From NCBI GenBank assembly GCA_937902985.1, contig CALFNG010000446.1:1-64000 (forward strand): a stretch of 64,000 nt of DNA. The letters run 5' to 3'. The position numbers and the translations under genes are program-made. How positions within the stretch are numbered: the first letter of the stretch is position 1; each line of letters opens with the position of its first letter. This DNA is from an uncultured Myxococcales bacterium (lineage in GTDB: Bacteria > Myxococcota_A > Polyangia > Polyangiales > Polyangiaceae). Below, one piece after another: positions 1 to 64,000 of the stretch. A model generated the notes under the pieces. The model was given only the letters and a program-made list of their open reading frames with translations, was not told where the DNA came from and ran no database searches.

Positions 1-308
1 TCGTCATCTCTCGGCACACGACGGGTCTTCGCTCGAGTGACGGCTCGTCATCTCTCGGCACACGACGGGTCTTCGCTCGAGTGATGGCTCGTCGTCTATC
101 GGCACACGACGGGTCTTCGCTCGAGTGATGGCTGGTCGTCTCTCGGCACACGACGGGTCTTCGCTCGAGTGACGGCTCGTCGTCTATCGGCACACGACGG
201 GTCTTCGCTCGAGTGATGGCTCGTCGTCTATCGGCACACGACGGGTCTTCGCTCGAGTGATGGCTGGTCGTCTCTCGGCACACGACGGGTCTTCGCTCGA
301 GTGACGGC
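1..308. repeat. Tandem array, 7 x 44 bp, near-identical units
   Basis: Seven back-to-back 44-bp units start at 1, 45, 89, 133, 177, 221 and 265. The array touches the window edge, so it may be longer. All units share the internal block CGGCACACGACGGGTCTTCG; variation is limited to a few positions at the unit ends (TCGTCA/TCGTCG/TGGTCG and GTGACGGC/GTGATGGC). Units 3, 5 and 6 are identical, as are units 4 and 7, which points to duplication of multi-unit blocks. Because 44 is not a multiple of 3 the array cannot encode a repeated peptide in one frame. Most units contain a short inverted repeat (CGTCGT paired with ACGACG across about 10 nt). There are no spacers between units, so this is not a CRISPR array. 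Function unknown. Confidence 0.97.
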
Positions 309-531
309 TCCTGCAGCGACATGGGGGGCGGAGTGTGTCGCCCGACCCAATCGCCTGGAGCGACATGGACCACGGTGCATTTGCATGCTCAGGTCCCCGT
401 GGAGCGACATTCTCGACCCCATAGGTCGCCTCACCGACCGCGGTAGGGCGGCATGGACAGCCAGGCATGTCCCTTCACCGAAGATGGTGAGGCGACATTC
501 ACCCGTGCGGATTCGCGATCGACCCGCACGG
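309..531. repeat. Divergent 44-bp periodic array with GCGACAT core
   Basis: Immediately right of the homogeneous array the 44-bp period continues in a different sequence. The heptamer GCGACAT occurs at 316, 360, 404 and 492, and as GCGGCAT at 448, each exactly 44 bp from the next. Each unit begins with T four bases before the core (312, 356, 400, 444, 488), giving a consensus near TGGAGCGACATGGA, while the remaining roughly 30 bp differ completely. Every variable part contains an inverted repeat: GGGCG/CGCCC, GGACC/GGTCC, CGACC/GGTCG, GGACA/TGTCC and CCGTGCGG/CCGCACGG. Short pairs of five are expected fairly often by chance; the 8-bp pair is not. A sixth unit around 532-575 is too eroded to call. 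No coding frame fits. Confidence 0.85.
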
Positions 532-837
532 CGGCTGCCATGCGAATGGCCCGTCTTGCGGCAGGCGTCGGCCTCCTGCAGGCTCCTGGCAGCGCAGAGG
601 CCGGAGTTCCCGGCCGACTGACCTGCGCAGAAAGACACGCGAGATCGAGCTTGCAGAGTGTGCCAACTTCAGCGCTGAGCTGACGGGAATGTCAGAGACC
701 ATGGCCGGCCCGGCGTTCTCTCAAGGGCGATTCATGTATGATTCCTCGGCGATGCGAGGCGAGCGCAGGGCGGGCGCAGGAAGTGCATCGAGCCCGTCCG
801 GGCTGGTGAGAGCACGGTCCGCCGCGGAGGGTGTTTC
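532..837. other. Non-coding leader between array and first gene
   Basis: No gene is recognisable here. A perfect 6-bp inverted repeat, GGCCGG-agttc-CCGGCC, lies at 599-615 and could form a stable hairpin, but it has no T-run. The last 15 bases carry a purine-rich GCGGAGGG (826-833), a usable ribosome binding site for the gene at 838. I see no clear promoter boxes. Confidence 0.5.
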
Positions 838-2280
838 ATGAATCGATCGGCGCTTGCCTTGGGGATCGGTGTGACGGTGTCCGCGCTCGGCTTTGCGGGG
901 GAGCGCGATGCGGCGGCGTGCGGCGGATGCTTCCATCCCCCCACCCAGACGGCCTCGGACATCACCGACGAGCGCATGCTGCTCTCGGTCTCCCCGACGC
1001 AGACGACGCTCTACGATCAGATCGAGTACGCCGGGAGCCCCTCCTCCTTTGCGTGGGTCCTGCCGATTCACGGGACGGTTGCCGTCGGCCTGAGCGCGGA
1101 CGTCCTCTTCGACTCGATCGACGAGCTCACCGCGACGCAGATCGTCGCGCCGAGCGGGTGCCCGGGTCCTCCGAGCAGCTGCCAGAGCGGCAGCAAGAGC
1201 GGCGCCGCAAGCCTCGCGGGAGAAGACTCGGCCGGCGGCACCGTGACGGTGACGAAGCAGCAGAACGTCGGCCCGTACGACACCGTCCAGCTGCACGCGA
1301 CCGACTCGAGCGCGCTCAACGCATGGCTCGCGGCCAACGGCTTCAGCATCCCCGCAGAGGTCAAGCCGGTCATCGACGAGTACGTCAAGGAGGGCTTCGA
1401 CTTCCTCGCGATGAAGCTGCTCCCCGACCAGGGGGTGCAGGCGATGCGCCCCGTGCGCGTCACCACGCCGGGGGCGTCGTTCTCGCTTCCGCTGCGAATG
1501 GCGGCCGTCGGAACGGGCGCCGCGGTCGGCATCACGATCTGGGTCGTCAGCGATGGGCGGTACGAGCCGCAGAATTTCCCCTTCTTCCACATCGAGGACC
1601 CGGAGCTCGTCTGGGACTGGAGCACGAGTTCTAGCAACTACACGGCGCTCCGCTCGAAGAAGGAGGCCGCGCTCGGCGGCAAGGGGTGGGAGATCGAGAG
1701 CTCGATCGCGCTCAGCCAGGCCCTCGTGACCAACGTCATCCTGAGCGGCGGATACTACAGCGGCAACGGCAGCGGCGGCCTCGCGGGCGCCGCCCCCGCG
1801 GACCCGACGCAGGATTACCTCGCCGTCGGCGCTTCCGACGGGGGAGCCGAGGGCGGCGCCGCCGAGACGGCCGAGCAGGTCCGGACCGACGACATCAACG
1901 CGCTCTTTGCCGGGGTCCCCGGGCCGAACACGCGCATCACCCGCATGCGAAGCGACATCGCGCACGCCGCGATGACCGTCGACTTCGTCCTTCGCGCGTC
2001 GGCCGATCAAGCGGAGCTCTCGAACGTTCGCAGCGTGACCCAGAGCGTGAACCTCCAGTGCCCGATCTACGGATCGTCGCCGTTCGGCCTGACGCCGGGC
2101 TCGAGCTGCAACGTCGTCGGGTACGGGCCGCCCGCGCAGGCCGCGGGCGCCTCGGGGAGCGGGGGGTGCGCCGCCGCGGCGCCGTCGACCCGCTACCCGT
2201 GGACCGGCCTCGCCATGCTCGTCGGGTTGGTCGGGCTCGTCGCGGTTCGCGTGGTCCGCGCGCGTCGCCCGCGCATTTGA
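838..2280 (+). CDS. DUF2330 domain protein with MYXO-CTERM-like tail
   Basis: 480 residues. An N-terminal signal peptide (about 1-27) is followed by ACGGCF and then the DUF2330 body, with its LPIHG motif and scattered cysteines (about 27-330). DUF2330 proteins are secreted proteins of unknown function common in myxobacteria and actinobacteria. The C-terminus has a glycine/serine linker, a single Cys in SGGCAAAA, one hydrophobic helix (about 452-472) and a terminal Arg cluster (RARRPRI). That is the layout of MYXO-CTERM sorting tails, though the Cys context is not the textbook one. The start at 838 has GCGGAGGG just upstream. The likely location is the outer surface, anchored by the tail. The gene stands alone; what follows is gene debris. 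Confidence 0.85.
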   Translation: MNRSALALGIGVTVSALGFAGERDAAACGGCFHPPTQTASDITDERMLLSVSPTQTTLYDQIEYAGSPSSFAWVLPIHGTVAVGLSADVLFDSIDELTATQIVAPSGCPGPPSSCQSGSKSGAASLAGEDSAGGTVTVTKQQNVGPYDTVQLHATDSSALNAWLAANGFSIPAEVKPVIDEYVKEGFDFLAMKLLPDQGVQAMRPVRVTTPGASFSLPLRMAAVGTGAAVGITIWVVSDGRYEPQNFPFFHIEDPELVWDWSTSSSNYTALRSKKEAALGGKGWEIESSIALSQALVTNVILSGGYYSGNGSGGLAGAAPADPTQDYLAVGASDGGAEGGAAETAEQVRTDDINALFAGVPGPNTRITRMRSDIAHAAMTVDFVLRASADQAELSNVRSVTQSVNLQCPIYGSSPFGLTPGSSCNVVGYGPPAQAAGASGSGGCAAAAPSTRYPWTGLAMLVGLVGLVAVRVVRARRPRI

Positions 2281-2330
2281 CGTTGCCGTCGGGCGTCAGA
2301 ACGTTGCCGCCACGATCGGAAGCCTGAAAC

Positions 2331-2459
2331 TGGGGCCTGCCGCCGATCACGAAGCGCAGCCGCGACAACCTCCCGAACCCCCAGTCGGACCTCATCGACC
2401 CCTGGGTTCCCCGCAACGGGGCGTCGAGCGACGACCTCTTCGACTTCGACCAACGCTGA
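2331..2459 (+). pseudogene. C-terminal gene fragment, family unknown
   Basis: A 42-codon stretch reads WGLPPITKRSRDNLPNPQSD and then a DLIDPW-type end before TGA at 2457-2459. It has protein-like composition but no start codon and a stop just upstream in frame. Endings such as DLIDPW resemble the tails of many myxobacterial kinase-associated proteins, which is only a resemblance. I read it as the surviving 3' end of a deleted gene. Confidence 0.35.
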
Positions 2460-2569
2460 AACGCTGACCAGAGGTGGCGGCCGGGGACCAAGGAGATCGC
2501 GGCGCCGGCTTCTCTTCGAGGCCGGCGCGGGCATTTTGTGGCACCCTCGCCCTCGAGGAGATTCCCGGT

Positions 2570-2797
2570 ATGAGCCACCCCGATTTCGACCCGAGCTACG
2601 TCTTCTCCCATCACGCTCCCACGCCCGAGAAAGTCGCCCACTACGAAGCGATCCACGAAGCCGCTCTCCGGTTCGCCGAGACCGTTCTCGCGCACACGCC
2701 GCGGTGCTCCGATCAGGCGACTGCGTTGAAGCTGCTTCGCGAGAGCGCCATGATGGCGAACGCCGCGATCGCGCTCGACGGACGGCTCTCGAAGTGA
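2570..2797 (+). CDS. Acb2/Tad1-type hairpin domain protein (anti-CBASS-like)
   Basis: 75 residues starting at ATG 2570, with GAGGAG at 2555-2560 as ribosome binding site. The body reads HHAPTPEKVAHYEAIHEAAL, then RFAETVL and later LLRESAMMANAAIAL. This is the pattern of the Acb2/Tad1 hairpin family: H-P motif, Y-x-x-I, alternating helix, and a C-terminal A-x-M-x-ANA-x-IA helix. Phage Acb2 is a small helical oligomer that sequesters cyclic di- and trinucleotides and so blunts CBASS immunity; the same hairpin occurs in Tad1. The match is from memory of the family pattern. The copy stands alone between two gene fragments, which suggests it arrived on a mobile element whose remaining genes have decayed. 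Whether it still binds cyclic nucleotides is unknown. Confidence 0.75.
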   Translation: MSHPDFDPSYVFSHHAPTPEKVAHYEAIHEAALRFAETVLAHTPRCSDQATALKLLRESAMMANAAIALDGRLSK

Positions 2798-2849
2798 AAC
2801 CCTGAAGGTACCCACCCGTGCGCGCGTTCCCCGTCTCGGTAGGGGCGAC

Positions 2850-3059
2850 GGCGCGTTCCGGACCCCCACGATTCGAAACATCGAGCGCACCGCGCCCTAC
2901 TTTCACCACGGTTGGTACGCCACTCTCGATGAGGTCGTCGACTTCTACGACCGCGGCGGCGGTAGCGGCCTCGGCCTGGCAGTCCCGAACCAAGACCCCG
3001 AGATTCGGCCGCTGAGGCTGTCGCCCAAACCCGCCTGCCCGCGCCGTCGGCGTACGTAG
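2850..3059 (+). pseudogene. C-terminal fragment of di-haem cytochrome c peroxidase
   Basis: A 70-codon frame without a start contains GAFRTPTIRNIERTAPYFHH followed by G-W-Y-A-T-L-D-E-V-V-D-F-Y-D-R-G-G. These are hallmark C-terminal blocks of the MauG/CcpA di-haem peroxidase family (FRTP-x-LRN, APYFH-G, EVV-x-FY-x-x-GG). Both CxxCH haem sites and the rest of the protein are missing, so this is a relic. It ends at TAG 3057-3059 after a non-homologous basic tail. Confidence 0.75.
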
Positions 3060-3155
3060 TCGTCTCGGCGCCTTCGCCCGAAGAGGGGCCACACGGCTCC
3101 TCGCGCTAAGAATACGACATTCGTGGGTGGCAGGGCCGAGCGGGGCAGTGATAAT

Positions 3156-3177
3156 CTTGTAACACTTGTAACACTTG
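3156..3177. repeat. Tandem 9-bp direct repeat upstream of kinase
   Basis: CTTGTAACA occurs twice in tandem (3156-3173) followed by a partial third copy. It lies 25-45 bp before the kinase start, where an operator could sit. A possible -10 box GATAAT (3150-3155) lies just upstream but has no convincing -35. Confidence 0.5.
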
Positions 3178-3201
3178 GCAGAGTCCTCGCCTCTTTCTGA
3201 C

Positions 3202-4629
3202 ATGGCAAATGCAGACCTGATTCCGGCGGTCGGTGAGGTGCTTGCAGACAAGTACCGGATCGAGCGTGTGCTCGGTCAAGGCGGCATGGGGATCGTCCTC
3301 GCCGCCATGCATCTCAACCTCGATGAGCGGGTCGCCATCAAGTTCTTGCTCCCCGAGCTCGCGCACGACCCCGCGCTCGTCACTCGCTTTCTGCGCGAGG
3401 GCCGCGCCGCCATCAAGATTCGCAGCGAGCATGTCGTGAGGGTGCTCGACGTTGCGACCCTGCTCGGTGGCACGCCGTACATGGTGATGGAGTACCTGCA
3501 CGGACGAAACTTCGAGGAGCTCCTCGAAGAGGAGGGCCGCCTCTCCGCCGAAGTCGCGGTGGACCACGTGCTCCAGGCGACCGAGGCCCTCGCAGAGGCG
3601 CACGCCCTGGGCATGGTGCATCGCGATCTCAAGCCCGCGAACCTGTTCCTCGCGCACCGTGCCGACGGGAGCCCCTCGGTCAAGGTGCTCGATTTCGGCA
3701 TCACCAAGGTGACTGACGCGAAGAACGTGGTCCCTTTCAACGTCACGAAGACGAGCGTCGTCATGGGCTCGCCGCGGTACATGTCGCCCGAGCAAATGCG
3801 CTCGACGCGCGCCATCGACGCGCGAGCCGACATCTGGGCGCTCGGGGTCATCCTCCAGGAGCTCGTGACGGGCGTCGCGCCGTTCGACGGAACCACGATG
3901 CCCGATCTCGTTGCCGCCATCCTCCAGGATCCGCCGCCACCATTGCGGCAACTGCGTCCCGACGCGCCCGAGGGCCTCGAGCGGGTGATCGGGAAGTGTC
4001 TCGAGAAGGAGCCCAGCGCTCGATACGCAGACGTCGCGGAGCTGACGGAAGCGCTCGCGCCGTTCGGAACGGCCTCGGCGCGGCTGTCAGCGGACCGGGT
4101 GTCCCGCGTGATCCGTCCGCGCGCGGTCAACACGAGCACCTCCGCGCCGATCGTCCGGAGCACGCTGTCCCCGGCCACGCCGTCCTCCCCGGCGCCGGCT
4201 TCGGCCGGTTTTCGCCCCGCGCCACCGACGCTCGGGACCGTTACCGTCAGCGCCACCGAGGACGGCGGGGTTCCTACAGGCGCGCTTCCCGTGTCCCGGA
4301 GCCGAAGGGTCTTGCTCGCCTGCGGTGGACTGTTCTTCGCGACGACCTTCGTCATGGCGATGTTCGGCAGCAACGGCGTGCATCCCTCCGCCGCCGCGGG
4401 GGCGTCGGCCAAGGCGGGAAACGCGTCCGCGCCGCCGCCCGTCGAGCCCGAGAGCGAGCCCACCTTCCCCGCCGTCGACCTCGTGCCGACCGCGCCCGCA
4501 GGACCGCTGGCGTCGCCCAGCTCGAACCCATCGCGGGGGGTCGCGTCGAAGCACCGTGCCCGCCCCACGGGAAGCGCAGGGGGTTCGCCGTCCAAGAGCG
4601 ACATCGATCTGTTCGACGGTCGCAAGTAG
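3202..4629 (+). CDS. Membrane Ser/Thr protein kinase
   Basis: 475 residues. The Hanks-type kinase domain spans about 18-290: glycine loop LGQGGMG (24-30), catalytic lysine in VAIK (K47), HRDLKPAN (140-147), DFG (164-166), activation segment GSPRYMSPEQ. All catalytic residues are present, so it should be active. A Ser/Pro/Ala-rich linker leads to one transmembrane helix (about 370-390) and a Pro/Ala-rich outer tail ending SKSDIDLFDGRK, a common architecture for myxobacterial PknB-like kinases. I chose ATG 3202; an in-frame TTG at 3175 would add nine residues and overlaps the 9-bp repeat. A TPR/PEGA-type protein follows 43 bp downstream, the usual partner layout. Confidence 0.92.
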   Translation: MANADLIPAVGEVLADKYRIERVLGQGGMGIVLAAMHLNLDERVAIKFLLPELAHDPALVTRFLREGRAAIKIRSEHVVRVLDVATLLGGTPYMVMEYLHGRNFEELLEEEGRLSAEVAVDHVLQATEALAEAHALGMVHRDLKPANLFLAHRADGSPSVKVLDFGITKVTDAKNVVPFNVTKTSVVMGSPRYMSPEQMRSTRAIDARADIWALGVILQELVTGVAPFDGTTMPDLVAAILQDPPPPLRQLRPDAPEGLERVIGKCLEKEPSARYADVAELTEALAPFGTASARLSADRVSRVIRPRAVNTSTSAPIVRSTLSPATPSSPAPASAGFRPAPPTLGTVTVSATEDGGVPTGALPVSRSRRVLLACGGLFFATTFVMAMFGSNGVHPSAAAGASAKAGNASAPPPVEPESEPTFPAVDLVPTAPAGPLASPSSNPSRGVASKHRARPTGSAGGSPSKSDIDLFDGRK

Positions 4630-4672
4630 GCGACACGACCGCCGCGATGCAAGACGACCGATTCTGACGCGC

Positions 4673-5677
4673 ATGACGCGACCGATGTTCCGGGGACTCG
4701 CCGTTTCGATCGCCGTCGCAGGCGCATTCTCCGCCACCGCGGCCCAGGCCAACGACCCGGTGACCGCCACGATGCTCTTCAACGAAGGGCGGCGACTGGC
4801 CGCAGCCCACCGGTACCCGGACGCGTGCCCGAAGTTCGAAGAGAGCCAGCGGCTGGATCCGGGCATCGGTACGCAGTTCAACCTGGCAGACTGCTACGAG
4901 CACACGCAGCGAACCGCGTCGGCGTGGGCGCTCTTTCTCGACGTCGCCTCGTCGGCGGGCGGCATGGGGCAAGAGGCTCGCGAGCTCGTCGCTCGAAAGC
5001 GCGCCGCCGCCCTCGAGCCCAAGCTCTCGAAGCTCACGGTGATCGCGCCGAAGAACGTCCCCGGCCTCGAAGTCCGGCGTAACGGAGAGCCGCTCGCGGG
5101 TGTGCTGTGGAATAACCCCGTCCCCGTCGACGCCGGGAGCTACACCATCGAAGCCTCTGCGCCCGGCAAGAAGAAGTGGTCGACCCTCGCCACCGTCGGC
5201 CCGGACGGTGCGGCGGTGACCGCGACGGTCCCCGCGCTCGAAGCGAGCGACGTTCCTCTACCGGGCCCCGTAGGCGCTACAGACGAGGCGGAGAGGTCGT
5301 CGTTGCAGGCGGAGCCGAGTGGCGAGCCCACCCACCTGGCCAGGGACGAGAGCATCGCAGCGCTCGCGGTCGGCGGAGCCGGCGTCGTGAGCGTCGTGAT
5401 CGGCGCCGTCTTTGGCCTGAAGTCGATCTCGAAGCACTCCGACTACGAGGCGCTCTGCGCCGAGAACGTCTGCTCGACCGCTGCCGCCCCAATCCACGAC
5501 GACGCCGTCTCGGCGGGCGATGTCTCGACGGTCGCGTTCCTGGTGGGCGGCGCGATGGTCGCTGGAGGCGCCGTCCTCTGGGTCGTCGCGCAGAAGCAGG
5601 CTCCTTCTTCGGCTCTGCGCGTACTCCCCGTCGTCGGCGCTTCGAATGCCGGCGTGGTCGTCGCGGGTGGATGGTGA
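4673..5677 (+). CDS. Secreted TPR/PEGA-type membrane protein
   Basis: 334 residues. A signal peptide ends near AQA-ND (about 26). A TPR-like segment (about 30-110) with repeated A-F-E-E-S / L-D-P-x-x-G-T-Q-F-N-L-A-D-C spacing follows. Next is a beta-rich PEGA-like region (about 120-190, with GLEVRRNGEPL and the PGKK turn). Two hydrophobic helices lie at about 223-246 and 282-306. Proteins of this build are very frequent next to Ser/Thr kinases in myxobacteria and are thought to be envelope components or kinase substrates. The stop overlaps the next start (ATGGTGA at 5671-5677), so the two are translationally coupled. Confidence 0.8.
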   Translation: MTRPMFRGLAVSIAVAGAFSATAAQANDPVTATMLFNEGRRLAAAHRYPDACPKFEESQRLDPGIGTQFNLADCYEHTQRTASAWALFLDVASSAGGMGQEARELVARKRAAALEPKLSKLTVIAPKNVPGLEVRRNGEPLAGVLWNNPVPVDAGSYTIEASAPGKKKWSTLATVGPDGAAVTATVPALEASDVPLPGPVGATDEAERSSLQAEPSGEPTHLARDESIAALAVGGAGVVSVVIGAVFGLKSISKHSDYEALCAENVCSTAAAPIHDDAVSAGDVSTVAFLVGGAMVAGGAVLWVVAQKQAPSSALRVLPVVGASNAGVVVAGGW

Positions 5678-7812
5678 AGGTGCCGGTCGCCCGCCTGATC
5701 CGCTCCGCCCTCGCGGCTGCCGCGTCGAGCTCGGTGTTCGTCGTCGTCGCGTGCAACGCCCTCGTAGGCAACGGCGACATCCAGTTCGCCGTCGAAGCCG
5801 GTCCTGACGACGCCCCGACCGGCGTCGACGCCCAGGACGAGGTGGCCGCGACCGACGTCACGGAGGTCCCCATCGAAGAGGCCGCCGCTCCCCCGGACGC
5901 GCCGCCCGACGTCGCGACGACCGTCGACGCCGGATGCCCCCCGGACATGAAGTCATGCGCATCGCACTGCCGCATGCTCAGCGACCCCGGTTACGGGTGC
6001 GGCTCGCCGGCGTGCGATCCTTGCGAGCTGCCGAACGCCTACCCGTCCTGCGGCGTGGTCGACGGCGGAGACGGCGGAGACGGCGGAGACGGCGGCAGCA
6101 CGCTCGTGTGCACGCCGGTCTGCAAGCCCGACCACAGCGATTGCAATGGCGATCCGCTCGACGGGTGCGAGGTGGACACGTCGGCCGATCTCTACAACTG
6201 CGGCGCCTGCGGCCACGACTGCTCGAACTTGCCGCACGTCGCGGGCAACGTCTCGTGCGTCGCCGGCGTCTGCACGTTCGACAAGACCTCCTGCGCGCCC
6301 GGCTACGGCATCTGCTCGACCAACCCCAACGACGGCTGTGACACGGTCATCAGCGACCCGGCGCACTGCAACGGATGCGCGACGCCCTGCAGCGACCCCG
6401 GGATGCCCTATTGCTCACCCACCGGCAATGCGGCGCAGCCCTTCATGTGCACGTCCGGCTGCGCCGCCAATTTGAGCCTCTGCACCCAGTCGTGCGTGAA
6501 CGAGACGGCCGACCCCAACCATTGCGGCGCCTGCACCACGCAGTGCTCCGGGGTTGCGGGCGGCACCCCCACGTGCACGGGCGGGGGAGCCTGCGGGTTC
6601 ACGTGCAACGCGAACAATCACCTGTGCGGCACCGGCGCTGGGAGCTCGTGCGCCGCGAACAACGACGCGAACAACTGCGGGGTCGGAGCCGCGTGTGGAC
6701 AGTGCACGCCCCCCGCGAACGCCACCGCGACGTGCGCGGGCGGAACGACGTGCGGCTACGTCTGCAACGCGAGTGCGCACCCGTGCGGACCGGCGTGCCC
6801 GCTCGACGGCGATCCCGACAACTGCGGGTCCCTATGCGGAACGAACTGCCCGGGTCCGACGGCAGGCAGCGGCGGCGCGATCTGCAACGGCAACGCGTGC
6901 GCGATCGCGTGCTCGAGCGGCACGACCCTCTGCGGCACGGCATGCGTCAACGAGCAGACGGACGCCGCGAACTGCGGCGCGTGCGGAAAGGTTTGCGGAG
7001 CGGGCCAGACCTGCGCCGCCGGAAGCTGCGCGTGCGACGCATCGAGCTGTCCGAACGGCTGCTGCGACGGAAACGGTGCGTGTCAGGCGAGGGCCTGCGG
7101 CACCGGAGGCGCCGCGTGCGCGCTCGGGTGTCCTACGACGCTCCCGGAGGTGTCGAGCCTTGCGCTCTGGCTCGTCGGCGACACCTACTCTGCGGCCTCC
7201 GGCAAGTGGCTCGACCAGTCCGGCTCGCACGCCGACGCGATCTGCGCGGGCACCTGCCCGCAGGCGATGGCGGGGGCTCTGAGCGGCCATAGCGTCGTCT
7301 CGTTCAACGGCGGGTCGTTCTTCGAGCTGAGCGACCCCGGGCGCCAATATGCGAGTCCAACCCAGAGCTGGACGATCTTCGTAGTCGCCAGTCCGGACCC
7401 CTCCGCCGTGAGCGACGCGCAGCTCATTGCTCTATCGAACGGGGGCAACTCGATGGCGCTCCAGCGGAGCGGCGGCAGCAACGATCTAGCCTTCCAGCTG
7501 CTGCCGGGGTCGAACGCCAACGCCCTCGCAGCTCCCGGTGCATGGGGCGGCGGGAGCGGATGGGAGTGGATCGCGGCGAACGTCGATCCCGTAGGCGGGT
7601 CGCTTTCGATCTCCGGAGCGAACGGCGTCGCGGGCGCGATCGGAACGCCGGCGAGCGTCGATTACCTGTCCTCGTACCTGGGAACGGACCCCTCGGAGAC
7701 GCTCGACTACACCGGGCAGATCGCGGAGGTCGTCGTGTTCACCGCCGACCTGTCCTCGGCGTCGATGGCGAACGTCGAGACGTACCTATCGAGCCGCTAC
7801 GGTGGCCTTTAG
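5671..7812 (+). CDS. Cys-rich lipoprotein with C-terminal LamG-like domain
   Basis: 713 residues. A lipobox-like VVVAC (Cys28) predicts a lipoprotein. A low-complexity acidic segment with GGDGGDGGDGG follows, then about 380 residues of Cys-rich repeats of the Stig1-like myxobacterial kind: NCGACG, NHCGAC, CGTACVNEQTDAANCGACG. The last 225 residues have the LamG/concanavalin-like pattern: LALWLVGD, WLDQSG, VVSFNGGS, SWTIFVVASP, then IAEVVVFTADLS near the end. This is a typical large surface lipoprotein of Polyangia, probably binding glycans or proteins; the ligand is unknown. The start overlaps the preceding stop by 7 bp. The 3' end overlaps the convergent lipoprotein gene by 27 bp. Confidence 0.85.
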   Translation: MVKVPVARLIRSALAAAASSSVFVVVACNALVGNGDIQFAVEAGPDDAPTGVDAQDEVAATDVTEVPIEEAAAPPDAPPDVATTVDAGCPPDMKSCASHCRMLSDPGYGCGSPACDPCELPNAYPSCGVVDGGDGGDGGDGGSTLVCTPVCKPDHSDCNGDPLDGCEVDTSADLYNCGACGHDCSNLPHVAGNVSCVAGVCTFDKTSCAPGYGICSTNPNDGCDTVISDPAHCNGCATPCSDPGMPYCSPTGNAAQPFMCTSGCAANLSLCTQSCVNETADPNHCGACTTQCSGVAGGTPTCTGGGACGFTCNANNHLCGTGAGSSCAANNDANNCGVGAACGQCTPPANATATCAGGTTCGYVCNASAHPCGPACPLDGDPDNCGSLCGTNCPGPTAGSGGAICNGNACAIACSSGTTLCGTACVNEQTDAANCGACGKVCGAGQTCAAGSCACDASSCPNGCCDGNGACQARACGTGGAACALGCPTTLPEVSSLALWLVGDTYSAASGKWLDQSGSHADAICAGTCPQAMAGALSGHSVVSFNGGSFFELSDPGRQYASPTQSWTIFVVASPDPSAVSDAQLIALSNGGNSMALQRSGGSNDLAFQLLPGSNANALAAPGAWGGGSGWEWIAANVDPVGGSLSISGANGVAGAIGTPASVDYLSSYLGTDPSETLDYTGQIAEVVVFTADLSSASMANVETYLSSRYGGL

Positions 7813-8472
7813 AGCGCCCTTCGGCCGGGCCCACACCCCGAACACGTAGTTGCCGGTCCCGGTCCCGTCGACTTCGACCTTGAAACGAAAGTCGCCGTCG
7901 GCGTCGATGCACCAGTTCTTGTCGGACTCGATGATCGCGACCGGGCCGTTGGTCTTGTCGTCACCCACGAGATCGCCGTTGGCGCGCTCGATGAGGATGT
8001 CGAGATCCTGGATGGAGCCGTCGGCCACCCCGAAGAACCGGTAGCAGAGGCCACCCTGGATCTTGACAGCGAACGTGTCGCGCTTGTCGTGCAGGTGATG
8101 AAGCTTGCCGATGATCGGCTTGACGTATTGAACCGACCCGGTCGGGCCACCGCAGCTCGAGACGAGCGCTTCGTAATCCTTCTCGGCGTCCCCCGAGATG
8201 CGCACCGTCTGCCAGCAGTCCCGGTCCGAGGCGGTCGCCCTGGGAAACGAGGGGCGACTGTCTTTGCCGAAGAGCGGCGTCATCGTCTCCGGGTCCCGTA
8301 GCTCGGCAGGGTCATCGTAGGCCTCCGGCGCTGGGGCCGCGGGCCCTGGAACGGCCGCCGTGACGACCGGTGGCGACGGAGCTGGCGCCTCCTGAGCGAC
8401 GGCCGCGGGTGGTGGAGGGTTGCTGGCACATGCAGCCGTGAGCGCGAAGACAGCGAAGATCGATGAACGCAT
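7786..8472 (-). CDS. Hypothetical lipoprotein
   Basis: 228 residues. The signal peptide ends at TAAC (Cys15), giving a probable lipoprotein. A Pro/Ala-rich linker (about 18-55) precedes a compact C-terminal domain with FGKDSRPSFPRA, DRDCWQTVRISGD, CYRFFGVADG and NWCIDADGDF. The C-terminal part resembles a small beta-sandwich that would sense or bind something, but I do not recognise a family. Three cysteines could pair in the periplasm. The last 27 bp overlap the tail of the convergent Cys-rich lipoprotein gene. Confidence 0.75.
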   Translation of the reverse strand: MRSSIFAVFALTAACASNPPPPAAVAQEAPAPSPPVVTAAVPGPAAPAPEAYDDPAELRDPETMTPLFGKDSRPSFPRATASDRDCWQTVRISGDAEKDYEALVSSCGGPTGSVQYVKPIIGKLHHLHDKRDTFAVKIQGGLCYRFFGVADGSIQDLDILIERANGDLVGDDKTNGPVAIIESDKNWCIDADGDFRFKVEVDGTGTGNYVFGVWARPKGALKATVAAR

Positions 8473-8715
8473 AACCGCTCATGGTGACATGGAAGAGCCG
8501 TCAGGCGCGCTTACGTATCAGGACCGTTCGTTCGATTTCGAACACCTTTTCCTTCACCTTCGCCTCGGGGGAAACCTTACCCAACTCGCTCTCTAGACAA
8601 CACGCGATGTACATCCCTCGTAGACCAATCCCGCGACGACGGCCGAGATGACGCCAGTGTAGGACAAATCGCACCTTACGAGATTCTTGACCAACATCAA
8701 CGTGCGAAATGCCGA

Positions 8716-10062
8716 TCAAGCGCAGCAGAACTCGTGCACCAGGTCGGCGAGGACGCGCAGCCCCCAGGCAAAGCCTTCCACTGGAATTCGCTCGTCATGC
8801 CCGTGGTAGAGGCTCGTGAAGCTCATGCCCTTCGGCATCTTGACCGGCGAGAACCCGTAGCAAGTGGCGCCGAGCCGGGCGTACGCGTGCGAGTCCGTGA
8901 AACCGGGGATCATGAACGGTACCGCGACCGCGCCTGGATGGTGCGTCTCGATCGCGCGACCGATCGCCTCGAAGAGCGGCGTGTCCGTTCGAAAGACCTG
9001 ACCCTCGTGTTGCTCTAGGACGGTGACCTTGAGGTCGTCGCCGACGACGCGCTGGATCTCGGCGAGGAACGCGGCGACGGTCTGGCCGGGCAGCATGCGC
9101 CCGTCGACCAGAACGCTGGCAGACGAGGGGATCACGTTGACCTTGCGGCCGCCCTTGAGCACGGTCGGCGACGCCGTGTTCCGGAGGAGCGCCTCGAGGG
9201 CGATGGCCTGCTCGGGATCCTGCCCGCGCACGAGCTTCAACAGCAGGCGGGCGAACGCGGGCTGCACGAGAAGAGGCGCCGCTCGCTGCGCGAACGCCGG
9301 CGCTCGATGGGCGAGGCTGCGCACGAACGTCTCGACCACGGGCACCGAGTGGAACGGAAGGCGAACGGTGCCGAGGGCCTCGATCGCCCGGGCGATTCGA
9401 ACGACCGCGTTGTCGCGTCGAGGCATCGAGCCGTGGCCTGCCGTTCCGTGCGCCGTCAGCTCGAACCAGCAGATGCCCTTCTCGGCCACCTGGATCGGAT
9501 AGTAGACCGCGTCGCCCACGTAAAACGTGTACGCGCCGATCTCGTTTAGAACGTATTCGGCGCGAACGAGCTCCGGGTGCTTCTCGACCAGAAAGCGTGC
9601 GCCGTGCCTCGACCCGGCCTCTTCGTCGGCCACGGCCGCGAAGATCAGGTCACGTTCGAGCGCGAGCCCCGCCCTCTTGAACATGAGAAGCGTCATGAGG
9701 CTCATCGCCACCATGTTCTTCATGTCGACCGCACCGCGACCCCAGATGCAGCCGTCGTGTTCTTCGCCCCCGAAAGGGTCGTGGCGCCAGTGCTCTCGCT
9801 CCACGGGCACGACGTCGAGATGGCCGTTCAAGAGCAGCGGAGGCTTGCGACCGGACCCCGACAGCCGCGCAATCAGGCTGGCACGCGTGGGTTCGCTCTC
9901 GACGATCCGGTACGGAATGCCCTCGTGGTCGAGCACTCGCGCCAGGTAGTCCGCCGCCGCGCGCTCGTTGCCGGGCGGGTTCGTCGTGTCGATCCGCAGG
10001 AGTTCTTTGAAGTGAGTCAGTGCTTCGGCAGTGACCGCGTCCCAATCCGTCGAGAAGCTCAC
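8716..10062 (-). CDS. M20 family metallopeptidase
   Basis: 448 residues from GTG 10062. This start avoids the 98-bp overlap with the upstream gene that the longest frame would give, and it matches where M20 proteins usually begin. The zinc and catalytic residues are in place: HLDVVPV (His81), GRGAVDMK (Asp113), ADEEAG (Glu147/148), and a distal SHAY. The HGTAGHGSMP dimerisation-lid motif is also present. Family members are di-zinc carboxypeptidases or deacylases (CPG2/ArgE/ACY1/DapE group); the length and GFTDSHAY suit the CPG2/ACY1 side. No signal peptide is seen, so it is cytoplasmic, probably in peptide or acyl-amino-acid turnover. Same strand as the barrel gene, 43 bp downstream. Confidence 0.9.
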   Translation of the reverse strand: MSFSTDWDAVTAEALTHFKELLRIDTTNPPGNERAAADYLARVLDHEGIPYRIVESEPTRASLIARLSGSGRKPPLLLNGHLDVVPVEREHWRHDPFGGEEHDGCIWGRGAVDMKNMVAMSLMTLLMFKRAGLALERDLIFAAVADEEAGSRHGARFLVEKHPELVRAEYVLNEIGAYTFYVGDAVYYPIQVAEKGICWFELTAHGTAGHGSMPRRDNAVVRIARAIEALGTVRLPFHSVPVVETFVRSLAHRAPAFAQRAAPLLVQPAFARLLLKLVRGQDPEQAIALEALLRNTASPTVLKGGRKVNVIPSSASVLVDGRMLPGQTVAAFLAEIQRVVGDDLKVTVLEQHEGQVFRTDTPLFEAIGRAIETHHPGAVAVPFMIPGFTDSHAYARLGATCYGFSPVKMPKGMSFTSLYHGHDERIPVEGFAWGLRVLADLVHEFCCA

Positions 10063-10105
10063 GGCCCGCAACGTAGCCGGCCTCGCGAGCGCTCGCGAGG
10101 CCGGC

Positions 10106-11422
10106 TCAGAACGTCTGACCCGCAGCAAAATAGGCTCCGATGGGGCTCGCGTCGGGCGACCAGGCGATGTCTGCGCGAAGAACGAAGGTCTCTCCCGATT
10201 CAAGGCGGAGACCGCCGCCGGTTCCGTACTTCAGCCCGATCCCCCGCCCGTCGAGCGCTGGCTGCGACGACGTGTCCGCCCACACCCGGCCGCCGTCGAA
10301 GAAGACGACGAACCCGAAGCGGAGCGGCTTGCCCAGCGCGTGAAACGAGAAGAGCTCGTTCCGGAGCTCGATATTTCCGAAGAGCTTCACCTTCCCGTAG
10401 TAACGCTGACCCGGAATCCCCCGCACGCCGTTGGGGCCGCCGAGGGCATACGTGTCATCGAAGCGCGACAGCTCGTAGAAGGGCGGCCGCCCGACCATGA
10501 TGTCGCCGACTCCGCGCATCGCCAGCGTCACGTCGTCGCGCCAGATGGGGACGAACACGCGCGACACGACGCTCCCCTGCCCGTACCTGTACGGGAAGGC
10601 TTCGGTGCCGCCGGGGCTCACTTTGATCATGGCTTCGTGGAACGATCCCCGATGGCTCGAGACCTGGCTGTCGCGACTGTCCCATTGCACTCCGTAGCTG
10701 AACACCGCGAGCCCCCCCGGGCGCGTCGGCCCGATGAGATGCTTCACCTCCGGGCTCCCGGAGTCGATGTCTTGCTCGAGCTTCGAGCCGGGCACGATCT
10801 GGAGCCAGCTTTGCGTGTATCGCGCGCCAGCAAGCGCGGCCACGTGGTCGGCGACTCGCCATCGGAGCTGGACGTCGACGGCGGGGTGCACGCGCCCGTA
10901 CCACGCGTAGGAGTCGGATACGCTGGCAGGCTTCGACGGCGACGCGTTGCCCAGCCCGTAGTATCCGAGCGTGGACTCCCACGTGTACGAGGGGCGCACT
11001 TCGAGCTGCATTCCGCTCCCGAGAAATCGTGGGACGGTAATCTTCATGTAGAAATCCTGGAACGGGACCTGCCAGCCTTCGTTCGAATGCTTGAAGGAGA
11101 CGAACGCCGCGGACTCGATGTTCCAGAGGTATGGGTCCGCTCCGCGGCTGACCCTCGCCAGGTCGCTGAACTCCCCGATACCGATCCCGATGTCGCTCGT
11201 GCCCCCGATGATCGGAATGATGTTGAACTCGCTCTGATCGCCTTTCGTACAAGCCGCTTGCGCTGCCATCGTGGTTCGGTCGCTCGAGTTCAGCGGGTTG
11301 TCGGCCCGCGCGTGCGCAGACAGTGCCAGGACGGTGCACACGCCGCCCGCGAACGACGCGCGGCGCGACAGCGGCGTTCGTGTCGCGCCCGTCGCGACGG
11401 CTGCGCGCAAGGCGCGCCTCAC
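10106..11422 (-). CDS. Omp85/TamA-like outer-membrane beta-barrel protein
   Basis: 438 residues from GTG 11422. That start overlaps the upstream stop as GTGA and puts a signal peptide (about 10-40, ending AHARA) at the N-terminus. The body is aromatic-rich alternating beta strands. The C-terminal part carries the bacterial-surface-antigen (D15) pattern: LGGPNGVRGIPGQRYYG (the VRG-Y/F loop), FGNIELRNELF, FVVFFDGGRVW, and a terminal Phe. POTRA domains are short or absent, so this is a reduced Omp85 protein rather than BamA. Its tight coupling to an AsmA/TamB-like gene suggests a TamA-TamB-like lipid or protein export pair across the periplasm; this is inference from context. Confidence 0.82.
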   Translation of the reverse strand: MRRALRAAVATGATRTPLSRRASFAGGVCTVLALSAHARADNPLNSSDRTTMAAQAACTKGDQSEFNIIPIIGGTSDIGIGIGEFSDLARVSRGADPYLWNIESAAFVSFKHSNEGWQVPFQDFYMKITVPRFLGSGMQLEVRPSYTWESTLGYYGLGNASPSKPASVSDSYAWYGRVHPAVDVQLRWRVADHVAALAGARYTQSWLQIVPGSKLEQDIDSGSPEVKHLIGPTRPGGLAVFSYGVQWDSRDSQVSSHRGSFHEAMIKVSPGGTEAFPYRYGQGSVVSRVFVPIWRDDVTLAMRGVGDIMVGRPPFYELSRFDDTYALGGPNGVRGIPGQRYYGKVKLFGNIELRNELFSFHALGKPLRFGFVVFFDGGRVWADTSSQPALDGRGIGLKYGTGGGLRLESGETFVLRADIAWSPDASPIGAYFAAGQTF

Positions 11423-13164
11423 CGTTCGCGAGACGCGTTGGTTCGAAAAGCGGCCGTCTGCGCTTCGAACCAAGGCTGCGCGTTGAAGAGCACCACTTCG
11501 GTTCCTCCGTCGCCCGAGCGAACGCCCGCATGCACCGGACCCGCCTCGAGCAACATCGCCCACTCCTTCCAGCTGGCCAGCCTTTCGAACTCGAAGTCGA
11601 CGCTCGATCCTTCGGACCGGGCCTTCACCGATCGAACCTCGAAGACCGACGGTCGAGCCTGGATCTCACCCTCGACCCGCAGATCGTTCGTGGGCACCGC
11701 GTCGATGAGCCAGCGCGGGAGCGGCGTCACCTTCGCGAGGAACGCGCTCACCGGCGACGCGTCTTTTGCAGTCGCCAGCGTGAGCGCACGGAAGCGCGGC
11801 GCGCCGCCGCCGAAGGCCAGACGGGCATCGGCGAGAGCAACCCGGACCCACCAGCCCGACGCGCGCTCGTCGCCGCGCGCCCCGGGACGCCCAGGGGGCC
11901 CGGCCGTGAAGGCGGCCGTCGTGCCGGACAGGTCGACCACGGAGTTTCGCGCCTTCGCCTCGAGGTCGAGCTTGAAGACCCCCGTGAGGGTCTCGTCGCC
12001 GGTTTGAAGGGTCAAGGTCGGCGCCACGATAGCGACATGACCCGCGGCGGACCGCGCCGCAATGTCAACCACGGCATGAATGCTCGCCGTCGCCCGCTTG
12101 GCTTCGAGATCGAGGCCGTCCGGCAACGGGAGGAGCGCGCGCATCGGCTCTCGACTTTCCAACGCGGCCTCCGGAATGTCGAGGGTCACGGTGGACGCCG
12201 TGTGGTCGGCGACGACGTGGGCCGCTGCGGGCTCGATGGCCCATGCGGCCAGCAGCCCCTTCCCCCCCGAACCGCCGAGATGGTCGATCAGCGCCGCGCC
12301 CCGCAGCGCGCCGCTCAGGTCGGCGTCGAGAGCAAGGTGATCGACGATGGCACCCGCCCCGGCGTCGCGCATGTCGACCGGGTGAATCGTGACCATCATG
12401 GTCCCGTGAAGGTCCAGGGCGAGCGGCGCATCTGCGCCATGAAGTAGGTTCACGGAGCGGAGATCGATCGCCGCCGGCCCGACCTCGAGCCGCCGGAGAG
12501 GTCGGAAGAACCACCGGCCTTCCATCCGGACATTTCCCGTCGCCCTCGCGGCGTCGATCCACACCTCCCGAACGTGCTCGGCGACGACGTCGTCGAGCTC
12601 GATCGACCACAGACGGTAGTCGGCGTCGGTCAACGGCGGGGGGCGCGGCCCGACCTCGGCTCGCGGTGGGTCGAGGAACCCCGGAACCGGCGGCAAGGCG
12701 CTCGCGGCCGGCGTGACTTCTTGAAGCCGCTGCCGGAGCCGAAGGCTCAGGCCGTCGCCGCGCACGTGGCTCGCGTGAAAGCGTCGGCGCACGAGATCGA
12801 GGAACGACTCGCGAAAGTCGCAGTGATCGATGGCGAGTAACCACTCGACGCTGCTGTCGCGCCCACGAATGGCGAGCCCGTCGGCGTGAATCTGCCCGGG
12901 CCACGGCGAGTAGGCCGAGGCGTACTCGACGCGCAGGGCGCCGGAGTCAGCGGTGATCGCATCGCGAAAGAGGCGGGTACGGAGGAAGACGTTCATGGAA
13001 ACGAGGTACAAAAGCGTCACACCGGCGAGGACGACCGCCACCCATCCTGCGCCCACGCCCACGCGACGACCCACGCGAAGGAGCCGCTCGCGGCGAACGC
13101 GGCGCGAACTCGCCTCGTCGCGTGGGTTCTCCGGATCCAGATGCAGCGGATTGCTCAAGGTCAC
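11419..13164 (-). CDS. AsmA/TamB-like periplasmic protein
   Basis: 581 residues. A basic N-terminus is followed by one transmembrane helix (about 38-60). The rest is a long periplasmic region of repeated amphipathic beta strands (for example GALRVEYASAYSPWPGQIHA, DGLAIRGRDSSVEW and IDLRSVNLLHG), typical of AsmA-like bridge proteins that carry phospholipid between membranes. It is shorter than TamB. The stop TGA (11419-11421) overlaps the barrel gene start. The first gene of this minus-strand run, it faces the 13.2-13.5 kb spacer, where its promoter should lie. Confidence 0.72.
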   Translation of the reverse strand: MTLSNPLHLDPENPRDEASSRRVRRERLLRVGRRVGVGAGWVAVVLAGVTLLYLVSMNVFLRTRLFRDAITADSGALRVEYASAYSPWPGQIHADGLAIRGRDSSVEWLLAIDHCDFRESFLDLVRRRFHASHVRGDGLSLRLRQRLQEVTPAASALPPVPGFLDPPRAEVGPRPPPLTDADYRLWSIELDDVVAEHVREVWIDAARATGNVRMEGRWFFRPLRRLEVGPAAIDLRSVNLLHGADAPLALDLHGTMMVTIHPVDMRDAGAGAIVDHLALDADLSGALRGAALIDHLGGSGGKGLLAAWAIEPAAAHVVADHTASTVTLDIPEAALESREPMRALLPLPDGLDLEAKRATASIHAVVDIAARSAAGHVAIVAPTLTLQTGDETLTGVFKLDLEAKARNSVVDLSGTTAAFTAGPPGRPGARGDERASGWWVRVALADARLAFGGGAPRFRALTLATAKDASPVSAFLAKVTPLPRWLIDAVPTNDLRVEGEIQARPSVFEVRSVKARSEGSSVDFEFERLASWKEWAMLLEAGPVHAGVRSGDGGTEVVLFNAQPWFEAQTAAFRTNASRER

Positions 13165-13474
13165 GTCTGCCGTGCACGGCGTGGACCGCTTCTCCCCAGG
13201 CGACGACGCTGAGGCGACGAGGACGAGACTGAGGCGACCAGGCCGAGGCGACGCGTGTCGAGGCGGTGCCTCGACGATGCGCGCGGTCCACCGGGGCCCG
13301 ACCGCCCGATTGGCGCCCGATTGGCGCCCGATTGGCGCCCGATTGGCGGTCGACGGCCCGACGGAAAATCACCGCTCTTTTGTGTATGACGTGACGCGCA
13401 AACCGCCGCCCTTCGATCACTTGACATTCAGCTTTCGCAGATGCCGAACGCATGCAAAGATAGGCAAGCATCAT
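13165..13474. other. Divergent intergenic region
   Basis: 310 bp between the AsmA-like gene and the serine recombinase. It holds degenerate copies of GCTGAGGCGACGAGG (13200-13255), an 11-bp tandem repeat (13303-13346) and one perfect TTGACA (13421-13426) with no convincing -10 at 16-18 bp. No gene is visible. Confidence 0.6.
13303..13346. repeat. 11-bp tandem repeat, 4 copies
   Basis: CGCCCGATTGG is repeated four times without error, followed by a diverged CGGTCG. The period is close to one helical turn, so any protein bound to each copy would sit on the same face. It lies in a divergent promoter region. Confidence 0.92.
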
Positions 13475-14179
13475 ATGCCACGTGGAACTCATTCACCCCG
13501 CGGTGCGATCGCCTACGTGCGGCGCGCTTCCACATCAACCGCCACGTCGGAAACGGCCCAGCGGCGCGCCATCCGGCTGTGGGCCAAGCGAGAGAAAACG
13601 GGGGTACTTGGCTGGCATGTCGACGCGGGCGAACAATCCCGCATCGAAGAGCGCCCGGCCATCATGCTGGCTCTGGCATCTCTGACGGCAACCGGCGCCA
13701 AAGTGCTCTGCGTCGCCGAGCCGAGCGCCCTCGACCGAGCGGGCTATGCGCGCCTGGTGGTGGAGCACCTCGCGCGGCACGTGGGAGCGCGCGTCGTCTA
13801 TGCCTCGCCCGCGGGTCGCGACGACGCGTGTCCCCCGGAAGTCGAGAGCGCTCTCGGGGCCCACGAGCGAATGCTCCTGCGCCTGAGGACCATGACCGCC
13901 GCCGAATTGAAGCGGCCCCGCGGCGCCCTCTGGGGGCGCTGCCCGTGGGGTTATCGTTTTTCGCCCGACGGCATGCAACTCGAGCCGTTCGAGCCGGAGC
14001 AAAACGTCATCGCCGTCGTGCGGCATATGCGCCTGAGCGGTCTCAAGCTCCGCGAGATCGCCGACGAGCTCCGCCGTTCGGGTGTCGTCGGCCGAACCGG
14101 GAGGCCGCTCGGTATCACCCGGATCTTCGAACTCCTCGACCAGGGCCGCGGAAGCCGCGCCAAAGCTCTCCGCGCGTGA
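13475..14179 (+). CDS. Small serine recombinase (resolvase/recombinase family)
   Basis: 234 residues from ATG 13475. The N-terminal catalytic domain has AYVRRASTST (candidate nucleophile Ser19 or Ser21), ETAQRRAIRLW, then WHVDAGEQSRIEERPA and a LDRAGYAR arginine segment. The C-terminal half matches the Recombinase domain: WGRCPWGYRFSPDGMQLEP, then LKLREIADELRRSGVVGRTG and a closing TRIFELL. It lacks the zinc ribbon and coiled coil of large serine integrases, so it is an abbreviated form widespread in Polyangia. No inverted repeats or transposase accompany it. A role in inversion or excision is possible but nothing here shows a target site. Confidence 0.8.
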   Translation: MPRGTHSPRGAIAYVRRASTSTATSETAQRRAIRLWAKREKTGVLGWHVDAGEQSRIEERPAIMLALASLTATGAKVLCVAEPSALDRAGYARLVVEHLARHVGARVVYASPAGRDDACPPEVESALGAHERMLLRLRTMTAAELKRPRGALWGRCPWGYRFSPDGMQLEPFEPEQNVIAVVRHMRLSGLKLREIADELRRSGVVGRTGRPLGITRIFELLDQGRGSRAKALRA

Positions 14180-14254
14180 GATCTCCGCCGACCAATCCGG
14201 GCGACCTTCTCGGCAACGGAGGTCGCTCGAGGTCGCCCGGCCCTGCGCAGCCGA

Positions 14255-14401
14255 CTACCCGAGTAGCGTGTACGGGGCGCCGCGCTCGAGCGCCCGCTTG
14301 TATGCCGGACGCCCGTGGATGCGCTCGAGAAATGCCATGAGCTTCGGCCGGGTCGCGTCGAGACCGCGCCGCGTGGCGGCGCCCTCGACAGGAAAACTCA
14401 T
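14255..14401 (-). pseudogene. C-terminal fragment of a glutathione S-transferase
   Basis: A 48-codon frame begins MSFPVEGAATRRGLDATRPK and ends with the GST signature -FLERIHGRPAYKRALERG- and PYTLL. This is the last helix region of theta/beta-class GSTs. The thioredoxin-fold N-terminus, with the glutathione site, is absent and the upstream sequence is low-complexity GC. A relic. Confidence 0.7.
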
Positions 14402-14460
14402 CTTCGGCGGCGGGGGGAGCGGTGCCGCCAAGCCGCTGCGCGGCGGCGGCGGCGAGCCGC

Positions 14461-15669
14461 TCAGAATCCGGAAACCTGTGGAAACGGCGGGCCCGGCTTC
14501 GCGTAGAGGTACCCTTGCACCAGATCGCACCCGAGCGCCTTGACCTTCTCGCTCTCCTCGATGACCTCGACGCCCTCGGCGACCACGCGCATGCCCATCT
14601 CTTTGCAGAGCATCGCCATCGAACCGATGAGGCGCTGACGGATCTCCGACGTGTGAACGTCTCGCACGAGCGACATGTCGAGCTTCACGATCTCGGGGCT
14701 CAAGGCGACGAAGCTGGACAGCCCCGCGTAGCCGGCGCCGAGGTCGTCGATCGCGATGCGGAAGCCGTGGTACCGGAGGACCGCGACCCGCGCCTGGATG
14801 TCTTTCACGTCGTCGATCGCCGATCGCTCCGTGATCTCGAGAACCACGCGGCTCGCTATCTTCGTGAGCGCGGCGTCGGCCTCGAAGAGCGCCTTGTCGA
14901 GCAGATCGCGCGGGTGAAGGTTGATGAAGAGGAGGCAGTCGTCGGTCGGCGCACGCGCGAACGCCTCGGCCGACAGGTGCCGGACACGCGCGCCCAGCTC
15001 GTCGAGCCGCGAGAGGCGCTCGGCAGCCTTGAGCACCGCGCCCGGATGGGGCAGCGAGGGCTCGCGTGACCGCATGAGGGCCTCGTATCCGAAGATGCGC
15101 TGCCGCTTGGTGTCGAGGATGGGCTGGAAGGCCATCCACATGCTCTCGAGCGCGCGATCGAAGCGCGTCTGGAGCCCGGCCCGATCGCCGGCTTGCATAT
15201 CTTCTTCGCCGCCGAGCAACTTCAGCGCGTCGCGTTTGATCTGCGCCATGCGATGCAGCCGCGAGGCTTGCTCGACCGCCTTCAGAAGAACATCGCTGGG
15301 CGTCGGCTTCTGGAGGTACTGAATCGCGCCCAGCGAGACGGCCTCCATGGCCGTTTCGACCGTGGGCTCGCCGGTCATCAAGATCACGGGCACGTCGAGA
15401 TCGTACGCGCGGATCACGGACAGAAGCTCGACCCCGCTCATGGCGGGCATCTGGATGTCGCTGAGAACGACATCGAACGGCAGTCGCATGATCGACTCGA
15501 CCGCCGCGCTCCCCCCGTCGACGGTCGTCACCTCGTAGCCAGCAGCCTCGAGCACGCGGCTGATCATGCGACCTACCGCGAGGTCGTCGTCGACGACGAG
15601 GACGGTGCCTTGCTTCGTGATTGCGCGCGCGGGCTTCTCTGATTTCACGGCGATGGTTTGCGTCGCCAT
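14461..15669 (-). CDS. Response regulator with EAL c-di-GMP phosphodiesterase domain
   Basis: 402 residues from ATG 15669. The receiver domain (about 20-140) has the acidic cluster DDD (27-29), phospho-acceptor Asp71 in LSDIQMP and the lysine in QKPTPS. The EAL domain (about 165-400) is complete: YEALMR, the Asn in FINLHP, EITERS, IDDLGAGYAGLSSF, VKLDMSL, AEGVE and QGYLYAKP. It should hydrolyse c-di-GMP to pGpG under control of receiver phosphorylation. No histidine kinase is adjacent, so its partner lies elsewhere. It appears monocistronic, with 97 bp to the next gene. Confidence 0.93.
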   Translation of the reverse strand: MATQTIAVKSEKPARAITKQGTVLVVDDDLAVGRMISRVLEAAGYEVTTVDGGSAAVESIMRLPFDVVLSDIQMPAMSGVELLSVIRAYDLDVPVILMTGEPTVETAMEAVSLGAIQYLQKPTPSDVLLKAVEQASRLHRMAQIKRDALKLLGGEEDMQAGDRAGLQTRFDRALESMWMAFQPILDTKRQRIFGYEALMRSREPSLPHPGAVLKAAERLSRLDELGARVRHLSAEAFARAPTDDCLLFINLHPRDLLDKALFEADAALTKIASRVVLEITERSAIDDVKDIQARVAVLRYHGFRIAIDDLGAGYAGLSSFVALSPEIVKLDMSLVRDVHTSEIRQRLIGSMAMLCKEMGMRVVAEGVEVIEESEKVKALGCDLVQGYLYAKPGPPFPQVSGF

Positions 15670-15766
15670 GAGAGCTTCACGCTCGCTACTACCCCCCTCG
15701 CTCCTGAAACGACCGCCGGTATCCAACTCATCAACCGTACGCCGGTCGCCTCGAGCCAGGAGACCT

Positions 15767-18313
15767 TTAAGCGATCACGCGAAGCGATCCGCGAACGACT
15801 CCGTATCCGCCATCGGCCTTCAGTGTCTTCAACTCGCGCCAGACCTCGGCGGGAGTGCTCTTGCCTTGCAAGAGAGCTCGGTAACTCGACACGATCGTTG
15901 CGACCTCGGCCGCAGGCTCGCGCACAAGCTCGATCCTGAACCGACGGACCGCTCGCGCGAGGAGCAATGGAACCAGAGTCGCCGCGCTTTGCGCCGAGCC
16001 GTGGAAGATCGTGTTCCGGCAACCGACATCGGCCTCGACCGGATGGAGCACGCCTGCCCGGTCGCGCAGCGATACCGCGTGCGACTCGCACGGCCGGCCG
16101 CAGCTCTTGTGATCGCGGCCGTCGGAGAGGAGCGCCGCGATCACGCAGTGCTCCATGTGGAAGAGGGGCATCGGGTGATGAACGACCACTTCGGCGAAGG
16201 GGGCGAAGGCCGAGCGCGTCAGCGCCGTCAGCTGGTCCGCGTCGAGGTCGAACGACGGTGTGAACGCAACGAGTCCGCGCTCGAGGATCGCCGCCGCGGC
16301 GAGCTTGTTGGCGATGTTGAGCGAGAAGTCACCGATGCGGTCGATCCCGGCGGCGTCGCCGGTCGGCGCGTCGCGCAAGCTTCCGAGGCTGCGGACGAGC
16401 AGCGCGTCGGGCTGGAGCTGCTCGAGGTAGCGATCGATCTTCTCGTCGCCGGGCTTGCGGATGCGCGGCGCGGCGAGGGTCACGTGAACGCGCGCGGCGC
16501 GGGACCGAAGCGCGCGCAAGGCGGCCCCTGTGCCGACGAGCTCGAGAAAGTCGAGGTACACGCCGTCGGCGCCAGCGTCGACCGCCGCCTCGGCCTGGGC
16601 GAGGTTCCTGCACAGTACGAAGAGCCCCGCCGGCGGCGGAGGGCGATCCGGCGGGTGGGCAGCTGCGAGAAGATCACCGTGCGTCACCGGCGTCGTCTCC
16701 GTCGCTTCGCCCTCGACGCCCGACGCCGTGAGCGCGTCGGTGAGCGCTCGCCGCGCCCGGTTCAGGCTCGAGATCGGCAGCATGGCCCCTTCCGGAACGT
16801 CGAGCTCGAGCGACCCGAGAACGAACGGAGTCTCGCCGAGGCGACCGAGTTTTTCGCGGATCGCCTCGGGCGTCGTCGCGGTGGTGTGCGCCCTCTCGAG
16901 CGGGGCGTCGCCCCGGACGGTCGCGCGAGCCCCGCGCTCGGTCGCCGCTTCGAACCGGGGAAGCTCGCCGAGCTTCCCGCTCACCCTCACGTCGAGCCGC
17001 ACGCGATGCGGACTCCTGAGGGACGCGAGCGCCTGCTTTTCGCGCACGGGATCGCTGGTTTTCCACACCCGCGCGCCGGAGCGAGCCGCGGCATCGACGC
17101 GTCGATCCGGCCCGAGCCAGAGCCAGATCTCGCGCCCTATCTCGGCGCGTTCGACCTCGACGCCCCCGTCGAAGAGCGCCCAGACCCGGCCGCCGACCTC
17201 TCCCTCGCCGCGCTCGCCCTCGACCAGCAACCCGTCGCCCCGCGCTACCGGCGCGGTCGTCGAGAGGCCGACGCACCTCTTTCCACGAACCGTCCGCAGC
17301 CCGAGCGACTTGCCCGCCGGGAGGCCGCGGTGGTCGCACGTCAGGCCCTCGACCAGGCGCTGGTGATCGACCCCGCGCAAGAACCCCGGTCCGGATCCGC
17401 GCGTGTACATCTGGAGCGCGGTTGCGCGATCTTCGTCCGTGGGTCCGGCGCCGCCCGCGAGCGCATCGACCGCGCGTCGATAAAGCCTCGTCGTCGCGGC
17501 GACGTACTCCGGGCCCTTCAAGCGTCCCTCGATCTTCAGAGACACGACGCCGAGCCGCGCGAGATCGGGCACGAGCGCGCTCGCTTCGAGATCCTCGGGC
17601 GACAGGAGGTGAGCCACTCCGCCGAGATCCCGATCGACGCCGTCGACCACGAGCTCGTAAGGCAGCCTGCAAGCCTGAGCGCACGCTCCCCGATTGGCGC
17701 TTCGACCGCCGATCGCCTCGCTCGTCAGGCACTGGCCCGAGTAGGCGATGCAGAGCGCGCCGTGAACGAAGACCTCGAGCTCGACGTCCGTGCCCGCGCG
17801 GATCGCCGCGATGTCGTCGAGCGACAGCTCGCGCGCCAGCACCACCCTGCGCGCACCGAAGTCCCGCGCCAGCGCGACGCTCGCCGCGTCCGTGCAGGTC
17901 ATCTGGGTCGAGGCGTGAACAGCCATAGCCGGAGCGACGGCTCGAACCAGCCGGGCGACGCCGAGATCCTGCACGATGACGGCATCGACGCGGGCAGCCG
18001 AACATGCCCTCACTTGCCGCTCGAGTCGATCGAGCTCGTCGTCGAAGACGAGTGTGTTCAGCGCTACGTACCCGCGCACGCCGCGACCGTGGAGAAAGCC
18101 CATCGTCTCCGAGAGCCCGTCGGGATCGAAATTGGTCGCTCGCGCCCGTGCGCTCGTGCCCGGGAGCCCGAAGTACACGGCGTCGGCGCCAGCGGCCACG
18201 GCGGCTCGCATGGCGTCGGCGTCGCCGGCGGGAGCGAGCACTTCGGGCAAGCGAGGCAAGCGAGGCAAGCGAGGCAAGCGAGGCAAGCGAGACAAGCGAG
18301 ACACGACGGACAT
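15767..18313 (-). CDS. U32 family (RlhA/PrtC-like) protein
   Basis: 848 residues. The U32 core starts at VLAPAGDADAMRAAVAAGAD (about 25) and has the signature VFVHGALCIAYSGQCL then RSANRGACAQACR, whose cysteines bind an Fe-S cluster in characterised members. A DUF3656-like middle region and a second U32-like half (about 570-780, with HHPMPLFHMEHC and KSCGRPC) match the RlhA arrangement. E. coli RlhA takes part in 23S rRNA C2501 hydroxylation together with prephenate. The first 22 residues, a run of LPR triplets, are encoded by a 9-bp minisatellite (18247-18300) and are not part of the family. ATG 18313 is the only obvious start upstream of the repeat. Confidence 0.85.
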   Translation of the reverse strand: MSVVSRLSRLPRLPRLPRLPRLPEVLAPAGDADAMRAAVAAGADAVYFGLPGTSARARATNFDPDGLSETMGFLHGRGVRGYVALNTLVFDDELDRLERQVRACSAARVDAVIVQDLGVARLVRAVAPAMAVHASTQMTCTDAASVALARDFGARRVVLARELSLDDIAAIRAGTDVELEVFVHGALCIAYSGQCLTSEAIGGRSANRGACAQACRLPYELVVDGVDRDLGGVAHLLSPEDLEASALVPDLARLGVVSLKIEGRLKGPEYVAATTRLYRRAVDALAGGAGPTDEDRATALQMYTRGSGPGFLRGVDHQRLVEGLTCDHRGLPAGKSLGLRTVRGKRCVGLSTTAPVARGDGLLVEGERGEGEVGGRVWALFDGGVEVERAEIGREIWLWLGPDRRVDAAARSGARVWKTSDPVREKQALASLRSPHRVRLDVRVSGKLGELPRFEAATERGARATVRGDAPLERAHTTATTPEAIREKLGRLGETPFVLGSLELDVPEGAMLPISSLNRARRALTDALTASGVEGEATETTPVTHGDLLAAAHPPDRPPPPAGLFVLCRNLAQAEAAVDAGADGVYLDFLELVGTGAALRALRSRAARVHVTLAAPRIRKPGDEKIDRYLEQLQPDALLVRSLGSLRDAPTGDAAGIDRIGDFSLNIANKLAAAAILERGLVAFTPSFDLDADQLTALTRSAFAPFAEVVVHHPMPLFHMEHCVIAALLSDGRDHKSCGRPCESHAVSLRDRAGVLHPVEADVGCRNTIFHGSAQSAATLVPLLLARAVRRFRIELVREPAAEVATIVSSYRALLQGKSTPAEVWRELKTLKADGGYGVVRGSLRVIA
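18247..18300. repeat. 9-bp minisatellite inside the U32 gene start
   Basis: GCAAGCGAG is repeated five times, and a sixth copy has one change (ACAAGCGAG). On the coding (minus) strand it encodes Leu-Pro-Arg repeats. Copy-number change would add or remove three residues without shifting frame. Confidence 0.93.
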
Positions 18314-18410
18314 CGTTTAGCCCATCGCGAGTCGCGGCGCTCGACGCCGGCAATCGGCGCGAGCGCTCGCAGCAAACACCCGGTACCATGGTCGTTTGGG
18401 GAGGTGCGGC

Positions 18411-18707
18411 GTGCGGCTGATTTCGACGGCAACGAAGACGGTGGCTTTCATGGCGCTCGGCGCCGCGGCGGCGTGCAGCAGCAGCTCGCCGGGGGTCTCG
18501 TCGGGCGCTCCTGCCGGGCCCAACGACGGCGGCCTCACTGCGTCGACCGACGACGGGGGCGGCACGAGCGTGCCCGTCACGAGCGGAAGCGTGCCGGCAA
18601 TCGGCGGCTGCCCTGTCTTTCCCGCCGACAACCCCGGTCTCGCGAAGGTGCACGGGAGCGACTTCGAGGCCATCGAGACAGGCCCGATTTCAACGGCCGG
18701 GCTGTAG
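18411..18707 (+). CDS. Truncated lipoprotein
   Basis: 98 residues from GTG 18411, with GGGGAGG six bases upstream. The signal peptide ends in GAAAAC, followed by a Ser/Gly/Asp-rich spacer typical of Polyangia lipoproteins. The only conserved block, GGCPVFPADNP, is the opening of a longer family that normally continues (W-N-x-D). Here the sequence departs at once to a short unrelated tail and stop. I read it as a lipoprotein whose main domain was deleted; the leftover may still be exported. Confidence 0.5.
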   Translation: MRLISTATKTVAFMALGAAAACSSSSPGVSSGAPAGPNDGGLTASTDDGGGTSVPVTSGSVPAIGGCPVFPADNPGLAKVHGSDFEAIETGPISTAGL

Positions 18708-18775
18708 GACCGCCGGCGCTCCGACCAGATGACGATGAACGCTCGGCCTCCCGTTCGTGCCCTCGCCTGGGTGGC

Positions 18776-21700
18776 TCAACGGGACACGTGCCGGGCGACG
18801 ATTCCGAGGAGGGCGGCGCCGTAGCGGCGCGCTAGGCCTGGCCCGATTCCCGCGACGCGGAGCAGCGCGCCCTCGTCGCCCGGCGTGTCCGTAGCCACGC
18901 CGAGGAGCGTGCGATCGTTCAAGATGCGGAACGCCGGAATCCCGGCGCGCTTCGCCTCGGCGAGGCGCCATTCCCGCAGCGCTTCGAACAGCGCCTTGGC
19001 GCTCGACGGCAAGCCGCTGCCCCCCCGTTCGCGCTTGGCATCGCTCGCCCGACGGGTGCGGCGCGGCGCCTGCGGCTTGCCTGCCGAAACCTTGGCGGCC
19101 CGCTTGGTGCGCCTCGCGGTTCGCGCCTCCGCGGCGATCGTGAAGCCACCGTCGGCGAGCCGGGCGCGCGACGCGAGCCGGCGGACGCGCTGAAAGTGCA
19201 CCTCGACTCCGTCTTTCACGAACGAATCGTCGTCGAGGCGCACGTCGCCCGATCGAACCAGCCCCGAGAGCAAGTGCTCGAGGGAGCGGCGATCGAGGTA
19301 CCGAGGGTCGGCGTCACCCCGAGGAAAGAGCTCTCGATGAAGCTGGCCCACCGTCAGCCCGTCGCGATCGCCGAGATCGTGAAGGATTCGCTCGGCTGCG
19401 CTCCGCTCGCTCGGATTGGGCTCGCGGTGGGCCAGCGAGACGCATCCCTCCGGGGCGCACACGTCGCAGAGGCCGCACGGGGTCCCGGGGTCGTTCTCGT
19501 CGCCGAAGTGCTCGACGAGCTGGAGCATCCGGCACCGGCTCTTCTCGGCGTAGCGCCGGACGCGCGCCATCTGCTCGAGGCGATGCGCCCGCTGCCGCTC
19601 GTAGGAGAGGGCGTAGTCGGCGGAGCCGCGGCGGACCGTCTGGTCGGGATCGATCCGGGCGCCCCCGTGCAGCCACAGTTTCTCGAGCGCCTTCTCGAAC
19701 ATCGGAGGAGCGAGGCCCGCGGAAGCGGCGAGCGCGTCCTTCTCGATCGGAGCGTCGCCGAGGCGCTCGAAGAGCGCCCTCAGGGAGCCGGCTTCGGGGT
19801 AGTCACGCTCGTGGAAAAAGAGGTGCGTCTTTCCGTCGACGAAGGACTGAAACAGCACGGCTCGCGACGGAGCGCCGTCGCGACCCGCTCTTCCGATCTC
19901 CTGGTAATATCCTTCGAGGGTCTGCGGCAGCGCCGTATGGACCACGGTACGGACGTCGGCCTTGTCGATCCCCATGCCGAACGCGATCGTCGCCACGACG
20001 ACATCGACCGCCCCGTCGAGGAAGGCGTGCTGGGCGCGAGCCCGCTCGGCCGAGGGCAGTCCCGCGTGGTACGGCACGGCCCGGGTGACCGCGGAGAGCG
20101 CGTCGGCCAGCGCTTCAGCCTCGCGCCTCGTCGGCGCATAGACGATCGCCGGCCTTCGCTCGCGGGTCGAGAGCAGCGCGAGCACCGCGTCGGCGCGCGA
20201 AGCAGGCATTTTCTCGACGACCTCGACGGCGATGTTGGTTCGACGAAATCCGTGGATGAATCGCTGAGGACTGCGGAGCCCGAGGAGCGAGACGATGTCG
20301 TCTTGAACTGCCGGCGTGGCGGTGGCGGTCAACGCGAGAACGGGAGCCGGGCGAAGAAGAGGGAGCCGTTCACCGAGCATCCGGTATTCGGGGCGGAAGT
20401 CGTGACCCCATTGCGAGATGCAATGCGCCTCGTCGATGGCGACGAGCGTCGGCTGCCGACGGGCCAGCATCTCGGGAAACCCCGAGACCTTGAGGCGCTC
20501 CGGCGCGATGAAGAGAAAATCGAGCTCGCCGTCGAGGTACGCGCGGCAGGCCGCTCGCGACGCCTGGCGGTCGCGGCCCGAATGGATTCGGTCGCAGGCG
20601 ATGCCGCGGCTCGCGAGCTTCGCCACCTGGTCTTCCATGAGCGCGATGAGCGGGCTGACGACGAGCGTCGTTCCGCCGCGCGCCAGGCCCGGAAGCTGAT
20701 AGCAGAGAGATTTGCCCGCCCCCGTCGGCATCACGAGGAGCATGTCGTGCCCGAGCGTGGCGGCGCGACACGCCTCTTCCTGGTAGGGCCTGTACGTCGC
20801 AAAACCGAACCTGTCGCGCAGGAGCGCGCCCAGGCCTTCGGGCCCCACTCCGGGCCGAACGGGCGCGGCCTTTCGCGGGAGGGTCGCCGCGGCCGGCGCC
20901 GGCGAATCGCCGTTGCTGCTCGCGGTGCTCGCCGCGCTCGAAGCCGGCGCAGAAGCTCCACCGCGCACGTCGTCGACGACCTCGCGCACGTATTTCTCGA
21001 TCGCGCCCATGAAGGCGTCGAAGTCACCCGTGCCCCTTTCGATCTGCGCGAGCTTGGCCTCCCAGTCTCCGGTCATGGCCGGCGACTTCACGTTCGGGTG
21101 AACCATGCCGACCAGAGCAACGCCTTTCTCCGTCGCCTCCAGCGCCTTGCCGTCTCGCCTGACGTATTCGCGCCGGATCAGGAGCTCGAGAGTGGCCGCG
21201 CGCGTCGCCGGCGTGCCGAGGCCGCACTCGCGCATCGCGGCTGCGAGCTCTTTCTCGGAGACGGACCGGCCGGCGGTCTCCATCGCGGTCAGGAGCGTCG
21301 CGTCGTTGAAACGCGGAGGCGGGCGCGTCTGCTTCGCCACGGGCTTTGCGTCGACGACGACCTGTGGAGCTTCTTCCAGGAGCCCCCCCGGGAGCGCCGG
21401 GCCCGCGGCCTTTCCGTCGCCGGGCTCGAGCACCTTCCACCCCTGTCGCTCGACGCTCGTTCCCGAGCTGGCGAAGCGGTCGATCTCCGCCGACGTGACG
21501 CGCGTGACGACCTTGGTCACGGCCAGCACGTGATCGTCGTGCCAGGCCGAGAGCAATCTCCGGCAGACGAGCTCGTAAATTCGCCGCTCGTCGCCCGCGA
21601 GGTCGGCGGGGGCGCGCGTCGTGGTCGGAATGATCGCGTGGTGGTCGGTGACGAGGGCGTCGTCGACGAAGCGTCGCCCCAGCGGGCGATCGCCGGTTCC

Positions 21701-22804
21701 GGCAGCGAGGAGCGCGCGGTAAGGGTCTGCGATCGCCTGCACGACCTCGGGCAGCGTCTCGGCGATGGCCTGGGTGAGGGCGCGGCTGTCGGTTCGGGGA
21801 TAGCTGAGGAGCTTTCGCCGCTCGTAGAGGGCCTGGGCCACGTCGAGCGTGCGCTGGGCGCTCATTCCGTAGAGGCGGTTCGCGTGACGCTGCAGCTCCG
21901 TCAGATCATAGAGGAGCGGCGGCTGCACGTTTCGAACCTCGCGCGCGACCGATTCAACGCGCGCGTCGCCGCCGCGCGCGCGCGCGGCAATCGCGGCGGC
22001 CTCGCCGCCGTCTTTGGGCAGCCGCCGGGCCTCGTCGCGTGACGCCTCGGAGTGCCGGACGCCCCGGAACCATGTGCCCGAGTACTGCGCCTCGACGCCG
22101 GCCGCCGACCGCGGCCTGAACGTGGCTACGACCTCGAAGTAGTCTTCAGGAACGAAGGAACGGATCTCGAGCTCCCGCCCCACGAGCATCGCAAGCGTCG
22201 GAGTCTGGACGCGGCCGACGGAGAACACGTCGTCGTGCACGATGCTGTAGGCGCGCGACAGGTTCATTCCCACGAGCCAGTCGGCCCGGCTCCGCGCGCA
22301 GGCCGCACGGGCCAGTGCGTCGTAGTCGCTCCCATCGCGCAGCTCGCGGAATCCGCGGGCGATGGCCTGCGGCGTGAGCGACGAGATCCACAGGCGTCGG
22401 ACGGGCTTCCGGCAACCGGCGGCTTCGTAGATCGTTCGAAAGATGTGCTCGCCCTCGCGGCCGGCGTCCGTCGCGCAGATGACGCCCGTGACGTCCCGCG
22501 CCATGAGGACCCGCCGGACGTTCTCGAACTGGTCGCGGGTCGCGTCAGAGACGACGAGGCGCCATTCGTCGGGCAAGATCGGCAAGTCGGCCAGGCGCCA
22601 GTCTTTCCAGCGCGGATTGAGCTCGTGCGGCTCCGCGAGCCCGACCAGGTGTCCGATCGCCCAGGTGACGACGTACCCGTTGCCGCGGAGGCTGCCCTCT
22701 TCCCTCGCGAGCGCCCCGAGGACCTGCGCGATGTCGCGCGCGACGGCCGGCTTCTCGGCGACGACGGCAAGGGTGGCAACGTTCACGTGGCGCCCCGGAC
22801 TCAC
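18776..22804 (-). CDS. Topoisomerase III - RecQ helicase - HRDC fusion
   Basis: 1342 residues in one frame. Topoisomerase III occupies about 8-615: AEKPAVARDI (TOPRIM Glu17), DAGREGE (113-119), catalytic Tyr335 in SYPRTDSR. A Ser/Ala/Pro linker (about 615-645) joins a RecQ helicase (about 650-1120): TYRPYQ, Walker A MPTGAGKS (692-699), DEAH (791-794), QEIGRAGRDG (968-977), and zinc cysteines 1091, 1110, 1113, 1116. A winged-helix region and a basic linker lead to an HRDC domain (about 1264-1342). Top3 and RecQ-family helicases normally act together to dissolve double Holliday junctions; here the pair is one polypeptide. Start GTG 22804; GTG 22786 is an equally good alternative. Confidence 0.92.
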   Translation of the reverse strand: MSPGRHVNVATLAVVAEKPAVARDIAQVLGALAREEGSLRGNGYVVTWAIGHLVGLAEPHELNPRWKDWRLADLPILPDEWRLVVSDATRDQFENVRRVLMARDVTGVICATDAGREGEHIFRTIYEAAGCRKPVRRLWISSLTPQAIARGFRELRDGSDYDALARAACARSRADWLVGMNLSRAYSIVHDDVFSVGRVQTPTLAMLVGRELEIRSFVPEDYFEVVATFRPRSAAGVEAQYSGTWFRGVRHSEASRDEARRLPKDGGEAAAIAARARGGDARVESVAREVRNVQPPLLYDLTELQRHANRLYGMSAQRTLDVAQALYERRKLLSYPRTDSRALTQAIAETLPEVVQAIADPYRALLAAGTGDRPLGRRFVDDALVTDHHAIIPTTTRAPADLAGDERRIYELVCRRLLSAWHDDHVLAVTKVVTRVTSAEIDRFASSGTSVERQGWKVLEPGDGKAAGPALPGGLLEEAPQVVVDAKPVAKQTRPPPRFNDATLLTAMETAGRSVSEKELAAAMRECGLGTPATRAATLELLIRREYVRRDGKALEATEKGVALVGMVHPNVKSPAMTGDWEAKLAQIERGTGDFDAFMGAIEKYVREVVDDVRGGASAPASSAASTASSNGDSPAPAAATLPRKAAPVRPGVGPEGLGALLRDRFGFATYRPYQEEACRAATLGHDMLLVMPTGAGKSLCYQLPGLARGGTTLVVSPLIALMEDQVAKLASRGIACDRIHSGRDRQASRAACRAYLDGELDFLFIAPERLKVSGFPEMLARRQPTLVAIDEAHCISQWGHDFRPEYRMLGERLPLLRPAPVLALTATATPAVQDDIVSLLGLRSPQRFIHGFRRTNIAVEVVEKMPASRADAVLALLSTRERRPAIVYAPTRREAEALADALSAVTRAVPYHAGLPSAERARAQHAFLDGAVDVVVATIAFGMGIDKADVRTVVHTALPQTLEGYYQEIGRAGRDGAPSRAVLFQSFVDGKTHLFFHERDYPEAGSLRALFERLGDAPIEKDALAASAGLAPPMFEKALEKLWLHGGARIDPDQTVRRGSADYALSYERQRAHRLEQMARVRRYAEKSRCRMLQLVEHFGDENDPGTPCGLCDVCAPEGCVSLAHREPNPSERSAAERILHDLGDRDGLTVGQLHRELFPRGDADPRYLDRRSLEHLLSGLVRSGDVRLDDDSFVKDGVEVHFQRVRRLASRARLADGGFTIAAEARTARRTKRAAKVSAGKPQAPRRTRRASDAKRERGGSGLPSSAKALFEALREWRLAEAKRAGIPAFRILNDRTLLGVATDTPGDEGALLRVAGIGPGLARRYGAALLGIVARHVSR

Positions 22805-22929
22805 TTACCCCATATCGACCGCGCGAACCTCCCGGTTGTCGCAAGTTGTCGCAAAAAAGCTCGCGGGCCCGGTTTTGTCGACCCGCCAAGAGTGCTAGCG
22901 ATCAGCGCAACGTGGTCTCTGTCTCGTTC
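22805..22929. promoter_or_regulatory. Shared divergent promoter region with 10-bp direct repeat
   Basis: GTTGTCGCAA occurs twice in tandem at 22835-22854 between the divergent Top3-RecQ and XPB-Bax1 genes. The arrangement would let one regulator control both repair modules. No -10/-35 pair is convincing, and the repeat does not resemble a LexA box that I know. Confidence 0.4.
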
Positions 22930-24273
22930 ATGGCCGGCACCCTCGAAGTGCGCGACTGGCCGGAGGGCGCCCCTCCCCCACCCGCGTGCGCCTGGGACGA
23001 TCGCACGCGCTGCCACCGCGCTCCCGCGGCAGCGTATGCCGACGTCGTACGCGCGCTCGTAGTCTCGAAGACCCCTTACGTCGATGGGGCCAGGCGCTAC
23101 ACCGAGCTCGCCGCGGGCGCGCGAGTTCACCGGGACCCCAGGCCCTACCAGACAGAGGCCCTTTCGGCGTGGCGCGCTCACCGCGGGCGGGGTGTCGTCG
23201 TCTTGCCCACGGGCTCGGGCAAGAGCCACGTGGCCATTCTCGCGATCGACGACAAGCGACGGAGCGCGCTCGTCGTGGCGCCCACGCTCGACCTCGTGCG
23301 GCAGTGGTTCGACTTGCTCGGCGCGACGTTCGGCGTCCCCATTGGTCTCGTCGGCGGCGGCGAGCACGACGTGCAAGCGATCACGGTGACGACCTACGAC
23401 TCCGCGTTCCTGCACATGGATCACCTCGGCGCGCGCTTCGGGCTGGTCGTCTTCGACGAGTGCCATCACCTGCCGGGGGCGGCCTATGCCCTCGCCGCTC
23501 GCGCGAGCCTCGCGCCGTTTCGCCTCGGCCTCACGGCCACCCCGGAGAGGACCGACGGACGCGAGGCCGAGCTCGCGCACCTCATCGGGCCGGTGGTGTA
23601 TCGCAAGGACATCGTGGAGCTCTCGGGCGACTACCTCGCCGGATACGACACCGAGCGCGTGTCGATCGAGCTCTCGCCGAACGAGCGCGCCGAGCACGAC
23701 GCCGAGCGCGCGATCTATCGCGACTTCGTGCGGAGCCACGGCATCCGTATGAGCCAGGCTTCGGGGTGGGGCCAGTTCATCATGCTCTCGTCGCAGAGCG
23801 ACGAAGGGCGGCGCGCCATGGCCGCATACCGGAGGCAACGCGGCCTGGCCTTCGCTCCGTCGGCGAAGCTCGACTACCTCGAGCACCTCTTGCACCTGCA
23901 CCGCGGCGATCGCGCCATTCTCTTCACGCAAGACAACGTGACGGCATACACGATCGCCCGCCGCTTCCTCGTTCCGGTCATCACGCACCAGACGAAGGTG
24001 CGAGAGCGGAGCGCCATTCTGGACGGCCTCGCGAAGGGCACCTATCGAGCCGTCGCCACGTCGAAGGTCCTGAACGAGGGCGTCGACGTTCCCGACGCGA
24101 ACGTCGCCGTGATCCTCTCGGGGAGCGGCTCGGTGCGAGAGCACGTCCAGCGCCTCGGGCGCATCCTTCGAAAGAAGGGAGACAAGCGCGCGACCCTCTA
24201 CGAGCTCGTGACCGAAGAGACGACCGAGACGTACACGAGCGATCGGCGGAGGGAGCACAGTGCTTACCGCTGA
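22930..24273 (+). CDS. XPB-like SF2 DNA helicase
   Basis: 447 residues from ATG 22930. Helicase motifs: RPYQTEAL (Q motif), Walker A VLPTGSGKS (91-99), DECHH (176-180), LTATPERTDGRE, then motif V-VI in SKVLNEGVDVPDANV and QRLGRILRKKGDK. TATPxRxDGRE and the short N-terminal damage-recognition-like region are typical of XPB (Rad25) helicases of archaea and some bacteria. It overlaps by 14 bp a Bax1-like nuclease, the known XPB partner. The pair likely opens and incises damaged DNA in a route separate from UvrABC. Confidence 0.87.
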   Translation: MAGTLEVRDWPEGAPPPPACAWDDRTRCHRAPAAAYADVVRALVVSKTPYVDGARRYTELAAGARVHRDPRPYQTEALSAWRAHRGRGVVVLPTGSGKSHVAILAIDDKRRSALVVAPTLDLVRQWFDLLGATFGVPIGLVGGGEHDVQAITVTTYDSAFLHMDHLGARFGLVVFDECHHLPGAAYALAARASLAPFRLGLTATPERTDGREAELAHLIGPVVYRKDIVELSGDYLAGYDTERVSIELSPNERAEHDAERAIYRDFVRSHGIRMSQASGWGQFIMLSSQSDEGRRAMAAYRRQRGLAFAPSAKLDYLEHLLHLHRGDRAILFTQDNVTAYTIARRFLVPVITHQTKVRERSAILDGLAKGTYRAVATSKVLNEGVDVPDANVAVILSGSGSVREHVQRLGRILRKKGDKRATLYELVTEETTETYTSDRRREHSAYR

Positions 24274-25525
24274 TCTCGTCAATGCCCGCCGGCGGGGGAA
24301 CGAGCTCCGGCTCGTCTCGCTCGACGCGCCCGCGCGAGAGCGAGCCTGGGCGATCGCGGCGGGGCTCCTCGCCGCAGCGGGCTCGCATGTGGGCCGGACG
24401 CGCGAAGAGCTCTCTCTCGCCCTCTCGGCGGTCGACGCCGGGCCGCGGGAGCATCGTCTCCGCGACGGGCTGGCCAAGCTCGTCGAAGACCGCTGCCAGT
24501 TCGACGCCGCCGACGACGCCGACCCCGTCGCCGTCCGTCACGACGTGTTCACGCGAGCGAGCGCCGCGCGGGCCGCGCTGTCGATCACGGAGCGCTTCGA
24601 CCGCCAGGCCGTCGTGGCCGCTGTGGCGAAGGAGCGGGGCACGTCGACCGAGGCCATCGAGCGCGCGCTGTTCGCCGATCTGCGCGGCGCTCACGTCCTG
24701 GCGGCGTTCTCCGGCTCCTCCGCGGAGCGGCTCGTGAGCGACTACGAGAGCGCGCAGGCTCAGGCCGTTCTCCTTCGCGCCGTGAAGGTCACCGTCGACG
24801 TGCAATGCACGTCTCCCCTCGCCCTCCGTGCCCTCTTCAGACGGCTGAAGTTCCTCCGCCTCCTCCACACCATCGAGAAGCGCGGCGAGGGACACCGCAT
24901 CGCGATCGACGGTCCCTTCAGCCTCTTCGAATCGGTCACCAGGTACGGCCTCCAGCTCGCCCTCGTTCTGCCGGCGCTCGAAGGGTGCGATCGATGGCGC
25001 CTCGAGGCCGACGTCCGCTGGGGCAAGGACCGGACGCCGCTCGTCTTCCGGATCAGCGGCGAGCGCCTGCTCGCGACGACGGCGGCTCCGCCGCTGCCCG
25101 ACGAGGTCGAGGCTCTGGTGCGGAGCTTCGAGGCGCTCGCGTCGGCGTGGCGGGTGTCGTCCAACGGCGCGATCCTCGAGCTGCCGGGGGTGGGGCTCTC
25201 GGTGCCCGATCTCGTCTTCGAGCGGCGGCCCACGGGGAAAGGACGGTCGGCGCCCGAGGACCGCGTGTATCTCGAAGTGATGGGCTACTGGAGCCGCGAC
25301 GCCGTGTGGAAGCGGGTCGAGCTGGTGCAGGCAGGGCTCGCCCAGCGCGTTCTCTTCGCCGTCAGCGCCAAGCTCCGCGTGAGCGAAGACGTCCTCGAGG
25401 GCGACCTGCCCGGTGCGCTCTACGTGTACAAGCAGACGATGAGCGCTCGCAGCGTCCTCGAGCGGCTCGAACGGCTCTGCGCCGACCCGGCGGGCCCCGC
25501 CAGGACTCACCCGCCGACGCAGTGA
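24260..25525 (+). CDS. Bax1-like (DUF790) nuclease, XPB partner
   Basis: 421 residues from GTG 24260. MLTADLVNARRRGNELRL is the family N-terminus (LLxxDLVRxRxRxGxLxP/L). The C-terminal nuclease motif is present, with VPDLVFERRP (Asp317), YLEVMGYW (Glu339) and the following Lys of WKRVELVQ. Bax1 proteins bind XPB, stimulate its helicase and cut at the unwinding fork in archaea. The 14-bp overlap with the XPB gene implies coupled synthesis and a complex. Nothing follows in the operon; downstream is debris. Confidence 0.85.
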   Translation: MLTADLVNARRRGNELRLVSLDAPARERAWAIAAGLLAAAGSHVGRTREELSLALSAVDAGPREHRLRDGLAKLVEDRCQFDAADDADPVAVRHDVFTRASAARAALSITERFDRQAVVAAVAKERGTSTEAIERALFADLRGAHVLAAFSGSSAERLVSDYESAQAQAVLLRAVKVTVDVQCTSPLALRALFRRLKFLRLLHTIEKRGEGHRIAIDGPFSLFESVTRYGLQLALVLPALEGCDRWRLEADVRWGKDRTPLVFRISGERLLATTAAPPLPDEVEALVRSFEALASAWRVSSNGAILELPGVGLSVPDLVFERRPTGKGRSAPEDRVYLEVMGYWSRDAVWKRVELVQAGLAQRVLFAVSAKLRVSEDVLEGDLPGALYVYKQTMSARSVLERLERLCADPAGPARTHPPTQ

Positions 25526-25632
25526 TCCCTCTCGAGCGCCCGTCTCGAGCGCCAGCTCTCGTGGGGTCTCGAGAAGAGCTTCAGGTCGCGCACGATGTCT
25601 CGTATTCGAACGAGCGCTTCGCGGCTCGCTCA

Positions 25633-25860
25633 CTAGCGGACTCGGATGGTCGGGATCTCGTTCAAGAGCAGCCAGAAGAGACCGAGAGCCCTGACCGCCT
25701 CGTTGAAATCCGAGAAATTGACCGGCTTTCGCACGTAGCTGTTGGCCCCGAGGGAGTAGCTCCGGACGATGTCTTCTTCCTCGCGGGAGGACGTGAGGAC
25801 GACGACGGCCAGGAGACGCGTGCGCTCGTTGGCCCGAATCTGCTTGCTGTCGCGAATCTC
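25633..25860 (-). pseudogene. C-terminal half of a CheY/Rcp1-like response regulator
   Basis: 75 codons without a start read EIRDSKQIRANERTRLLAVV, then VLTSSREEEDIVRSYSLGAN, then S-Y-V-R-K-P-V-N-F and LGLFWLLLNE. This is the second half of a single-domain receiver of the Rcp1 type (TSS-x-EEED, SYVRKPV, LGLYWLLLNE). The N-terminal half with the acidic pair and phospho-Asp is missing. It stops abruptly at about 25860, where a histidine kinase fragment begins on the other strand. Confidence 0.82.
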
Positions 25861-25870
25861 ACGCGCCCCC

Positions 25871-26368
25871 GTCGAGGTCGGAGACGTTGACCTGAGCCAG
25901 ATCGCGACGGCAAGCGCCGCCGAGTTCAAGCTGGCGGCGACCGCGCGGGACGTCCGCGTCGAGATCGCGCCTTCGCTCAAGACCCGCGGCGACCCTCGGC
26001 TCTTGCGCCTCGTGTTCGACAACCTCCTCGACAACGCCTTCAAGTTCACCGCCGGCCGGTCCCCGGCCCACATCGAGATCGGCGAGACCCTTGAAGACGG
26101 GCGGCAAGCCTTCTTCGTGCGAGACAACGGCGCGGGGTTCGACGGGCGTTACGTGCACAAGCTCTTCGGCGCCTTCCAGCGGCTGCACGACGTCCGCGAC
26201 TACCCGGGGACGGGGATCGGCCTCGCGACGGTGCAGCGCATCGTGAGCCGACACGGCGGGCGCGTCTGGGCGCAGGGCGAACCGGACCGCGGAGCGACCT
26301 TCACCTTCACGTTGAGCGGAGAGGGCACGACCGCCCGACCGCCGGTTCCCCCCGAGCGTGCCGCGTAG
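25871..26368 (+). pseudogene. C-terminal ATPase domain of a histidine kinase
   Basis: Begins mid-protein at VEVGDVDLSQI and holds a full HATPase_c domain: N box VFDNLLDNAFKF, G1 box FVRDNGAGFD, G2 box YPGTGIGLATVQRIVSRHGG, end in GATFTFTLSGEG. The phospho-His helix and all sensor domains are absent, so it cannot act as a kinase. The proximal end abuts the truncated response regulator on the opposite strand within about 10 bp, so one rearrangement probably removed both N-termini. Confidence 0.82.
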
Positions 26369-26402
26369 ACGCGAGACGCGAGACGCGAGACGCGAGACGC
26401 GG
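26368..26402. repeat. 7-bp minisatellite, 5 copies
   Basis: GACGCGA is repeated four times followed by GACGCGG, beginning at the last base of the histidine-kinase relic. It is one of several 7-11 bp minisatellites in this window. Confidence 0.92.
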
Positions 26403-26419
26403 CACGCCCTGCTCGACCA

Positions 26420-26503
26420 CTACCGGTAGGTCATCATCGCGGCGTGCTCGCCCTCGAAGTGGCCGTGCTCGTTGAGGGTGCTGAGGTAAATCGCGCCGTC
26501 GCT
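26420..26503 (-). pseudogene. 28-codon in-frame tail after the acyl-CoA dehydrogenase stop
   Basis: Directly after the dehydrogenase TGA, and in the same frame, lies SDGAIYLSTLNEHGHFEGEH followed by A-A-M-M-T-Y-R and TAG. The composition is clearly protein-like and has no start codon. It may be the end of a different, deleted gene or a former C-terminal extension lost to a stop codon. Family not recognised. Confidence 0.4.
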
Positions 26504-26506
26504 GAC

Positions 26507-27757
26507 TCATGCCCGGCCCTGCCCCGGAAAGCGGCTTGCGCCGTACTTGGCGAGCTCGAGGCGGGCGATCACGCCCCGATGAACGGCGTCCGGCCCGTCG
26601 GCCAGGCGCAGCGCGCGCGCGACGGCGAAGAGCGCCGTCAACGGGAAGTCGAACGAGACGCCGGCGCCGCCGTGGATCTGGATCGCCTCGTCGACCACGT
26701 GCTGCAAGACGCTCGGCGCGACAACCTTGATCGCCGAGATCTCGCGCAAGGCGCCGAGCGGCCCGAGCTCGTCGAGCTTCCACGCGGCGAAGAGCGTGAG
26801 GAGGCGCGCCTGGTCGATCGCGATGCGGAGGTCCGCGACCTTCTCGCGGTTGCCCCCCAGGTTGAGGAGCGGCTTGCCGAACGCGACCCGAGAGAGGCCG
26901 CGCTCGATGAGGAGCTGCAGCGCGAGCTCCGACGCACCGATGCAGCGCATTGCGTGATGGATGCGACCGGGCCCCAGGCGGCTCTGCGCGATCTCGAAGC
27001 CCTTGCCCGGCCCCGAGATGAAGCTCGAAACCGGCAGCCGCACGTTCTCGAACCAGACCTCGCCGTGCCCGTAGGGCTCGTCGTAGACGCCGAAGACGGG
27101 CAGCATCCGCTTGATGGTGACGCCGGGCGTGTCGAGCGGCACCAGCACCATGCTGTGCTGGTGGTGCCGATCGGCCGAGGCGTCGGTCAACCCCATGAAG
27201 ATGGCGATCTCGCAGTTCGGATGGCCGACCCCCGTGGACCACCATTTCTTGCCGTTGAGCACGACCTCGTCGCCTTGAACCGCGGCGGTCGCCTTAATGT
27301 TCGTCGCATCGGAGGAGGCGACGTCGGGCTCCGTCATGCAGAACGACGAGCGGATGCGCCCTTCCAGGAGCGGCTCCAGCCACTGCTCCTTCTGTTCGGG
27401 CGAGCCGAAGTGCCAGAGGACTTCCATGTTGCCGCTGTCGGGCGCGTTGCAGTTGAAGATCTCGGGGGCGAGCATGCTTTGGCCCATCTCTTCGGCGATC
27501 CCCGCGTATTCCGTGTTGTTGAGGCCCGCGCCGCGCTTCGCGTCCGGCAAGAACAGGTTCCAGAGACCCTCGGCGCGGGCCTTGGCCTTCAGGGCCTCGA
27601 CCGCAGGCGATACGACCCACGTCGTCCAGTCGCTGGTCGAGCCTTTCGCGGCGAGCGCGCCGAGCGTCTGCAGCTCGACCGGGCGAATGTGATCACGGAG
27701 GAAAGCGCGGACCCGCTGCGCGAAGTCCTCGGCGCGGGGCGAAGGGCGAAAGTCCAT
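26507..27757 (-). CDS. Acyl-CoA dehydrogenase
   Basis: 416 residues, whole-length for the family. The N-terminal helical domain (about 1-135) contains NNTEYAGIAEEMGQSMLAPE. The FAD/acyl-CoA beta domain (about 135-245) has CMTEPDVASSDATNI, KWWSTGV and the GYTIKRMLPVFG-like strand. The C-terminal four-helix domain has SRVAFGKPL, the RxxGxxx contact area and QIHGGAGVS, the FAD-binding signature. The sequence is nearest the ACAD10/11-like long-chain subgroup rather than short-chain enzymes (impression only). Monocistronic, separated from the next gene by a strong hairpin. Confidence 0.9.
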   Translation of the reverse strand: MDFRPSPRAEDFAQRVRAFLRDHIRPVELQTLGALAAKGSTSDWTTWVVSPAVEALKAKARAEGLWNLFLPDAKRGAGLNNTEYAGIAEEMGQSMLAPEIFNCNAPDSGNMEVLWHFGSPEQKEQWLEPLLEGRIRSSFCMTEPDVASSDATNIKATAAVQGDEVVLNGKKWWSTGVGHPNCEIAIFMGLTDASADRHHQHSMVLVPLDTPGVTIKRMLPVFGVYDEPYGHGEVWFENVRLPVSSFISGPGKGFEIAQSRLGPGRIHHAMRCIGASELALQLLIERGLSRVAFGKPLLNLGGNREKVADLRIAIDQARLLTLFAAWKLDELGPLGALREISAIKVVAPSVLQHVVDEAIQIHGGAGVSFDFPLTALFAVARALRLADGPDAVHRGVIARLELAKYGASRFPGQGRA

Positions 27758-27871
27758 GCCCTCACGGTACGCCCTGCCGGGGCGCGGCTCTACTTCACCT
27801 TCGTTCCACGCCGCCGAAGAAGGTCCGCGGGAGCTGCGGGGACGCGAGCTTCTCCAGCGCCTCGGCGCACC

Positions 27872-27901
27872 CCTCGCAACACGCTCGCGCGTGGTGCGAG
27901 G
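27872..27901 (-). terminator. Strong inverted repeat downstream of the PETase-like gene
   Basis: CCTCGCA and CACG pair with CGTG and TGCGAGG around a 6-nt loop (ctcgcg), an 11-bp stem with one A/G mismatch. It lies 26 bp after the stop of the minus-strand hydrolase gene and before the dehydrogenase start. There is no T-run, so it would be a factor-dependent or roadblock-type terminator. Confidence 0.5.
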
Positions 27902-27924
27902 CGGCGAGGCGGCGAGGCGGCGAG
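27901..27924. repeat. 8-bp minisatellite, 3 copies
   Basis: GCGGCGAG occurs three times in tandem between the hairpin and the stop codon of the hydrolase gene. Confidence 0.85.
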
Positions 27925-27926
27925 GC

Positions 27927-29075
27927 TCATTGGACCGTGGTCTGGAACTCGGACGCGTCGGTCGGCTTCGTGAGGAACTGCTTGTAGCGCGTGTCGCACT
28001 CGAGGAACGTCTTCATCCACGAGAGGCCGATGCGGCCGACGTCGTACTTGCCGCTCCCGCCCGCCGGATCGTTGGCGACGGAGTGGGAGCCACCCTGGAC
28101 GACGTAGAGGAGCTTGGACGTGGTGGCCGGGATGCTCATGTACTGGTCGTCGGGCATGGGTGCGCCGGCGAGCACGTCGTTCGTTCCGCCGAACATCAGC
28201 GTCGGAACGACGTCCATCGGGTACATGCCGCCCGGATTCCACGCGCACATGGCCATCGCGGCCTTGAGCGAGGGCGTGTCGTTCGCGGCGAGCAGCGTGC
28301 CGCCGCCGCCCATCGACCAGCCCGAGACCGCGAGGCGGTTCACGTCGAGCTTGCCGTTCAGGGCGCTGCCGGAGCGGGTGTTCTCGCCCTTGATCGTGGT
28401 CAGCGCGTCGAGCAGGGCCGCTTCGCGGACGGGCGGCGCGACGCTCGTGTCGCCCGCGCCCGTGCTGGGGTTCGACGTGCCGATCGTCATGACGACGATC
28501 CCGCGCGACGCGAGGAACGGGGCCCACGCGGCAATAGAAGACTCTGCCGCGGTGAAGCCCGGGACGATCGCGACGGCCGCGAAGGGCGCGGTCGCGCCGG
28601 TCGGATAGTAGATGTGCGCACTCGTCACGTCGTAGGCGTTCGTCTTGCGTACGCTCGCGTCGGCCGCGTAAGACATGACGGAGTAGTCGCCGGTCTTCGT
28701 GATGACGGTCGCGGCCGTCGGCGCCGCGCCCCGGATGTAGCCCGCGAACCCGTCGCAGCCCATTCCGCCGACCGAGCCCGAATCGGAACCCGCTCCCGAC
28801 CCCGTGCCGGTATCGTTACCGAACCCGCCGTCGTCGCTGGCGACACCCGAGTCGTCGCCCGTCACGCCGGAGCTGTTGCCGGAGCTATTTCCTGAACTGT
28901 TGCCGGAGCTACTGCCCGAGCTCCCCGAGCTGCTGCCCGAGCTGCTCTTGGCCTTCGTACCGCCCGACGACGACGAGCCCGCGACGTTGTCGGTCGTGTC
29001 GCCGCTGGCCGCGCAGGCCGCGAGCGCGACGCACGAGAGGAAAATCCACCGCGAACTAAAGAGTTCCATTCTCAT
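27927..29075 (-). CDS. PETase-like alpha/beta hydrolase lipoprotein
   Basis: 382 residues from ATG 29075. A lipoprotein signal ends in LAAC (Cys21), followed by about 85 residues of Ser/Gly repeats (SGNSSGNSSGNSSG) as a surface spacer. The hydrolase domain (about 107-382) follows the PET hydrolase/cutinase plan: oxyanion segment VPGFTAAESSI, nucleophile Ser254 in GWSMGGGG, Trp279, Asp300 in GGTND, His331 in GGSHS, and the C-terminal SWMKTFLECDTRYKQFL. The Trp-Ser-Met triplet and GGSHS-x-AN match IsPETase. The second disulfide of IsPETase is not possible, since Gly and Val replace those cysteines. A polyester, cutin-like or lipid ester substrate is likely; PET activity is not implied. Confidence 0.87.
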   Translation of the reverse strand: MRMELFSSRWIFLSCVALAACAASGDTTDNVAGSSSSGGTKAKSSSGSSSGSSGSSSGNSSGNSSGNSSGVTGDDSGVASDDGGFGNDTGTGSGAGSDSGSVGGMGCDGFAGYIRGAAPTAATVITKTGDYSVMSYAADASVRKTNAYDVTSAHIYYPTGATAPFAAVAIVPGFTAAESSIAAWAPFLASRGIVVMTIGTSNPSTGAGDTSVAPPVREAALLDALTTIKGENTRSGSALNGKLDVNRLAVSGWSMGGGGTLLAANDTPSLKAAMAMCAWNPGGMYPMDVVPTLMFGGTNDVLAGAPMPDDQYMSIPATTSKLLYVVQGGSHSVANDPAGGSGKYDVGRIGLSWMKTFLECDTRYKQFLTKPTDASEFQTTVQ

Positions 29076-29620
29076 GATGTTTCTTTCCCGTCGATGCTTC
29101 GTCGGAGCGGGTCCAGGCCCGGGCGTTCGAGATGGCCGGTCGTGGCTATCTGCCAGAGACACGCGCGTACCTCTCAAAGGACACGCGCGCGGCCGGTTCG
29201 ATGATGGTCTCTGCCTCTCACCGCGGCTATTTCGACATTCATTGCCACACTCAACCTCGCCTCGCAAGCAGGCGTCGACGGTGGATCACGCGCGGATGCT
29301 CGAAGGTATCTTCTGGTGACGCCCTTCTATCTCTGCGCGACCCGACGCCGTCCAATGACGAGGGAGAATGGTGACGGTACCGCCACGACTCCACTGGCCC
29401 GGATGGCTGCCCGAGACGTCGTCAAGCGACGCGCGACGCGAATCGCCGCCATTGAGGCCAGAACGGACGGCTCTCGTACCTTTGGAGTCGCGCGCGACCG
29501 ACCGGCTCGCTCTCACCCACCGTCTCATTCGAGCATCGGCGCGGGGACGAAGCGGCCGCGAAGGCCCCCGGCGCGGCCTCCGACATGTGAAATCGCGCCG
29601 GCGCGGATGCGTGCGAGAGA
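29076..29620. other. Intergenic region, no gene recognised
   Basis: About 540 bp upstream of the PETase-like gene. Several open frames exist on both strands but none has a protein-like composition or recognisable motif. It must contain the promoter of the minus-strand hydrolase gene. GGAAAGAAAC just upstream of 29075 is a weak ribosome binding site. Confidence 0.5.
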
Positions 29621-29666
29621 GAGATTCGCCGCAGAGGCGCAGAGGGCGCAGAGCCGAGAGGGGTCG
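29621..29666 (+). repeat. Copy of the GCAGAGGCGCAGAG element (single arm)
   Basis: GAGATTCGCCGCAGAGGCGC followed by AGAGGGCGCAGAG matches one arm of the inverted-repeat element at 45181-45333 almost base for base. Only one arm is present here. Confidence 0.8.
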
Positions 29667-29758
29667 AAGACCCGCTGGCTCCCGAGGTCGTGCGGGTCGA
29701 GAGCGAGGCTACGCCTCGCGGAGGCGGCCACGCCCATCGCTCGCGGTTCACTCCGCCT

Positions 29759-30027
29759 CGAAACCCGGACCCCTATCGGGAGACCCCGGCGCGTTCCCTC
29801 GAACGCGTCACGAAGCGCGAGGAGCTCCGTTTCGCGTCCGACGAGGCGAGTCGTCTCCGGCCCGTCGGAGACCCGCGCCCCGGGAGCGGGGTCGCTCGGA
29901 GTGTGCCGAGTTGCCGCAAGATGTCCGCGGCGGTCGGGCGGTTCGCTGGATCCGGGGCGAGGAGCGCGATGGCGAGCGCCTCGAGATCTTCCGGCAAGTC
30001 TTGTACGAAGGACGATGGCGGCTCGGG
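29759..30027 (-). pseudogene. Frameshifted PknK-like kinase/ATPase fragment
   Basis: One frame (30027 to about 29865) encodes the end of a kinase C-lobe: PEPPSSFVQDLPEDLEALAI, ALLAPDPANRPTAADILRQL. A second frame (29875 to 29759) continues with TTRLVGRETELLALRDAFEG and LPIGV, the start of the AAA/NB domain that follows the kinase in PknK-type signalling ATPases (V/LGRExEL). The switch of frame and loss of both ends make this a relic. Confidence 0.7.
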
Positions 30028-30080
30028 CGCGTCGGCGGATTTTCGGGTCAAACACCCGAGCCCCCAATTGTTCCAGCGGG

Positions 30081-30153
30081 TGGGCCGGCCGGGACTCGAA
30101 CCCGGGACCTACGGATTAAAAGTCCGCAGCTCTACCGACTGAGCTACCGGCCC
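30081..30153 (-). tRNA. tRNA-Lys (anticodon TTT)
   Basis: 73 nt on the minus strand. The acceptor stem GGGCCGG pairs with CCGGCCC (discriminator A). The D arm is GCTC-AGTCGGTA-GAGC, the anticodon loop reads ACTTTTAAT with anticodon TTT, and the T arm is CCGGGTTCGAGTCCCGG. All stems pair fully. CCA is not encoded. On its 5' side the open frame of a tyrosine-recombinase remnant runs straight into it. Confidence 0.97.
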
Positions 30154-30822
30154 GTTTGTCTTGCGATTCCTAGCACTTACTGAGCGTCTCGGGGTCTCCT
30201 TTTTCGTTTCTGCCGCCGCGTTTGCCGCCGTGAACGCGGCGGCAAGTTCGGGGATGGCAAGGTGAAGGGGGGTCGGCGAACCGGCCCGCGCTTCTGCCAC
30301 GGTTCGCGCGACCCGTCGATAGCGGTTCACCATCGTGCTCGACTTGTGGCCCGTCCGATCCATGACCCAGGTCTCCGTCGCGCCCCCGGCGAGCGCGTAC
30401 GTGATGAAGAACCCACGGAGGTCATGCACCCGGAGCGGCAGCCGGCTCTTGGAGCGGGGCGGTCGACGCCCGCGTCCCGGACGAAGTGCTCGCGGTAGAA
30501 CTCGGCCAGGCCGTCGATCGGGATTCGGGCCCCGCGCGCGTTGCGCAGCCTTCGAGCGGAGCGATGCTTCGTCGAGCGTGCGCTTGCCTCGCGCTGCACG
30601 CTCGCTTTGGATCGTCGTCATCGCAGCGTCGATCTTTTGCTTCCTCGCCGCGCCTGCCTCTTGTCGGAGTACCCGTTCGCGCACGCGGATTCTCTTCTGC
30701 AACTCGGCGACCTGCGCCGCAATGTCGGCCGCCTGCTTCGCGGCCTCGGCTTCCTTCGCTTTCTTCTCGCGCATCGGCGCGCCGAAAAGCTCGTCGACAA
30801 GTCCCACGAGTCGGGTCGTCAC
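30109..30822 (-). pseudogene. Tyrosine recombinase remnant next to tRNA-Lys
   Basis: The 3' part holds a tyrosine recombinase catalytic end: LPLRVHDLRGFFITYAL (HxLR box), then WVMDRTGHKSSTMVNRYRR (GH pair and nucleophilic Tyr). Upstream, the coherent protein ARIPIDGLAEFYREHFVRDA lies in another frame, so the gene carries two compensating frameshifts near 30440 and 30540. The 5' part from GTG 30822 is a Lys/Glu/Ala coiled coil that does not look like an integrase N-terminus. The frame runs into the tRNA and stops at 30109. Probably the inactivated integrase of an element inserted at the tRNA. Confidence 0.65.
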
Positions 30823-30897
30823 GACCGCACCTCGAGCGCGAGCTCGACGGCGAGACCGCGCACGTAGTTTCGGAGATCCGAGTGGAGCACGTTGCCG

Positions 30898-31071
30898 TTA
30901 TTGAGGTGGTCCGATGCCGAGCGCATCGAGGTACGCCTGACGTCGCACGATTTCACGGGGGTCCGATGTTGGCGCCCACGTGACGGCCGCTCCGTTGACA
31001 ATTTCGCGGCAGTTGATTTGCGCCTGAATTCCGCGCTGGAGACGATCGCAATGTTCGAGATCTGAAATCAT
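30898..31071 (-). CDS. Small hypothetical protein, 57 aa
   Basis: ATG 31071 to TAA 30898. The peptide begins MISDLEHCDRLQRGIQAQIN and ends with QAYLDALGIGPPQ. Its lower GC content and normal amino-acid mix suggest a genuine small gene. It starts 5 bp after the stop of the preceding frame (TAG at 31077-31079) on the same strand, as in tightly packed phage or ICE modules. Family not recognised. Confidence 0.45.
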   Translation of the reverse strand: MISDLEHCDRLQRGIQAQINCREIVNGAAVTWAPTSDPREIVRRQAYLDALGIGPPQ

Positions 31072-31076
31072 GATGA

Positions 31077-31373
31077 CTACTCCAGTGCGGCCGCGAGCAC
31101 CGCGACGACGCGCTCACTGTTGGCCTTCGGTTCAGGGTTTTCGCGTTTCGTTTCGGGGGGGCCCGAGCGCTGGCCAGCCGCGAAGGCTGCGGCGGCGAGG
31201 CGGTCTTTTTCGATCTGCATGTTTCGCTCTCGGGCCCGGTCGAGGTCATCGAGCTCGCCTGCGCTCATGTTTCTGAGGCGCCAGTCTCGCGCGTCGGGTG
31301 CATCCTGCATCCAGTAAAGCGCGAGCGCGTCGCGACCTTCTTTCTGCCTCGCGGCGGAGAGAATCCTCCGCAC
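31077..31373 (-). CDS. Hypothetical protein, phage-module-like
   Basis: 98 residues from GTG 31373; the frame stays open further upstream but lacks a start. Helical and charged: RRILSAARQKEGRDALALYW, MQDAPDARDW, then DLDRARERNMQIEKDRLAAA. It looks like a real protein by composition but matches no family I know. It lies between two other small same-strand frames and upstream of the recombinase relic. Confidence 0.4.
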   Translation of the reverse strand: MRRILSAARQKEGRDALALYWMQDAPDARDWRLRNMSAGELDDLDRARERNMQIEKDRLAAAAFAAGQRSGPPETKRENPEPKANSERVVAVLAAALE

Positions 31374-31578
31374 GGCGAGACTGACGTTCGCCAGATCGGG
31401 GCGCGGTTCGAGGTTGTCGGGCTTGTGGCCGCGGAGCGCGAGAGACGGGAGGCCCGGCGGGCGCGCCTCGCACCACGAGCCCGGAGCAGCAGCTCCGCCT
31501 CGATCTGCCGATGTCTGCGCGCTCGCAGCCCCCAGCAGCGCACGCGCCCTAAGCGGCTCATTTCGAGCAACGCGCCCA

Positions 31579-31779
31579 TCAACTCGCCCCCCGCTCGCGC
31601 TCAGCGCGATAGAACGCGTCGCGGCTCGCCCTGTCCTCGTCGCTCAACGGCGGCGGAAGGCAGTTGTCGACCGTCGACCAGGCGATGGCGCAGATCTCGA
31701 TCCACACCTCGCGCACGTCGCCGACACGCAGCGGACGGGAGACAGCCGTCGTCCCATCGCTCGCGCCGATGAAGAGCAC
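31579..31779 (-). CDS. Hypothetical protein, possible N-terminal truncation
   Basis: 66 residues from GTG 31779: VLFIGASDGTTAVSRPLRVG, then DVREVWIEICAIAWSTVDNC and a charged end. Protein-like frame upstream of GTG (SWLPPSWTCAVVDVDS) suggests the true start may be lost. First member of the run of small minus-strand frames leading to the recombinase remnant. Function unknown. Confidence 0.35.
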   Translation of the reverse strand: MLFIGASDGTTAVSRPLRVGDVREVWIEICAIAWSTVDNCLPPPLSDEDRASRDAFYRAERERGAS

Positions 31780-32034
31780 GGAGTCGACATCGACGACGGC
31801 GCACGTCCAGCTGGGCGGCAGCCAGGACCGCGTAGGACGCTCTACGGACTCGATGGGCCTAGTACGACGGAGCCCGGTGACCCGAGATCGCTCGGCTTTT
31901 ACGATTTCGCATTTATTTTTCGCGGAAACGGCGGGGAACGAACGGTTAAGGGGGGAGGGCGACGAGGGGCGCACGGGGCACCCACGGATCGCCTTCCGAC
32001 GACGGGAACCATCTCGATCCAACGGAGAGGCATC

Positions 32035-32520
32035 ATGGCCATGCGAATCGTCAACCGCTCGCAGCAGGTCTACGTGGACCAGAGCCTGATCGACGGGCTC
32101 AAGAAACGGGAGTCGGAGCTCGCTTCGATCATCATCGACGGCACGTCCCACATGGCGGCCGATCTCATCGCGATCCTCGAAGCGCGGATCGCAGCCGCCA
32201 GCAAGGCGATCACGACCCGAGCCACCTGGCTCGCTGCGGTTCAGACCGATGAAGACGAACGAGCCAGGGCCAAGCGAGCCGTCTCGGGGCTGAAGCAGGT
32301 CCTGCAGATCGCTTACGGAGGTTCGCTCGACGCTCTCGCCGACTTCGGCGTCGCCCCGCGCAAGCCCCGACCGATCACCCCCGAGACCGCGGTCGCCAAG
32401 GCGAAGGCAACGCGCGCCGCGCGGCAAACGATGGGCAAGAAGCAGAAGCAGAAGATCACCGGGGCGACGGCGCAGAGCGCTACGGAGAACCCCACACCGG
32501 TCGTCGAGATACCGAGATGA
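32035..32520 (+). CDS. Conserved hypothetical protein with basic tail
   Basis: 161 residues from ATG 32035, with a good GGAGAGG five bases upstream. The N-terminal two-thirds is helical (VDQSLIDGLKKRESELASII); the tail is Lys/Ala-rich with APRKPRPITPETAVAKAKAT then ARQTMGKKQKQKITG. I recall proteins with this PRK-x-LTPE-x-AK-x-RATR-x-TMGKKQ ending in several copies per genome in myxobacteria and acidobacteria, with no known function. The tail could bind nucleic acid. Its clear ribosome binding site makes it one of the intact genes in this decayed zone. Confidence 0.75.
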   Translation: MAMRIVNRSQQVYVDQSLIDGLKKRESELASIIIDGTSHMAADLIAILEARIAAASKAITTRATWLAAVQTDEDERARAKRAVSGLKQVLQIAYGGSLDALADFGVAPRKPRPITPETAVAKAKATRAARQTMGKKQKQKITGATAQSATENPTPVVEIPR

Positions 32521-32601
32521 GCGCGACACACACACCAGGCATCGCCCCAGGCATCGTGCCTCGCCCGGGCTAGCGCTGCGCCCGCCGCGGCGAACGCTCG
32601 C

Positions 32602-33054
32602 TCACGAACGCGTGGGCAAGCGCCTTCGCGCCTTCTTCGTCGGCACCTTGCCGATGCGCGGGTCGCCCGCGACGACAAGCTCGCACGCGCGCATCGCTTG
32701 CTCTTCGAAGCCGTCGTCTTCTGCCGGCAACAATTGCCAGCCGGTCTCGCCATCGCCGAAGACGGTGATCGATCGCATCGACGGCAACTCACGCTTGAGC
32801 GAAGCGTGATGCTCCCTGGTCGTGGCAATCCAGACGCCGTTGTCAACGACTGCGGCGGCTTTGTCGCGGAGCACGAACACGATCTTGTCATCGAGGTAGA
32901 TCGCGGTGCAGCCGAAGAAGAACTTCGTGTACGCACCGGCCCCGGCGACAGCGTCGAGCACGAACTCGAAGGGCACCTTGCGCGACGGCGCCTTCGATGC
33001 GAAGAGGGCGTCGGAACCGCGTGCGACGCGGCGCGCTGTGCGAGGACGGGCCAT
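32602..33054 (-). CDS. Conserved hypothetical, TfoX_N-like
   Basis: 150 residues from ATG 33054. The core reads VPFEFVLDAVAGAGAYTKFF, FGCTAIYLDDKIVFVLRDK, then ELPSMRSITVFGDGETGWQ and EEQAMRACELVVAGDPRIG. The F-GC-x-A-x-Y-x-DDKI strand order resembles the N-terminal domain of TfoX/Sxy-like proteins, but the match is weak and I would not assign competence function. The basic N-terminus (ARPRTARRVARG) and basic C-terminus (KKARRRLPTRS) suggest nucleic-acid contact. Confidence 0.7.
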   Translation of the reverse strand: MARPRTARRVARGSDALFASKAPSRKVPFEFVLDAVAGAGAYTKFFFGCTAIYLDDKIVFVLRDKAAAVVDNGVWIATTREHHASLKRELPSMRSITVFGDGETGWQLLPAEDDGFEEQAMRACELVVAGDPRIGKVPTKKARRRLPTRS

Positions 33055-33162
33055 CAGCGCGGTTCTATCACGCGCCTTCGAGCGACCCATCCGTGCGGCC
33101 GACAGCGTCGCCCTTTACGCGGTGCGGCATGCGGCCCGCTTCATGCAATTGCTCTCGTCATC

Positions 33163-33384
33163 ATGGCGATGAAACAAATGCTCGACTTGCGTAACTCGAT
33201 TCTTCCCGAGCCGAACAGCAACGTGGTTCCGGGCGGAATGTTTCTGGCGAGCGCTGCGATCGGCCTCGCACCCGTGGTCGCCGCCGTCGGCCTCCTGTCC
33301 GGCGGCGGTCTCTTCGCGGTCGCCGGCTCCTGCTGCATGCTCGGCGGCGGACTGATCACCGCGGTCATCTCGGCCGATCGTTGA
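33163..33384 (+). CDS. Small membrane protein
   Basis: 73 residues from ATG 33163: MAMKQMLDLRNSILPEPNSN, then two hydrophobic stretches rich in Gly/Ala (GMFLASAAIGLAPVVAAVGL and GGLFAVAGSCCMLGGGLITA). Probably a two-helix membrane peptide. No family recognised and no strong ribosome binding site. Confidence 0.5.
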   Translation: MAMKQMLDLRNSILPEPNSNVVPGGMFLASAAIGLAPVVAAVGLLSGGGLFAVAGSCCMLGGGLITAVISADR

Positions 33385-33433
33385 CCTGCGGCGCCGGCCT
33401 CGGCGCGACGCCCCCACGTGCGCCCCCATTTGA

Positions 33434-34339
33434 CTAAGCGTCCCCTCGCAGGTCTCTGCGTGCTTCTTCGATTCGCTTCTCGATCGCTTCCACGGCCCGT
33501 CGCGCGCGCTCCGCTTCGCTCTGCGCACGTGTCGCGGTGACCTCGGCTTCACGCGCAGACGCGCGGGCCTCTTTCGCCTCGGTTTCGAGCGCAGCCAGTC
33601 GGGCGCGCTTCACTTCTCGCTCCTGCGCGCGCGCCTGTCGCTCGCGTTCCGCCGCCTGTCGCGCCGCTGCATCCGCGCCGGCGCGCGCGGCGGCCGAGTC
33701 GGTCGCCCCGTGTCGCGCGCTCGGTTCATGCGACAGGCTTCGAGCCGCCGTCGCTGGCGCGGCACGAGTGCCTCTGGGGCCGTCGTGCTCGGCGCGTGGG
33801 GCGAGTTCGAGCCCGGCGAACGGATCGTCGACGTCGACGTCGCCGACCAGCTGGCCTTTCATGAGCGCTTCTCGCAAACCCGGATCGCCGCCGGTCGCGA
33901 CCGCTTGCAACGTTGCGCCGATGCGACGGCTTTGCGCGGACGCGAGCTCGCTTCCGTCTTCGTGCACCAGCTGGGTCGCGAGGGCGATGACTTCGGTGAC
34001 GCGGTCACGATAGGCCCGGGCGCTTGCGCGCATGGCCTCGGCGTCGCCGCCTTTCCGAACGGCCTGCGCGGTGACATGGGCGTCGAGCGCGGCCTGCACG
34101 AGCGCCGGGCGCTTGCGAGCGACCTGGTTCAACGCCCAGGCTGTTCGCGAGGGTTTGGCCAGGGCCCCCACGAGCCGCGACGCCGCGACGTCGCCGCCGG
34201 CCTTCAGCTGCCCGGCGAGCTCGCGCCGCACCGCGACGAAGCCGTCGAGCGGCGCGGCGTAGAGCCGATCGAGCGCCGCGGTCACGTCGGGCCCGTGAGA
34301 CGACGGACCCGAGGGCCCGCTGCCGGACCTGGAAGGCAT
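33434..34339 (-). CDS. Hypothetical protein with C-terminal coiled coil
   Basis: 301 residues. The N-terminal helical domain has ALDRLYAAPLDGFVAVRREL, LVGALAKPSRTAWALNQVAR and VQAALDAHVTAQ, a pattern I associate with an uncharacterised actinobacterial/myxobacterial family (LDxLYxxPLxxFVxxRxxL ... KPTxxAWAxNxLAR). The last 100 residues are an Ala/Glu/Arg coiled coil (AAERERQARAQEREVKRARL). Cytoplasmic. No operon partner is evident. Confidence 0.75.
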   Translation of the reverse strand: MPSRSGSGPSGPSSHGPDVTAALDRLYAAPLDGFVAVRRELAGQLKAGGDVAASRLVGALAKPSRTAWALNQVARKRPALVQAALDAHVTAQAVRKGGDAEAMRASARAYRDRVTEVIALATQLVHEDGSELASAQSRRIGATLQAVATGGDPGLREALMKGQLVGDVDVDDPFAGLELAPRAEHDGPRGTRAAPATAARSLSHEPSARHGATDSAAARAGADAAARQAAERERQARAQEREVKRARLAALETEAKEARASAREAEVTATRAQSEAERARRAVEAIEKRIEEARRDLRGDA

Positions 34340-34393
34340 CGACCCGGCGTAGCACGCACGAGCACGCGCGAGCAGACCGCCGCTGGCGCCCCG

Positions 34394-34699
34394 TCAGCGG
34401 CGCTGGAAATTCGCGCGGCCTTCGACGCGAACGGCCTCGTGCGGCAGCCGCCGGTACGTGACCCAGCGACCGGCATGCATATGATAGTAGCGGCCTTGCG
34501 CCTCGTAGACGTACCCGTCGCGCACGCGGTACGACGGCGCGACCACCACGGCGGGCGGGGGCGGATCGACGTACGTGGCGTCGTATCCGTCGACGGTTGC
34601 GTAGCCCGCACAGCCCAGGGCGAAGAACGCAGGCAGGGCCAGCGCGCAAACGACCGGAACGAGACGAGATGCAGTGAAGGCAAGGTTTCGAGCTGTCAC
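34394..34699 (-). CDS. Small lipoprotein
   Basis: 101 residues from GTG 34699, with AGAGG upstream. The signal peptide ends FFALGC, followed by YATVDGYDATYVDPPPPAVV and a short domain VRDGYVYEAQGRYYHMHAGR ending W-V-T-Y-R-R-L-P. The YYHMHAGRW-x-x-Y-R motif is common in small YXWGXW/DUF-type lipoproteins of Gram-negatives. Function unknown. Confidence 0.75.
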   Translation of the reverse strand: MTARNLAFTASRLVPVVCALALPAFFALGCAGYATVDGYDATYVDPPPPAVVVAPSYRVRDGYVYEAQGRYYHMHAGRWVTYRRLPHEAVRVEGRANFQRR

Positions 34700-34902
34700 G
34701 GGGGACCTCTGGACAGGAAGCGCGCTTCGCGGAATACCGCGCGGGCGTCGGCACGCGCACCGTGCGGGTGCCTTCAGGCTGACAGCATCCTCAGCAAGCG
34801 GTGTGCCGCTAGCGCGTTGCGTCGCGAAATCAGCCACCTGCGCGGATCGCGGACACTCGAACGACTTCACGTACTCGCGGTTTCGCTCTAAACCCCCGGC
34901 CC

Positions 34903-36207
34903 ATGACCTGCTGCCACTACGTCGTCGTCGAGGGCAACGAGTCCGCTTTCTCGGTCGATCCGTCGTCGATCGCGTTCGGCGCCGGCGTCCTCGCCGAGGC
35001 CGGCGAGCATCTTCGCGCCCTTTCGTGCCGGCGCGCCGCGGTCTTCACCGACGCGACGCTCGCCGCGCTCGAGCCCGTCGAGACGGTACTTCGCTCGCTC
35101 CGCGCCGCTGGAATCGAGGCGGAAGTGTACATGGACGTCCACGTCGAGCCGACCGACATGTCGTTCCGCGCGGCGACCGAGTTCGCCAGCGCGGGGCGCT
35201 TCGACGGATACATTTCGGTCGGTGGGGGGTCGGTCATCGACACGTGCAAGGCGGCGCTCCTCTACGCGACGTATCCCGCCGAGCTGCGCACCTACGTCAA
35301 CGCGCCCATCGGCGATGGCAAGCCCATCCCCGGCGCGCTTCCGCCCCACATCGCCTGCCCGACCACCTGCGGCACGGGCAGCGAATGCACCGGCATCGCG
35401 GTGTTCGACGACCTCAAGTTGAAGGCCAAGACAGGCATCGCTTCGCGGCGCCTCCGCCCGACCCTGGCCCTCATCGACCCCACCTGCACGCGCACGCTCC
35501 CCTCGATGGTGGTGGCGGCGAGCGGCTTCGACGTCTTGAGCCATGCGCTCGAGTCGTTCACCGCCAGGCCCTACACGGCTCGGGCCCGCCCGGAGAAGCC
35601 GTCTCTGCGACCGATGAGTCAAGGACGCAACCCCTGGAGCGACGTGGGGGCCCTCGAGGCGCTACGAATCGCGGGCAAGTACTTCGTTCGCGCGGTGAGC
35701 GACGCCAGCGACCGCGAAGCGCGCGAGTCGCTCTCGTGGGGCGCCACCCTCGCCGGCATCGCGTTTGGCAACGCCGGCGTGCATCTCCCGCACGCGATGT
35801 CGTACGCCGTGGCCGGGCTCGTCCGCGACTACAAATGCCCGGGGTATCCGCAGCACGAAGCGATGATTCCCCACGGCATCTCCGTCGTCGTCAACGCGCC
35901 GAGCGTGTTCCGCGTGACCGCGTCGACGTCCCCCGAACGCCACATCGAGGCTGCCGCGGCCCTCGGCGCCGACGTGCACGGCGTCGGGCCCGGGGACGCG
36001 GGAGCGTGCCTCTCCGGCCGGGTCATCGAGTTGATGCGCGCGGCGGGCGTGCCGAACGGCGTCGGCGGCGTCGGCTACGGCGAGGGCGATCTCGACGCGC
36101 TGACGCGCGGGTCGATCATGCAGAAGCGCCTGGTCGACAACGCGCCGATGCCGATCGACGACGCGGCGATGCGGTCGCTCTTTCGCGGCGCGCTGGCCTA
36201 CTGGTGA
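34903..36207 (+). CDS. Hydroxyacid-oxoacid transhydrogenase (iron-type ADH)
   Basis: 434 residues. The iron-containing alcohol dehydrogenase fold: the nucleotide-binding half has [32 protein letters not shown] and [11 protein letters not shown]. The metal-binding half has [26 protein letters not shown] and [14 protein letters not shown]. The long insert between the two halves and the [12 protein letters not shown] loop identify the ADHFE1/HOT subfamily, which moves hydride between gamma-hydroxybutyrate and 2-oxoglutarate without free NAD. Whether that is its substrate here is unproven. A thioesterase follows almost immediately. Confidence 0.87.
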
Positions 36208-36227
36208 GCGCCGGCGGAGCGAACCGC

Positions 36228-36663
<436 letters not shown>

Positions 36664-36683
<20 letters not shown>

Positions 36684-37677
36684 CGTTGGGCACGAGGTAC
36701 TCGTCGAACGCCCGGTCCCACGGATAGGCGGCCTCCCAGCCCCAGTCTTTTCGCGCGCGCGCGTCGTCGACGTCTTCGGGCCACGAGGCCAGGATCGCGG
36801 TGCGCACCGGGTCGGGCTCGTAGTCGATGCGCGCCGCCGGAAAGGCCTTCTTGACCCGGTCGGCGATCTGAGCGGCGCTCAGGCTGAAGGCGCCGATGTT
36901 GTAGACCGAGGTCGTGAGCCGCTCGCGATCGACGCTCGCGAGATCGAGGAGCGCGCGCACGGCGTCGGGCGTCGCCATGAAGGGGATGCGCGCGTCGGGC
37001 CTGACGGAGCACGAGTACGGCGTCGCGCTCGCGGCGGCGTGGATCATCCCCGGCCCGAAGTCGCTGGTGCCGCCGATGGGCACCGAGTCGGCCGAAATGA
37101 GGCCCGGGAGGCGAATGGACCTGAAGTCGAGGCGCGACGCGCTGGGGTTCCCCATCTGGTGGGCGTAGAGGTTGAAGTAGCGGCCCACGTGCTCGCAATA
37201 GAGCTTGTTGCAGCCGTACATCGTGATCGGGACGTTCCACTGCTCTTCGCGGATCCGCCCGACCGCGCGCTTCTCTTCGAGCGACGGGAGCCCGTAGACC
37301 GCGATCGAGCTCGGGAAGATAAAGCGGACGGAACGGCCCAGGCGCGCCGACTGGTTCTGGGCCATGCGAAGGACGTTGAGCGTCCCCTCGACGTTCACCT
37401 GGTGGGCGAGCTCGGGGTCCCGCTCACCGCGCGCCGACAGGAGCGCCGCCAGGTGGAACACCGTGTCGACCTCGTGGTGCGCCGCGACCTGGTCGAGGAG
37501 GTACCGGTCCATGATGTTGCCGGCGTAGCTCGCCGAGACCAGGGAGCGGATCGTGTCTGGCGGAAGGGAGAGATCGAGCGTGACGACTTCGAACCCTCCC
37601 TGCGCGGCCACCGTATGCAGGAGCGACTTGCCGATCTCGCCGTTGGCACCCGTGACGAGCACGACCGGTTTTGGCAT
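36664..37677 (-). CDS. tdh: L-threonine 3-dehydrogenase (SDR type)
   Basis: 337 residues. An extended SDR with [11 protein letters not shown] for [18 protein letters not shown], catalytic Ser in FPSSIAVYG, and Tyr/Lys of [30 protein letters not shown] and [15 protein letters not shown] are characteristic of bacterial SDR threonine dehydrogenases, unrelated to the zinc-dependent E. coli Tdh. It oxidises threonine to 2-amino-3-ketobutyrate, the substrate of the kbl product encoded 9 bp upstream on the same strand, so the two form a threonine-to-glycine operon. Confidence 0.9.
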
Positions 37678-37686
37678 GCGGGTTCT

Positions 37687-38910
37687 TTAGATTAGTTCGA
37701 ACCGCTTGCCCACGCGAGTGAACGCCTCGACCGCGCGATCGACCATTCTGGCCGTGTGCGCCGCCGAGAGCTGGACTCGAATTCGCGCCTGGCCGCGGGG
37801 TACGACGGGGAACGAGAAGCCGACGACGTAGACCCCTTCATCGAGCATCGCGGCGGCCACGTCTCGGGCGAGCCTCGCGTCGCCGCCGTCCTCGGCTCGG
37901 GGGCCGCTCATCATGACGGGAACGATCGGATGGAAGCCGGGACGGATGCAGAACCCTGCCTGCGTCATGCCCCCCCGGAACCGCACGGCGTTCTCGAGGA
38001 CGCGATCGGCGAGGCGGGGCGAGCCGTCGTTCGATTCGAGGAGGTCGAGCACCGCCAGGCTGGCGCCGACGATCGGCGGCGCGATGCTGTTCGAGAAGAG
38101 GTACGGCCGCGATCGCTGCCTCAAAAGCGCCACCGCCCCGGCTCGCCCGGCGGTGAAGCCGCCCGCCGCGCCGCCGAGGGCCTTGCCCAGTGTCGACGTG
38201 AGGATGTCGACGCGGCCCATGACGCCGCAGTGCTCGATCGAGCCTCGCCCCGTCGCGCCGATGAATCCGCTCGCGTGGCTGTCGTCGACCATGACGAGCG
38301 CGCGGTGGCGGTCGGCCAGATCGCAGATGCGATCGAGGGGCGCGACGTCGCCGTCCATCGAGAAGACGCCGTCGGTCGCGATGAGGCGCAGGCGCTTCTC
38401 TTTGGAGGCGACGAGCGCCGCTTCGAGCGCTTCGAGGTCGCCGTGCGGGTACCTGAGGCGGACGGCTTTGCTGAGGCGGATGCCGTCGATGATCGACGCG
38501 TGGTTCAGCGCGTCACTGACGACGGCGTCCCGCTCGTCGAGGAGCGTCTCGAAGAGCCCTCCGTTCGCGTCGAAGCACGACGAGTAGAGAATGGCGTCTT
38601 CCATGCCGAAGAACCGCGCGAGGCGCGCCTCGAGCGTCTTGTGGACGTCTTGCGTTCCGCAGATGAACCGCACGCTCGAGAGGCCGTAGCCGTACGCGTC
38701 GAGCGCGGCGCGCGCTGCCTCGAGCACGCGGGGATGCGAGCTCAGGCCGAGGTAGTTGTTCGCGCAGAAGTTGAGGACGGGCCCCGACGCCTCGCTCACG
38801 CGTATCGAGGCGCCCTGCGGGCCGAGCAAGCTCCGCTCGCCCTTCTCGAGCCCGGCGGCCCGGATTTCGTCGAGCGTGGAGGCGAATGCTTCCCCGGCGC
38901 CTTCGTACAT
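37687..38910 (-). CDS. kbl: Glycine C-acetyltransferase (2-amino-3-ketobutyrate CoA ligase)
   Basis: 407 residues, the usual length. PLP alpha-oxoamine synthase features: [63 protein letters not shown], Schiff-base Lys in STLGKALGG, and [12 protein letters not shown]. These match Kbl closely. It splits 2-amino-3-ketobutyrate with CoA into glycine and acetyl-CoA. First gene of the kbl-tdh operon. Confidence 0.93.
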
Positions 38911-39014
38911 GGTGGCCCCACGATAGCGCGCCCGCGGCGCGGGAGACCTTCGCTACCGTTCCACGGCGCTTGACTCTCTCGCCCGATTGCCATTGGTTGG
39001 GCGTCGCCATCGCC

Positions 39015-39530
39015 ATGCTCGACCGAGTCCGTGACGCCCTCTACCGCGCGATCGCCACCCCTACCGGCGATTCGCTCGCCCCGATCCGCCTCCCGAAAGA
39101 CCTCGCCCGCCGCCTGAACGCGACGCTCGGGCGGCCGCTGGCGCCGCTCGACGAGCTGGGCAAGCGCGCTCGGGGCCGCCAGCGCCTGGCCGAGCTGCGA
39201 AGCGCGCAGGCCGGCGGATCGAGCCCGGTCGTCGCCAGCGCGAGCGTGGCGACCGCCAGGGAGGCCGCGCCGATCCTGGTCTACTTCGAGAAGGATCGGA
39301 ACGTCCGCCAGCTGACGCGCGTCGAAGAGCTCCTCGGCGCCAAGGGCTACGTGTGGAAGCGACTCGACGTGGCCGGCGACGAGGCAACGCTCGACTTCGT
39401 CTTGCGCGAAGCCGGGTGCGAGCGCGACGACTTGCCGATCGTCTACGTGGCCAGCCGCATGATCGGGACGCTCGACGCGCTCGTTCGGGCCGACGTCTCG
39501 GGCGAGCTCGCGACGGCCATCCTCGGCTAG
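39015..39530 (+). CDS. Glutaredoxin-like protein lacking catalytic Cys
   Basis: 171 residues from ATG 39015. The N-terminal 80 residues are Arg/Ala-rich and unassigned. The C-terminal 85 residues follow the glutaredoxin fold: ILVYFEKDRNVRQLTRVEEL, LGAKGYVWKRLDV, then DLPIVYVASRMIGTLDALVR, which mirrors VPQVFIGGxxIGGxDDL. Where CPYC should be there is DRNVRQ, so thiol redox chemistry is lost. The cis-Pro is kept (LPIV). It may bind glutathione or a partner instead. Confidence 0.65.
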   Translation: MLDRVRDALYRAIATPTGDSLAPIRLPKDLARRLNATLGRPLAPLDELGKRARGRQRLAELRSAQAGGSSPVVASASVATAREAAPILVYFEKDRNVRQLTRVEELLGAKGYVWKRLDVAGDEATLDFVLREAGCERDDLPIVYVASRMIGTLDALVRADVSGELATAILG

Positions 39531-39599
39531 CGTTCGGCCGCGACCCGACCGCGGGCTGCTGTCTCCAGAGCACGCGCCGGCCAGGCTCCGACGCGCGAT

Positions 39600-40016
39600 C
39601 TATCGCGGGCGGACGAAGTCGACGCTCGTTCCCAGGTGTCCCAGCGCCCTCGCCTCGAGGCAGCACGGGGAGCCCGGCTCGACGATGCGGCAGTCGTCGG
39701 GGCGCACGTCGTAGAGGATGCACGGGAAGCGCCCGGGCGCGCTCACGTCGAGGGCGGCGCAGCGCTCGCCGGTGTTCTTGACGAAGCGCCACCCCGGGGG
39801 GCGATTGTCGAGCACGGTGAGCTTTCGAAGGAGCTCGGCGCCGTCCGGGTGGCGCAGCACGCGCTCCTCGTCCGGCTCGAGGAGATGAACCGTGCTGGGC
39901 CCGTGGTGGCAGCACCGGCCGCACGCCACGCAGTCGGCTCCGTCGGGATCGGGCGCGTCGAGCCGCCCGCCCATGCGCGCGTCGAGGGGAGATCGCTCGC
40001 GGGTCACGCCGGTCAT
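39600..40016 (-). CDS. YkgJ-type Cys-cluster protein
   Basis: 138 residues. CVACGRCCHHGPSTVHL, then CAALDVSAPGRFPCILYDVR and PDDCRIVEPGSPCC match the YkgJ/CxxCxxCC family thought to bind zinc or iron. It follows the big kinase gene by 7 bp on the same strand, so it is probably co-transcribed. Role unknown. Confidence 0.85.
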   Translation of the reverse strand: MTGVTRERSPLDARMGGRLDAPDPDGADCVACGRCCHHGPSTVHLLEPDEERVLRHPDGAELLRKLTVLDNRPPGWRFVKNTGERCAALDVSAPGRFPCILYDVRPDDCRIVEPGSPCCLEARALGHLGTSVDFVRPR

Positions 40017-40023
40017 GAGCGTG

Positions 40024-43000
40024 TCAGGCGCGCGGCGCGTCGAGCGGCCAGTTCGCCCGGCCCAGCGCGGGCGCGAGCTTCGCCAGTTCCTTGCGGACAG
40101 CCGCGGCCGTCGGCCGATTCGAGGGGTCCTGGCGAAGCGTCGATGCGAGGAGCGTCGTCAGCGGGCCGAACTGGGCGTGCCTGGCGAGGGCCTTCAGCGG
40201 CGGCGGGTAGCCGTCGTGCCCGACGTGCTTGGCGATCTGGGCCATCTCGGTCTCGGCCTCGAAGAGCACGCGCGACGTGAGCGCCTCGAAGGCGACGCAG
40301 CCGAAGGCGTAGACGTCGGACTTCGTGGGCGTCAGATCGGTGCGGCCCGCGAGCGCGCCCCAGACTTCGGGCGCACCGTACGCGCCCGTCGCGCAGCCGG
40401 GGCGGATATGACGGCCGGCCAGCCCGAAGTCGACGAGGACCGCCTGCTCGTCGCGCCGCAAGACGACGTTCGACGGCTTGAGATCCAGGTGCCCGACGCC
40501 AACGGAGTGCATGGCCTCGAGCCCCCGGAGGACGTCGTCGAGCACCTGCAAGACCCGCGCGGTGTCGACCCCGCCCGCTTCGAGCACGTGCTCGAGCGTC
40601 GTGCCCTCGACCAGCTCCATCACGAGGATCGGCTTCGGCTTGCTGCCGGCGTCGAAGGTGACGAACCGAGCGAGGTTCGGGTGCTGCGGCAAGGCGATGA
40701 GAGCGCTCGCCTCGTCACGAAACATCGTCAAGAACTCGGCTTCGCTGAGGCTGCGCGCGACGCTCGCGGAGTACTCGGGGACCTTGAGCGCGAAGCGCTC
40801 GGTCATCGCTTCGCCCTTGTCTTCGACGCGGGTCGCGACGAAGACGGAGCCCACGGCTCCCGCGCTAAGCGCGCGCACCACGTAGAACCCACCGATCGTC
40901 CGCCGGGGCGGCAACCACGTGGGGAGCGTCTCGACGACGCGCAAGCTGGGCGCGACGCTCGAGTCGCGGCTCTCTTTGGGCAGGTCGGTCAGCTGCCACG
41001 CCACCTGGCTGACGAGCTTGCCGATGGCCCGCGGCACCCCAGCCAGCACCTCGTCGAGCGCCGAAGCGAGGACCTGGGCGCCGAGGGCCTCGTCGACTCC
41101 CGCGAGCACGCGGGAGATCGCGACGGTCAGCGGCCTCGACGCGGCCGGCGGGTTCGAGGGCGCGCCGTCGGGATCGAGCCGCGCGCGCGCGCCGACGACG
41201 AGCTGCGCCAGCGAACCGAGCGCCGTCTCGAGCGACAGGACGACCTCGGGTTCGTTGCCGCCCGAAGGCGCCAGCGCCCGGAGCGACTCGGCCGAGGTCA
41301 TCGCCTGGAGAGCGCTGCCGACGCGCACGAGCACCGACCGAAGCGCTTCGCTGCGGCTCGACGCTTCGCTCACGAGGTTCTGCGCGAGCTCGTCGTGGGC
41401 GACGATCGCGGCTTCGGGTTCGAGCGGAACCGTCTTGGCGAACGCCGCGTAGCGCTCGAGCAAGTGCACGAGCTCGGGGTTCATCGCCGCCTCGGCGAGC
41501 GTGAGGAGCTCGCCAGGATCGACGAGGTGCCGGGCGACCGCGAGGAAGGCGTCGATGACGTCGCACACCCCGACCCGGACGAGCGCGTCCAGCGAGCGCG
41601 CGAGGCCCGCGAGGATCGTGCGCCTGACCGCCGAGGGCGGACCCCGCTCGACGCGATCGAGCAGCGCCCGCGCGATCCTCATGCAGCGCTTGCGGCGGCG
41701 AGCCGCTCTCGGCGGATCGCTCTCGTCGTCGCCCACGTCGCCGTCGGCGAGGTGGAGCAGCGCCCGGAGACGCCTCAGCGAGAGCGTCGGATGCGGATGA
41801 ACGAGGGTGCCTGCCGGTGAGAGCTCGAGTGGCAGACCCTCGCGGGCGAGGATCCATTCGGCCATGCGATCGCGCAGGCCATCGAGGGTCTCGTCGATCC
41901 CCCGGGCCGCCTCGCCCCCCCCGAGCATCAGCAGGTGGGCGAGGACGTCATGCTCGAGGAGGCTCGTATCGAGATCGCGGAGCACCGCGAGCGAAGTGCG
42001 TCGAGCAATCGACCCGACGCGACCTTCGGCGCCGTCCTCTTCGAGCGAGACCGCCTCGAGGGCGTCGACCGAGCCGCGCGCGGCCGCGAGCACGTCGCGG
42101 GCGCGGGCGTAGGCCTCCTTGGCTCCCTGGGTCGCGAAGGCGTCGAGGGCGCGGGCGATCTGGACCCGGACCGGCTCGTCGTCGCGATCGACCTTTTCGA
42201 GATCGTGGGAGACTTCGCGCGCGATCGCTTCGGCGCCGTCGTCCCTGCCGCTCTTCGGGCGCGCGGCGAGCAGGGCGAGCGCGCGGGCCGAGGCTCGCTG
42301 GGTTGCGGGCGAGTTCCCGAGCTCGACCCGGAGGTCGATCGCCGCCTCGCCGATATCGGCGCCCGCCTTCGCCAGGACGAGATCGAGGAGCTCGAGCGCG
42401 GCGTCGGGCTCGGAGTCGGCAGCCCGCGGCAGTCCCCAGAGGAACGCGGCTGCGGCTGCGGGATCGCGGTCGAGGAGGCCCTGCGACAGCGCCCGCTGCG
42501 CGAGCTCGAGGCCCCGCTCCGGCGCGACCGCGATCTGAGCGGCCATCGAGGCCGCGGCTCGCCGCCAGGCCGTGGGCGACAGCGCCGGCGAGAGCCCGTC
42601 TTCGATCTCCTTGGCGAGCGCGGGGACCCAGGGCGCGATCAACCCGCGAGCAACGGCCGCGTGGCGCCAGACGAGCGACTCCCGGTCCGCCAGGAGGCGG
42701 ACCCACGACGGCGCCACGGTGTCTCCCTTGAAGACCCGGAGGCTGTGGTCGTCTCCCTGCGCGGCCCTGCGGGCGGCCTCGACGGCCGCGCGCTCGATGA
42801 GCCTGGCGGCGAGGCGGCGCGCCGGGAGCGATCCCGTCGAGGGCTCGCCGATCCACTCGCGCGCGAGGGCTCTGCGCGAAGCCAGAGCGAGGGCCAGCGG
42901 CCCGTCGATCACACCGGCGCCGATCGGCAGCTCGGCGACGAGGGCGATGCGGGCGCGCGTCCCGGGGCTGCCGAGGCCGCGACCGCCGCCGAGCGCCATG

Positions 43001-43356
43001 CGCCGGGCGATGACGACGAACGTCGCCGCATCGGCGGCGAGCAGCCGCGCGAGGACGCGCCGGCCGATCTCCCGCTGCTCGTGACCGATCGGGAGCGCCG
43101 AGGCGAGCTCGTACAGCGCGGCGCCTGCTGCGGCGGGCGCGAGCCAGTCGAGGTCGTCGGCGAGGCCTGCCTGGAGCGCGGCCCGCACGCCCGCGAGCAA
43201 CGCGTTCGGGTGAAGCCCCTCGAGCGGGCCGGGCCCGTCTTCGCTCGTGGCGCGCGCGAGAACCGCCATCGACTGCCGCCACGACGCCCGCCGATCGGCG
43301 CCGGTCAGGTTGTGCAGCTCGAGAAGGCCGCTCGCATAGAAAGTGGCGTCTCGCAC
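40024..43356 (-). CDS. Large scaffold protein with C-terminal Ser/Thr kinase
   Basis: 1110 residues. The first 800 are alpha-helical Ala/Leu/Arg repeats without a recognised family, possibly ARM/HEAT-like. The kinase domain sits at the C-terminus (about 820-1095): loop SAGAVGSVF, Lys858 in FALKV, catalytic HLDLKPSN (Asp958), DFG (from 976), and GAYGAPEVW in the activation segment. HRD has become HLD, so this is a non-RD kinase that may not need activation-loop phosphorylation. No transmembrane helix is seen. The kinase-last order is the reverse of the gene at 3202. The YkgJ-type gene follows within 7 bp. Confidence 0.85.
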   Translation of the reverse strand: MRDATFYASGLLELHNLTGADRRASWRQSMAVLARATSEDGPGPLEGLHPNALLAGVRAALQAGLADDLDWLAPAAAGAALYELASALPIGHEQREIGRRVLARLLAADAATFVVIARRMALGGGRGLGSPGTRARIALVAELPIGAGVIDGPLALALASRRALAREWIGEPSTGSLPARRLAARLIERAAVEAARRAAQGDDHSLRVFKGDTVAPSWVRLLADRESLVWRHAAVARGLIAPWVPALAKEIEDGLSPALSPTAWRRAAASMAAQIAVAPERGLELAQRALSQGLLDRDPAAAAAFLWGLPRAADSEPDAALELLDLVLAKAGADIGEAAIDLRVELGNSPATQRASARALALLAARPKSGRDDGAEAIAREVSHDLEKVDRDDEPVRVQIARALDAFATQGAKEAYARARDVLAAARGSVDALEAVSLEEDGAEGRVGSIARRTSLAVLRDLDTSLLEHDVLAHLLMLGGGEAARGIDETLDGLRDRMAEWILAREGLPLELSPAGTLVHPHPTLSLRRLRALLHLADGDVGDDESDPPRAARRRKRCMRIARALLDRVERGPPSAVRRTILAGLARSLDALVRVGVCDVIDAFLAVARHLVDPGELLTLAEAAMNPELVHLLERYAAFAKTVPLEPEAAIVAHDELAQNLVSEASSRSEALRSVLVRVGSALQAMTSAESLRALAPSGGNEPEVVLSLETALGSLAQLVVGARARLDPDGAPSNPPAASRPLTVAISRVLAGVDEALGAQVLASALDEVLAGVPRAIGKLVSQVAWQLTDLPKESRDSSVAPSLRVVETLPTWLPPRRTIGGFYVVRALSAGAVGSVFVATRVEDKGEAMTERFALKVPEYSASVARSLSEAEFLTMFRDEASALIALPQHPNLARFVTFDAGSKPKPILVMELVEGTTLEHVLEAGGVDTARVLQVLDDVLRGLEAMHSVGVGHLDLKPSNVVLRRDEQAVLVDFGLAGRHIRPGCATGAYGAPEVWGALAGRTDLTPTKSDVYAFGCVAFEALTSRVLFEAETEMAQIAKHVGHDGYPPPLKALARHAQFGPLTTLLASTLRQDPSNRPTAAAVRKELAKLAPALGRANWPLDAPRA

Positions 43357-43513
43357 CCAGCGTGCAGCGTAGCGGCTCGTTCGGCGAGTGGGAAACTACC
43401 CGGGGGCGGCGTTCGAGCCGGGCAAGCGCGGCTCGCCCGTGCTAATCGGGCGCACCGGTCGTCGTCACGATCCGCCGGACGTTCCGGCCGAAGTTCCGCC
43501 CCATGATCCGCCC

Positions 43514-45175
43514 ATGATTGTCCTCTCCAACGTCACGAAGCGCTACGGCGCGAAGATCCTCTTCGAGAACGTCAGCGTCCAGCTCGACCCTGGTAAACGC
43601 TACGGCGTGACGGGCGCGAACGGCGCGGGCAAGTCGACCTTGCTCGAGATGCTCGCGCGCCAAGAAGACTGGGACGCGGGGGCGATCGACATCCAGGCGT
43701 CGCTCAAGATCGGCGTCCTCGAGCAGAACCACTTCGCCTACGACGAGCAGCGAATCCTCGACGCCGTCATGGCCGGCAAGGCCGACCTCTGGGCGGCGAT
43801 GGTCGAGAAAGAGAAGCTCCTCGCGGGGGAGGTCGACGACGAGATCGGCGTCCGCCTCGGCGAGCTCGAGGGCGTCATCGCGGAGCACGACGGCTACATG
43901 GCCGAGGGCGAGGCCGCCGAGCTCCTGGTGGGGCTCGGCATTCCCGTCGAGAGGCACGGCGACTCGATGCGGTCGCTGTCGGCCGGGTACAAGCTGCGCG
44001 TCTTGATCGCGAAGGTCCTCTTCGGGCGGCCCGACGTGATGCTTCTCGACGAGCCGACGAACCATCTCGACCTCGAGTCGATCCAGTGGCTCTCGCGCTT
44101 CCTGGTCGAACAGCACAAGGGCACGCTGCTGGTCGTGTCGCACGATCGGCATTTCTTGAACTCTGTGGCCACCCACGTGGCCGACGTCGACTTCCGGACG
44201 ATCACGATCTACACGGGAAATTACGCCGAGTTCGTGGGCGCGAAATACGAGAACCAGCAGCGCGGCGAGGCCACGGCGCAGAGCGCGAAGAAGAAAATCG
44301 GCGAGCTGGAAGACTTCGTGCGTCGCTTCGGTTCGCACGCGTCGAAGAGCAAACAGGCCCAGAGCCGCCTGAAGCAGATCGAGAAGCTCGAGGAGGTCGT
44401 CGAGACCAAGGGGGCGAAGCGCTCCAGCCTCGTGCGGCCGTTCGTGCGGTTCGAGTTCGACAAGCCGAGCGGGCGCGACGTGCTCCGCATCGCCGGCGTC
44501 CGCAAGGCCTTCGCCGAGAAGGTGGTGCTCGATGGCGTCACCATGAACCTCAACCGGGGCGACCGCGTGGCCGTCATCGGGCGGAGCGGCATCGGAAAAT
44601 CGACGCTCCTGAAGCTCCTCGTCGGGGCGTATTCGCAGCTCGACAGCGAGACGAAGCCCTTCACGCTTTCCCCCGACGCGGGCGAAATCCGCTGGGGACA
44701 CGACGCCAGCGTCGGCTACTTCGCGCAGGACCACCACGAGTCGCTCGGCGAGACGGGCAAGGGAACCACCCCGTACGACTGGCTCTACCGGTTCGACACG
44801 CGCCGAACGAAGGAGGAGATCCGGGGGATCCTCGGGCGCCTGCTCTTCAGCGGCGACTCGGCGCTGAAGCCCACCGAAGCCCTCTCCGGCGGCGAAGCCG
44901 CGCGCCTGCTCCTCGCGAAGATCGTGCTCGGGCGGCACAACGCGCTGGTGCTCGACGAGCCGACCAACCACCTCGACATCGAGTCGATCGAGGGGGTCCT
45001 CGAAGGGCTCATCAAGTTCGAGGGAACCGTCATCTTCGTCAGCCACGACCACCACTTCGTCTCGCGTCTCGCCACGCGGATCATCGAGCTCCGGGACCGC
45101 CCGGCAGGCGACGCCCGGCCCGGCTGCGAGATGGTCGACTTCGGCGGCACCTACGACGAGTACTTGAACCGTTAG
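43514..45175 (+). CDS. ybiT: ABC-F ATPase, YbiT type
   Basis: 553 residues from ATG 43514. Two ABC cassettes: Walker A GANGAGKST and GRSGIGKST, signatures SLSAGYKLRV and LSGGEAARL, Walker B VMLLDEPTNHLD and ALVLDEPTNHLD. The linker between them is rich in Lys/Ser (FGSHASKSKQAQSRLKQIEK), as in the P-site tRNA interaction motif. The first line, MIVLSNVTKRYGAKILFENV, and the atypical first signature match E. coli YbiT best among ABC-F proteins. These act on ribosomes, resolving stalls. Downstream lies a long inverted-repeat element. Confidence 0.88.
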   Translation: MIVLSNVTKRYGAKILFENVSVQLDPGKRYGVTGANGAGKSTLLEMLARQEDWDAGAIDIQASLKIGVLEQNHFAYDEQRILDAVMAGKADLWAAMVEKEKLLAGEVDDEIGVRLGELEGVIAEHDGYMAEGEAAELLVGLGIPVERHGDSMRSLSAGYKLRVLIAKVLFGRPDVMLLDEPTNHLDLESIQWLSRFLVEQHKGTLLVVSHDRHFLNSVATHVADVDFRTITIYTGNYAEFVGAKYENQQRGEATAQSAKKKIGELEDFVRRFGSHASKSKQAQSRLKQIEKLEEVVETKGAKRSSLVRPFVRFEFDKPSGRDVLRIAGVRKAFAEKVVLDGVTMNLNRGDRVAVIGRSGIGKSTLLKLLVGAYSQLDSETKPFTLSPDAGEIRWGHDASVGYFAQDHHESLGETGKGTTPYDWLYRFDTRRTKEEIRGILGRLLFSGDSALKPTEALSGGEAARLLLAKIVLGRHNALVLDEPTNHLDIESIEGVLEGLIKFEGTVIFVSHDHHFVSRLATRIIELRDRPAGDARPGCEMVDFGGTYDEYLNR

Positions 45176-45180
45176 AGCCG

Positions 45181-45333
45181 GGAGATTGGCCGCGGAGGCG
45201 CAGAGGGCGCAAAGCAGAGAAGAGAGGGGGTTCGAGACGCTCGTGGGGCGCGTCTTCCGGCTCTCGCGCGCAAGTCGTTCGGTAACCCCCTCACTGCTCT
45301 GCGCCCTCTGCGCCTCTGCGGCGAATCTCTTTC
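45181..45333. repeat. MITE-like inverted-repeat element
   Basis: The left arm 45181-45232 and right arm 45284-45333 are near-perfect inverted copies of about 50 bp (core GCCGC-GAGGCGCAGAGGGCGCA), separated by about 51 bp. A 4-bp indel and a few substitutions separate the arms. As RNA it would fold into one long hairpin. It lies between two convergent genes, so it may serve as a bidirectional terminator. Single-arm relatives lie at 29621-29666 and 49043-49120. No target-site duplication was identified. Confidence 0.88.
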
Positions 45334-45350
45334 TCTCTCCCCGAGGGCGT

Positions 45351-46301
45351 TCAAATACCGGGCTCGGGGGCGTCGAGGTGGAGCTGGCCTGTACCCCACG
45401 ACCGGGCTTCCACGAGGGCGATCCCGGCGCGCTGCAGGATGTGCGTCACGGACTCGCCCGAGGGCGGGACCCAGAGGGCGCACCCCATCGAGACGGTGAC
45501 CCGCCGTTGCTCGTCGAGGTTCAGCTCGTCGACGTCCAGCGTGCTGAAGAAGCGCTTGGCGACGGCGCGGGCGGCCAACTCGTCGGCCCCGGGGAGGAGC
45601 ACGCCGAACTCGTCGCCCTCGAGGCGCGCGAGCACGTCGTATTCGCGCAGACACGTCTTCAACCGCGCGGCGACCCGCTCCAGGATCTGGTCGCCCACGG
45701 GGCGGCCGAAGTCGTCGTTGAGCGCGCCCATCCCGTCGATGTCGAGGCGAAGGATGGCGTAGCTGTCCCACGCGCGGGTGCTCCGCCCGTGCTCTCGCTC
45801 GAGCTCTTCACGAAACCGCCGGAAGTTCAGCAGCCCGGTGAGCGCGTCGTACGCCGTGAGCTCGACGATGCGCGCCTGTAGCTGCTTGCCGGTGCGCTCG
45901 GCGGCGCGCTCGCGCGTCACGTCGCTGACGAGAATGAGCCACGCCGGCGGCCGCGGGTCGCGATGGACCCGGACCGCCTTGCAGATCACGGTGCGAGGCC
46001 TGGGCCGGCGGACGTCGACCTCGACGATGGCGTTGGCGCCCGTTCGCGCGGCGTCGGACGACACCACCTCGAGCAGGGCGTCGGGCTCCTCGCAGGCCTG
46101 CGCGAAAGCGGCCAGGACCTCGTGGCGCATGCGACCGACATAGGCAGCCGGCTCCAGGCCGAAGATCTCGCCGGCGCGGCGGCCGATCATCCGGCACCGA
46201 CCCTCCGCGTCGAAGACGACCAATCCCTCGTCGGCCGACTCGAGCACCGCCAAGAACGTGGCCTGGAGAAAGCCCCCCCATTCGGGATCTTCCTTCGCCA
46301 T
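45351..46301 (-). CDS. PAS-GGDEF protein with altered active site
   Basis: 316 residues. A PAS domain (about 12-130: GLVVFDAEGRCRMIGRRAGE) is joined by a helix to a GGDEF domain (about 145-310: LTAYDALTGLLNFRRFREEL). The signature is EGDEF (228-232) instead of GGDEF. The c-di-GMP inhibitory site RxxD is present (REYD, 219-222). The metal-binding Asp of RLDIDG is kept, but the usual NDxxGHxxGD reads NDDFGRPVGD. Activity is therefore uncertain: weak cyclase, or a GTP/c-di-GMP sensor. No transmembrane helix. 70 bp upstream lie the PilT-like genes on the same strand. Confidence 0.87.
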   Translation of the reverse strand: MAKEDPEWGGFLQATFLAVLESADEGLVVFDAEGRCRMIGRRAGEIFGLEPAAYVGRMRHEVLAAFAQACEEPDALLEVVSSDAARTGANAIVEVDVRRPRPRTVICKAVRVHRDPRPPAWLILVSDVTRERAAERTGKQLQARIVELTAYDALTGLLNFRRFREELEREHGRSTRAWDSYAILRLDIDGMGALNDDFGRPVGDQILERVAARLKTCLREYDVLARLEGDEFGVLLPGADELAARAVAKRFFSTLDVDELNLDEQRRVTVSMGCALWVPPSGESVTHILQRAGIALVEARSWGTGQLHLDAPEPGI

Positions 46302-46371
46302 CAGGGATGCATCGTACTGGAAATTACACGAGATGGATCGGGCTCGCGGGCGCGATCCTCGCGACGGGGGC

Positions 46372-47448
46372 TCAGAGGGGCGCCATCTCGTTCTGCTTCA
46401 CGAGCTTGGCGAAGCTCTCCTTGTCGATCGCCTTCTCGAGCGCCGTCTCGGGGGCGATGAGCCCCTCCTTGACGTAGCGCTCGAGCGCCATGTCCATGGT
46501 CTGCATCCCGACGGCCTGCCCGCCCTGCATCATGCTCGGGATCTGGAAGGTCTTGTTCTCGCGGATCATCGACGCGAGCGCCGGGGATCCGATCAAGATC
46601 TCGTGGGCCGCGACGCGTCGCTTGCCATCGGCCGACCGGAGCAGCTGCTGGGCGACGATCCCGACGAGGCTCTCGGCCAGCATTCCCCGCACCTGTGGCT
46701 GCTCGTCGGACGGGAACGCGTTGACGATCCGGTCGATGGTCGCCGACGCGCTGTTCGTGTGGACCGTGGCGAAGACGAGGACGCCGAAGCTCGCCAGCTG
46801 GAGCGCTAGCTTCATGGTCTCGTTGGTACGAAGCTCGCCGATGAGAATGACGTTCGGGTCCTCCCGCCCGGCGCTCCGGATCGCGTGCGCGTAGCTCGCC
46901 GCGTGCGGGCCGATCTCGCGGTGCGTGATGCTCGCCTTCTGGGAAGTGTGCACGAACTCGACCGGGTCCTCGATCGTGAGCACGTGGCACGCACGGGAAC
47001 GGTTGATGTGATCGATCATCGCGGCGAGCGTCGTCGACTTGCCCGAACCAGTGGGTCCGGTCACGAGCACGAGTCCGGCGCGGCGCTCGGCGAGCTTCCG
47101 GATCGCCGCGGGGCAATTCAGGTCCTCGAGCGTCAGCACCTTGCTCGGGATCGTGCGGAAGACGGCCGCGAGCCCTGTCGTCTTGTAGAAGTAGTTGGCC
47201 CGGAACCGCGCCTTGGTGCCGTAGCCGTAGGCGAAGTCGAGGTCGAGGGTCTCGAGGATGGTGTTCTTCTGCTCGGGCAAGGTGATCCCGAAGAGGAGCT
47301 CGTCCATCTCGCCCGCGTCGATCGCGTCCTCGCGCATCGCGACCAGCTCGCCGCGCTGACGCATGAACGGCGGGTATCCGATGCCGAGATGGAGATCGCT
47401 CCCTCCGGCGGCGATCAACTGATCGAAGAGGGCGTCGATGCGGGCCAT
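46372..47448 (-). CDS. PilT-like twitching motility ATPase
   Basis: 358 residues. SDLHLGIGYPPFMRQRGEL is the PilT N-terminal signature. The motor domain has Walker A GPTGSGKST, the Asp box (TIEDPVEFVH), His box ATVHTNSASATIDRIVNAFP and Walker B VILIGELR. The C-terminal AIRxNIRxGK-like retraction motif is modified (MIRENKTFQIPSMM). Likely a pilus-retraction or accessory ATPase. It is separated by one base from a second PilT-like gene (TGAcATG), so both are one operon. Confidence 0.9.
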   Translation of the reverse strand: MARIDALFDQLIAAGGSDLHLGIGYPPFMRQRGELVAMREDAIDAGEMDELLFGITLPEQKNTILETLDLDFAYGYGTKARFRANYFYKTTGLAAVFRTIPSKVLTLEDLNCPAAIRKLAERRAGLVLVTGPTGSGKSTTLAAMIDHINRSRACHVLTIEDPVEFVHTSQKASITHREIGPHAASYAHAIRSAGREDPNVILIGELRTNETMKLALQLASFGVLVFATVHTNSASATIDRIVNAFPSDEQPQVRGMLAESLVGIVAQQLLRSADGKRRVAAHEILIGSPALASMIRENKTFQIPSMMQGGQAVGMQTMDMALERYVKEGLIAPETALEKAIDKESFAKLVKQNEMAPL

Positions 47449-47449
47449 G

Positions 47450-48982
47450 TCACGCGCCTCGCTTTCCGAAGAGCTGACCGGCCTTGCCGAGCAAGCCCAC
47501 GGCCTCTTTCTTCGCGGGTTCCGGGGGCCTGGGGGCAGCCGACTTGCCGGCGAGTATCTCCTCGAAGTCGTCGGGGTTCTCGGCGACCGCGAGGGCCGCG
47601 GCCGCCGTCGCCCGCCCGGTACGGACCAGATCGGCCAGCGCTTCGTCGAGCCGCAGGATGCCGAACCCCCGCCCGCGCTGCTGGAGGCTCGGGATCTGGA
47701 ACGTCTTGTTGTCGCGAATGAGGCTCCAGAGCGCGACCGAACCGGGCAAGAGCTCGGCGGCCGCCACCATGCCCTTGCCGTCGGCCGAGGAGATGAGGCG
47801 CTGCCCGACGATGAGGTGCAGGCCGCCCGCGAGGGTCATTCGCACCTGTTGCTGATCGCCGGGCGGGAAGAGATCGACGACGCGGTCGATGGTCTTCGCG
47901 CAGCTCGGCGTGTTCATCGTCCCGAGGACGAGGTGCCCCGTCTCGCTCGCAGCGAGGGCCATCCGGACGGTCTCGGTGTCGCGGAGCTCGCCCACGACGA
48001 TGACGTCCGGGTCTTCGCGGAGCGAGGCCTTGAGCGCGGCCCCGAACGAGCGCGTGTGAGTGCCCACCTCGCGCTGGCTGATCATCGCCTTCTTTCGCGG
48101 GTGTGCGTACTCCACCGGGTCTTCGACGGTGATGACGTGGCGGGCCGTCTCGCGGTTGATGATGTCGACGATGGCCGCCAGCGTGCTCGTCTTGCCGTGG
48201 CCGGTCGGGCCGGTCACGAGGACGAGGCCCTGATGGTGGTGGGTCGCCTTCTCGATCTCGGGGGGAAGGCCCAGCGACGCGAGCGTGGGGATCACCGCGG
48301 GGATGCACCGGAAGCAGGCCTTGAGGCCCGTCCGCTGGCGCGACACGTTCACGCGGAAACGACCGAGGACGCCGCGATCGAGGGCGAAGTCGCAAGACCC
48401 TTGCTCTGTCAACGTGGACCGCATCCGGTCGGGCACGATGGCCGCGATCATCTTCTCGACGGCGACCTCGTGGACGGGTGCGCCTCGCGGCAAGAGCTCG
48501 CCCGCGACACGCATCAGCACCGGCCGGCCGGCGACGACGTGCACGTCGCTCGCGTCGAGATCGCGTGCCGCGGCGAGGAGCCCCTCGAGACCGTCGGGTC
48601 GCGTGCCGCCCCCGGTCGCCGTCGGGCGGGCGGCGTCGGGCTTGTTCGCGGGAGCTCGCTCCGGAGCGGGCGACGTGTCGCGGACGATGACCGCGAAGCG
48701 CGCCTGGACGCGGCCCGAGAGCATGACCGCCTGGACCCCCACGGAGCCGACGCCGTCGATGCGCGTGGTCCAGTGCGCGGGGTTCCTCTCCAGATCCTTG
48801 ACGAGGTCTCCCCCGCCCCAGGCCGCGAGCATCTCGACGATCTGGCCCGTTGGTCGCGGCGCGTCGTCGACCGGCTCGTACTTGCTACCCACCTTGACGC
48901 AGGGGAGCCGATCGCTCGCGACCGCGAACTCGATGACGTCGGTTCGCGCCAGTTCGCGTAACATCTGGTCAAAGGTCTTCAT
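47450..48982 (-). CDS. Second PilT-like ATPase with N-terminal extension
   Basis: 510 residues from ATG 48982. An extra N-terminal module of about 150 residues (MKTFDQMLRELARTDVIEFA) reads like a degenerate PilZ- or PilT-N-like domain. It is followed by a complete PilT core: ASDVHVVAGRPVLMRVAGEL, Walker A GPTGHGKTS, TVEDPVEYAHPRKKAMISQR, GTMNTPSCAKTIDRVVDLFP (His box degenerate: T-M-N for T-x-H), VIVVGELRD. A short tail ends in KAGQLFGKRGA. The loss of the catalytic His-box histidine suggests altered ATP turnover. Probably partners the downstream PilT-like protein as a hetero-hexamer or regulator. Confidence 0.82.
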   Translation of the reverse strand: MKTFDQMLRELARTDVIEFAVASDRLPCVKVGSKYEPVDDAPRPTGQIVEMLAAWGGGDLVKDLERNPAHWTTRIDGVGSVGVQAVMLSGRVQARFAVIVRDTSPAPERAPANKPDAARPTATGGGTRPDGLEGLLAAARDLDASDVHVVAGRPVLMRVAGELLPRGAPVHEVAVEKMIAAIVPDRMRSTLTEQGSCDFALDRGVLGRFRVNVSRQRTGLKACFRCIPAVIPTLASLGLPPEIEKATHHHQGLVLVTGPTGHGKTSTLAAIVDIINRETARHVITVEDPVEYAHPRKKAMISQREVGTHTRSFGAALKASLREDPDVIVVGELRDTETVRMALAASETGHLVLGTMNTPSCAKTIDRVVDLFPPGDQQQVRMTLAGGLHLIVGQRLISSADGKGMVAAAELLPGSVALWSLIRDNKTFQIPSLQQRGRGFGILRLDEALADLVRTGRATAAAALAVAENPDDFEEILAGKSAAPRPPEPAKKEAVGLLGKAGQLFGKRGA

Positions 48983-49042
48983 GGCCGACCCTTCCACGGT
49001 ACAACGAATCACCGTGCCCGTGTCGGGGCCTCCGCCCGCGCT

Positions 49043-49120
49043 GACCTCTCGCGCGCGTCGCTCGGTACCCCCACCACTCACGGCTCTGCGCTCTCTGCGG
49101 CGAATCCCCTTGTCCTCTCA
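49043..49120 (-). repeat. Half copy of the GCAGAGGCGCAGAG element
   Basis: CTCTCGCGCGC, CTCGGTACCCCC and CTGCGCTCTCTGCGGCGAAT follow in the same order as the spacer and right arm of the 45181-45333 element, with small deletions. The left arm is absent. It lies between the PilT-like operon and enolase. Confidence 0.75.
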
Positions 49121-49138
49121 AATGAGCGGCATTCGGCC

Positions 49139-50422
49139 CTAGCTGCGCTTTCGAGTGAACGGGGCAGACCCGGCGTATACGGCGCTCTGTCCGAGCTCGA
49201 AGCCGATGCGAAGCAGCTGGTTGTACTTCGCCACACGGTCCGACCGTGAAAGCGAGCCCGTCTTGATCTGGCCGGCGTTCGTGGCGACGGCGAGGTCAGC
49301 GATGAACGAGTCCTCGGTCTCGCCCGACCTGTGACTGACGATCGACTTGTAGCCGTTCTCCGCCGCGACCCGCATGCAATCGAGGGTCTCGGTGAGCGAG
49401 CCGATCTGGTTCAGCTTGATGAGGATGGCGTTGGCCGTGCCGCCGGCGATGCCCCGGCGCAGGCGTTCGACGTTGGTCACGAAGAGGTCGTCGCCCACGA
49501 GCTGCACCCGGTCGCCGATTCGCTTGGTCGCCAGCTGCCAGCCGTCCCAGTCGTCTTCGGCGCAGCCGTCTTCGATCGAGATGATGGGGTACTTGCGAGA
49601 CAGCTCTTCGTAGATACCCACCAGCTCTTCGCGCGAGATGGCCTTCTTGTCGAACGTGTATTGGCCCGATTTTTTGTCGAAGAACTCGCTCGCCGCGCAG
49701 TCGAGCGCGATGCCCACGTCCTTGCCGGGCGCGTAGCCGGCTTCTTCGATCGCGCGCACGACCACCTGCACCGCGTCTTCGTTCGACTTGAGCTTCGGCG
49801 CGAAGCCGCCCTCGTCGCCCACGGCCACCGTGAGGCCCTGGTCTTTGAGGATCTTCTTCAGCGTGTGGAAGATCTCGGTCCCCGCCCGCAACGCTTCCTC
49901 GAAGGTCGGGAGGCCGAACGGGACGATCATGAACTCCTGGATCTCGAGGCCGTTGTCGGCGTGCATGCCGCCGTTCAAGATGTTCATGAGCGGCGTCGGC
50001 AGGACGCGCGCCTGGACACCCCCGAGGTAGCGCCACAAGGGCAGGCCGACCGCGTCGGCGGCGGCGCGCGCGACCGCGAGCGACACGCCGAGGATGGCGT
50101 TCGCGCCCATCTTGCTCTTGTTCGGCGTCCCGTCGGTATCGAGGAGCACGCGATCGACGGAGGACTGGTCGAGCGCGTCCATGCCCACGATCGACGGGCC
50201 GAGCGACTGATTCACGTTGTCGACGGCCTTCGAGACTCCACGACCGAGCCAGCGTTTCTTGTCGCCGTCGCGGAGTTCGAGCGCTTCGTGCTCGCCGGTC
50301 GACGCCCCGCTGGGCACCGCTGCGCGACCCTGGCCCGTGGCGGTCTGGACTTCGACTTCGACTGTGGGGTTCCCGCGCGAATCGAGGATGGCGCGGGCGA
50401 GGACGGCGCTGATCTCGCTCAT
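49139..50422 (-). CDS. eno: Enolase
   Basis: 427 residues from ATG 50422 ([20 protein letters not shown]), the standard enolase start. Full-length with [18 protein letters not shown], the active-site Glu/His region, [11 protein letters not shown], the metal Asp in [34 protein letters not shown], the catalytic Lys of [22 protein letters not shown] and [20 protein letters not shown]. Converts 2-phosphoglycerate to phosphoenolpyruvate in glycolysis. Single gene. Confidence 0.97.
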
Positions 50423-50487
50423 TGTTCGCGCGTGTAGCACGGCGGGATTGGAGGAGCGAGACTCGGCGCGACCCGGCGCGCGCCGCC

Positions 50488-52527
50488 TTACTGCCAGGGC
50501 ACTGGCGACTCGGCGGCGCCGCTCTCGTCAGGGTCACGAGCCGGAAACGAGTCGGACGCAATGCCCTCCCAGAAGGTCGCCAGCTCGTCGAGCGTGCGCA
50601 CGCGCCGCGCCGGCGGGAGCCCGGCGAGGAGGGCCCTGCCGTAGCCCTTCCGCACGATGCGCTTGTCGAGGATGGCGACGATCCCGGCGTCGCGTTGCGT
50701 TCGAATCAAGCGGCCGAAGCCTTGCTTCAAGGTCATTGCGGCCGAGGGCACCGAGTACTGGGTGAAGCCGTTGCCCCCCTCCCTGTCGAGCGCCGCGCAT
50801 CGCGCCGCGACGACGGGGTCGTTGGGCGGCGCGAACGGGACCTTGTCGAGAACGACGAGACGGAGCGCCCAACCGGGCACGTCCACCCCCTCCCAGAAGC
50901 TCATCGTCGCGACCAGCACTGCGCGGCCGCTGGCGCGGAATCGGGAAAGGAGCAGGTGCTTCGGGCGCTCGCCTTGCACCATGAGCGGTTGCGTGAGCCG
51001 GCCGCGGAGGCGCGAGGAGAGGGAACGCATCGCGCGCGCGGACGTGCACAGGACGAACGCGCCGCCGCCGGTCATCTTCACGAGTTCGGCGATCCTTTCG
51101 GTGGCGGCGTCGTCGAAGCCCGGGTCGGCGGGCTCTGGCAGGTCGTCGGGGAGATAGAGCGCCGCGCGCGACGCGAAGTCGAACGGCGAGGGCACGATGA
51201 GCTCCGCGGCTTCGGGGGGCGCGCCCAGACGGGCCTTTGCGAAATGGCAGCTCGTTCCCGTCGCCAGCGTCGCGCTCGTGCAGATGACCGTCGGGACGCG
51301 GTCGAAGAGGCGCGTCCGCAGCGTGCCGCCGACGTCGACGGGGCTCGCCCCGAGCGACACGCTGCGCGAGCGCACGTCGATCCAGCGCACGACCCCTGAC
51401 ACCTCGCCGTCGGACTCGACGTGTCTGCCCGCGAGGATGGACTTCAGATCGTCGCGCAGCTCGGCCGCACGACGCGAGACCACTTGGAGGACCTCTTCGT
51501 TGCCGCGCGACCGCGCGATGGCCTCGAGGGCCTCGAGCCGCAGGTCGAGCCCCTCGTGCGCGGCGCGCACCCCGGACGTGATGTCGGACTCGACGAGCAT
51601 TCGACGCGCGTCGCCCGGCCCGCTCGCCGCACCGACAAGGAGCTGGCCAAAGAGCGCACGCGCGGCCTCGCGGGCGCCCTCGAGCGTCTGGCGCACAGGG
51701 CCGCTCTTCAGGGCCTCGAGAGCGTTGACCGAGACCAGGCCCCGCTCGGCGTCGCGCAGGAAGGCCACGATCCGGGCGTTCGAGACGCGCGTACCGAAGA
51801 AGTCGGTCGCGACGTCTTCGACCTGATGCGCCTCGTCGAAGACCACGGCATCATAAGGAGGGAGGACGGCTGCATGTGCCCCTCGCTTACCCGTGCGGAG
51901 CGCGAGGTCGGCCAGCAAGAGGTGGTGGTTGACGACCACGATCTGGGCGTCTTCGGCCTCTTGCCGCATCCGCGTGACGAAGCACGCCTCGAAGTGCTCG
52001 CAGTTGACCCCGATGCGGGTCTCGCTCGACGAGGCCACGTCGCGCCAGACATCGGCGTCTTCGGGCAGATCCGTGAGCTCGGCTCGATCGCCGGTGCCCG
52101 TCGTCTGCGCCCAGTCCGCGACACGGGCGAGCGCGACGCCCATGCCGCGATCGCCCGACGCGCGGGCCTCTCCGAGGCGGCGAAGGCACAGATAGTTCGA
52201 GAGGCCCTTCATCATCGCCGCGTGGACCGTCACGCCGTGCGCGGCGAGCGCTCGGGCGACGATCGGCAGATCCTTGGCGAAGATCTGCTCCTGGAGGGCG
52301 CGCGTCGCCGTCGAGATGATCACCTTTCGACCGCTGAGGACCGCCGGGACCAGGTACGCGAGCGTCTTGCCCGTGCCCGTCCCCGCCTCCACGAAGAGGT
52401 GCCTCTCGCTCTCGAAGGCGTGCTCCACCGCCTCGGCCATGGCGAGCTGGCCTTCGCGATGCTCCCAGCCGGGGAGCGTTCGCGAGAGCGGCGACCCGGG
52501 GCCGAGGACGTCGCGAGCGCGAACCAC
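50488..52527 (-). CDS. DinG/YoaA-family helicase, one Fe-S Cys missing
   Basis: 679 residues. XPD-like SF2 helicase: Walker [10 protein letters not shown] (47-55), [20 protein letters not shown] (Cys114), DEAH (231-234), [29 protein letters not shown]. In DinG/YoaA four cysteines hold a 4Fe-4S cluster. Here Cys114, Cys176 and Cys182 are present but the expected second Cys is Arg171 ([14 protein letters not shown]). Three ligands could still carry a cluster with an outside ligand, or it may be lost. It would remove R-loops or G-quadruplexes during replication stress. Convergent to nothing; the transporter gene lies upstream on the same strand. Confidence 0.88.
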
Positions 52528-52602
52528 AGCGCGGACCTTCGCACGGCGTCGCCCCGGCAGCCACTGTCGCGAGGCCGCGTCGCGAGGCGACGTGGCCGCC
52601 GC

Positions 52603-54696
52603 TCAGGCCGCGAGCCGCTGCTTCTGGACCGACAGCGTGCGCCCCGCCCGGAGGTCGAGGCGCACGGGCACGACGATCATCGGCAGCCCGCGGCGCTGCA
52701 GCCGCTTCTGGACCATGAAGGCCGTCTCGTTGTGGAGGATGCGATTCCAGAGCGTGTCTTCCTCGAAGATGAGCTGGCCGGCGACGAAGAGCGCCTCGGA
52801 GTAACGGTCCGTCAGGTCGGTCGCGATCTTCTCGACCTCGACGGCGACCTCGGTTCCGACGGCGAACGCGCTCGACGCCGTCAGACCGAGCGACTGCGCG
52901 TAGCGCTCGTAGTTGAGGAGGTGGGCGCGCGTACGCGCCTCGAGGGCCTCGACCTGGTCGGCGCCCTTGAATGACTCGGAGTCGACGACGGCGACGCTGA
53001 CGAAGATGATCCCGCTGAAGTGTCGCGGGAACATGCGAAGGAGCGTCAGGAGCGCGTGCCGACCGAGGCCGCTGTAGCCGCCGACGAGCAGGATCGCGAC
53101 CGCCTTGTTCCGGTCCGGATCGCGCGCCCCGTGATGCTCGAGGAGCCCTCGGGTCCCGGCGGACGCGAACGAGGATTCGGAGATGGGAGCCGGGGGGACG
53201 AAACCCGGCTCCATCGGTCCCCCGCCCTCGAAGGGGCAAGGCAGCTCGTCGTCGAGCTTTCGGAGGGCTCCGACCACGGCGCGGTAGTGGCGCTTGACCA
53301 TGAAGCAGCCGATGACGAGGATCGTCGTCACGAGCATCGTCACCCAGCCGCCGTCTGCGAACTTCTCGATGATCGTGATCACGAGGATGGTGACGCACAA
53401 GACCAGGCCGGCCAGGTGCCCGACGAGGTGCTTGAACCACGTCGCGTGCTCGCGTCGATGGGTGATCCAGAACCGGGTCATCGCCAGGTTCGACAGGCTG
53501 AACGTCAAGAAGACGTTGATCGAGTACATGACGACGAGCTTTGACACGTCGCCGCGCGTGTACACGAGCGCGACGAACGCGAAGAACCCCATGATGGCGA
53601 CGCCATTGCGCATCGACAGGCGGTCGGACAGCGCGGCGAAGCGGTGCGGCAGCCACGAATCGGTCGCCATGTTCGCCATGACGCGCGGCCCATCGAGGAA
53701 CCCGGCCTGCGCCGCCACGAAGAGGAGAGCTCCTTCGGTGAGCAGCGAGCCGACCACGAACCAGCCGCCGACGTGAACCCCCGCGATCGACCAGCCGCCC
53801 GCGATCCGTTCGAGGAGGACGGCGTTCATCGTCTTGCCTTCTTCGGGCCGCGCGTGAACGAGCAGGTACGACAGCAAGATGCCGCCCGCGGTGACCGCCA
53901 GCGATACCGCCATCAGGGTCATCGTGCGCTTCGCCGTCTGGACGCGCGGCTCGCGCATCATCCCGACGCCGTTCGAGACGGCCTCGATGCCGGTATAGGT
54001 GCCGCCACCCATCGAGTAGGCGTGAACGAAGAGCTTGAGGGCGCCGAACATGCCGAGCGCCGTGGTCGTCGCGCTCACGTTCCGGTGCACCTCGGTCGCG
54101 ACCTCGCCGGCGTCGCCCAAGTGGCCGCCGATCGCGACGACGAGCAGCACGATGTGGCTGATGACGAAGAGCGCGAAGACCGGAACGAGCGCCGTCACCG
54201 ACTCCTTGACCCCGCGGATGTTCATCACCGTGAGGAGCCCAACGCCCGCGAACGCCACGGGGAGCTTGATCCAGTGCAACGACTCGGGGATGAAGCTGAA
54301 GACTGCGTCGGCGCCGCTGGCGATCGAGATCGTGATCGTGAGCACGTAGTCGACGAGGAGCGCCGCCCCGGACGCCACGCCGACCTCGGGCGAGAGAAGC
54401 TTCGAGGCGACCACGTACCCGCCGCCTCCCGAGGGGAACTGCTCGATGATGCGGCTGTACCCGTAGCTGATGACGAAGACCGTGCCGGCCGTCGCCGCAG
54501 CGAGGAAGAAGGCGAAGCCGGTGTGTTCGCCGAGCGCGCGAAAGGCTTCGTCGGGACCGTAGGCCGAAGACGAGAGGCCGTCGGCGCCGAGGCCGACCCA
54601 GGCGAGGAGCGCCACCAGGGAGAGCTTGTGAAATGCTTCCGGGTCCTTGACGTCCTTAGGAGCGCCAAAGAGCCATCGTCCGATAGCGTGTGGCAT
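52603..54696 (-). CDS. KimA-like APC-family transporter under riboswitch control
   Basis: 697 residues from ATG 54696. An APC-superfamily permease: WLFGAPKDVKDPEAFHKLSL, then GADGLSSSAYGPDEAF, the substrate-helix break resembling the GSxxG segment (IIEQFPSGGGGYVVASKLLS), and about 12 hydrophobic helices to residue 490. A soluble C-terminal domain (about 530-690) has ILLVGGYSGLGRHALL and VAVVDSESFKGADQVEALEA. This layout fits KimA-type high-affinity potassium importers. A probable c-di-AMP riboswitch lies in its 5' leader, and that pairing is typical of potassium importers in other phyla. Amino-acid transport cannot be excluded. Confidence 0.78.
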   Translation of the reverse strand: MPHAIGRWLFGAPKDVKDPEAFHKLSLVALLAWVGLGADGLSSSAYGPDEAFRALGEHTGFAFFLAAATAGTVFVISYGYSRIIEQFPSGGGGYVVASKLLSPEVGVASGAALLVDYVLTITISIASGADAVFSFIPESLHWIKLPVAFAGVGLLTVMNIRGVKESVTALVPVFALFVISHIVLLVVAIGGHLGDAGEVATEVHRNVSATTTALGMFGALKLFVHAYSMGGGTYTGIEAVSNGVGMMREPRVQTAKRTMTLMAVSLAVTAGGILLSYLLVHARPEEGKTMNAVLLERIAGGWSIAGVHVGGWFVVGSLLTEGALLFVAAQAGFLDGPRVMANMATDSWLPHRFAALSDRLSMRNGVAIMGFFAFVALVYTRGDVSKLVVMYSINVFLTFSLSNLAMTRFWITHRREHATWFKHLVGHLAGLVLCVTILVITIIEKFADGGWVTMLVTTILVIGCFMVKRHYRAVVGALRKLDDELPCPFEGGGPMEPGFVPPAPISESSFASAGTRGLLEHHGARDPDRNKAVAILLVGGYSGLGRHALLTLLRMFPRHFSGIIFVSVAVVDSESFKGADQVEALEARTRAHLLNYERYAQSLGLTASSAFAVGTEVAVEVEKIATDLTDRYSEALFVAGQLIFEEDTLWNRILHNETAFMVQKRLQRRGLPMIVVPVRLDLRAGRTLSVQKQRLAA

Positions 54697-55031
54697 GTGA
54701 ATCCGCGGGCGTTGTTGCGGCGCTCTCGCGCCTTTCCTCGCGTCTACGAGGTTAGCTGCCGGGCTAAGGCGGAAAGGTGCCTTTGCCGGCGCGCGATGCG
54801 TGCCGGCGTTCGCCCCGTGGCAAGGGAGCCAAGCATGGTGGGTCCCCCGTTGGGCCGGCATGGCCGGCCATTCGACGCAGTCCGGACCCTAGTTCGAGGC
54901 GCATCAAGAAAACGTTAAGATTTCGTCGGCAGCCCCCGGCGTCCACATGAAGTCTTGATTGAACGGAGGGAAACCTTTGCAGAATCCTTATCTGGAGGGG
55001 CCTAGGTTTCGCGGCGAAAGGACCTGCCGCC
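54697..55031. other. Divergent intergenic region with riboswitch
   Basis: 335 bp between the KimA-like gene (minus) and the small membrane protein at 55032 (plus). About half is a ydaO/yuaA-like aptamer for the transporter. The remainder (54886-55031) is less GC-rich, with AAGAAAACGTTAAGA (54906-54920), and should contain promoters for both directions; no clean -10/-35 pair is visible. Confidence 0.55.
54730..54885 (-). promoter_or_regulatory. ydaO/yuaA-type c-di-AMP riboswitch
   Basis: Read on the minus strand. The conserved blocks appear in order: GUCGAAU at the 5' side, a 7-bp hairpin GGCCGGC-CAU-GCCGGCC, GGGGGACCCACC, GGGGCGAAC, a GCCGGC/GCCGGC stem, then the highly diagnostic AGCCCGGCAGCUAACCUCGU, with AGACGCGAGGAAAGG closing it. 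The last segment matches the ydaO consensus (CCCGxCAGCUAACCUCGxAGGCG...GGAAGG). The ligand is c-di-AMP, which switches transporter genes off in known cases. A hairpin GGCGC-GAGA-GCGCC (54719-54732) follows and is a candidate expression platform. ATG of the KimA-like gene is 34 bases after the aptamer. Confidence 0.8.
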
Positions 55032-55406
55032 TTGATCCCCACACCGGTTGCACCGCCCGCGGTTCCTGCCGTTGGCGAGCCGTTCGCGCGCTCGCCGTCT
55101 GCTCCTCCCCCGCGGCCTCCGCGTGAGCCGCAGGCGGGCGCCTCGCCTCCCCTTCCGTCGCGATGGCGCGACGTCGACGTCCTCGTCGCGCTCTCCGCCC
55201 TCTGGATCGTGAGCGTCGTTCGGGTCGTCGGAGCGGGCGCGCACCACGAGGTCTTCGGCGCCGAAGCGACCCTCGCGTTCCTCAGCATGTTCGCGATTCC
55301 GTGGATCGTGGTTCGCGGGCGCCTGACCGATCGCGCGCACCGTAACAACGCGCGACCGAGCTTGCGGCTCGTTCGAGGCACGGAGACCCGTAGACGGCGC
55401 ACGTAA
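55032..55406 (+). CDS. Small two-helix membrane protein
   Basis: 124 residues from TTG 55032, with AAAGGA upstream at suitable spacing. A Pro-rich N-terminal 45 residues, two hydrophobic helices (VDVLVALSALWIVSVVRVVG and ATLAFLSMFAIPWIVVRGRL) and a basic C-terminal tail RLVRGTETRRRRT. Family not recognised. It sits 155 bp upstream of atpD on the same strand, but a minisatellite lies in between. Confidence 0.5.
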   Translation: MIPTPVAPPAVPAVGEPFARSPSAPPPRPPREPQAGASPPLPSRWRDVDVLVALSALWIVSVVRVVGAGAHHEVFGAEATLAFLSMFAIPWIVVRGRLTDRAHRNNARPSLRLVRGTETRRRRT

Positions 55407-55425
55407 AGAGGCCGCGCCTCGCTGG

Positions 55426-55475
55426 CCACGTTCTCCACGTTCTCCACGTTCTCCACGTTCTCCACGTTCTCCACG
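55426..55475. repeat. 9-bp minisatellite, 5.5 copies
   Basis: CCACGTTCT is repeated five times plus a partial unit in the 5' region of atpD. No gene uses this region; the opposite strand would encode Glu-Asn-Val repeats but has no start context. Confidence 0.93.
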
Positions 55476-55527
55476 CGTGAGCGCTGTTCTGGAGCATGAG
55501 CGCACGAAGCGCGACGTCGCTCATTGA

Positions 55528-57042
<1,515 letters not shown>

Positions 57043-57048
57043 GCGGCC

Positions 57049-57591
57049 ATGGCTGACAAGATCCAGCTCGAGATCGTCACGCCTCGCGGTCGCGCCCTCT
57101 CGGCGAGCGTCGACGAAGTGACGGCTCCGAGCGTCAACGGCGAGTTCGGCGTGCTCCCCGGCCACTTGCCGCTCCTCGCAGCACTGCGAACGGGGCTCGT
57201 CTCGTACCGGCAAGGCAACGAGACCACCCGCTGCGCCGTCGGCGCCGGCTTCGCCGAGGCGGGCCCCGACAAGCTCGTCATCCTCACCGACGAGTACGCC
57301 GAGCGCGCGCAGATCGATCCCGTCCTCGTGCGAAAGGATCTGGCCGAGGTCGAGCAGCAGCTCGCGAAGCTCGAGGGCGTTCCCATCGTCGCAGCCGGAG
57401 CCAAGGGCGGCGACCAGGGCGAAGTCGAAGCCCGATTGCAGCGCGCCGTGCTCATCGCTCGCGAGAACTGGCTCGCGGCGGAACTCGAGCTCTACGGCGA
57501 TCCGCCGCCGGCGACGCAGCGTCCGTTCGAAGAGTTCGGGCCCGCCCCGCCGCCCCCCGACGACGAGATTCCCCAGGACGGGAGCCAGTAG
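57049..57591 (+). CDS. atpC: F1 ATP synthase subunit epsilon
   Basis: 180 residues. MADKIQLEIVTPRGRALSAS is the beta-sandwich start, with GEFGVLPGHLPLLAALRTGL. The C-terminal helical hairpin is partly replaced by a Gly/Glu segment and a long Pro-rich tail (FGPAPPPPDDEIPQDGSQ), making it about 45 residues longer than usual. The epsilon subunit couples rotation and inhibits ATP hydrolysis. 6 bp after atpD, clearly one operon. Confidence 0.92.
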   Translation: MADKIQLEIVTPRGRALSASVDEVTAPSVNGEFGVLPGHLPLLAALRTGLVSYRQGNETTRCAVGAGFAEAGPDKLVILTDEYAERAQIDPVLVRKDLAEVEQQLAKLEGVPIVAAGAKGGDQGEVEARLQRAVLIARENWLAAELELYGDPPPATQRPFEEFGPAPPPPDDEIPQDGSQ

Positions 57592-57600
57592 CGATCCCCA

Positions 57601-58245
57601 ATGCAACGCTGGGCATCGACGCTCGTCGGTCTCGCGGTCGTCGTCCTGGCCGTTTGGCTGGTGGTGCGCGATTTCCAGCCGCCGGCCCCCGTGGGCCGCG
57701 AGGTCGCTCCCTCGTGGTCGGCCGACGGCGGCAGCCTGGCGAGCCCCAGAGACGGCGGCAGCAGCCCCCCGGCCGCTGGCGGCTATGCGAGCTCCCCTGG
57801 AACGACCGACGACGCCGGTTCCCTCCTCTTGAGCGACCTGGTCGCCGCCGAGTCCGACCGGCGGACCCACGGGGGGATCGGCGCTGCGATGCCAGACGGG
57901 ACGCCGGTGCCTCTTCTGCCCATGGGCACTCCGCGCGAAGTGCGCTTCGGGGTCGTGCTCGTCTCTTACACGGGCGCCCAGCCGAGCGTCGGCGGGGGGC
58001 ACCCCTCGAATCGTTCGCGTGACGACGCGAAGGTGCTCGCGGCCAAGCTCCTCGCCACGGCCCAGCAAGACTTCCACGCTGCCGTGCAGCAAGGGGACGC
58101 CGGCTCGTCCGATGACGTCGGGCGCGTGAAGCTCGGGATCCTCGAGCCCGCGCCCGAGTACGTGCTCTTCACGCTCGCGGCAGGCGGAGTCGCCGGGCCG
58201 GTCGACACGCCACGGGGCTACTGGATCGTCAAGAGGCTCGACTAG
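57601..58245 (+). CDS. Membrane-anchored parvulin-like protein
   Basis: 214 residues. A signal anchor (LVGLAVVVLAVWLVV, about 8-22) and a Gly/Ser/Pro linker lead to a C-terminal domain of about 105 residues with FGVVLVSYTGAQPS, SRDDAKVLAAKLLATAQQDF, LGILEPAPEYVLFTL, and VDTPRGYWIVKRLD. This is the parvulin (PpiC) rotamase pattern, H-I-L ... S-x-x-x-A-x-x-L-A ... ETxxGYHIIK, with the catalytic Cys/Asp positions unclear. Periplasmic; probably a chaperone-like foldase. 10 bp after atpC. Confidence 0.75.
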   Translation: MQRWASTLVGLAVVVLAVWLVVRDFQPPAPVGREVAPSWSADGGSLASPRDGGSSPPAAGGYASSPGTTDDAGSLLLSDLVAAESDRRTHGGIGAAMPDGTPVPLLPMGTPREVRFGVVLVSYTGAQPSVGGGHPSNRSRDDAKVLAAKLLATAQQDFHAAVQQGDAGSSDDVGRVKLGILEPAPEYVLFTLAAGGVAGPVDTPRGYWIVKRLD

Positions 58246-58335
58246 ACGCGACGCATCGACGCCCGTTCGCAACGCGAACCACGGCGCACGCAACGCAACG
58301 CAACGCACCAGACAAGACCGAGGCCGCGAACCGCC

Positions 58336-58623
58336 ATGGCAACGATCGACATCCGCCGACCGCACGCTCTCGCCAAAGAAGAAGCCAAGAAGCGAGCAGA
58401 AGAGCTGGCGAAGTCGATGGAGGCGAAGCTCGGCCTGCAGTGGCGCTGGGAAGGCGATCACATTCGCTTCGAGACGCCCTCCGGCGCGGCCAAGGGTACG
58501 ACCGGCACCGTCGAAGTGTCGGACTCGAGCGTGCGCGTGCAGATCGACCTACCCTTCCTCCTTCGTGTGCTGAAGGGCAAGGTCGAGTCGAAGGTGAACG
58601 AAAAGCTCGCAGAACTGCTCTAA
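58336..58623 (+). CDS. Polyhydroxyalkanoic acid system family protein
   Basis: 95 residues: MATIDIRRPHALAKEEAKKR, MEAKLGLQWRWEGDHIRFET, VSDSSVRVQIDLPFLLRVLK and KVNEKLAELL. This is the full PHA_gran_rgn (PF09650) pattern: an N-terminal Ile-x-Arg-x-H, helix, four-strand sheet and a final amphipathic helix. The family is linked to PHA granule regulation in some proteobacteria; in myxobacteria its role is unknown. Confidence 0.85.
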   Translation: MATIDIRRPHALAKEEAKKRAEELAKSMEAKLGLQWRWEGDHIRFETPSGAAKGTTGTVEVSDSSVRVQIDLPFLLRVLKGKVESKVNEKLAELL

Positions 58624-58805
58624 GACGCCGTCGCGCGGGTTCCGCCGCGCGGGCGACGGCATCGCCATCGTCATCGCCCGCGGCTGAGGCCAAGCGTGGC
58701 CTCGCGGCCCGCGCGCGATCGCGGACCGATTTGTCATGCGTGCATCGCGCTGACTACGTTACGCTTGTCGCGAAAGAGTCGCAGTCGTCCGCGCCGACTT
58801 CGCGC

Positions 58806-61800
58806 ATGTCCCAACCGACCACGTTCAGCCAGCCACCGGAGCCGCTGACGTCGACCCCGTCGCGCGTCCCGGCTCCACTCAGCCCCGAGGTGCAATCGAC
58901 CCTCGCGGAGTCCATACGCCGACTGCGAGCCGAGCTGTCGGCGACCGCCGACCCGGCGCGTCAGGCTCGCTTGCTCACGGAGATCGGCGAAGTCCAGGAA
59001 CGCGGCGGTGACGAGCCGGCCGCGACACGCGACTACCTGGCCGCTTACAGCGCGGACTCGACCTTTCACGAGCCGCTCGAAGGGCTCGTCCGCCTGCTCG
59101 AGAAGCGGCGCAGCCTCCGCAACCTGGGTCGGCTGGTCGACGCGCTCGTGGTCGCCGCTACGAGGCCCGACGAGAAGGTCCGTGCGCTGCTGATGCGCGC
59201 CGCGTACCTCGCCGACGTCGCGGCCAACCCGGCCGAGGCCATGGTCAGCGTGCGTGAGGCCCTCGAGGTCGCCGGAGCGCCGGCACCCGAGCGCTCGAGC
59301 GCGTGGCTCGCGCTCGAGGTCCTGGCCGGCCGAACCGGAGACGCGCGGGCCCGCGAGACGGCTCTGGCCGAGCGCGTGGCGTTCGCGATCGAGCCCACGT
59401 GGCGCGCGCTCCTCTTCGTCGACCGCGCCCGCATGCGCGCCGCGGAGAACGACATCGACGGCGCGATCGCGCTCGCCCAGGAGGCCCGGGCGATCGAGTC
59501 GCAAGCCACGTGGATCGCCACGACCCTGCTCGAGTCCCTCGCCCGTGAACATCCCGGCGTAGCCGGAACCGACGAGGCGCGCGCCCGGCGAGAGCTGCAC
59601 GCGGTTGCTCTCGAAGGCATCGCGAGCCAGGTGCAGCAGGGACTCGTCGACGCCGCGCGCGGCGATGCCCTGGGTGTTCCGCTTTGGATCCGCGAACCGG
59701 CTCGCATGATCGACGCGTGGATGCGCGCGGGCGAGGCGCGCCGCGTGCTCGGGCAGCTCTCGCTCGCGGCCGAGATCCTCGAACGCGCGGCGGCTATCGC
59801 GAACTCCGCCGGCGGCGAAGACGGCAGCGACGACAAGCGGCTCGCAGAAGCCGCCGTCTCCGCCGCGCGGATCCGCGTCGCCGAGCGAATGGGCGACACG
59901 GCGCTCGCCGGCGAGATCGCGGCCCAGTGCCTCGCGACGGCTACCGACGCCGGCCGCGGCGCTGCGCTCGCGATGCGCGTCGCCGAGCAGGCCGCGGCCG
60001 ACGGCGACACCGCGAAGGCGCTCGAAGCCCTCGGGCGCGCCATCGCGAACGACCCTGGATGCCTGCCGGCCCGGGCCCTGCAGCTCGACATGCTCGCCAA
60101 CGGCGCGGATCCCGCGGCCTACGCGGCGCAGCTCGAGGCCTTCGCCGACCACCTCGGTACCGACGAAGCGCGCGGCCGCTCGTTCCTCCTCGCTGCCTTC
60201 GTCTGGGCCGTGCGGGCGGGCGACGGAGCAGGCGCGAAGGCCGCCCTCAGCCAGGCGGCCATGTTCGGCACACCTCCCGCGACAACGGGCCGGCTCGCGC
60301 GCTCGCTCGCGAGCATCGCGGGCGATGCGGCCTGGTACGAGGAGGCCACGAAGCGGCTCCTCGCGGCCGGCAGCGTCGAGACCGAATCGACCTCTCTCTA
60401 CATCGAGCTCGTTCGGCTCCGGCACGCGCGCGGCGACAACGACGCGGTCGCCAAGACGCTCCGCGAGATGGGCGCGACACCGCGAGGGGCCTGGTTGGCC
60501 CGGGTGGTCGAAGCGTTCGCGCCCAGCGGTTCGAAGGACGCCCAGGCGCGCGCGCGAACCGCCGTCGAGGAGCTCGCGGCGATCGAGAGCGACGCCGAGG
60601 TGTCGCGCGGGCTCTCGTTCGTCGCGGCGATGCGAGGCCACGCCGCGGGCGACACCGCCGCCGCCCGGACGCGGCTGCGTGAACTCGCGGATCGCGACGC
60701 GGCCGACGTCCTCGTAGCGTCGTATCTCGCCGATCTCGATCGCGCGGAGGGCGACCACGCCGCCGCGGCTCGGGTCGCTTCGGATGCGGCCGCGGCGACC
60801 ACGGATCCCCTGCTCGCGTCCTCGCTCCGCCTCGAGGCGGGCTTCGAGCGATGGCGAGAGGGCGACCGCGTGGCCGCCATCGAGGAGATGGAAGCGGCGA
60901 CGGCCGGAGCCCCCGAGGCCGCCCAGACCGCCCTCGCCTGGGCGTCGTGGGCGGTCGAACCAGATTCGCTCGAGGCTCGTCGTCGCGCCCTCGAGAGCGC
61001 CGAAGAGGTGGGCGATCGCCGCGTCATCGCGCTCGAACGCTTCGCTCTCGAGATCGCCGCCGAAGACCCCGAAGCGGCCCTCGCGTCGCTCATCGAGATC
61101 GACGAGGGCGAAGACGACGTGGTCGCCGTCGCCGGGGCCCTCGGGCGGCTCGCATGGTCCGGCGGCGCCAGCGACGCCGGGGCCACGCGGGCAGCCACGG
61201 CCCGGATCGCGGCGCGCGGAGAAGGCGGACGGCTGCTGGCCGCTGTCGAGCACGTCCGGCTCGCCCGCGAATCGCACGACCTCGAGGCCCTCACGCTCGA
61301 GACCCGACGCTGGGTCGAAGCCGGCGGCGGGCTCCCGGCAGCGATCGAGTGGCTCTCCGCGGCGACGGCGCTGGGCCAACCCCGTGAAGAGCGCTCCGCG
61401 CGCCTCGCGATCGCCGATTGCCTCTCGGGCACCGGGCGCGACGCCATGCTCGCGAGCGCCGCGCTCCTCAACGCTCGCGTGGATCCAGACAAGCCGGCGC
61501 CTCTTCTCTCTGGCGCCGCCGTCGAGATCCACCTCACGAACCTCGAGCTCGCTCCTCCCGGGTCCGACCCGCGCCGGCGCGCCGCGGTATTGCTCGAAGT
61601 CGATGGCATCCTGGGAGACGACTCGGCCCTCGACGCGACGGCCCTCGCCGGCTGGTCGCTCTTCGCGTCCGCCGCGCTCGACGCGGCGCGGACCGCATTC
61701 GAGAAGGTCGTCGCCGCGCGCCCCGGCGATCTCGCGTCCTGGGAAGGGCTACGCGCCTGCGCCGAGCGCACCGGCGACGTCCCGCTTCGCATCCGAGCCG

Positions 61801-63656
61801 CGTCCGAGCTGGGAACGCGGTGTCTCGACGATCGGCGCGCAGCGAAGTTCTGGGAAGAAGCGGCGCTCCTGTCGCTCGAGCTCGGAGATCAGGGGACCAC
61901 CGACCGCGCGCTCGAAGAGAGCTTCGCGCGCGACGCCGGGCGCCCGGTGGCCTTCGACAAGCTCTTTCGCCGCGTGCGCGAACGCAAGGACAACGAGAAG
62001 CTTCTCGCCCTCATCACCCGGCGCCTCGACGTCACGGACGATCCCGCGGAAATCCAGAAGCTCTTCTGGGAGCAGGCGCGCGTGCTTCGCGAAGGCGGTG
62101 ACCAGGAGGCGGCGCTCAAGGCGCTCGAACACGTCACCATGCTCGACCCCGATCACGTCGGGGCGCTGGCGTTGCTCGGCGAGATCAACATCCGGCGCGG
62201 GAACTTCGAAGAAGCGGCGGCGTCCCTCGCCCGGCTCGCGAAGCTCGACACGGCGCCAGGAAAGAACCGCGTGACGGCGGGGATCGCGGCCGTCGATCTC
62301 TACGAGAACAAGCTCGGGCGCCACGACGTCGCGCTCGACGTGCTCCTCGGGCTGCACCGGGCCAAGCTGTCGAACCTCCGGGTGCGCGAACGGCTCGCTC
62401 GCGCCGCGGCAAGGACCGCGTCGTGGAAAGAGGCGACCGATATCCTCCAGGAGCTGATGTACGAGCGACCCGAACCCGCGGGGCGCGTCGAGGCTGCCCG
62501 GCTTGCCATGGCGATCCACCGCGATCGCCTCAAGACCCCCCAGGCCGCCGCGCCCGCGATCGTGAAGTTGCTCGAAGAAGAGCCGGGCGACGGGGAAGCC
62601 CTCGACATGCTCCTCCAGACGACTCACCCCGACGACGTGCGGGTGCGGCTCTTGAAGAGCGCAAGGAGCAGGCTGCTGTCGCTCCTCGAGAAGCGCCCGA
62701 CCGACCTCGCCTCGGTGCGACGGCTCGTTCTCGTCGCGCGCGCCCTGAACGACGACGCTCTCCAGCAGGCCGCGATCGGCGTGCTCTCGGCGCTCGGTCA
62801 GGCCGACATCGCCTCCGAGCAAGCCTTCGCCCAGCTCGCGGCGAGGAAGGTGCGCACGCCGCAGGTCGCGGTCTCCGAGGCGACCCTCAGGGCGATGCTC
62901 GCTCCCGGGGACAGCGGACCCATCGCCGAGCTGTTCACGGCCCTCGGGCCGACGCTCGCCGAGGCGCTGGGCCCGAGCCTCTCTTCCTGCGGCGTCGGCC
63001 GGCGCGACAAGATCGACCCGCGCAGCGGGCTCGCCCTTCGCAACGAGATCGCGGCCTGGGCAGGCGCGTTCGGAATCCGCGAGTTCGACCTCTACGTCGG
63101 CGGCAAGGAGCCGCTCGACGTGCAGGGCGTCCCCGGAGAGCCCCCCGCGCTCATCGTGGGACCGAGCATCAAGGCGCCTCTGTCGCCGGTCGTCAGGGCG
63201 CGCGTGGCGCGAGAGCTCGTCGCGATGACGCGCGGCACGACCGTGGTCCGCTCGCGCGACGACGTGACCGTCGCTGCGATCGTGGTCGCCGGGTGTGACC
63301 TCGCCGAGGTGCCGATCGATCACCCGCCCTACGCCGTTCTCGCCGAGGTCGAGAGGCTCATCGGCAAGGCCATCAGCCGAAAGACGCGCAAGTCCCTCGG
63401 CGAGGTGTGTCGAGCCATCGTCGCAGGACGCGCCGAGCCTCGCGCGTGGACGAAGAGCGCTCTGGCCTCGCACGATCGGATCGCCGCGGTGGCGAGCGGC
63501 GACCCGAGCGTCGTCCTTTGCGACATGCTCAACGTGTCTGCCGAGCGTCTTGGCCAGACCGTGCCGGGCAATCCGCGCGCGGAGGACCTGCTCCGGTTCG
63601 TCCTGTCCCCGGTATACTTGGAGCTGCGGCGCTCGCTGGGGCTCGAGACCTCATGA
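58806..63656 (+). CDS. Very large TPR-rich protein
   Basis: 1616 residues from ATG 58806. Almost entirely alpha-helical Ala/Glu/Arg repeats with TPR spacing (for example ALEHVTMLDPDHVGALALLG, EINIRRGNFEEAAASLARLA). There is no signal peptide or transmembrane helix, so it is cytoplasmic or released. The last 230 residues depart from the repeats and include IREFDLYVGGKEP, VGPSIKAPLSPVVRARVARE and LLRFVLSPVYLELRRSL, a conserved ending I have seen in Polyangia TPR proteins. Role unknown; possibly a motility or signalling scaffold. It ends in ATGA with the next gene. Confidence 0.82.
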   Translation: MSQPTTFSQPPEPLTSTPSRVPAPLSPEVQSTLAESIRRLRAELSATADPARQARLLTEIGEVQERGGDEPAATRDYLAAYSADSTFHEPLEGLVRLLEKRRSLRNLGRLVDALVVAATRPDEKVRALLMRAAYLADVAANPAEAMVSVREALEVAGAPAPERSSAWLALEVLAGRTGDARARETALAERVAFAIEPTWRALLFVDRARMRAAENDIDGAIALAQEARAIESQATWIATTLLESLAREHPGVAGTDEARARRELHAVALEGIASQVQQGLVDAARGDALGVPLWIREPARMIDAWMRAGEARRVLGQLSLAAEILERAAAIANSAGGEDGSDDKRLAEAAVSAARIRVAERMGDTALAGEIAAQCLATATDAGRGAALAMRVAEQAAADGDTAKALEALGRAIANDPGCLPARALQLDMLANGADPAAYAAQLEAFADHLGTDEARGRSFLLAAFVWAVRAGDGAGAKAALSQAAMFGTPPATTGRLARSLASIAGDAAWYEEATKRLLAAGSVETESTSLYIELVRLRHARGDNDAVAKTLREMGATPRGAWLARVVEAFAPSGSKDAQARARTAVEELAAIESDAEVSRGLSFVAAMRGHAAGDTAAARTRLRELADRDAADVLVASYLADLDRAEGDHAAAARVASDAAAATTDPLLASSLRLEAGFERWREGDRVAAIEEMEAATAGAPEAAQTALAWASWAVEPDSLEARRRALESAEEVGDRRVIALERFALEIAAEDPEAALASLIEIDEGEDDVVAVAGALGRLAWSGGASDAGATRAATARIAARGEGGRLLAAVEHVRLARESHDLEALTLETRRWVEAGGGLPAAIEWLSAATALGQPREERSARLAIADCLSGTGRDAMLASAALLNARVDPDKPAPLLSGAAVEIHLTNLELAPPGSDPRRRAAVLLEVDGILGDDSALDATALAGWSLFASAALDAARTAFEKVVAARPGDLASWEGLRACAERTGDVPLRIRAASELGTRCLDDRRAAKFWEEAALLSLELGDQGTTDRALEESFARDAGRPVAFDKLFRRVRERKDNEKLLALITRRLDVTDDPAEIQKLFWEQARVLREGGDQEAALKALEHVTMLDPDHVGALALLGEINIRRGNFEEAAASLARLAKLDTAPGKNRVTAGIAAVDLYENKLGRHDVALDVLLGLHRAKLSNLRVRERLARAAARTASWKEATDILQELMYERPEPAGRVEAARLAMAIHRDRLKTPQAAAPAIVKLLEEEPGDGEALDMLLQTTHPDDVRVRLLKSARSRLLSLLEKRPTDLASVRRLVLVARALNDDALQQAAIGVLSALGQADIASEQAFAQLAARKVRTPQVAVSEATLRAMLAPGDSGPIAELFTALGPTLAEALGPSLSSCGVGRRDKIDPRSGLALRNEIAAWAGAFGIREFDLYVGGKEPLDVQGVPGEPPALIVGPSIKAPLSPVVRARVARELVAMTRGTTVVRSRDDVTVAAIVVAGCDLAEVPIDHPPYAVLAEVERLIGKAISRKTRKSLGEVCRAIVAGRAEPRAWTKSALASHDRIAAVASGDPSVVLCDMLNVSAERLGQTVPGNPRAEDLLRFVLSPVYLELRRSLGLETS

Positions 63657-64000
63657 CCGACGAGAGCGACAAGAAGAAGGGCCCCGACGAGGCGGCCGAG
63701 ATGGACTGGGACTCGGCGCTCTCCGACTGGGAGAGCATGAACTTCGTCCCCGAAGTGGCGAAGGACGTCGTCTCCGACAAGCCGGCCGGGCTGTCGGGAA
63801 ATACCGCGTCGCGCCCGCTGTATCGGCCGCCGAACGTTCCCCCGCCCCGGCCCAAGGGGCTTCCACCTCGCCCGGCCCCGCCGGCGCCGGCGTTCGACCT
63901 ATCCGACGAAGGCGACGACGCGACTGTCATCAGCGCGATCCCTCGCGAACTTCTCCGCGCGTCGCCTCCGGCCGCCGGCGCGCACTCCCGGCCGATGGAC
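63653..64000 (+). CDS. Hypothetical protein, partial (runs off window)
   Basis: 116 codons to the window edge from ATG 63653, which overlaps the TPR gene stop as ATGA (63653-63656). The start is acidic (MTDESDKKKGPDEAAEMDWD) and then Pro-rich (PPNVPPPRPKGLPPRPAPPA). It is co-translated with the TPR protein and probably its partner. No family can be given from this fragment. Confidence 0.8.
   Translation, partial: MTDESDKKKGPDEAAEMDWDSALSDWESMNFVPEVAKDVVSDKPAGLSGNTASRPLYRPPNVPPPRPKGLPPRPAPPAPAFDLSDEGDDATVISAIPRELLRASPPAAGAHSRPMD

What the first reader, a model, noticed from the sequence alone, without database searches (positions are those of the whole stretch)
309..531. Strict 44-bp periodic array with a fixed heptamer and variable hairpin-bearing arms
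GCGACAT recurs at 316, 360, 404 and 492 and as GCGGCAT at 448, all exactly 44 bp apart, while the roughly 30 bp between cores share nothing. Chance recurrence at a fixed period is negligible. Each variable arm holds an inverted repeat, in one case 8 bp (CCGTGCGG/CCGCACGG). Fixed core plus unique arms with internal pairing is the design of guide- or recognition-element arrays (TIGR-like, CRISPR-like) or of a minisatellite decaying around a protein-binding core. Five-bp pairs alone are not significant in GC-rich DNA.
Basis: seen in the sequence. Interest (0 to 1): 0.82.

Follow-up and report, generated by a model that had tools for sequence, protein, structure and literature searches.

The report
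Dispersed palindromic 44-bp intergenic repeat array
The array is one decayed copy of a repeated, self-complementary stretch of non-coding DNA scattered between genes of a single myxobacterium, most likely a species-specific satellite or mini mobile element and not a CRISPR- or TIGR-like guide array.

Summary
In detail: cores at 316, 360, 404, 448 and 492, exactly 44 bp apart (no match in 1000 shuffles). It is not a guide array.

The same array occurs at eight other intergenic places in this genome. Less decayed copies show the true unit: GCGACAT-N12-ATGTCGC-N18, two inverted cores per 44 bp. The "unique" arms are not unique: units at the same place in arrays at different loci share 64-69% of their arms, different units within one array 38-44% (chance 27%). 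The direct core is 91% conserved. Five loci share one right end and three share one left end, so it is a discrete dispersed element with a variable number of 44-bp units.

The tandem at 1-310 belongs to a second 44-bp group (about ten loci). Ten of 19 arrays lie within 100 bp of a contig end (0.28 expected), so they run longer than assembled.

The triple-core array is absent from 84,980 species genomes and viral contigs, and 37 relatives show only chance-level dyads. No Nop-domain protein, RAYT transposase or Rfam match was found, and the core stem shows no covariation.

Best reading: a lineage-specific palindromic satellite or MITE-like element, with the core kept by protein recognition or by copying.

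The parts
1..310 (.). Seven near-identical 44-bp tandem units (TCGTCGTCTCTCGGCACACGACGGGTCTTCGCTCGAGTGATGGC), a member of the second group of 44-bp arrays; cut off by the contig start
   Evidence: TRF: 7.0 copies, 95% matches; relatives at C142, C65, C280, C479, C7, C256, C356, C541, C224 and C47
309..503 (+). Decayed right-hand part of the dispersed family-1 element: five 44-bp units
   Evidence: Lag-44 identity 0.48, 0 of 1000 shuffles; 73-75% identical to arrays at C365, C128 and C207; same unit order
316..322 (+). Direct core GCGACAT, unit 1
335..341 (-). Decayed inverse core GTGTCGC (intact form ATGTCGC), 19 bp after the direct core
360..366 (+). Direct core GCGACAT, unit 2
404..410 (+). 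Direct core GCGACAT, unit 3; arm TCTCGACC shared with C365, C207 and C128
423..429 (-). Decayed inverse core AGGTCGC
448..454 (+). Direct core, variant GCGGCAT, unit 4; arm GGACA shared with C365, C207 and C128
467..473 (-). Decayed inverse core ATGTCCC
489..503 (+). Conserved right end GAGGCGACATTCACC: last unit, shared by five loci and followed by unrelated DNA in each
503..531 (.). 8-bp hairpin CCGTGCGG/CCGCACGG beyond the element's right end; specific to this locus
838..2280 (+). Nearest gene to the right, a DUF2330 protein (PF10092); not related to genes flanking the other arrays

Best explanation
A lineage-specific, non-coding, dispersed palindromic satellite or mini-element. Shown: about nine intergenic copies of one element with conserved ends and a variable number of 44-bp units, each unit holding two inverted cores (GCGACAT-N12-ATGTCGC-N18). 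Also shown: the window copy is the decayed right-hand part of that element, joined to an array of a second 44-bp group. Inferred: units multiply and drop out by slippage and unequal recombination. New loci are seeded by copying a whole element, either through a transposase or recombinase acting in trans or through recombination. Inverted copies are kept alike by hairpin template switching. The core outlasts the arms because something recognises it, either the spreading machinery or a DNA-binding dimer that sits on sites two helical turns (22 bp) apart. It tolerates only intergenic places.
For: Homologous arrays in exact 44-bp register at nine loci: 27 dyads in this genome against 0 in the reversed-pattern control. 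Same-position units at different loci keep 64-69% of their arms and 91% of the direct core; different units in one locus keep 38-44% of their arms; chance is 27%. One whole unit present in C446, C365 and C128 is missing from C207, as tandem slippage gives. Shared left end GCGAGCCAARAGCGAC at three loci and shared right end GAGGCGACATTCAC (or a close variant) at five, with unrelated flanks; C255 carries both in about 320 bp. Units within C192 and C418 are nearly identical, so recent local expansion. All sampled arrays are intergenic. Ten of 19 arrays lie at contig ends against 0.28 expected, the mark of longer repeats that stopped the assembler. The triple-core array has no match in 84,980 species genomes or in viral contigs, window 1-560 none in phages or plasmids, and the dyad is at chance level in 37 relatives. 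A relative (G021) has its own, unrelated 42/43-bp palindromic arrays at three loci, so this kind of repeat arises repeatedly in the group.
Against: No transposase or recombinase was identified; RAYT is absent. No target-site duplication was seen at C255. The direct core is conserved much better than the arms, which pure neutral drift does not explain. The genome is a draft in 563 contigs, so neither copy number nor full array length is known. The kdpE orthologue in a same-genus genome lacks the array, but its neighbours differ, so it is not a clean empty site.
Confidence: 0.72

Rival explanations
1. Arrays of binding sites for a host protein (nucleoid-associated, segregation or transcription-related dimer): the alternating cores 22 bp apart lie on one face of the helix and load a cooperative filament or act as a boundary, as suggested for BIMEs.
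For: Direct core 91% conserved between loci against 64-69% for arms. Perfect 19/25-bp alternation kept in nine arrays. Arrays often face gene 3' ends, including four clear convergent gene pairs.
Against: Every exact dyad in the genome lies in an array; there are no solitary sites, as a regulon would have. Absent from same-genus genomes. By my count 17 of 27 flanking gene ends facing arrays are 3' ends, not a significant excess. No candidate protein.
Confidence: 0.17
2. Non-autonomous mobile element (MITE- or REPIN-like) with defined ends, moved by a transposase in trans, the 44-bp array being its cargo or subterminal binding sites.
For: Shared left ends (three loci) and right ends (five loci) with unrelated flanks; C255 carries both and also GTGAATGTCGCCTC / GAGGCGACATTCAC in inverted orientation.
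Against: No target-site duplication found at C255; the inverted copy on the left is internal, about 90 bp inside the left end; no Y1 transposase in the genome; no other transposase was tested. This overlaps the best explanation, which leaves the spreading route open.
Confidence: 0.25
3. RNA-guided array (TIGR-like or CRISPR-like): arms are guides, cores are repeats read by a Nop-domain or other protein.
For: Layout of two alternating ~10-nt repeats with 12-nt spacers is close to TIGR dual-repeat arrays. Strong single-strand folding, z = -4.2 and -4.7.
Against: Arms are homologous between loci and in some arrays nearly identical from unit to unit. No Nop-domain match in the genome at E up to 1. 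No Rfam match on the arrays scanned. No promoter- or terminator-like site at the window array. Core stem changes are not compensated. Flanking genes are unrelated to one another.
Confidence: 0.02
4. A structured RNA or mRNA 3'-end hairpin array that stabilises or ends transcripts.
For: Arrays fold better than shuffles. Several lie between convergent genes. Weak covariation at the centre of the longer arm, pairs 13-18 and 14-17.
Against: Seven core pairs show no compensatory change (paired 0.75 against 0.76 shuffled); the other arm shows none. Arrays also lie upstream of genes (C192, C418, C446). The alternating layout lets both strands fold, as any inverted DNA repeat would.
Confidence: 0.06

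Closest known systems
REP / BIME (repetitive extragenic palindromes in alternating orientation)
   Same: Extragenic, palindromic, regularly spaced cores in alternating orientation, clustered, lineage-specific (PMC2817692)
   Different: No RAYT-type transposase in the genome; no GTAG foot in the consensus; strict 44-bp period; arms drift with position; dozens of units detected rather than the usual >100 copies
CGTC-tagged palindromic repeats
   Same: Short palindromes without a dedicated transposase (PMC3733652)
   Different: Those have 8-9-bp stems, 4-5-nt loops and a CCA tail, and are mostly dimers, rarely clusters; here long arrays of 44-bp units with 12-nt and 18-nt gaps
Bacterial minisatellites / VNTRs
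   Same: Tandem units of tens of bases, intergenic, whole-unit gain and loss, near-identical local expansions, contig breaks
   Different: One homologous array with shared ends is dispersed to nine loci; each unit holds two inverted cores that outlast the arms
TIGR arrays (TIGR-Tas)
   Same: Two alternating ~10-nt repeats separated by ~12-nt variable stretches, tandemly repeated (PMC12045711)
   Different: No Nop-domain protein detected; arms homologous between loci; 44-nt and not 36-nt units; repeats are reverse complements of each other; in a bacterial chromosome at many intergenic loci
MITEs
   Same: Short, non-coding, dispersed, with shared ends
   Different: Terminal inverted repeats not clearly at the very ends, no target-site duplication found, no partner transposase identified

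Membership tests
TIGR-Tas | Nop-domain (Tas) protein next to the array | tested here: not met
   PF01798 gives no match in the whole genome at E<=1; Pfam of ten genes flanking seven arrays shows none. Caveat: a strongly diverged Tas could escape the Pfam model
TIGR-Tas | Two alternating 8-12-nt repeats interspaced by 9- to 12-nt spacers | tested here: inconclusive
   GCGACAT-N12-ATGTCGC-N18 fits in layout, but the two repeats are one inverted repeat and the unit is 44, not 36
TIGR-Tas | Spacers differ between units as guides to different targets | tested here: not met
   Arms nearly identical in C192 and C418; homologous by position between loci
TIGR-Tas | Processed 36-nt RNAs | not testable with these tools
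   No RNA data
CRISPR | Conserved direct repeats separated by unrelated spacers | tested here: not met
   Only 7-10-bp cores; arms homologous between loci
CRISPR | cas genes in the genome or next to the array | not tested
   Genes flanking seven arrays are ordinary; a genome-wide cas search was not made
REP/BIME | Extragenic palindromes, regularly spaced, alternating orientation | tested here: met
REP/BIME | Associated RAYT (Y1 transposase, PF01797) in the genome | tested here: not met
   No match in own genome; positive control genomes ring
REP/BIME | GTAG (or CGTC) foot at the palindrome | tested here: not met
   Absent from family-1 consensus by inspection of 52 units. CGTC occurs inside the second group but without the published stem/loop/tail layout
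MITE | Defined ends shared by copies with unrelated flanks | tested here: met
MITE | Terminal inverted repeats and target-site duplication | tested here: inconclusive
   Inverted 14-mer near both ends of C255, but the left one is internal; no duplication seen
Minisatellite / VNTR | Head-to-tail units of constant length with local homogenisation | tested here: met
Minisatellite / VNTR | Copy number differs between strains | not testable with these tools
   Only one genome of the species is held

The most novel reading that the evidence does not exclude
A so far undescribed class of bacterial satellite: phased arrays of alternating inverted cores every 22 bp (two helical turns), recruited anew with different cores in different myxobacterial species, each read by a matching lineage-specific DNA-binding or recombinase protein that both spreads the arrays and organises the chromosome at them.
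Probability: 0.12. Interest if true: 0.7.

Novelty: new variant of a known kind. Interest (0 to 1): 0.36.

Why it matters
It is a clear case in which variable arms around a fixed core look like guide RNA spacers in a single locus but turn out, once other loci are compared, to be position-specific drift of a dispersed repeat; this comparison is a cheap filter for guide-array candidates. As biology, it is a species-specific bacterial satellite family with defined ends, two inverted cores per unit and no known mover. A relative with its own unrelated 42/43-bp set suggests that large myxobacterial genomes make such families repeatedly.

Tried and rejected
Guide array (TIGR/CRISPR): rejected on arm homology, absence of a Nop-domain match and lack of covariation. 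REP with RAYT: no Y1 transposase. Known RNA family: Rfam gave only a tRNA and a weak sub-threshold snoRNA match, neither on an array. Phage or plasmid origin: no match. Coding repeat: 44 is not a multiple of three and the gene caller puts no gene there. Regulon operator: no solitary dyads. Position-1 neighbour: window base 1 is the contig start. Empty-site test at kdpE in G001: array absent, but neighbours differ, so inconclusive. Literature on myxobacterial intergenic or palindromic tandem repeats: nothing relevant found.

Full report
What is in the window. Positions 1-310 hold seven near-identical 44-bp tandem units. From 309 to about 503 the 44-bp period goes on in unrelated sequence: GCGACAT at 316, 360, 404 and 492 and GCGGCAT at 448. 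Lag-44 identity is 0.48 against 0.20-0.32 at neighbouring lags, and no dinucleotide shuffle of 1000 reached it or placed any 7-mer four times in one phase. Window base 1 is base 1 of contig C446 of an 8.3-Mb draft genome in 563 contigs. The closest named relatives of a gene flanking another of the arrays (C255) are Myxococcales/Polyangiaceae metagenome genomes and Labilithrix, so the host is inferred to be a Polyangiales myxobacterium.

The array has sisters. A search of the genome with window 1-700 found related DNA on other contigs. Four of them (C365, C128, C207 and C101) carry the same kind of array as 309-531; pattern searches added C192, C255, C338 and C418. In all nine loci the direct cores are 44 bp apart and the inverse cores lie 19 bp after them (one 45-bp step in C207). 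Less decayed copies show the full unit: GCGACAT-N12-ATGTCGC-N18. All 27 exact or one-mismatch dyads of this genome lie in these arrays; the reversed control pattern gives none, and 37 relatives give zero or one each.

The arms are not spacers. Aligning C446, C365, C128 and C207 shows the same arms in the same order: GCGAGGCGGAGC, then TCTCGACC, then GGACA, then TCACCC. C207 lacks exactly one of the units. Over 39 comparisons of same-position units, identity is 0.91 in the direct core, 0.77 in the inverse core, 0.64 and 0.69 in the two arms. Different units of one locus share only 0.44 and 0.38 of their arms, and chance is 0.27. In C192 and C418 the units are nearly identical, a recent local expansion. 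The arms therefore mark position in one ancestral array that was copied to several places and drifted. This is the pattern of a dispersed repeat and the opposite of independently acquired guides.

The element has ends. Five loci (window, C365, C207, C128, C255) stop just after GGCGACATTCAC or its close variant and run into unrelated DNA. Three (C101, C192, C255) begin at GCGAGCCAARAGCGAC. C255 has both ends and measures about 320 bp. An inverted copy of the right-end 14-mer lies about 90 bp inside the left end of C255. No target-site duplication was seen.

The 1-310 tandem belongs to a second group. Relatives of it, all with period 44 where more than one unit is present and with pieces such as TCRTCRCTCGAGCGAYGA, lie at C142, C65, C280, C479, C7, C256, C356, C541, C224 and C47. 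C224 carries fifteen units that contain both GCGACATGA and TCATCGCTCGAG, so the two groups may share an origin (inference). Ten of 19 arrays of both groups lie within 100 bp of a contig end, where 0.28 would be expected. The arrays are longer than the assembly shows.

Where they lie. Every sampled array is between genes. Several stand between convergent genes (C101, C207, C255, C338), others upstream of genes (C192, C418, C446). By my own count of flanking gene ends, 17 of 27 are 3' ends; this is not a significant excess. Flanking genes differ from locus to locus: DUF2330, methyltransferase, SNF2 helicase, histidine kinase, response regulator, NUDIX, TPR.

Structure. As single strands the arrays fold better than shuffles (z -4.7 for C255, -4.2 for the window), which any inverted repeat would. 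Covariation over 52 units is absent in the seven core pairs (0.75 paired against 0.76 when shuffled) and in the 12-nt arm. It is present only at the two pairs next to the centre of the 18-nt arm (0.75 against 0.54, and 0.48 against 0.35). These central palindromes differ between units yet stay palindromic. Hairpin template switching in DNA, described for quasipalindromes (PMC7202029), would give this without selection. The evidence favours conservation of DNA sequence in the core over conservation of an RNA stem.

Distribution. No other genome among 84,980 species has the triple-core array, nor do viral contigs; a distant search of phage and plasmid records found nothing. Two same-genus genomes have none. 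The kdpE orthologue in one of them (80% identical) lacks the array, though its neighbours differ. In a relative (G021), a chance look at 100 kb found a 42-bp intergenic tandem with two palindromes per unit (AACCGGATCCGGTT and GGCAGCTG-type). It lies at three loci of that genome and in none of the other 57 searched. Species-specific palindromic arrays of 42-44 bp thus arose at least twice.

Mechanism. Shown: homology, common ends, loss of whole units, local homogenisation, intergenic placement, slower change of the direct core. Inferred: spread as a unit by an unidentified enzyme or by recombination, growth by slippage, and selection or recognition that keeps the core. Not shown: transcription, protein binding, mobility. 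Known movers tested: RAYT absent. Guide-RNA partner tested: Nop domain absent.

Classification. It works most like BIME or minisatellite DNA with MITE-like ends, but it fails the RAYT and GTAG criteria of REPs and the TIGR criteria, and the MITE criteria are open. I call it a new variant of a known kind, dispersed bacterial intergenic repeats. Interest is moderate: specialists would find a tidy, unusual repeat family; the guide-array reading that made it exciting is not supported.

Noticed in passing
L108:3692-4027, L187:1476-1770, L190:1476-1770 (relative G021): A relative has its own 42/43-bp intergenic tandem arrays at three loci, each unit with two palindromes, unrelated in sequence to the window's and absent from 57 other genomes
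   Followed up: partly
L201:7788-8451 (own contig C224): Fifteen units of 44 bp that contain both GCGACATGA and TCATCGCTCGAG, a possible bridge between the two groups of arrays; runs off the contig end
   Followed up: partly
L127:567-1218 (own contig C315): 650-bp intergenic stretch between divergent genes with weak 22/44-bp periodicity of CATCGCGCGCGYGATG-like palindromes; perhaps a very old array of the same kind
   Followed up: partly
L074:9626-9800 (own contig C256): 66-bp repeat (six times 11) of palindromic GATCGATGACCCC...GGGGTGATCG units directly beside a remnant of the second 44-bp group
   Followed up: no
window 13303-13348, 18246-18300, 55426-55475: Exact or nearly exact short tandems (11 bp x4, 9 bp x6, 9 bp x5.6)
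   Followed up: no
L098, L099, L102, L103, L105 (relative G022): Many near-perfect intergenic tandem arrays of periods 34 to 112 within 200 kb, far denser than in the window's genome, perhaps because that genome is finished and this one is a draft
   Followed up: no

Follow-up and report, generated by a model that had tools for sequence, protein, structure and literature searches.

Results

The kimA Locus

On the minus strand of the window (the whole stretch of 64,000 nucleotides analysed here) lies a gene, at 52603–54696, whose 697 residue product we identified by homology as KimA, a KUP-family K+/H+ symporter; its ATG start is supported by homologs, aligning with the starts in its relatives. 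The sequence-only reading had recognized a KimA-like transporter here, and this was borne out by a phmmer search, in which the closest solved relative was B. subtilis KimA (6s3k/8b70/8b71; E-value of 1.3e-59). All nine of the residues that we checked for the K+ path and proton coupling of the B. subtilis protein (D36, Y43, D117, Y118, T121, S125, T230, E233, and Y377; PMC6994465) are identical in the window KimA. B. subtilis KimA also has a c-di-AMP pocket of its own (R337, H579, N580, Q581, and S582; PMC10284832), for which the phmmer alignment showed H579 and N580 to be kept and R337, Q581, and S582 to be replaced by H, E, and T, respectively; based on this alignment, direct inhibition of the window KimA protein by c-di-AMP is possible. 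Downstream of kimA is an ORF for a DinG-type helicase (Helicase_C_2), and upstream, in divergent orientation, are atpD, encoding the ATP synthase beta subunit, and, judged by position and sequence, the epsilon subunit gene. Between a small ORF and atpD there is a perfect tandem repeat of the 9-base unit CCACGTTCT (55426–55475, 5.6 copies).

The Riboswitch Aptamer

The 5' leader of kimA contains, on the same strand as the gene, a full-length c-di-AMP (ydaO/yuaA) riboswitch aptamer at 54887–54727 that ends 30 nt ahead of the ATG. The match to RF00379 (Rfam 15) covers the full model (positions 1–134) with a score of 53.6 bits (E-value of 1.3e-9) against a gathering score of 38 bits, and it is the single match to this family in the whole genome (G000; 8.3 Mb, 563 contigs). 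The sequence-only reading had assigned the element to this class and placed it at 54730–54885, no more than 3 nt off at either end, giving no strand; the sequence blocks that it quoted, AGCCCGGCAGCUAACCUCGU, GGGGGACCCACC, and GGGGCGAA, are all found in the minus-strand RNA.

In the model alignment 25 of the 26 model pairs are standard in the window aptamer, the one departure being an A-C at model pair 41/48, which is broken in six of ten relatives as well. Two pairs carry compensated changes, one in P1 (model positions 13/117, C-G to U-A) and one in helix pair 76/93 (G-C to A-U), the latter common to three Polyangiales relatives. At the upper-case, i.e., strongly conserved, consensus positions the window is identical at 44 of 56 and differs at 12; these differences include U53 to C and A96 to G, both found in all eleven aligned phylum members, and model position 74, where the consensus U is an A in the window and the base varies within the Polyangiales group. 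The ligand contacts described in PMC7288161 include a U and an A, perhaps close to model position 74; as the numbering of that paper maps to the model without certainty, this position is perhaps at one ligand pocket. Judged by its sequence, the window element is a genuine riboswitch of the known c-di-AMP class, for which binding of the ligand and control of expression are predicted.

Probable Promoter Region and Expression Platform

Directly 5' of the aptamer we place a probable promoter region (54888–54930, minus strand) based on the leaders of relatives. A TTG lies 32–42 nt ahead of P1 in 12 of 14 non-redundant leaders, which was matched by none of 5000 shuffles, and since this TTG resembles a -35 element, transcription in the relatives probably starts near the aptamer. 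The window and one other leader have no TTG at this distance; the window has just TTAACG (-41 relative to P1) and TTGATG (-30), and no consensus promoter was found in it.

The expression platform region is the 30 nt between the aptamer end and the ATG (54697–54726, minus strand), which can fold, with the help of the final bases of the aptamer, into the hairpin GGCGC-GAGA-GCGCC, with no U-tract. We discarded an intrinsic terminator as the platform, and consider one unlikely for this riboswitch, based on there being no terminator-like site in 54500–55100. The minimum-energy fold, and inspection by eye of a few relatives, showed the 5' flank pairing with the RBS region; we set this aside since, going by the promoter motif found in the relatives, transcripts begin at about P1 and the flank is probably untranscribed. 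A purine tract after P1 that could pair with a downstream CCUC did not surpass shuffles in most of the leaders, and ligand-dependent exposure of the RBS was likewise dropped, as its accessibility showed no clear change (0.56 with the aptamer helices forced and 0.51 without). In two leaders, those of G373 and G452, the purine tract immediately 3' of P1 looks like a Shine-Dalgarno sequence, and closure of P1 could block the ribosome there; this does not apply to the window, whose ATG lies at too great a distance from P1. The candidate modes left for the window riboswitch are translation control and Rho-dependent termination.

c-di-AMP Synthesis and Breakdown

A diadenylate cyclase had been predicted from the riboswitch, and the genome search identified one clear DAC-domain protein, a CdaA equivalog (TIGR00159) scoring 211.9 bits against the NCBIfam cut-off of 188.8, in which the DGA and RHR motifs are readable. 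Its gene lies in the order folP-cdaA-cdaR, the last being a YbbR/CdaR gene. The sequence-only reading had named two findings that would speak against it, a covariance score below threshold and a genome without a DAC-domain gene; the score lies above threshold and the genome has the gene. The cyclase is therefore present as predicted, but it is not a special prediction of the kimA locus, since a DAC domain occurs in 338 of the 377 phylum genomes and is thus nearly universal. DAC genes are described in PMC7288161 as often present in Deltaproteobacteria. We also observed a second DAC-like protein on contig C257 (L003/L159; ORF 87–1409, minus strand), which has a DACNV sensor domain (E-value of 3.1e-27) and readable DGA and RHR motifs, with a DAC match below the cut-off (21.8 vs. 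27 bits); going by these motifs, it is possible that this protein is a second cyclase. In this genome (~96% complete) we found neither a PgpH-type (PF07698) nor a GdpP/DhhP-type (DHH-DHHA1) phosphodiesterase, the sole DHH match reading as a RecJ that is split across two contigs.

Distribution in Myxococcota

While the RF00379 class is well known, the phylum is an uncommon host for it, with matches in just 13 of 377 genomes. All 13 precede a K+ transporter, 12 of them directly before kimA and the thirteenth before a Kup-type transporter, and with so few matches placed so consistently chance is a poor explanation. The one non-kimA riboswitch (L129 in G267, 8205–8336) stands before a Kup gene that matches Pfam K_trans with an E-value of 9e-192. 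KimA itself is patchy, being present in 21 of 183 order-level genomes and in 23 of 356 across the phylum, and our phylum and order-level searches together gave a total of 17 kimA loci with a riboswitch. One of these is in a cultured relative that we take to be Minicystis rosea (G452; 41.6 bits). The genome G373 has two kimA paralogs, one with a riboswitch and one without (L111 and L112), a natural within-cell comparison. Individual myxobacterial members may already have been mentioned earlier, e.g., in the Rfam full alignment; our searches of open-licence papers, judged by titles and abstracts, turned up none that describes a c-di-AMP output in Myxococcota.

Riboswitch and Adjacent Kdp-Type Genes

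When we compared kimA loci across the phylum, 17 had the riboswitch, nine had adjacent Kdp-type genes, for a KdpE-like regulator and/or a KdpD-like kinase (G428, G469, G456, G429, G319, G419, G420, G228, and G190), eight had neither, and none had both, with the proviso that some kimA flanks are short at contig ends, so that Kdp genes may have gone unseen at some loci. We confirmed the KdpD sensor domain PF02702 next to kimA at four of these nine loci (G428, G429, G319, and G419); in G469 and G420 only KdpE is visible before the contig end, and in G456, G228, and G190 a kinase without a recognized KdpD sensor domain lies beside a KdpE-like regulator. Three Anaeromyxobacter kimA loci similarly have KdpE and/or KdpD-like genes adjoining and no riboswitch. 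If kinship is left out of account, a complete lack of overlap would arise by chance with a probability of ~5e-4 among the 34 loci, or of 2e-4 when the six Anaeromyxobacter loci are included. Mapped on the KimA tree, the riboswitch label undergoes at least 10 changes, seven of which are forced by well-supported branches. Among seven independent contrasts the Kdp label differs as well in only one to three, always in the opposite direction, and the exclusion with kinship counted is not significant (median p of 0.25), the contrasts being too few.

Mutual exclusion of this riboswitch and KdpDE has already been published for kdp operons (PMC6488665). A genome-wide exclusion in Myxococcota is ruled out, as most riboswitch genomes carry KdpD elsewhere, and any exclusion is thus local to kimA. 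The window genome encodes two full-length KdpD kinases, one following kdpBC on C338 (L158) and the other on C55 (L157); the latter is not beside kimA, yet it has 59% identity to the kimA-adjacent KdpD of G428. The c-di-AMP-binding motif (A/G/C)XSXSX2N(Y/F) is absent from both of these proteins and from the one complete kimA-adjacent KdpD searched.

Within the phylum kimA appears to have two alternative local regulators, one being the riboswitch and the other the adjacent Kdp-type two-component genes, whose control of kimA we infer from adjacency only. That the kimA genes of Myxococcota have repeatedly swapped their local regulator between the two is a tentative proposal, to which we give somewhat less than even odds. 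If true, one K+ importer would be governed by a second messenger inside the cell in some lineages, and by a protein sensor in close relatives. This local alternation is an addition made here and the part most worth following.

Discussion

We propose that the leader of the kimA mRNA is a c-di-AMP riboswitch of the ydaO/yuaA class that controls the gene by K+ status. With sufficient K+ in the cell, CdaA would make c-di-AMP, its binding by the leader RNA would close P1 together with the two-site core, and less of the KimA K+/H+ symporter would be expressed; with K+ scarce, c-di-AMP would fall and kimA would be expressed. The ligand, its affinity, and the OFF direction are predicted by analogy with the riboswitch class, and the sequence-only reading, which had c-di-AMP switching kimA off, likewise drew on Bacillus for what would happen in this organism. 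We consider this explanation as a whole to be very probably correct.

The better of two alternatives is that the element is a relic, i.e., a true member of the class by descent whose function has been lost here, leaving kimA constitutive or otherwise controlled. The score of 53.6 bits is well under the 80–90 bits of other phylum members, model position 74 is changed, the terminator, pairing, and folding checks yielded no recognizable expression platform, and near relatives are without any riboswitch trace; no degenerate remnants were found before kimA in L016, L018, L019, and L045 (E-values up to 1). Against this reading, the core blocks are all intact, the change in P1 is compensated, and five other Polyangiales leaders have the same variant features with pairing kept; the kimA reading frame is also intact, and its K+ residues are retained. 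We regard a relic as improbable.

We know of no specificity-switched member of the RF00379 class. Sensing of a different adenine nucleotide (ATP or 3',3'-cGAMP) in place of c-di-AMP is the least probable reading and a very remote one, for although ATP was once listed for this riboswitch class (PMC3766115) and the altered position 74 is perhaps near one pocket, the remaining core is conserved, the target is a K+ transporter, and CdaA is encoded in the genome.

Control of kimA by c-di-AMP would give a concrete predicted output for this messenger in a phylum with DAC domains in almost all of its genomes, and Minicystis rosea offers a cultured organism with the same riboswitch-kimA arrangement. 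The phylum also presents a natural experiment, with kimA genes that are close relatives of one another adjoining an RNA regulator in some cases and a two-component regulator in others.

The closest known system is that of B. subtilis, where a riboswitch of this class also controls kimA (ydaO; PMC6488665, PMC10284832). The two are alike in aptamer class, core blocks, position in the kimA leader, and the presence of a CdaA-type cyclase in the genome; the window riboswitch differs in having no intrinsic terminator that we could find, an aptamer end 30 nt before the ATG, GC-rich stems, and replacements of the consensus U at both model position 53 and model position 74. The kdpFABC riboswitch of B. 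thuringiensis (PMC6488665) is comparable in standing before a high-affinity K+ transporter and in never occurring with KdpDE control of the same gene; there, however, the target is kdpFABC, control is through an intrinsic terminator, and the exclusion is genome-wide, while here the target is kimA and the exclusion is local. KdpDE control, a protein sensor-kinase system as opposed to an RNA, apparently takes the role of the riboswitch in the nine phylum and three Anaeromyxobacter genomes that have Kdp-type genes beside kimA.
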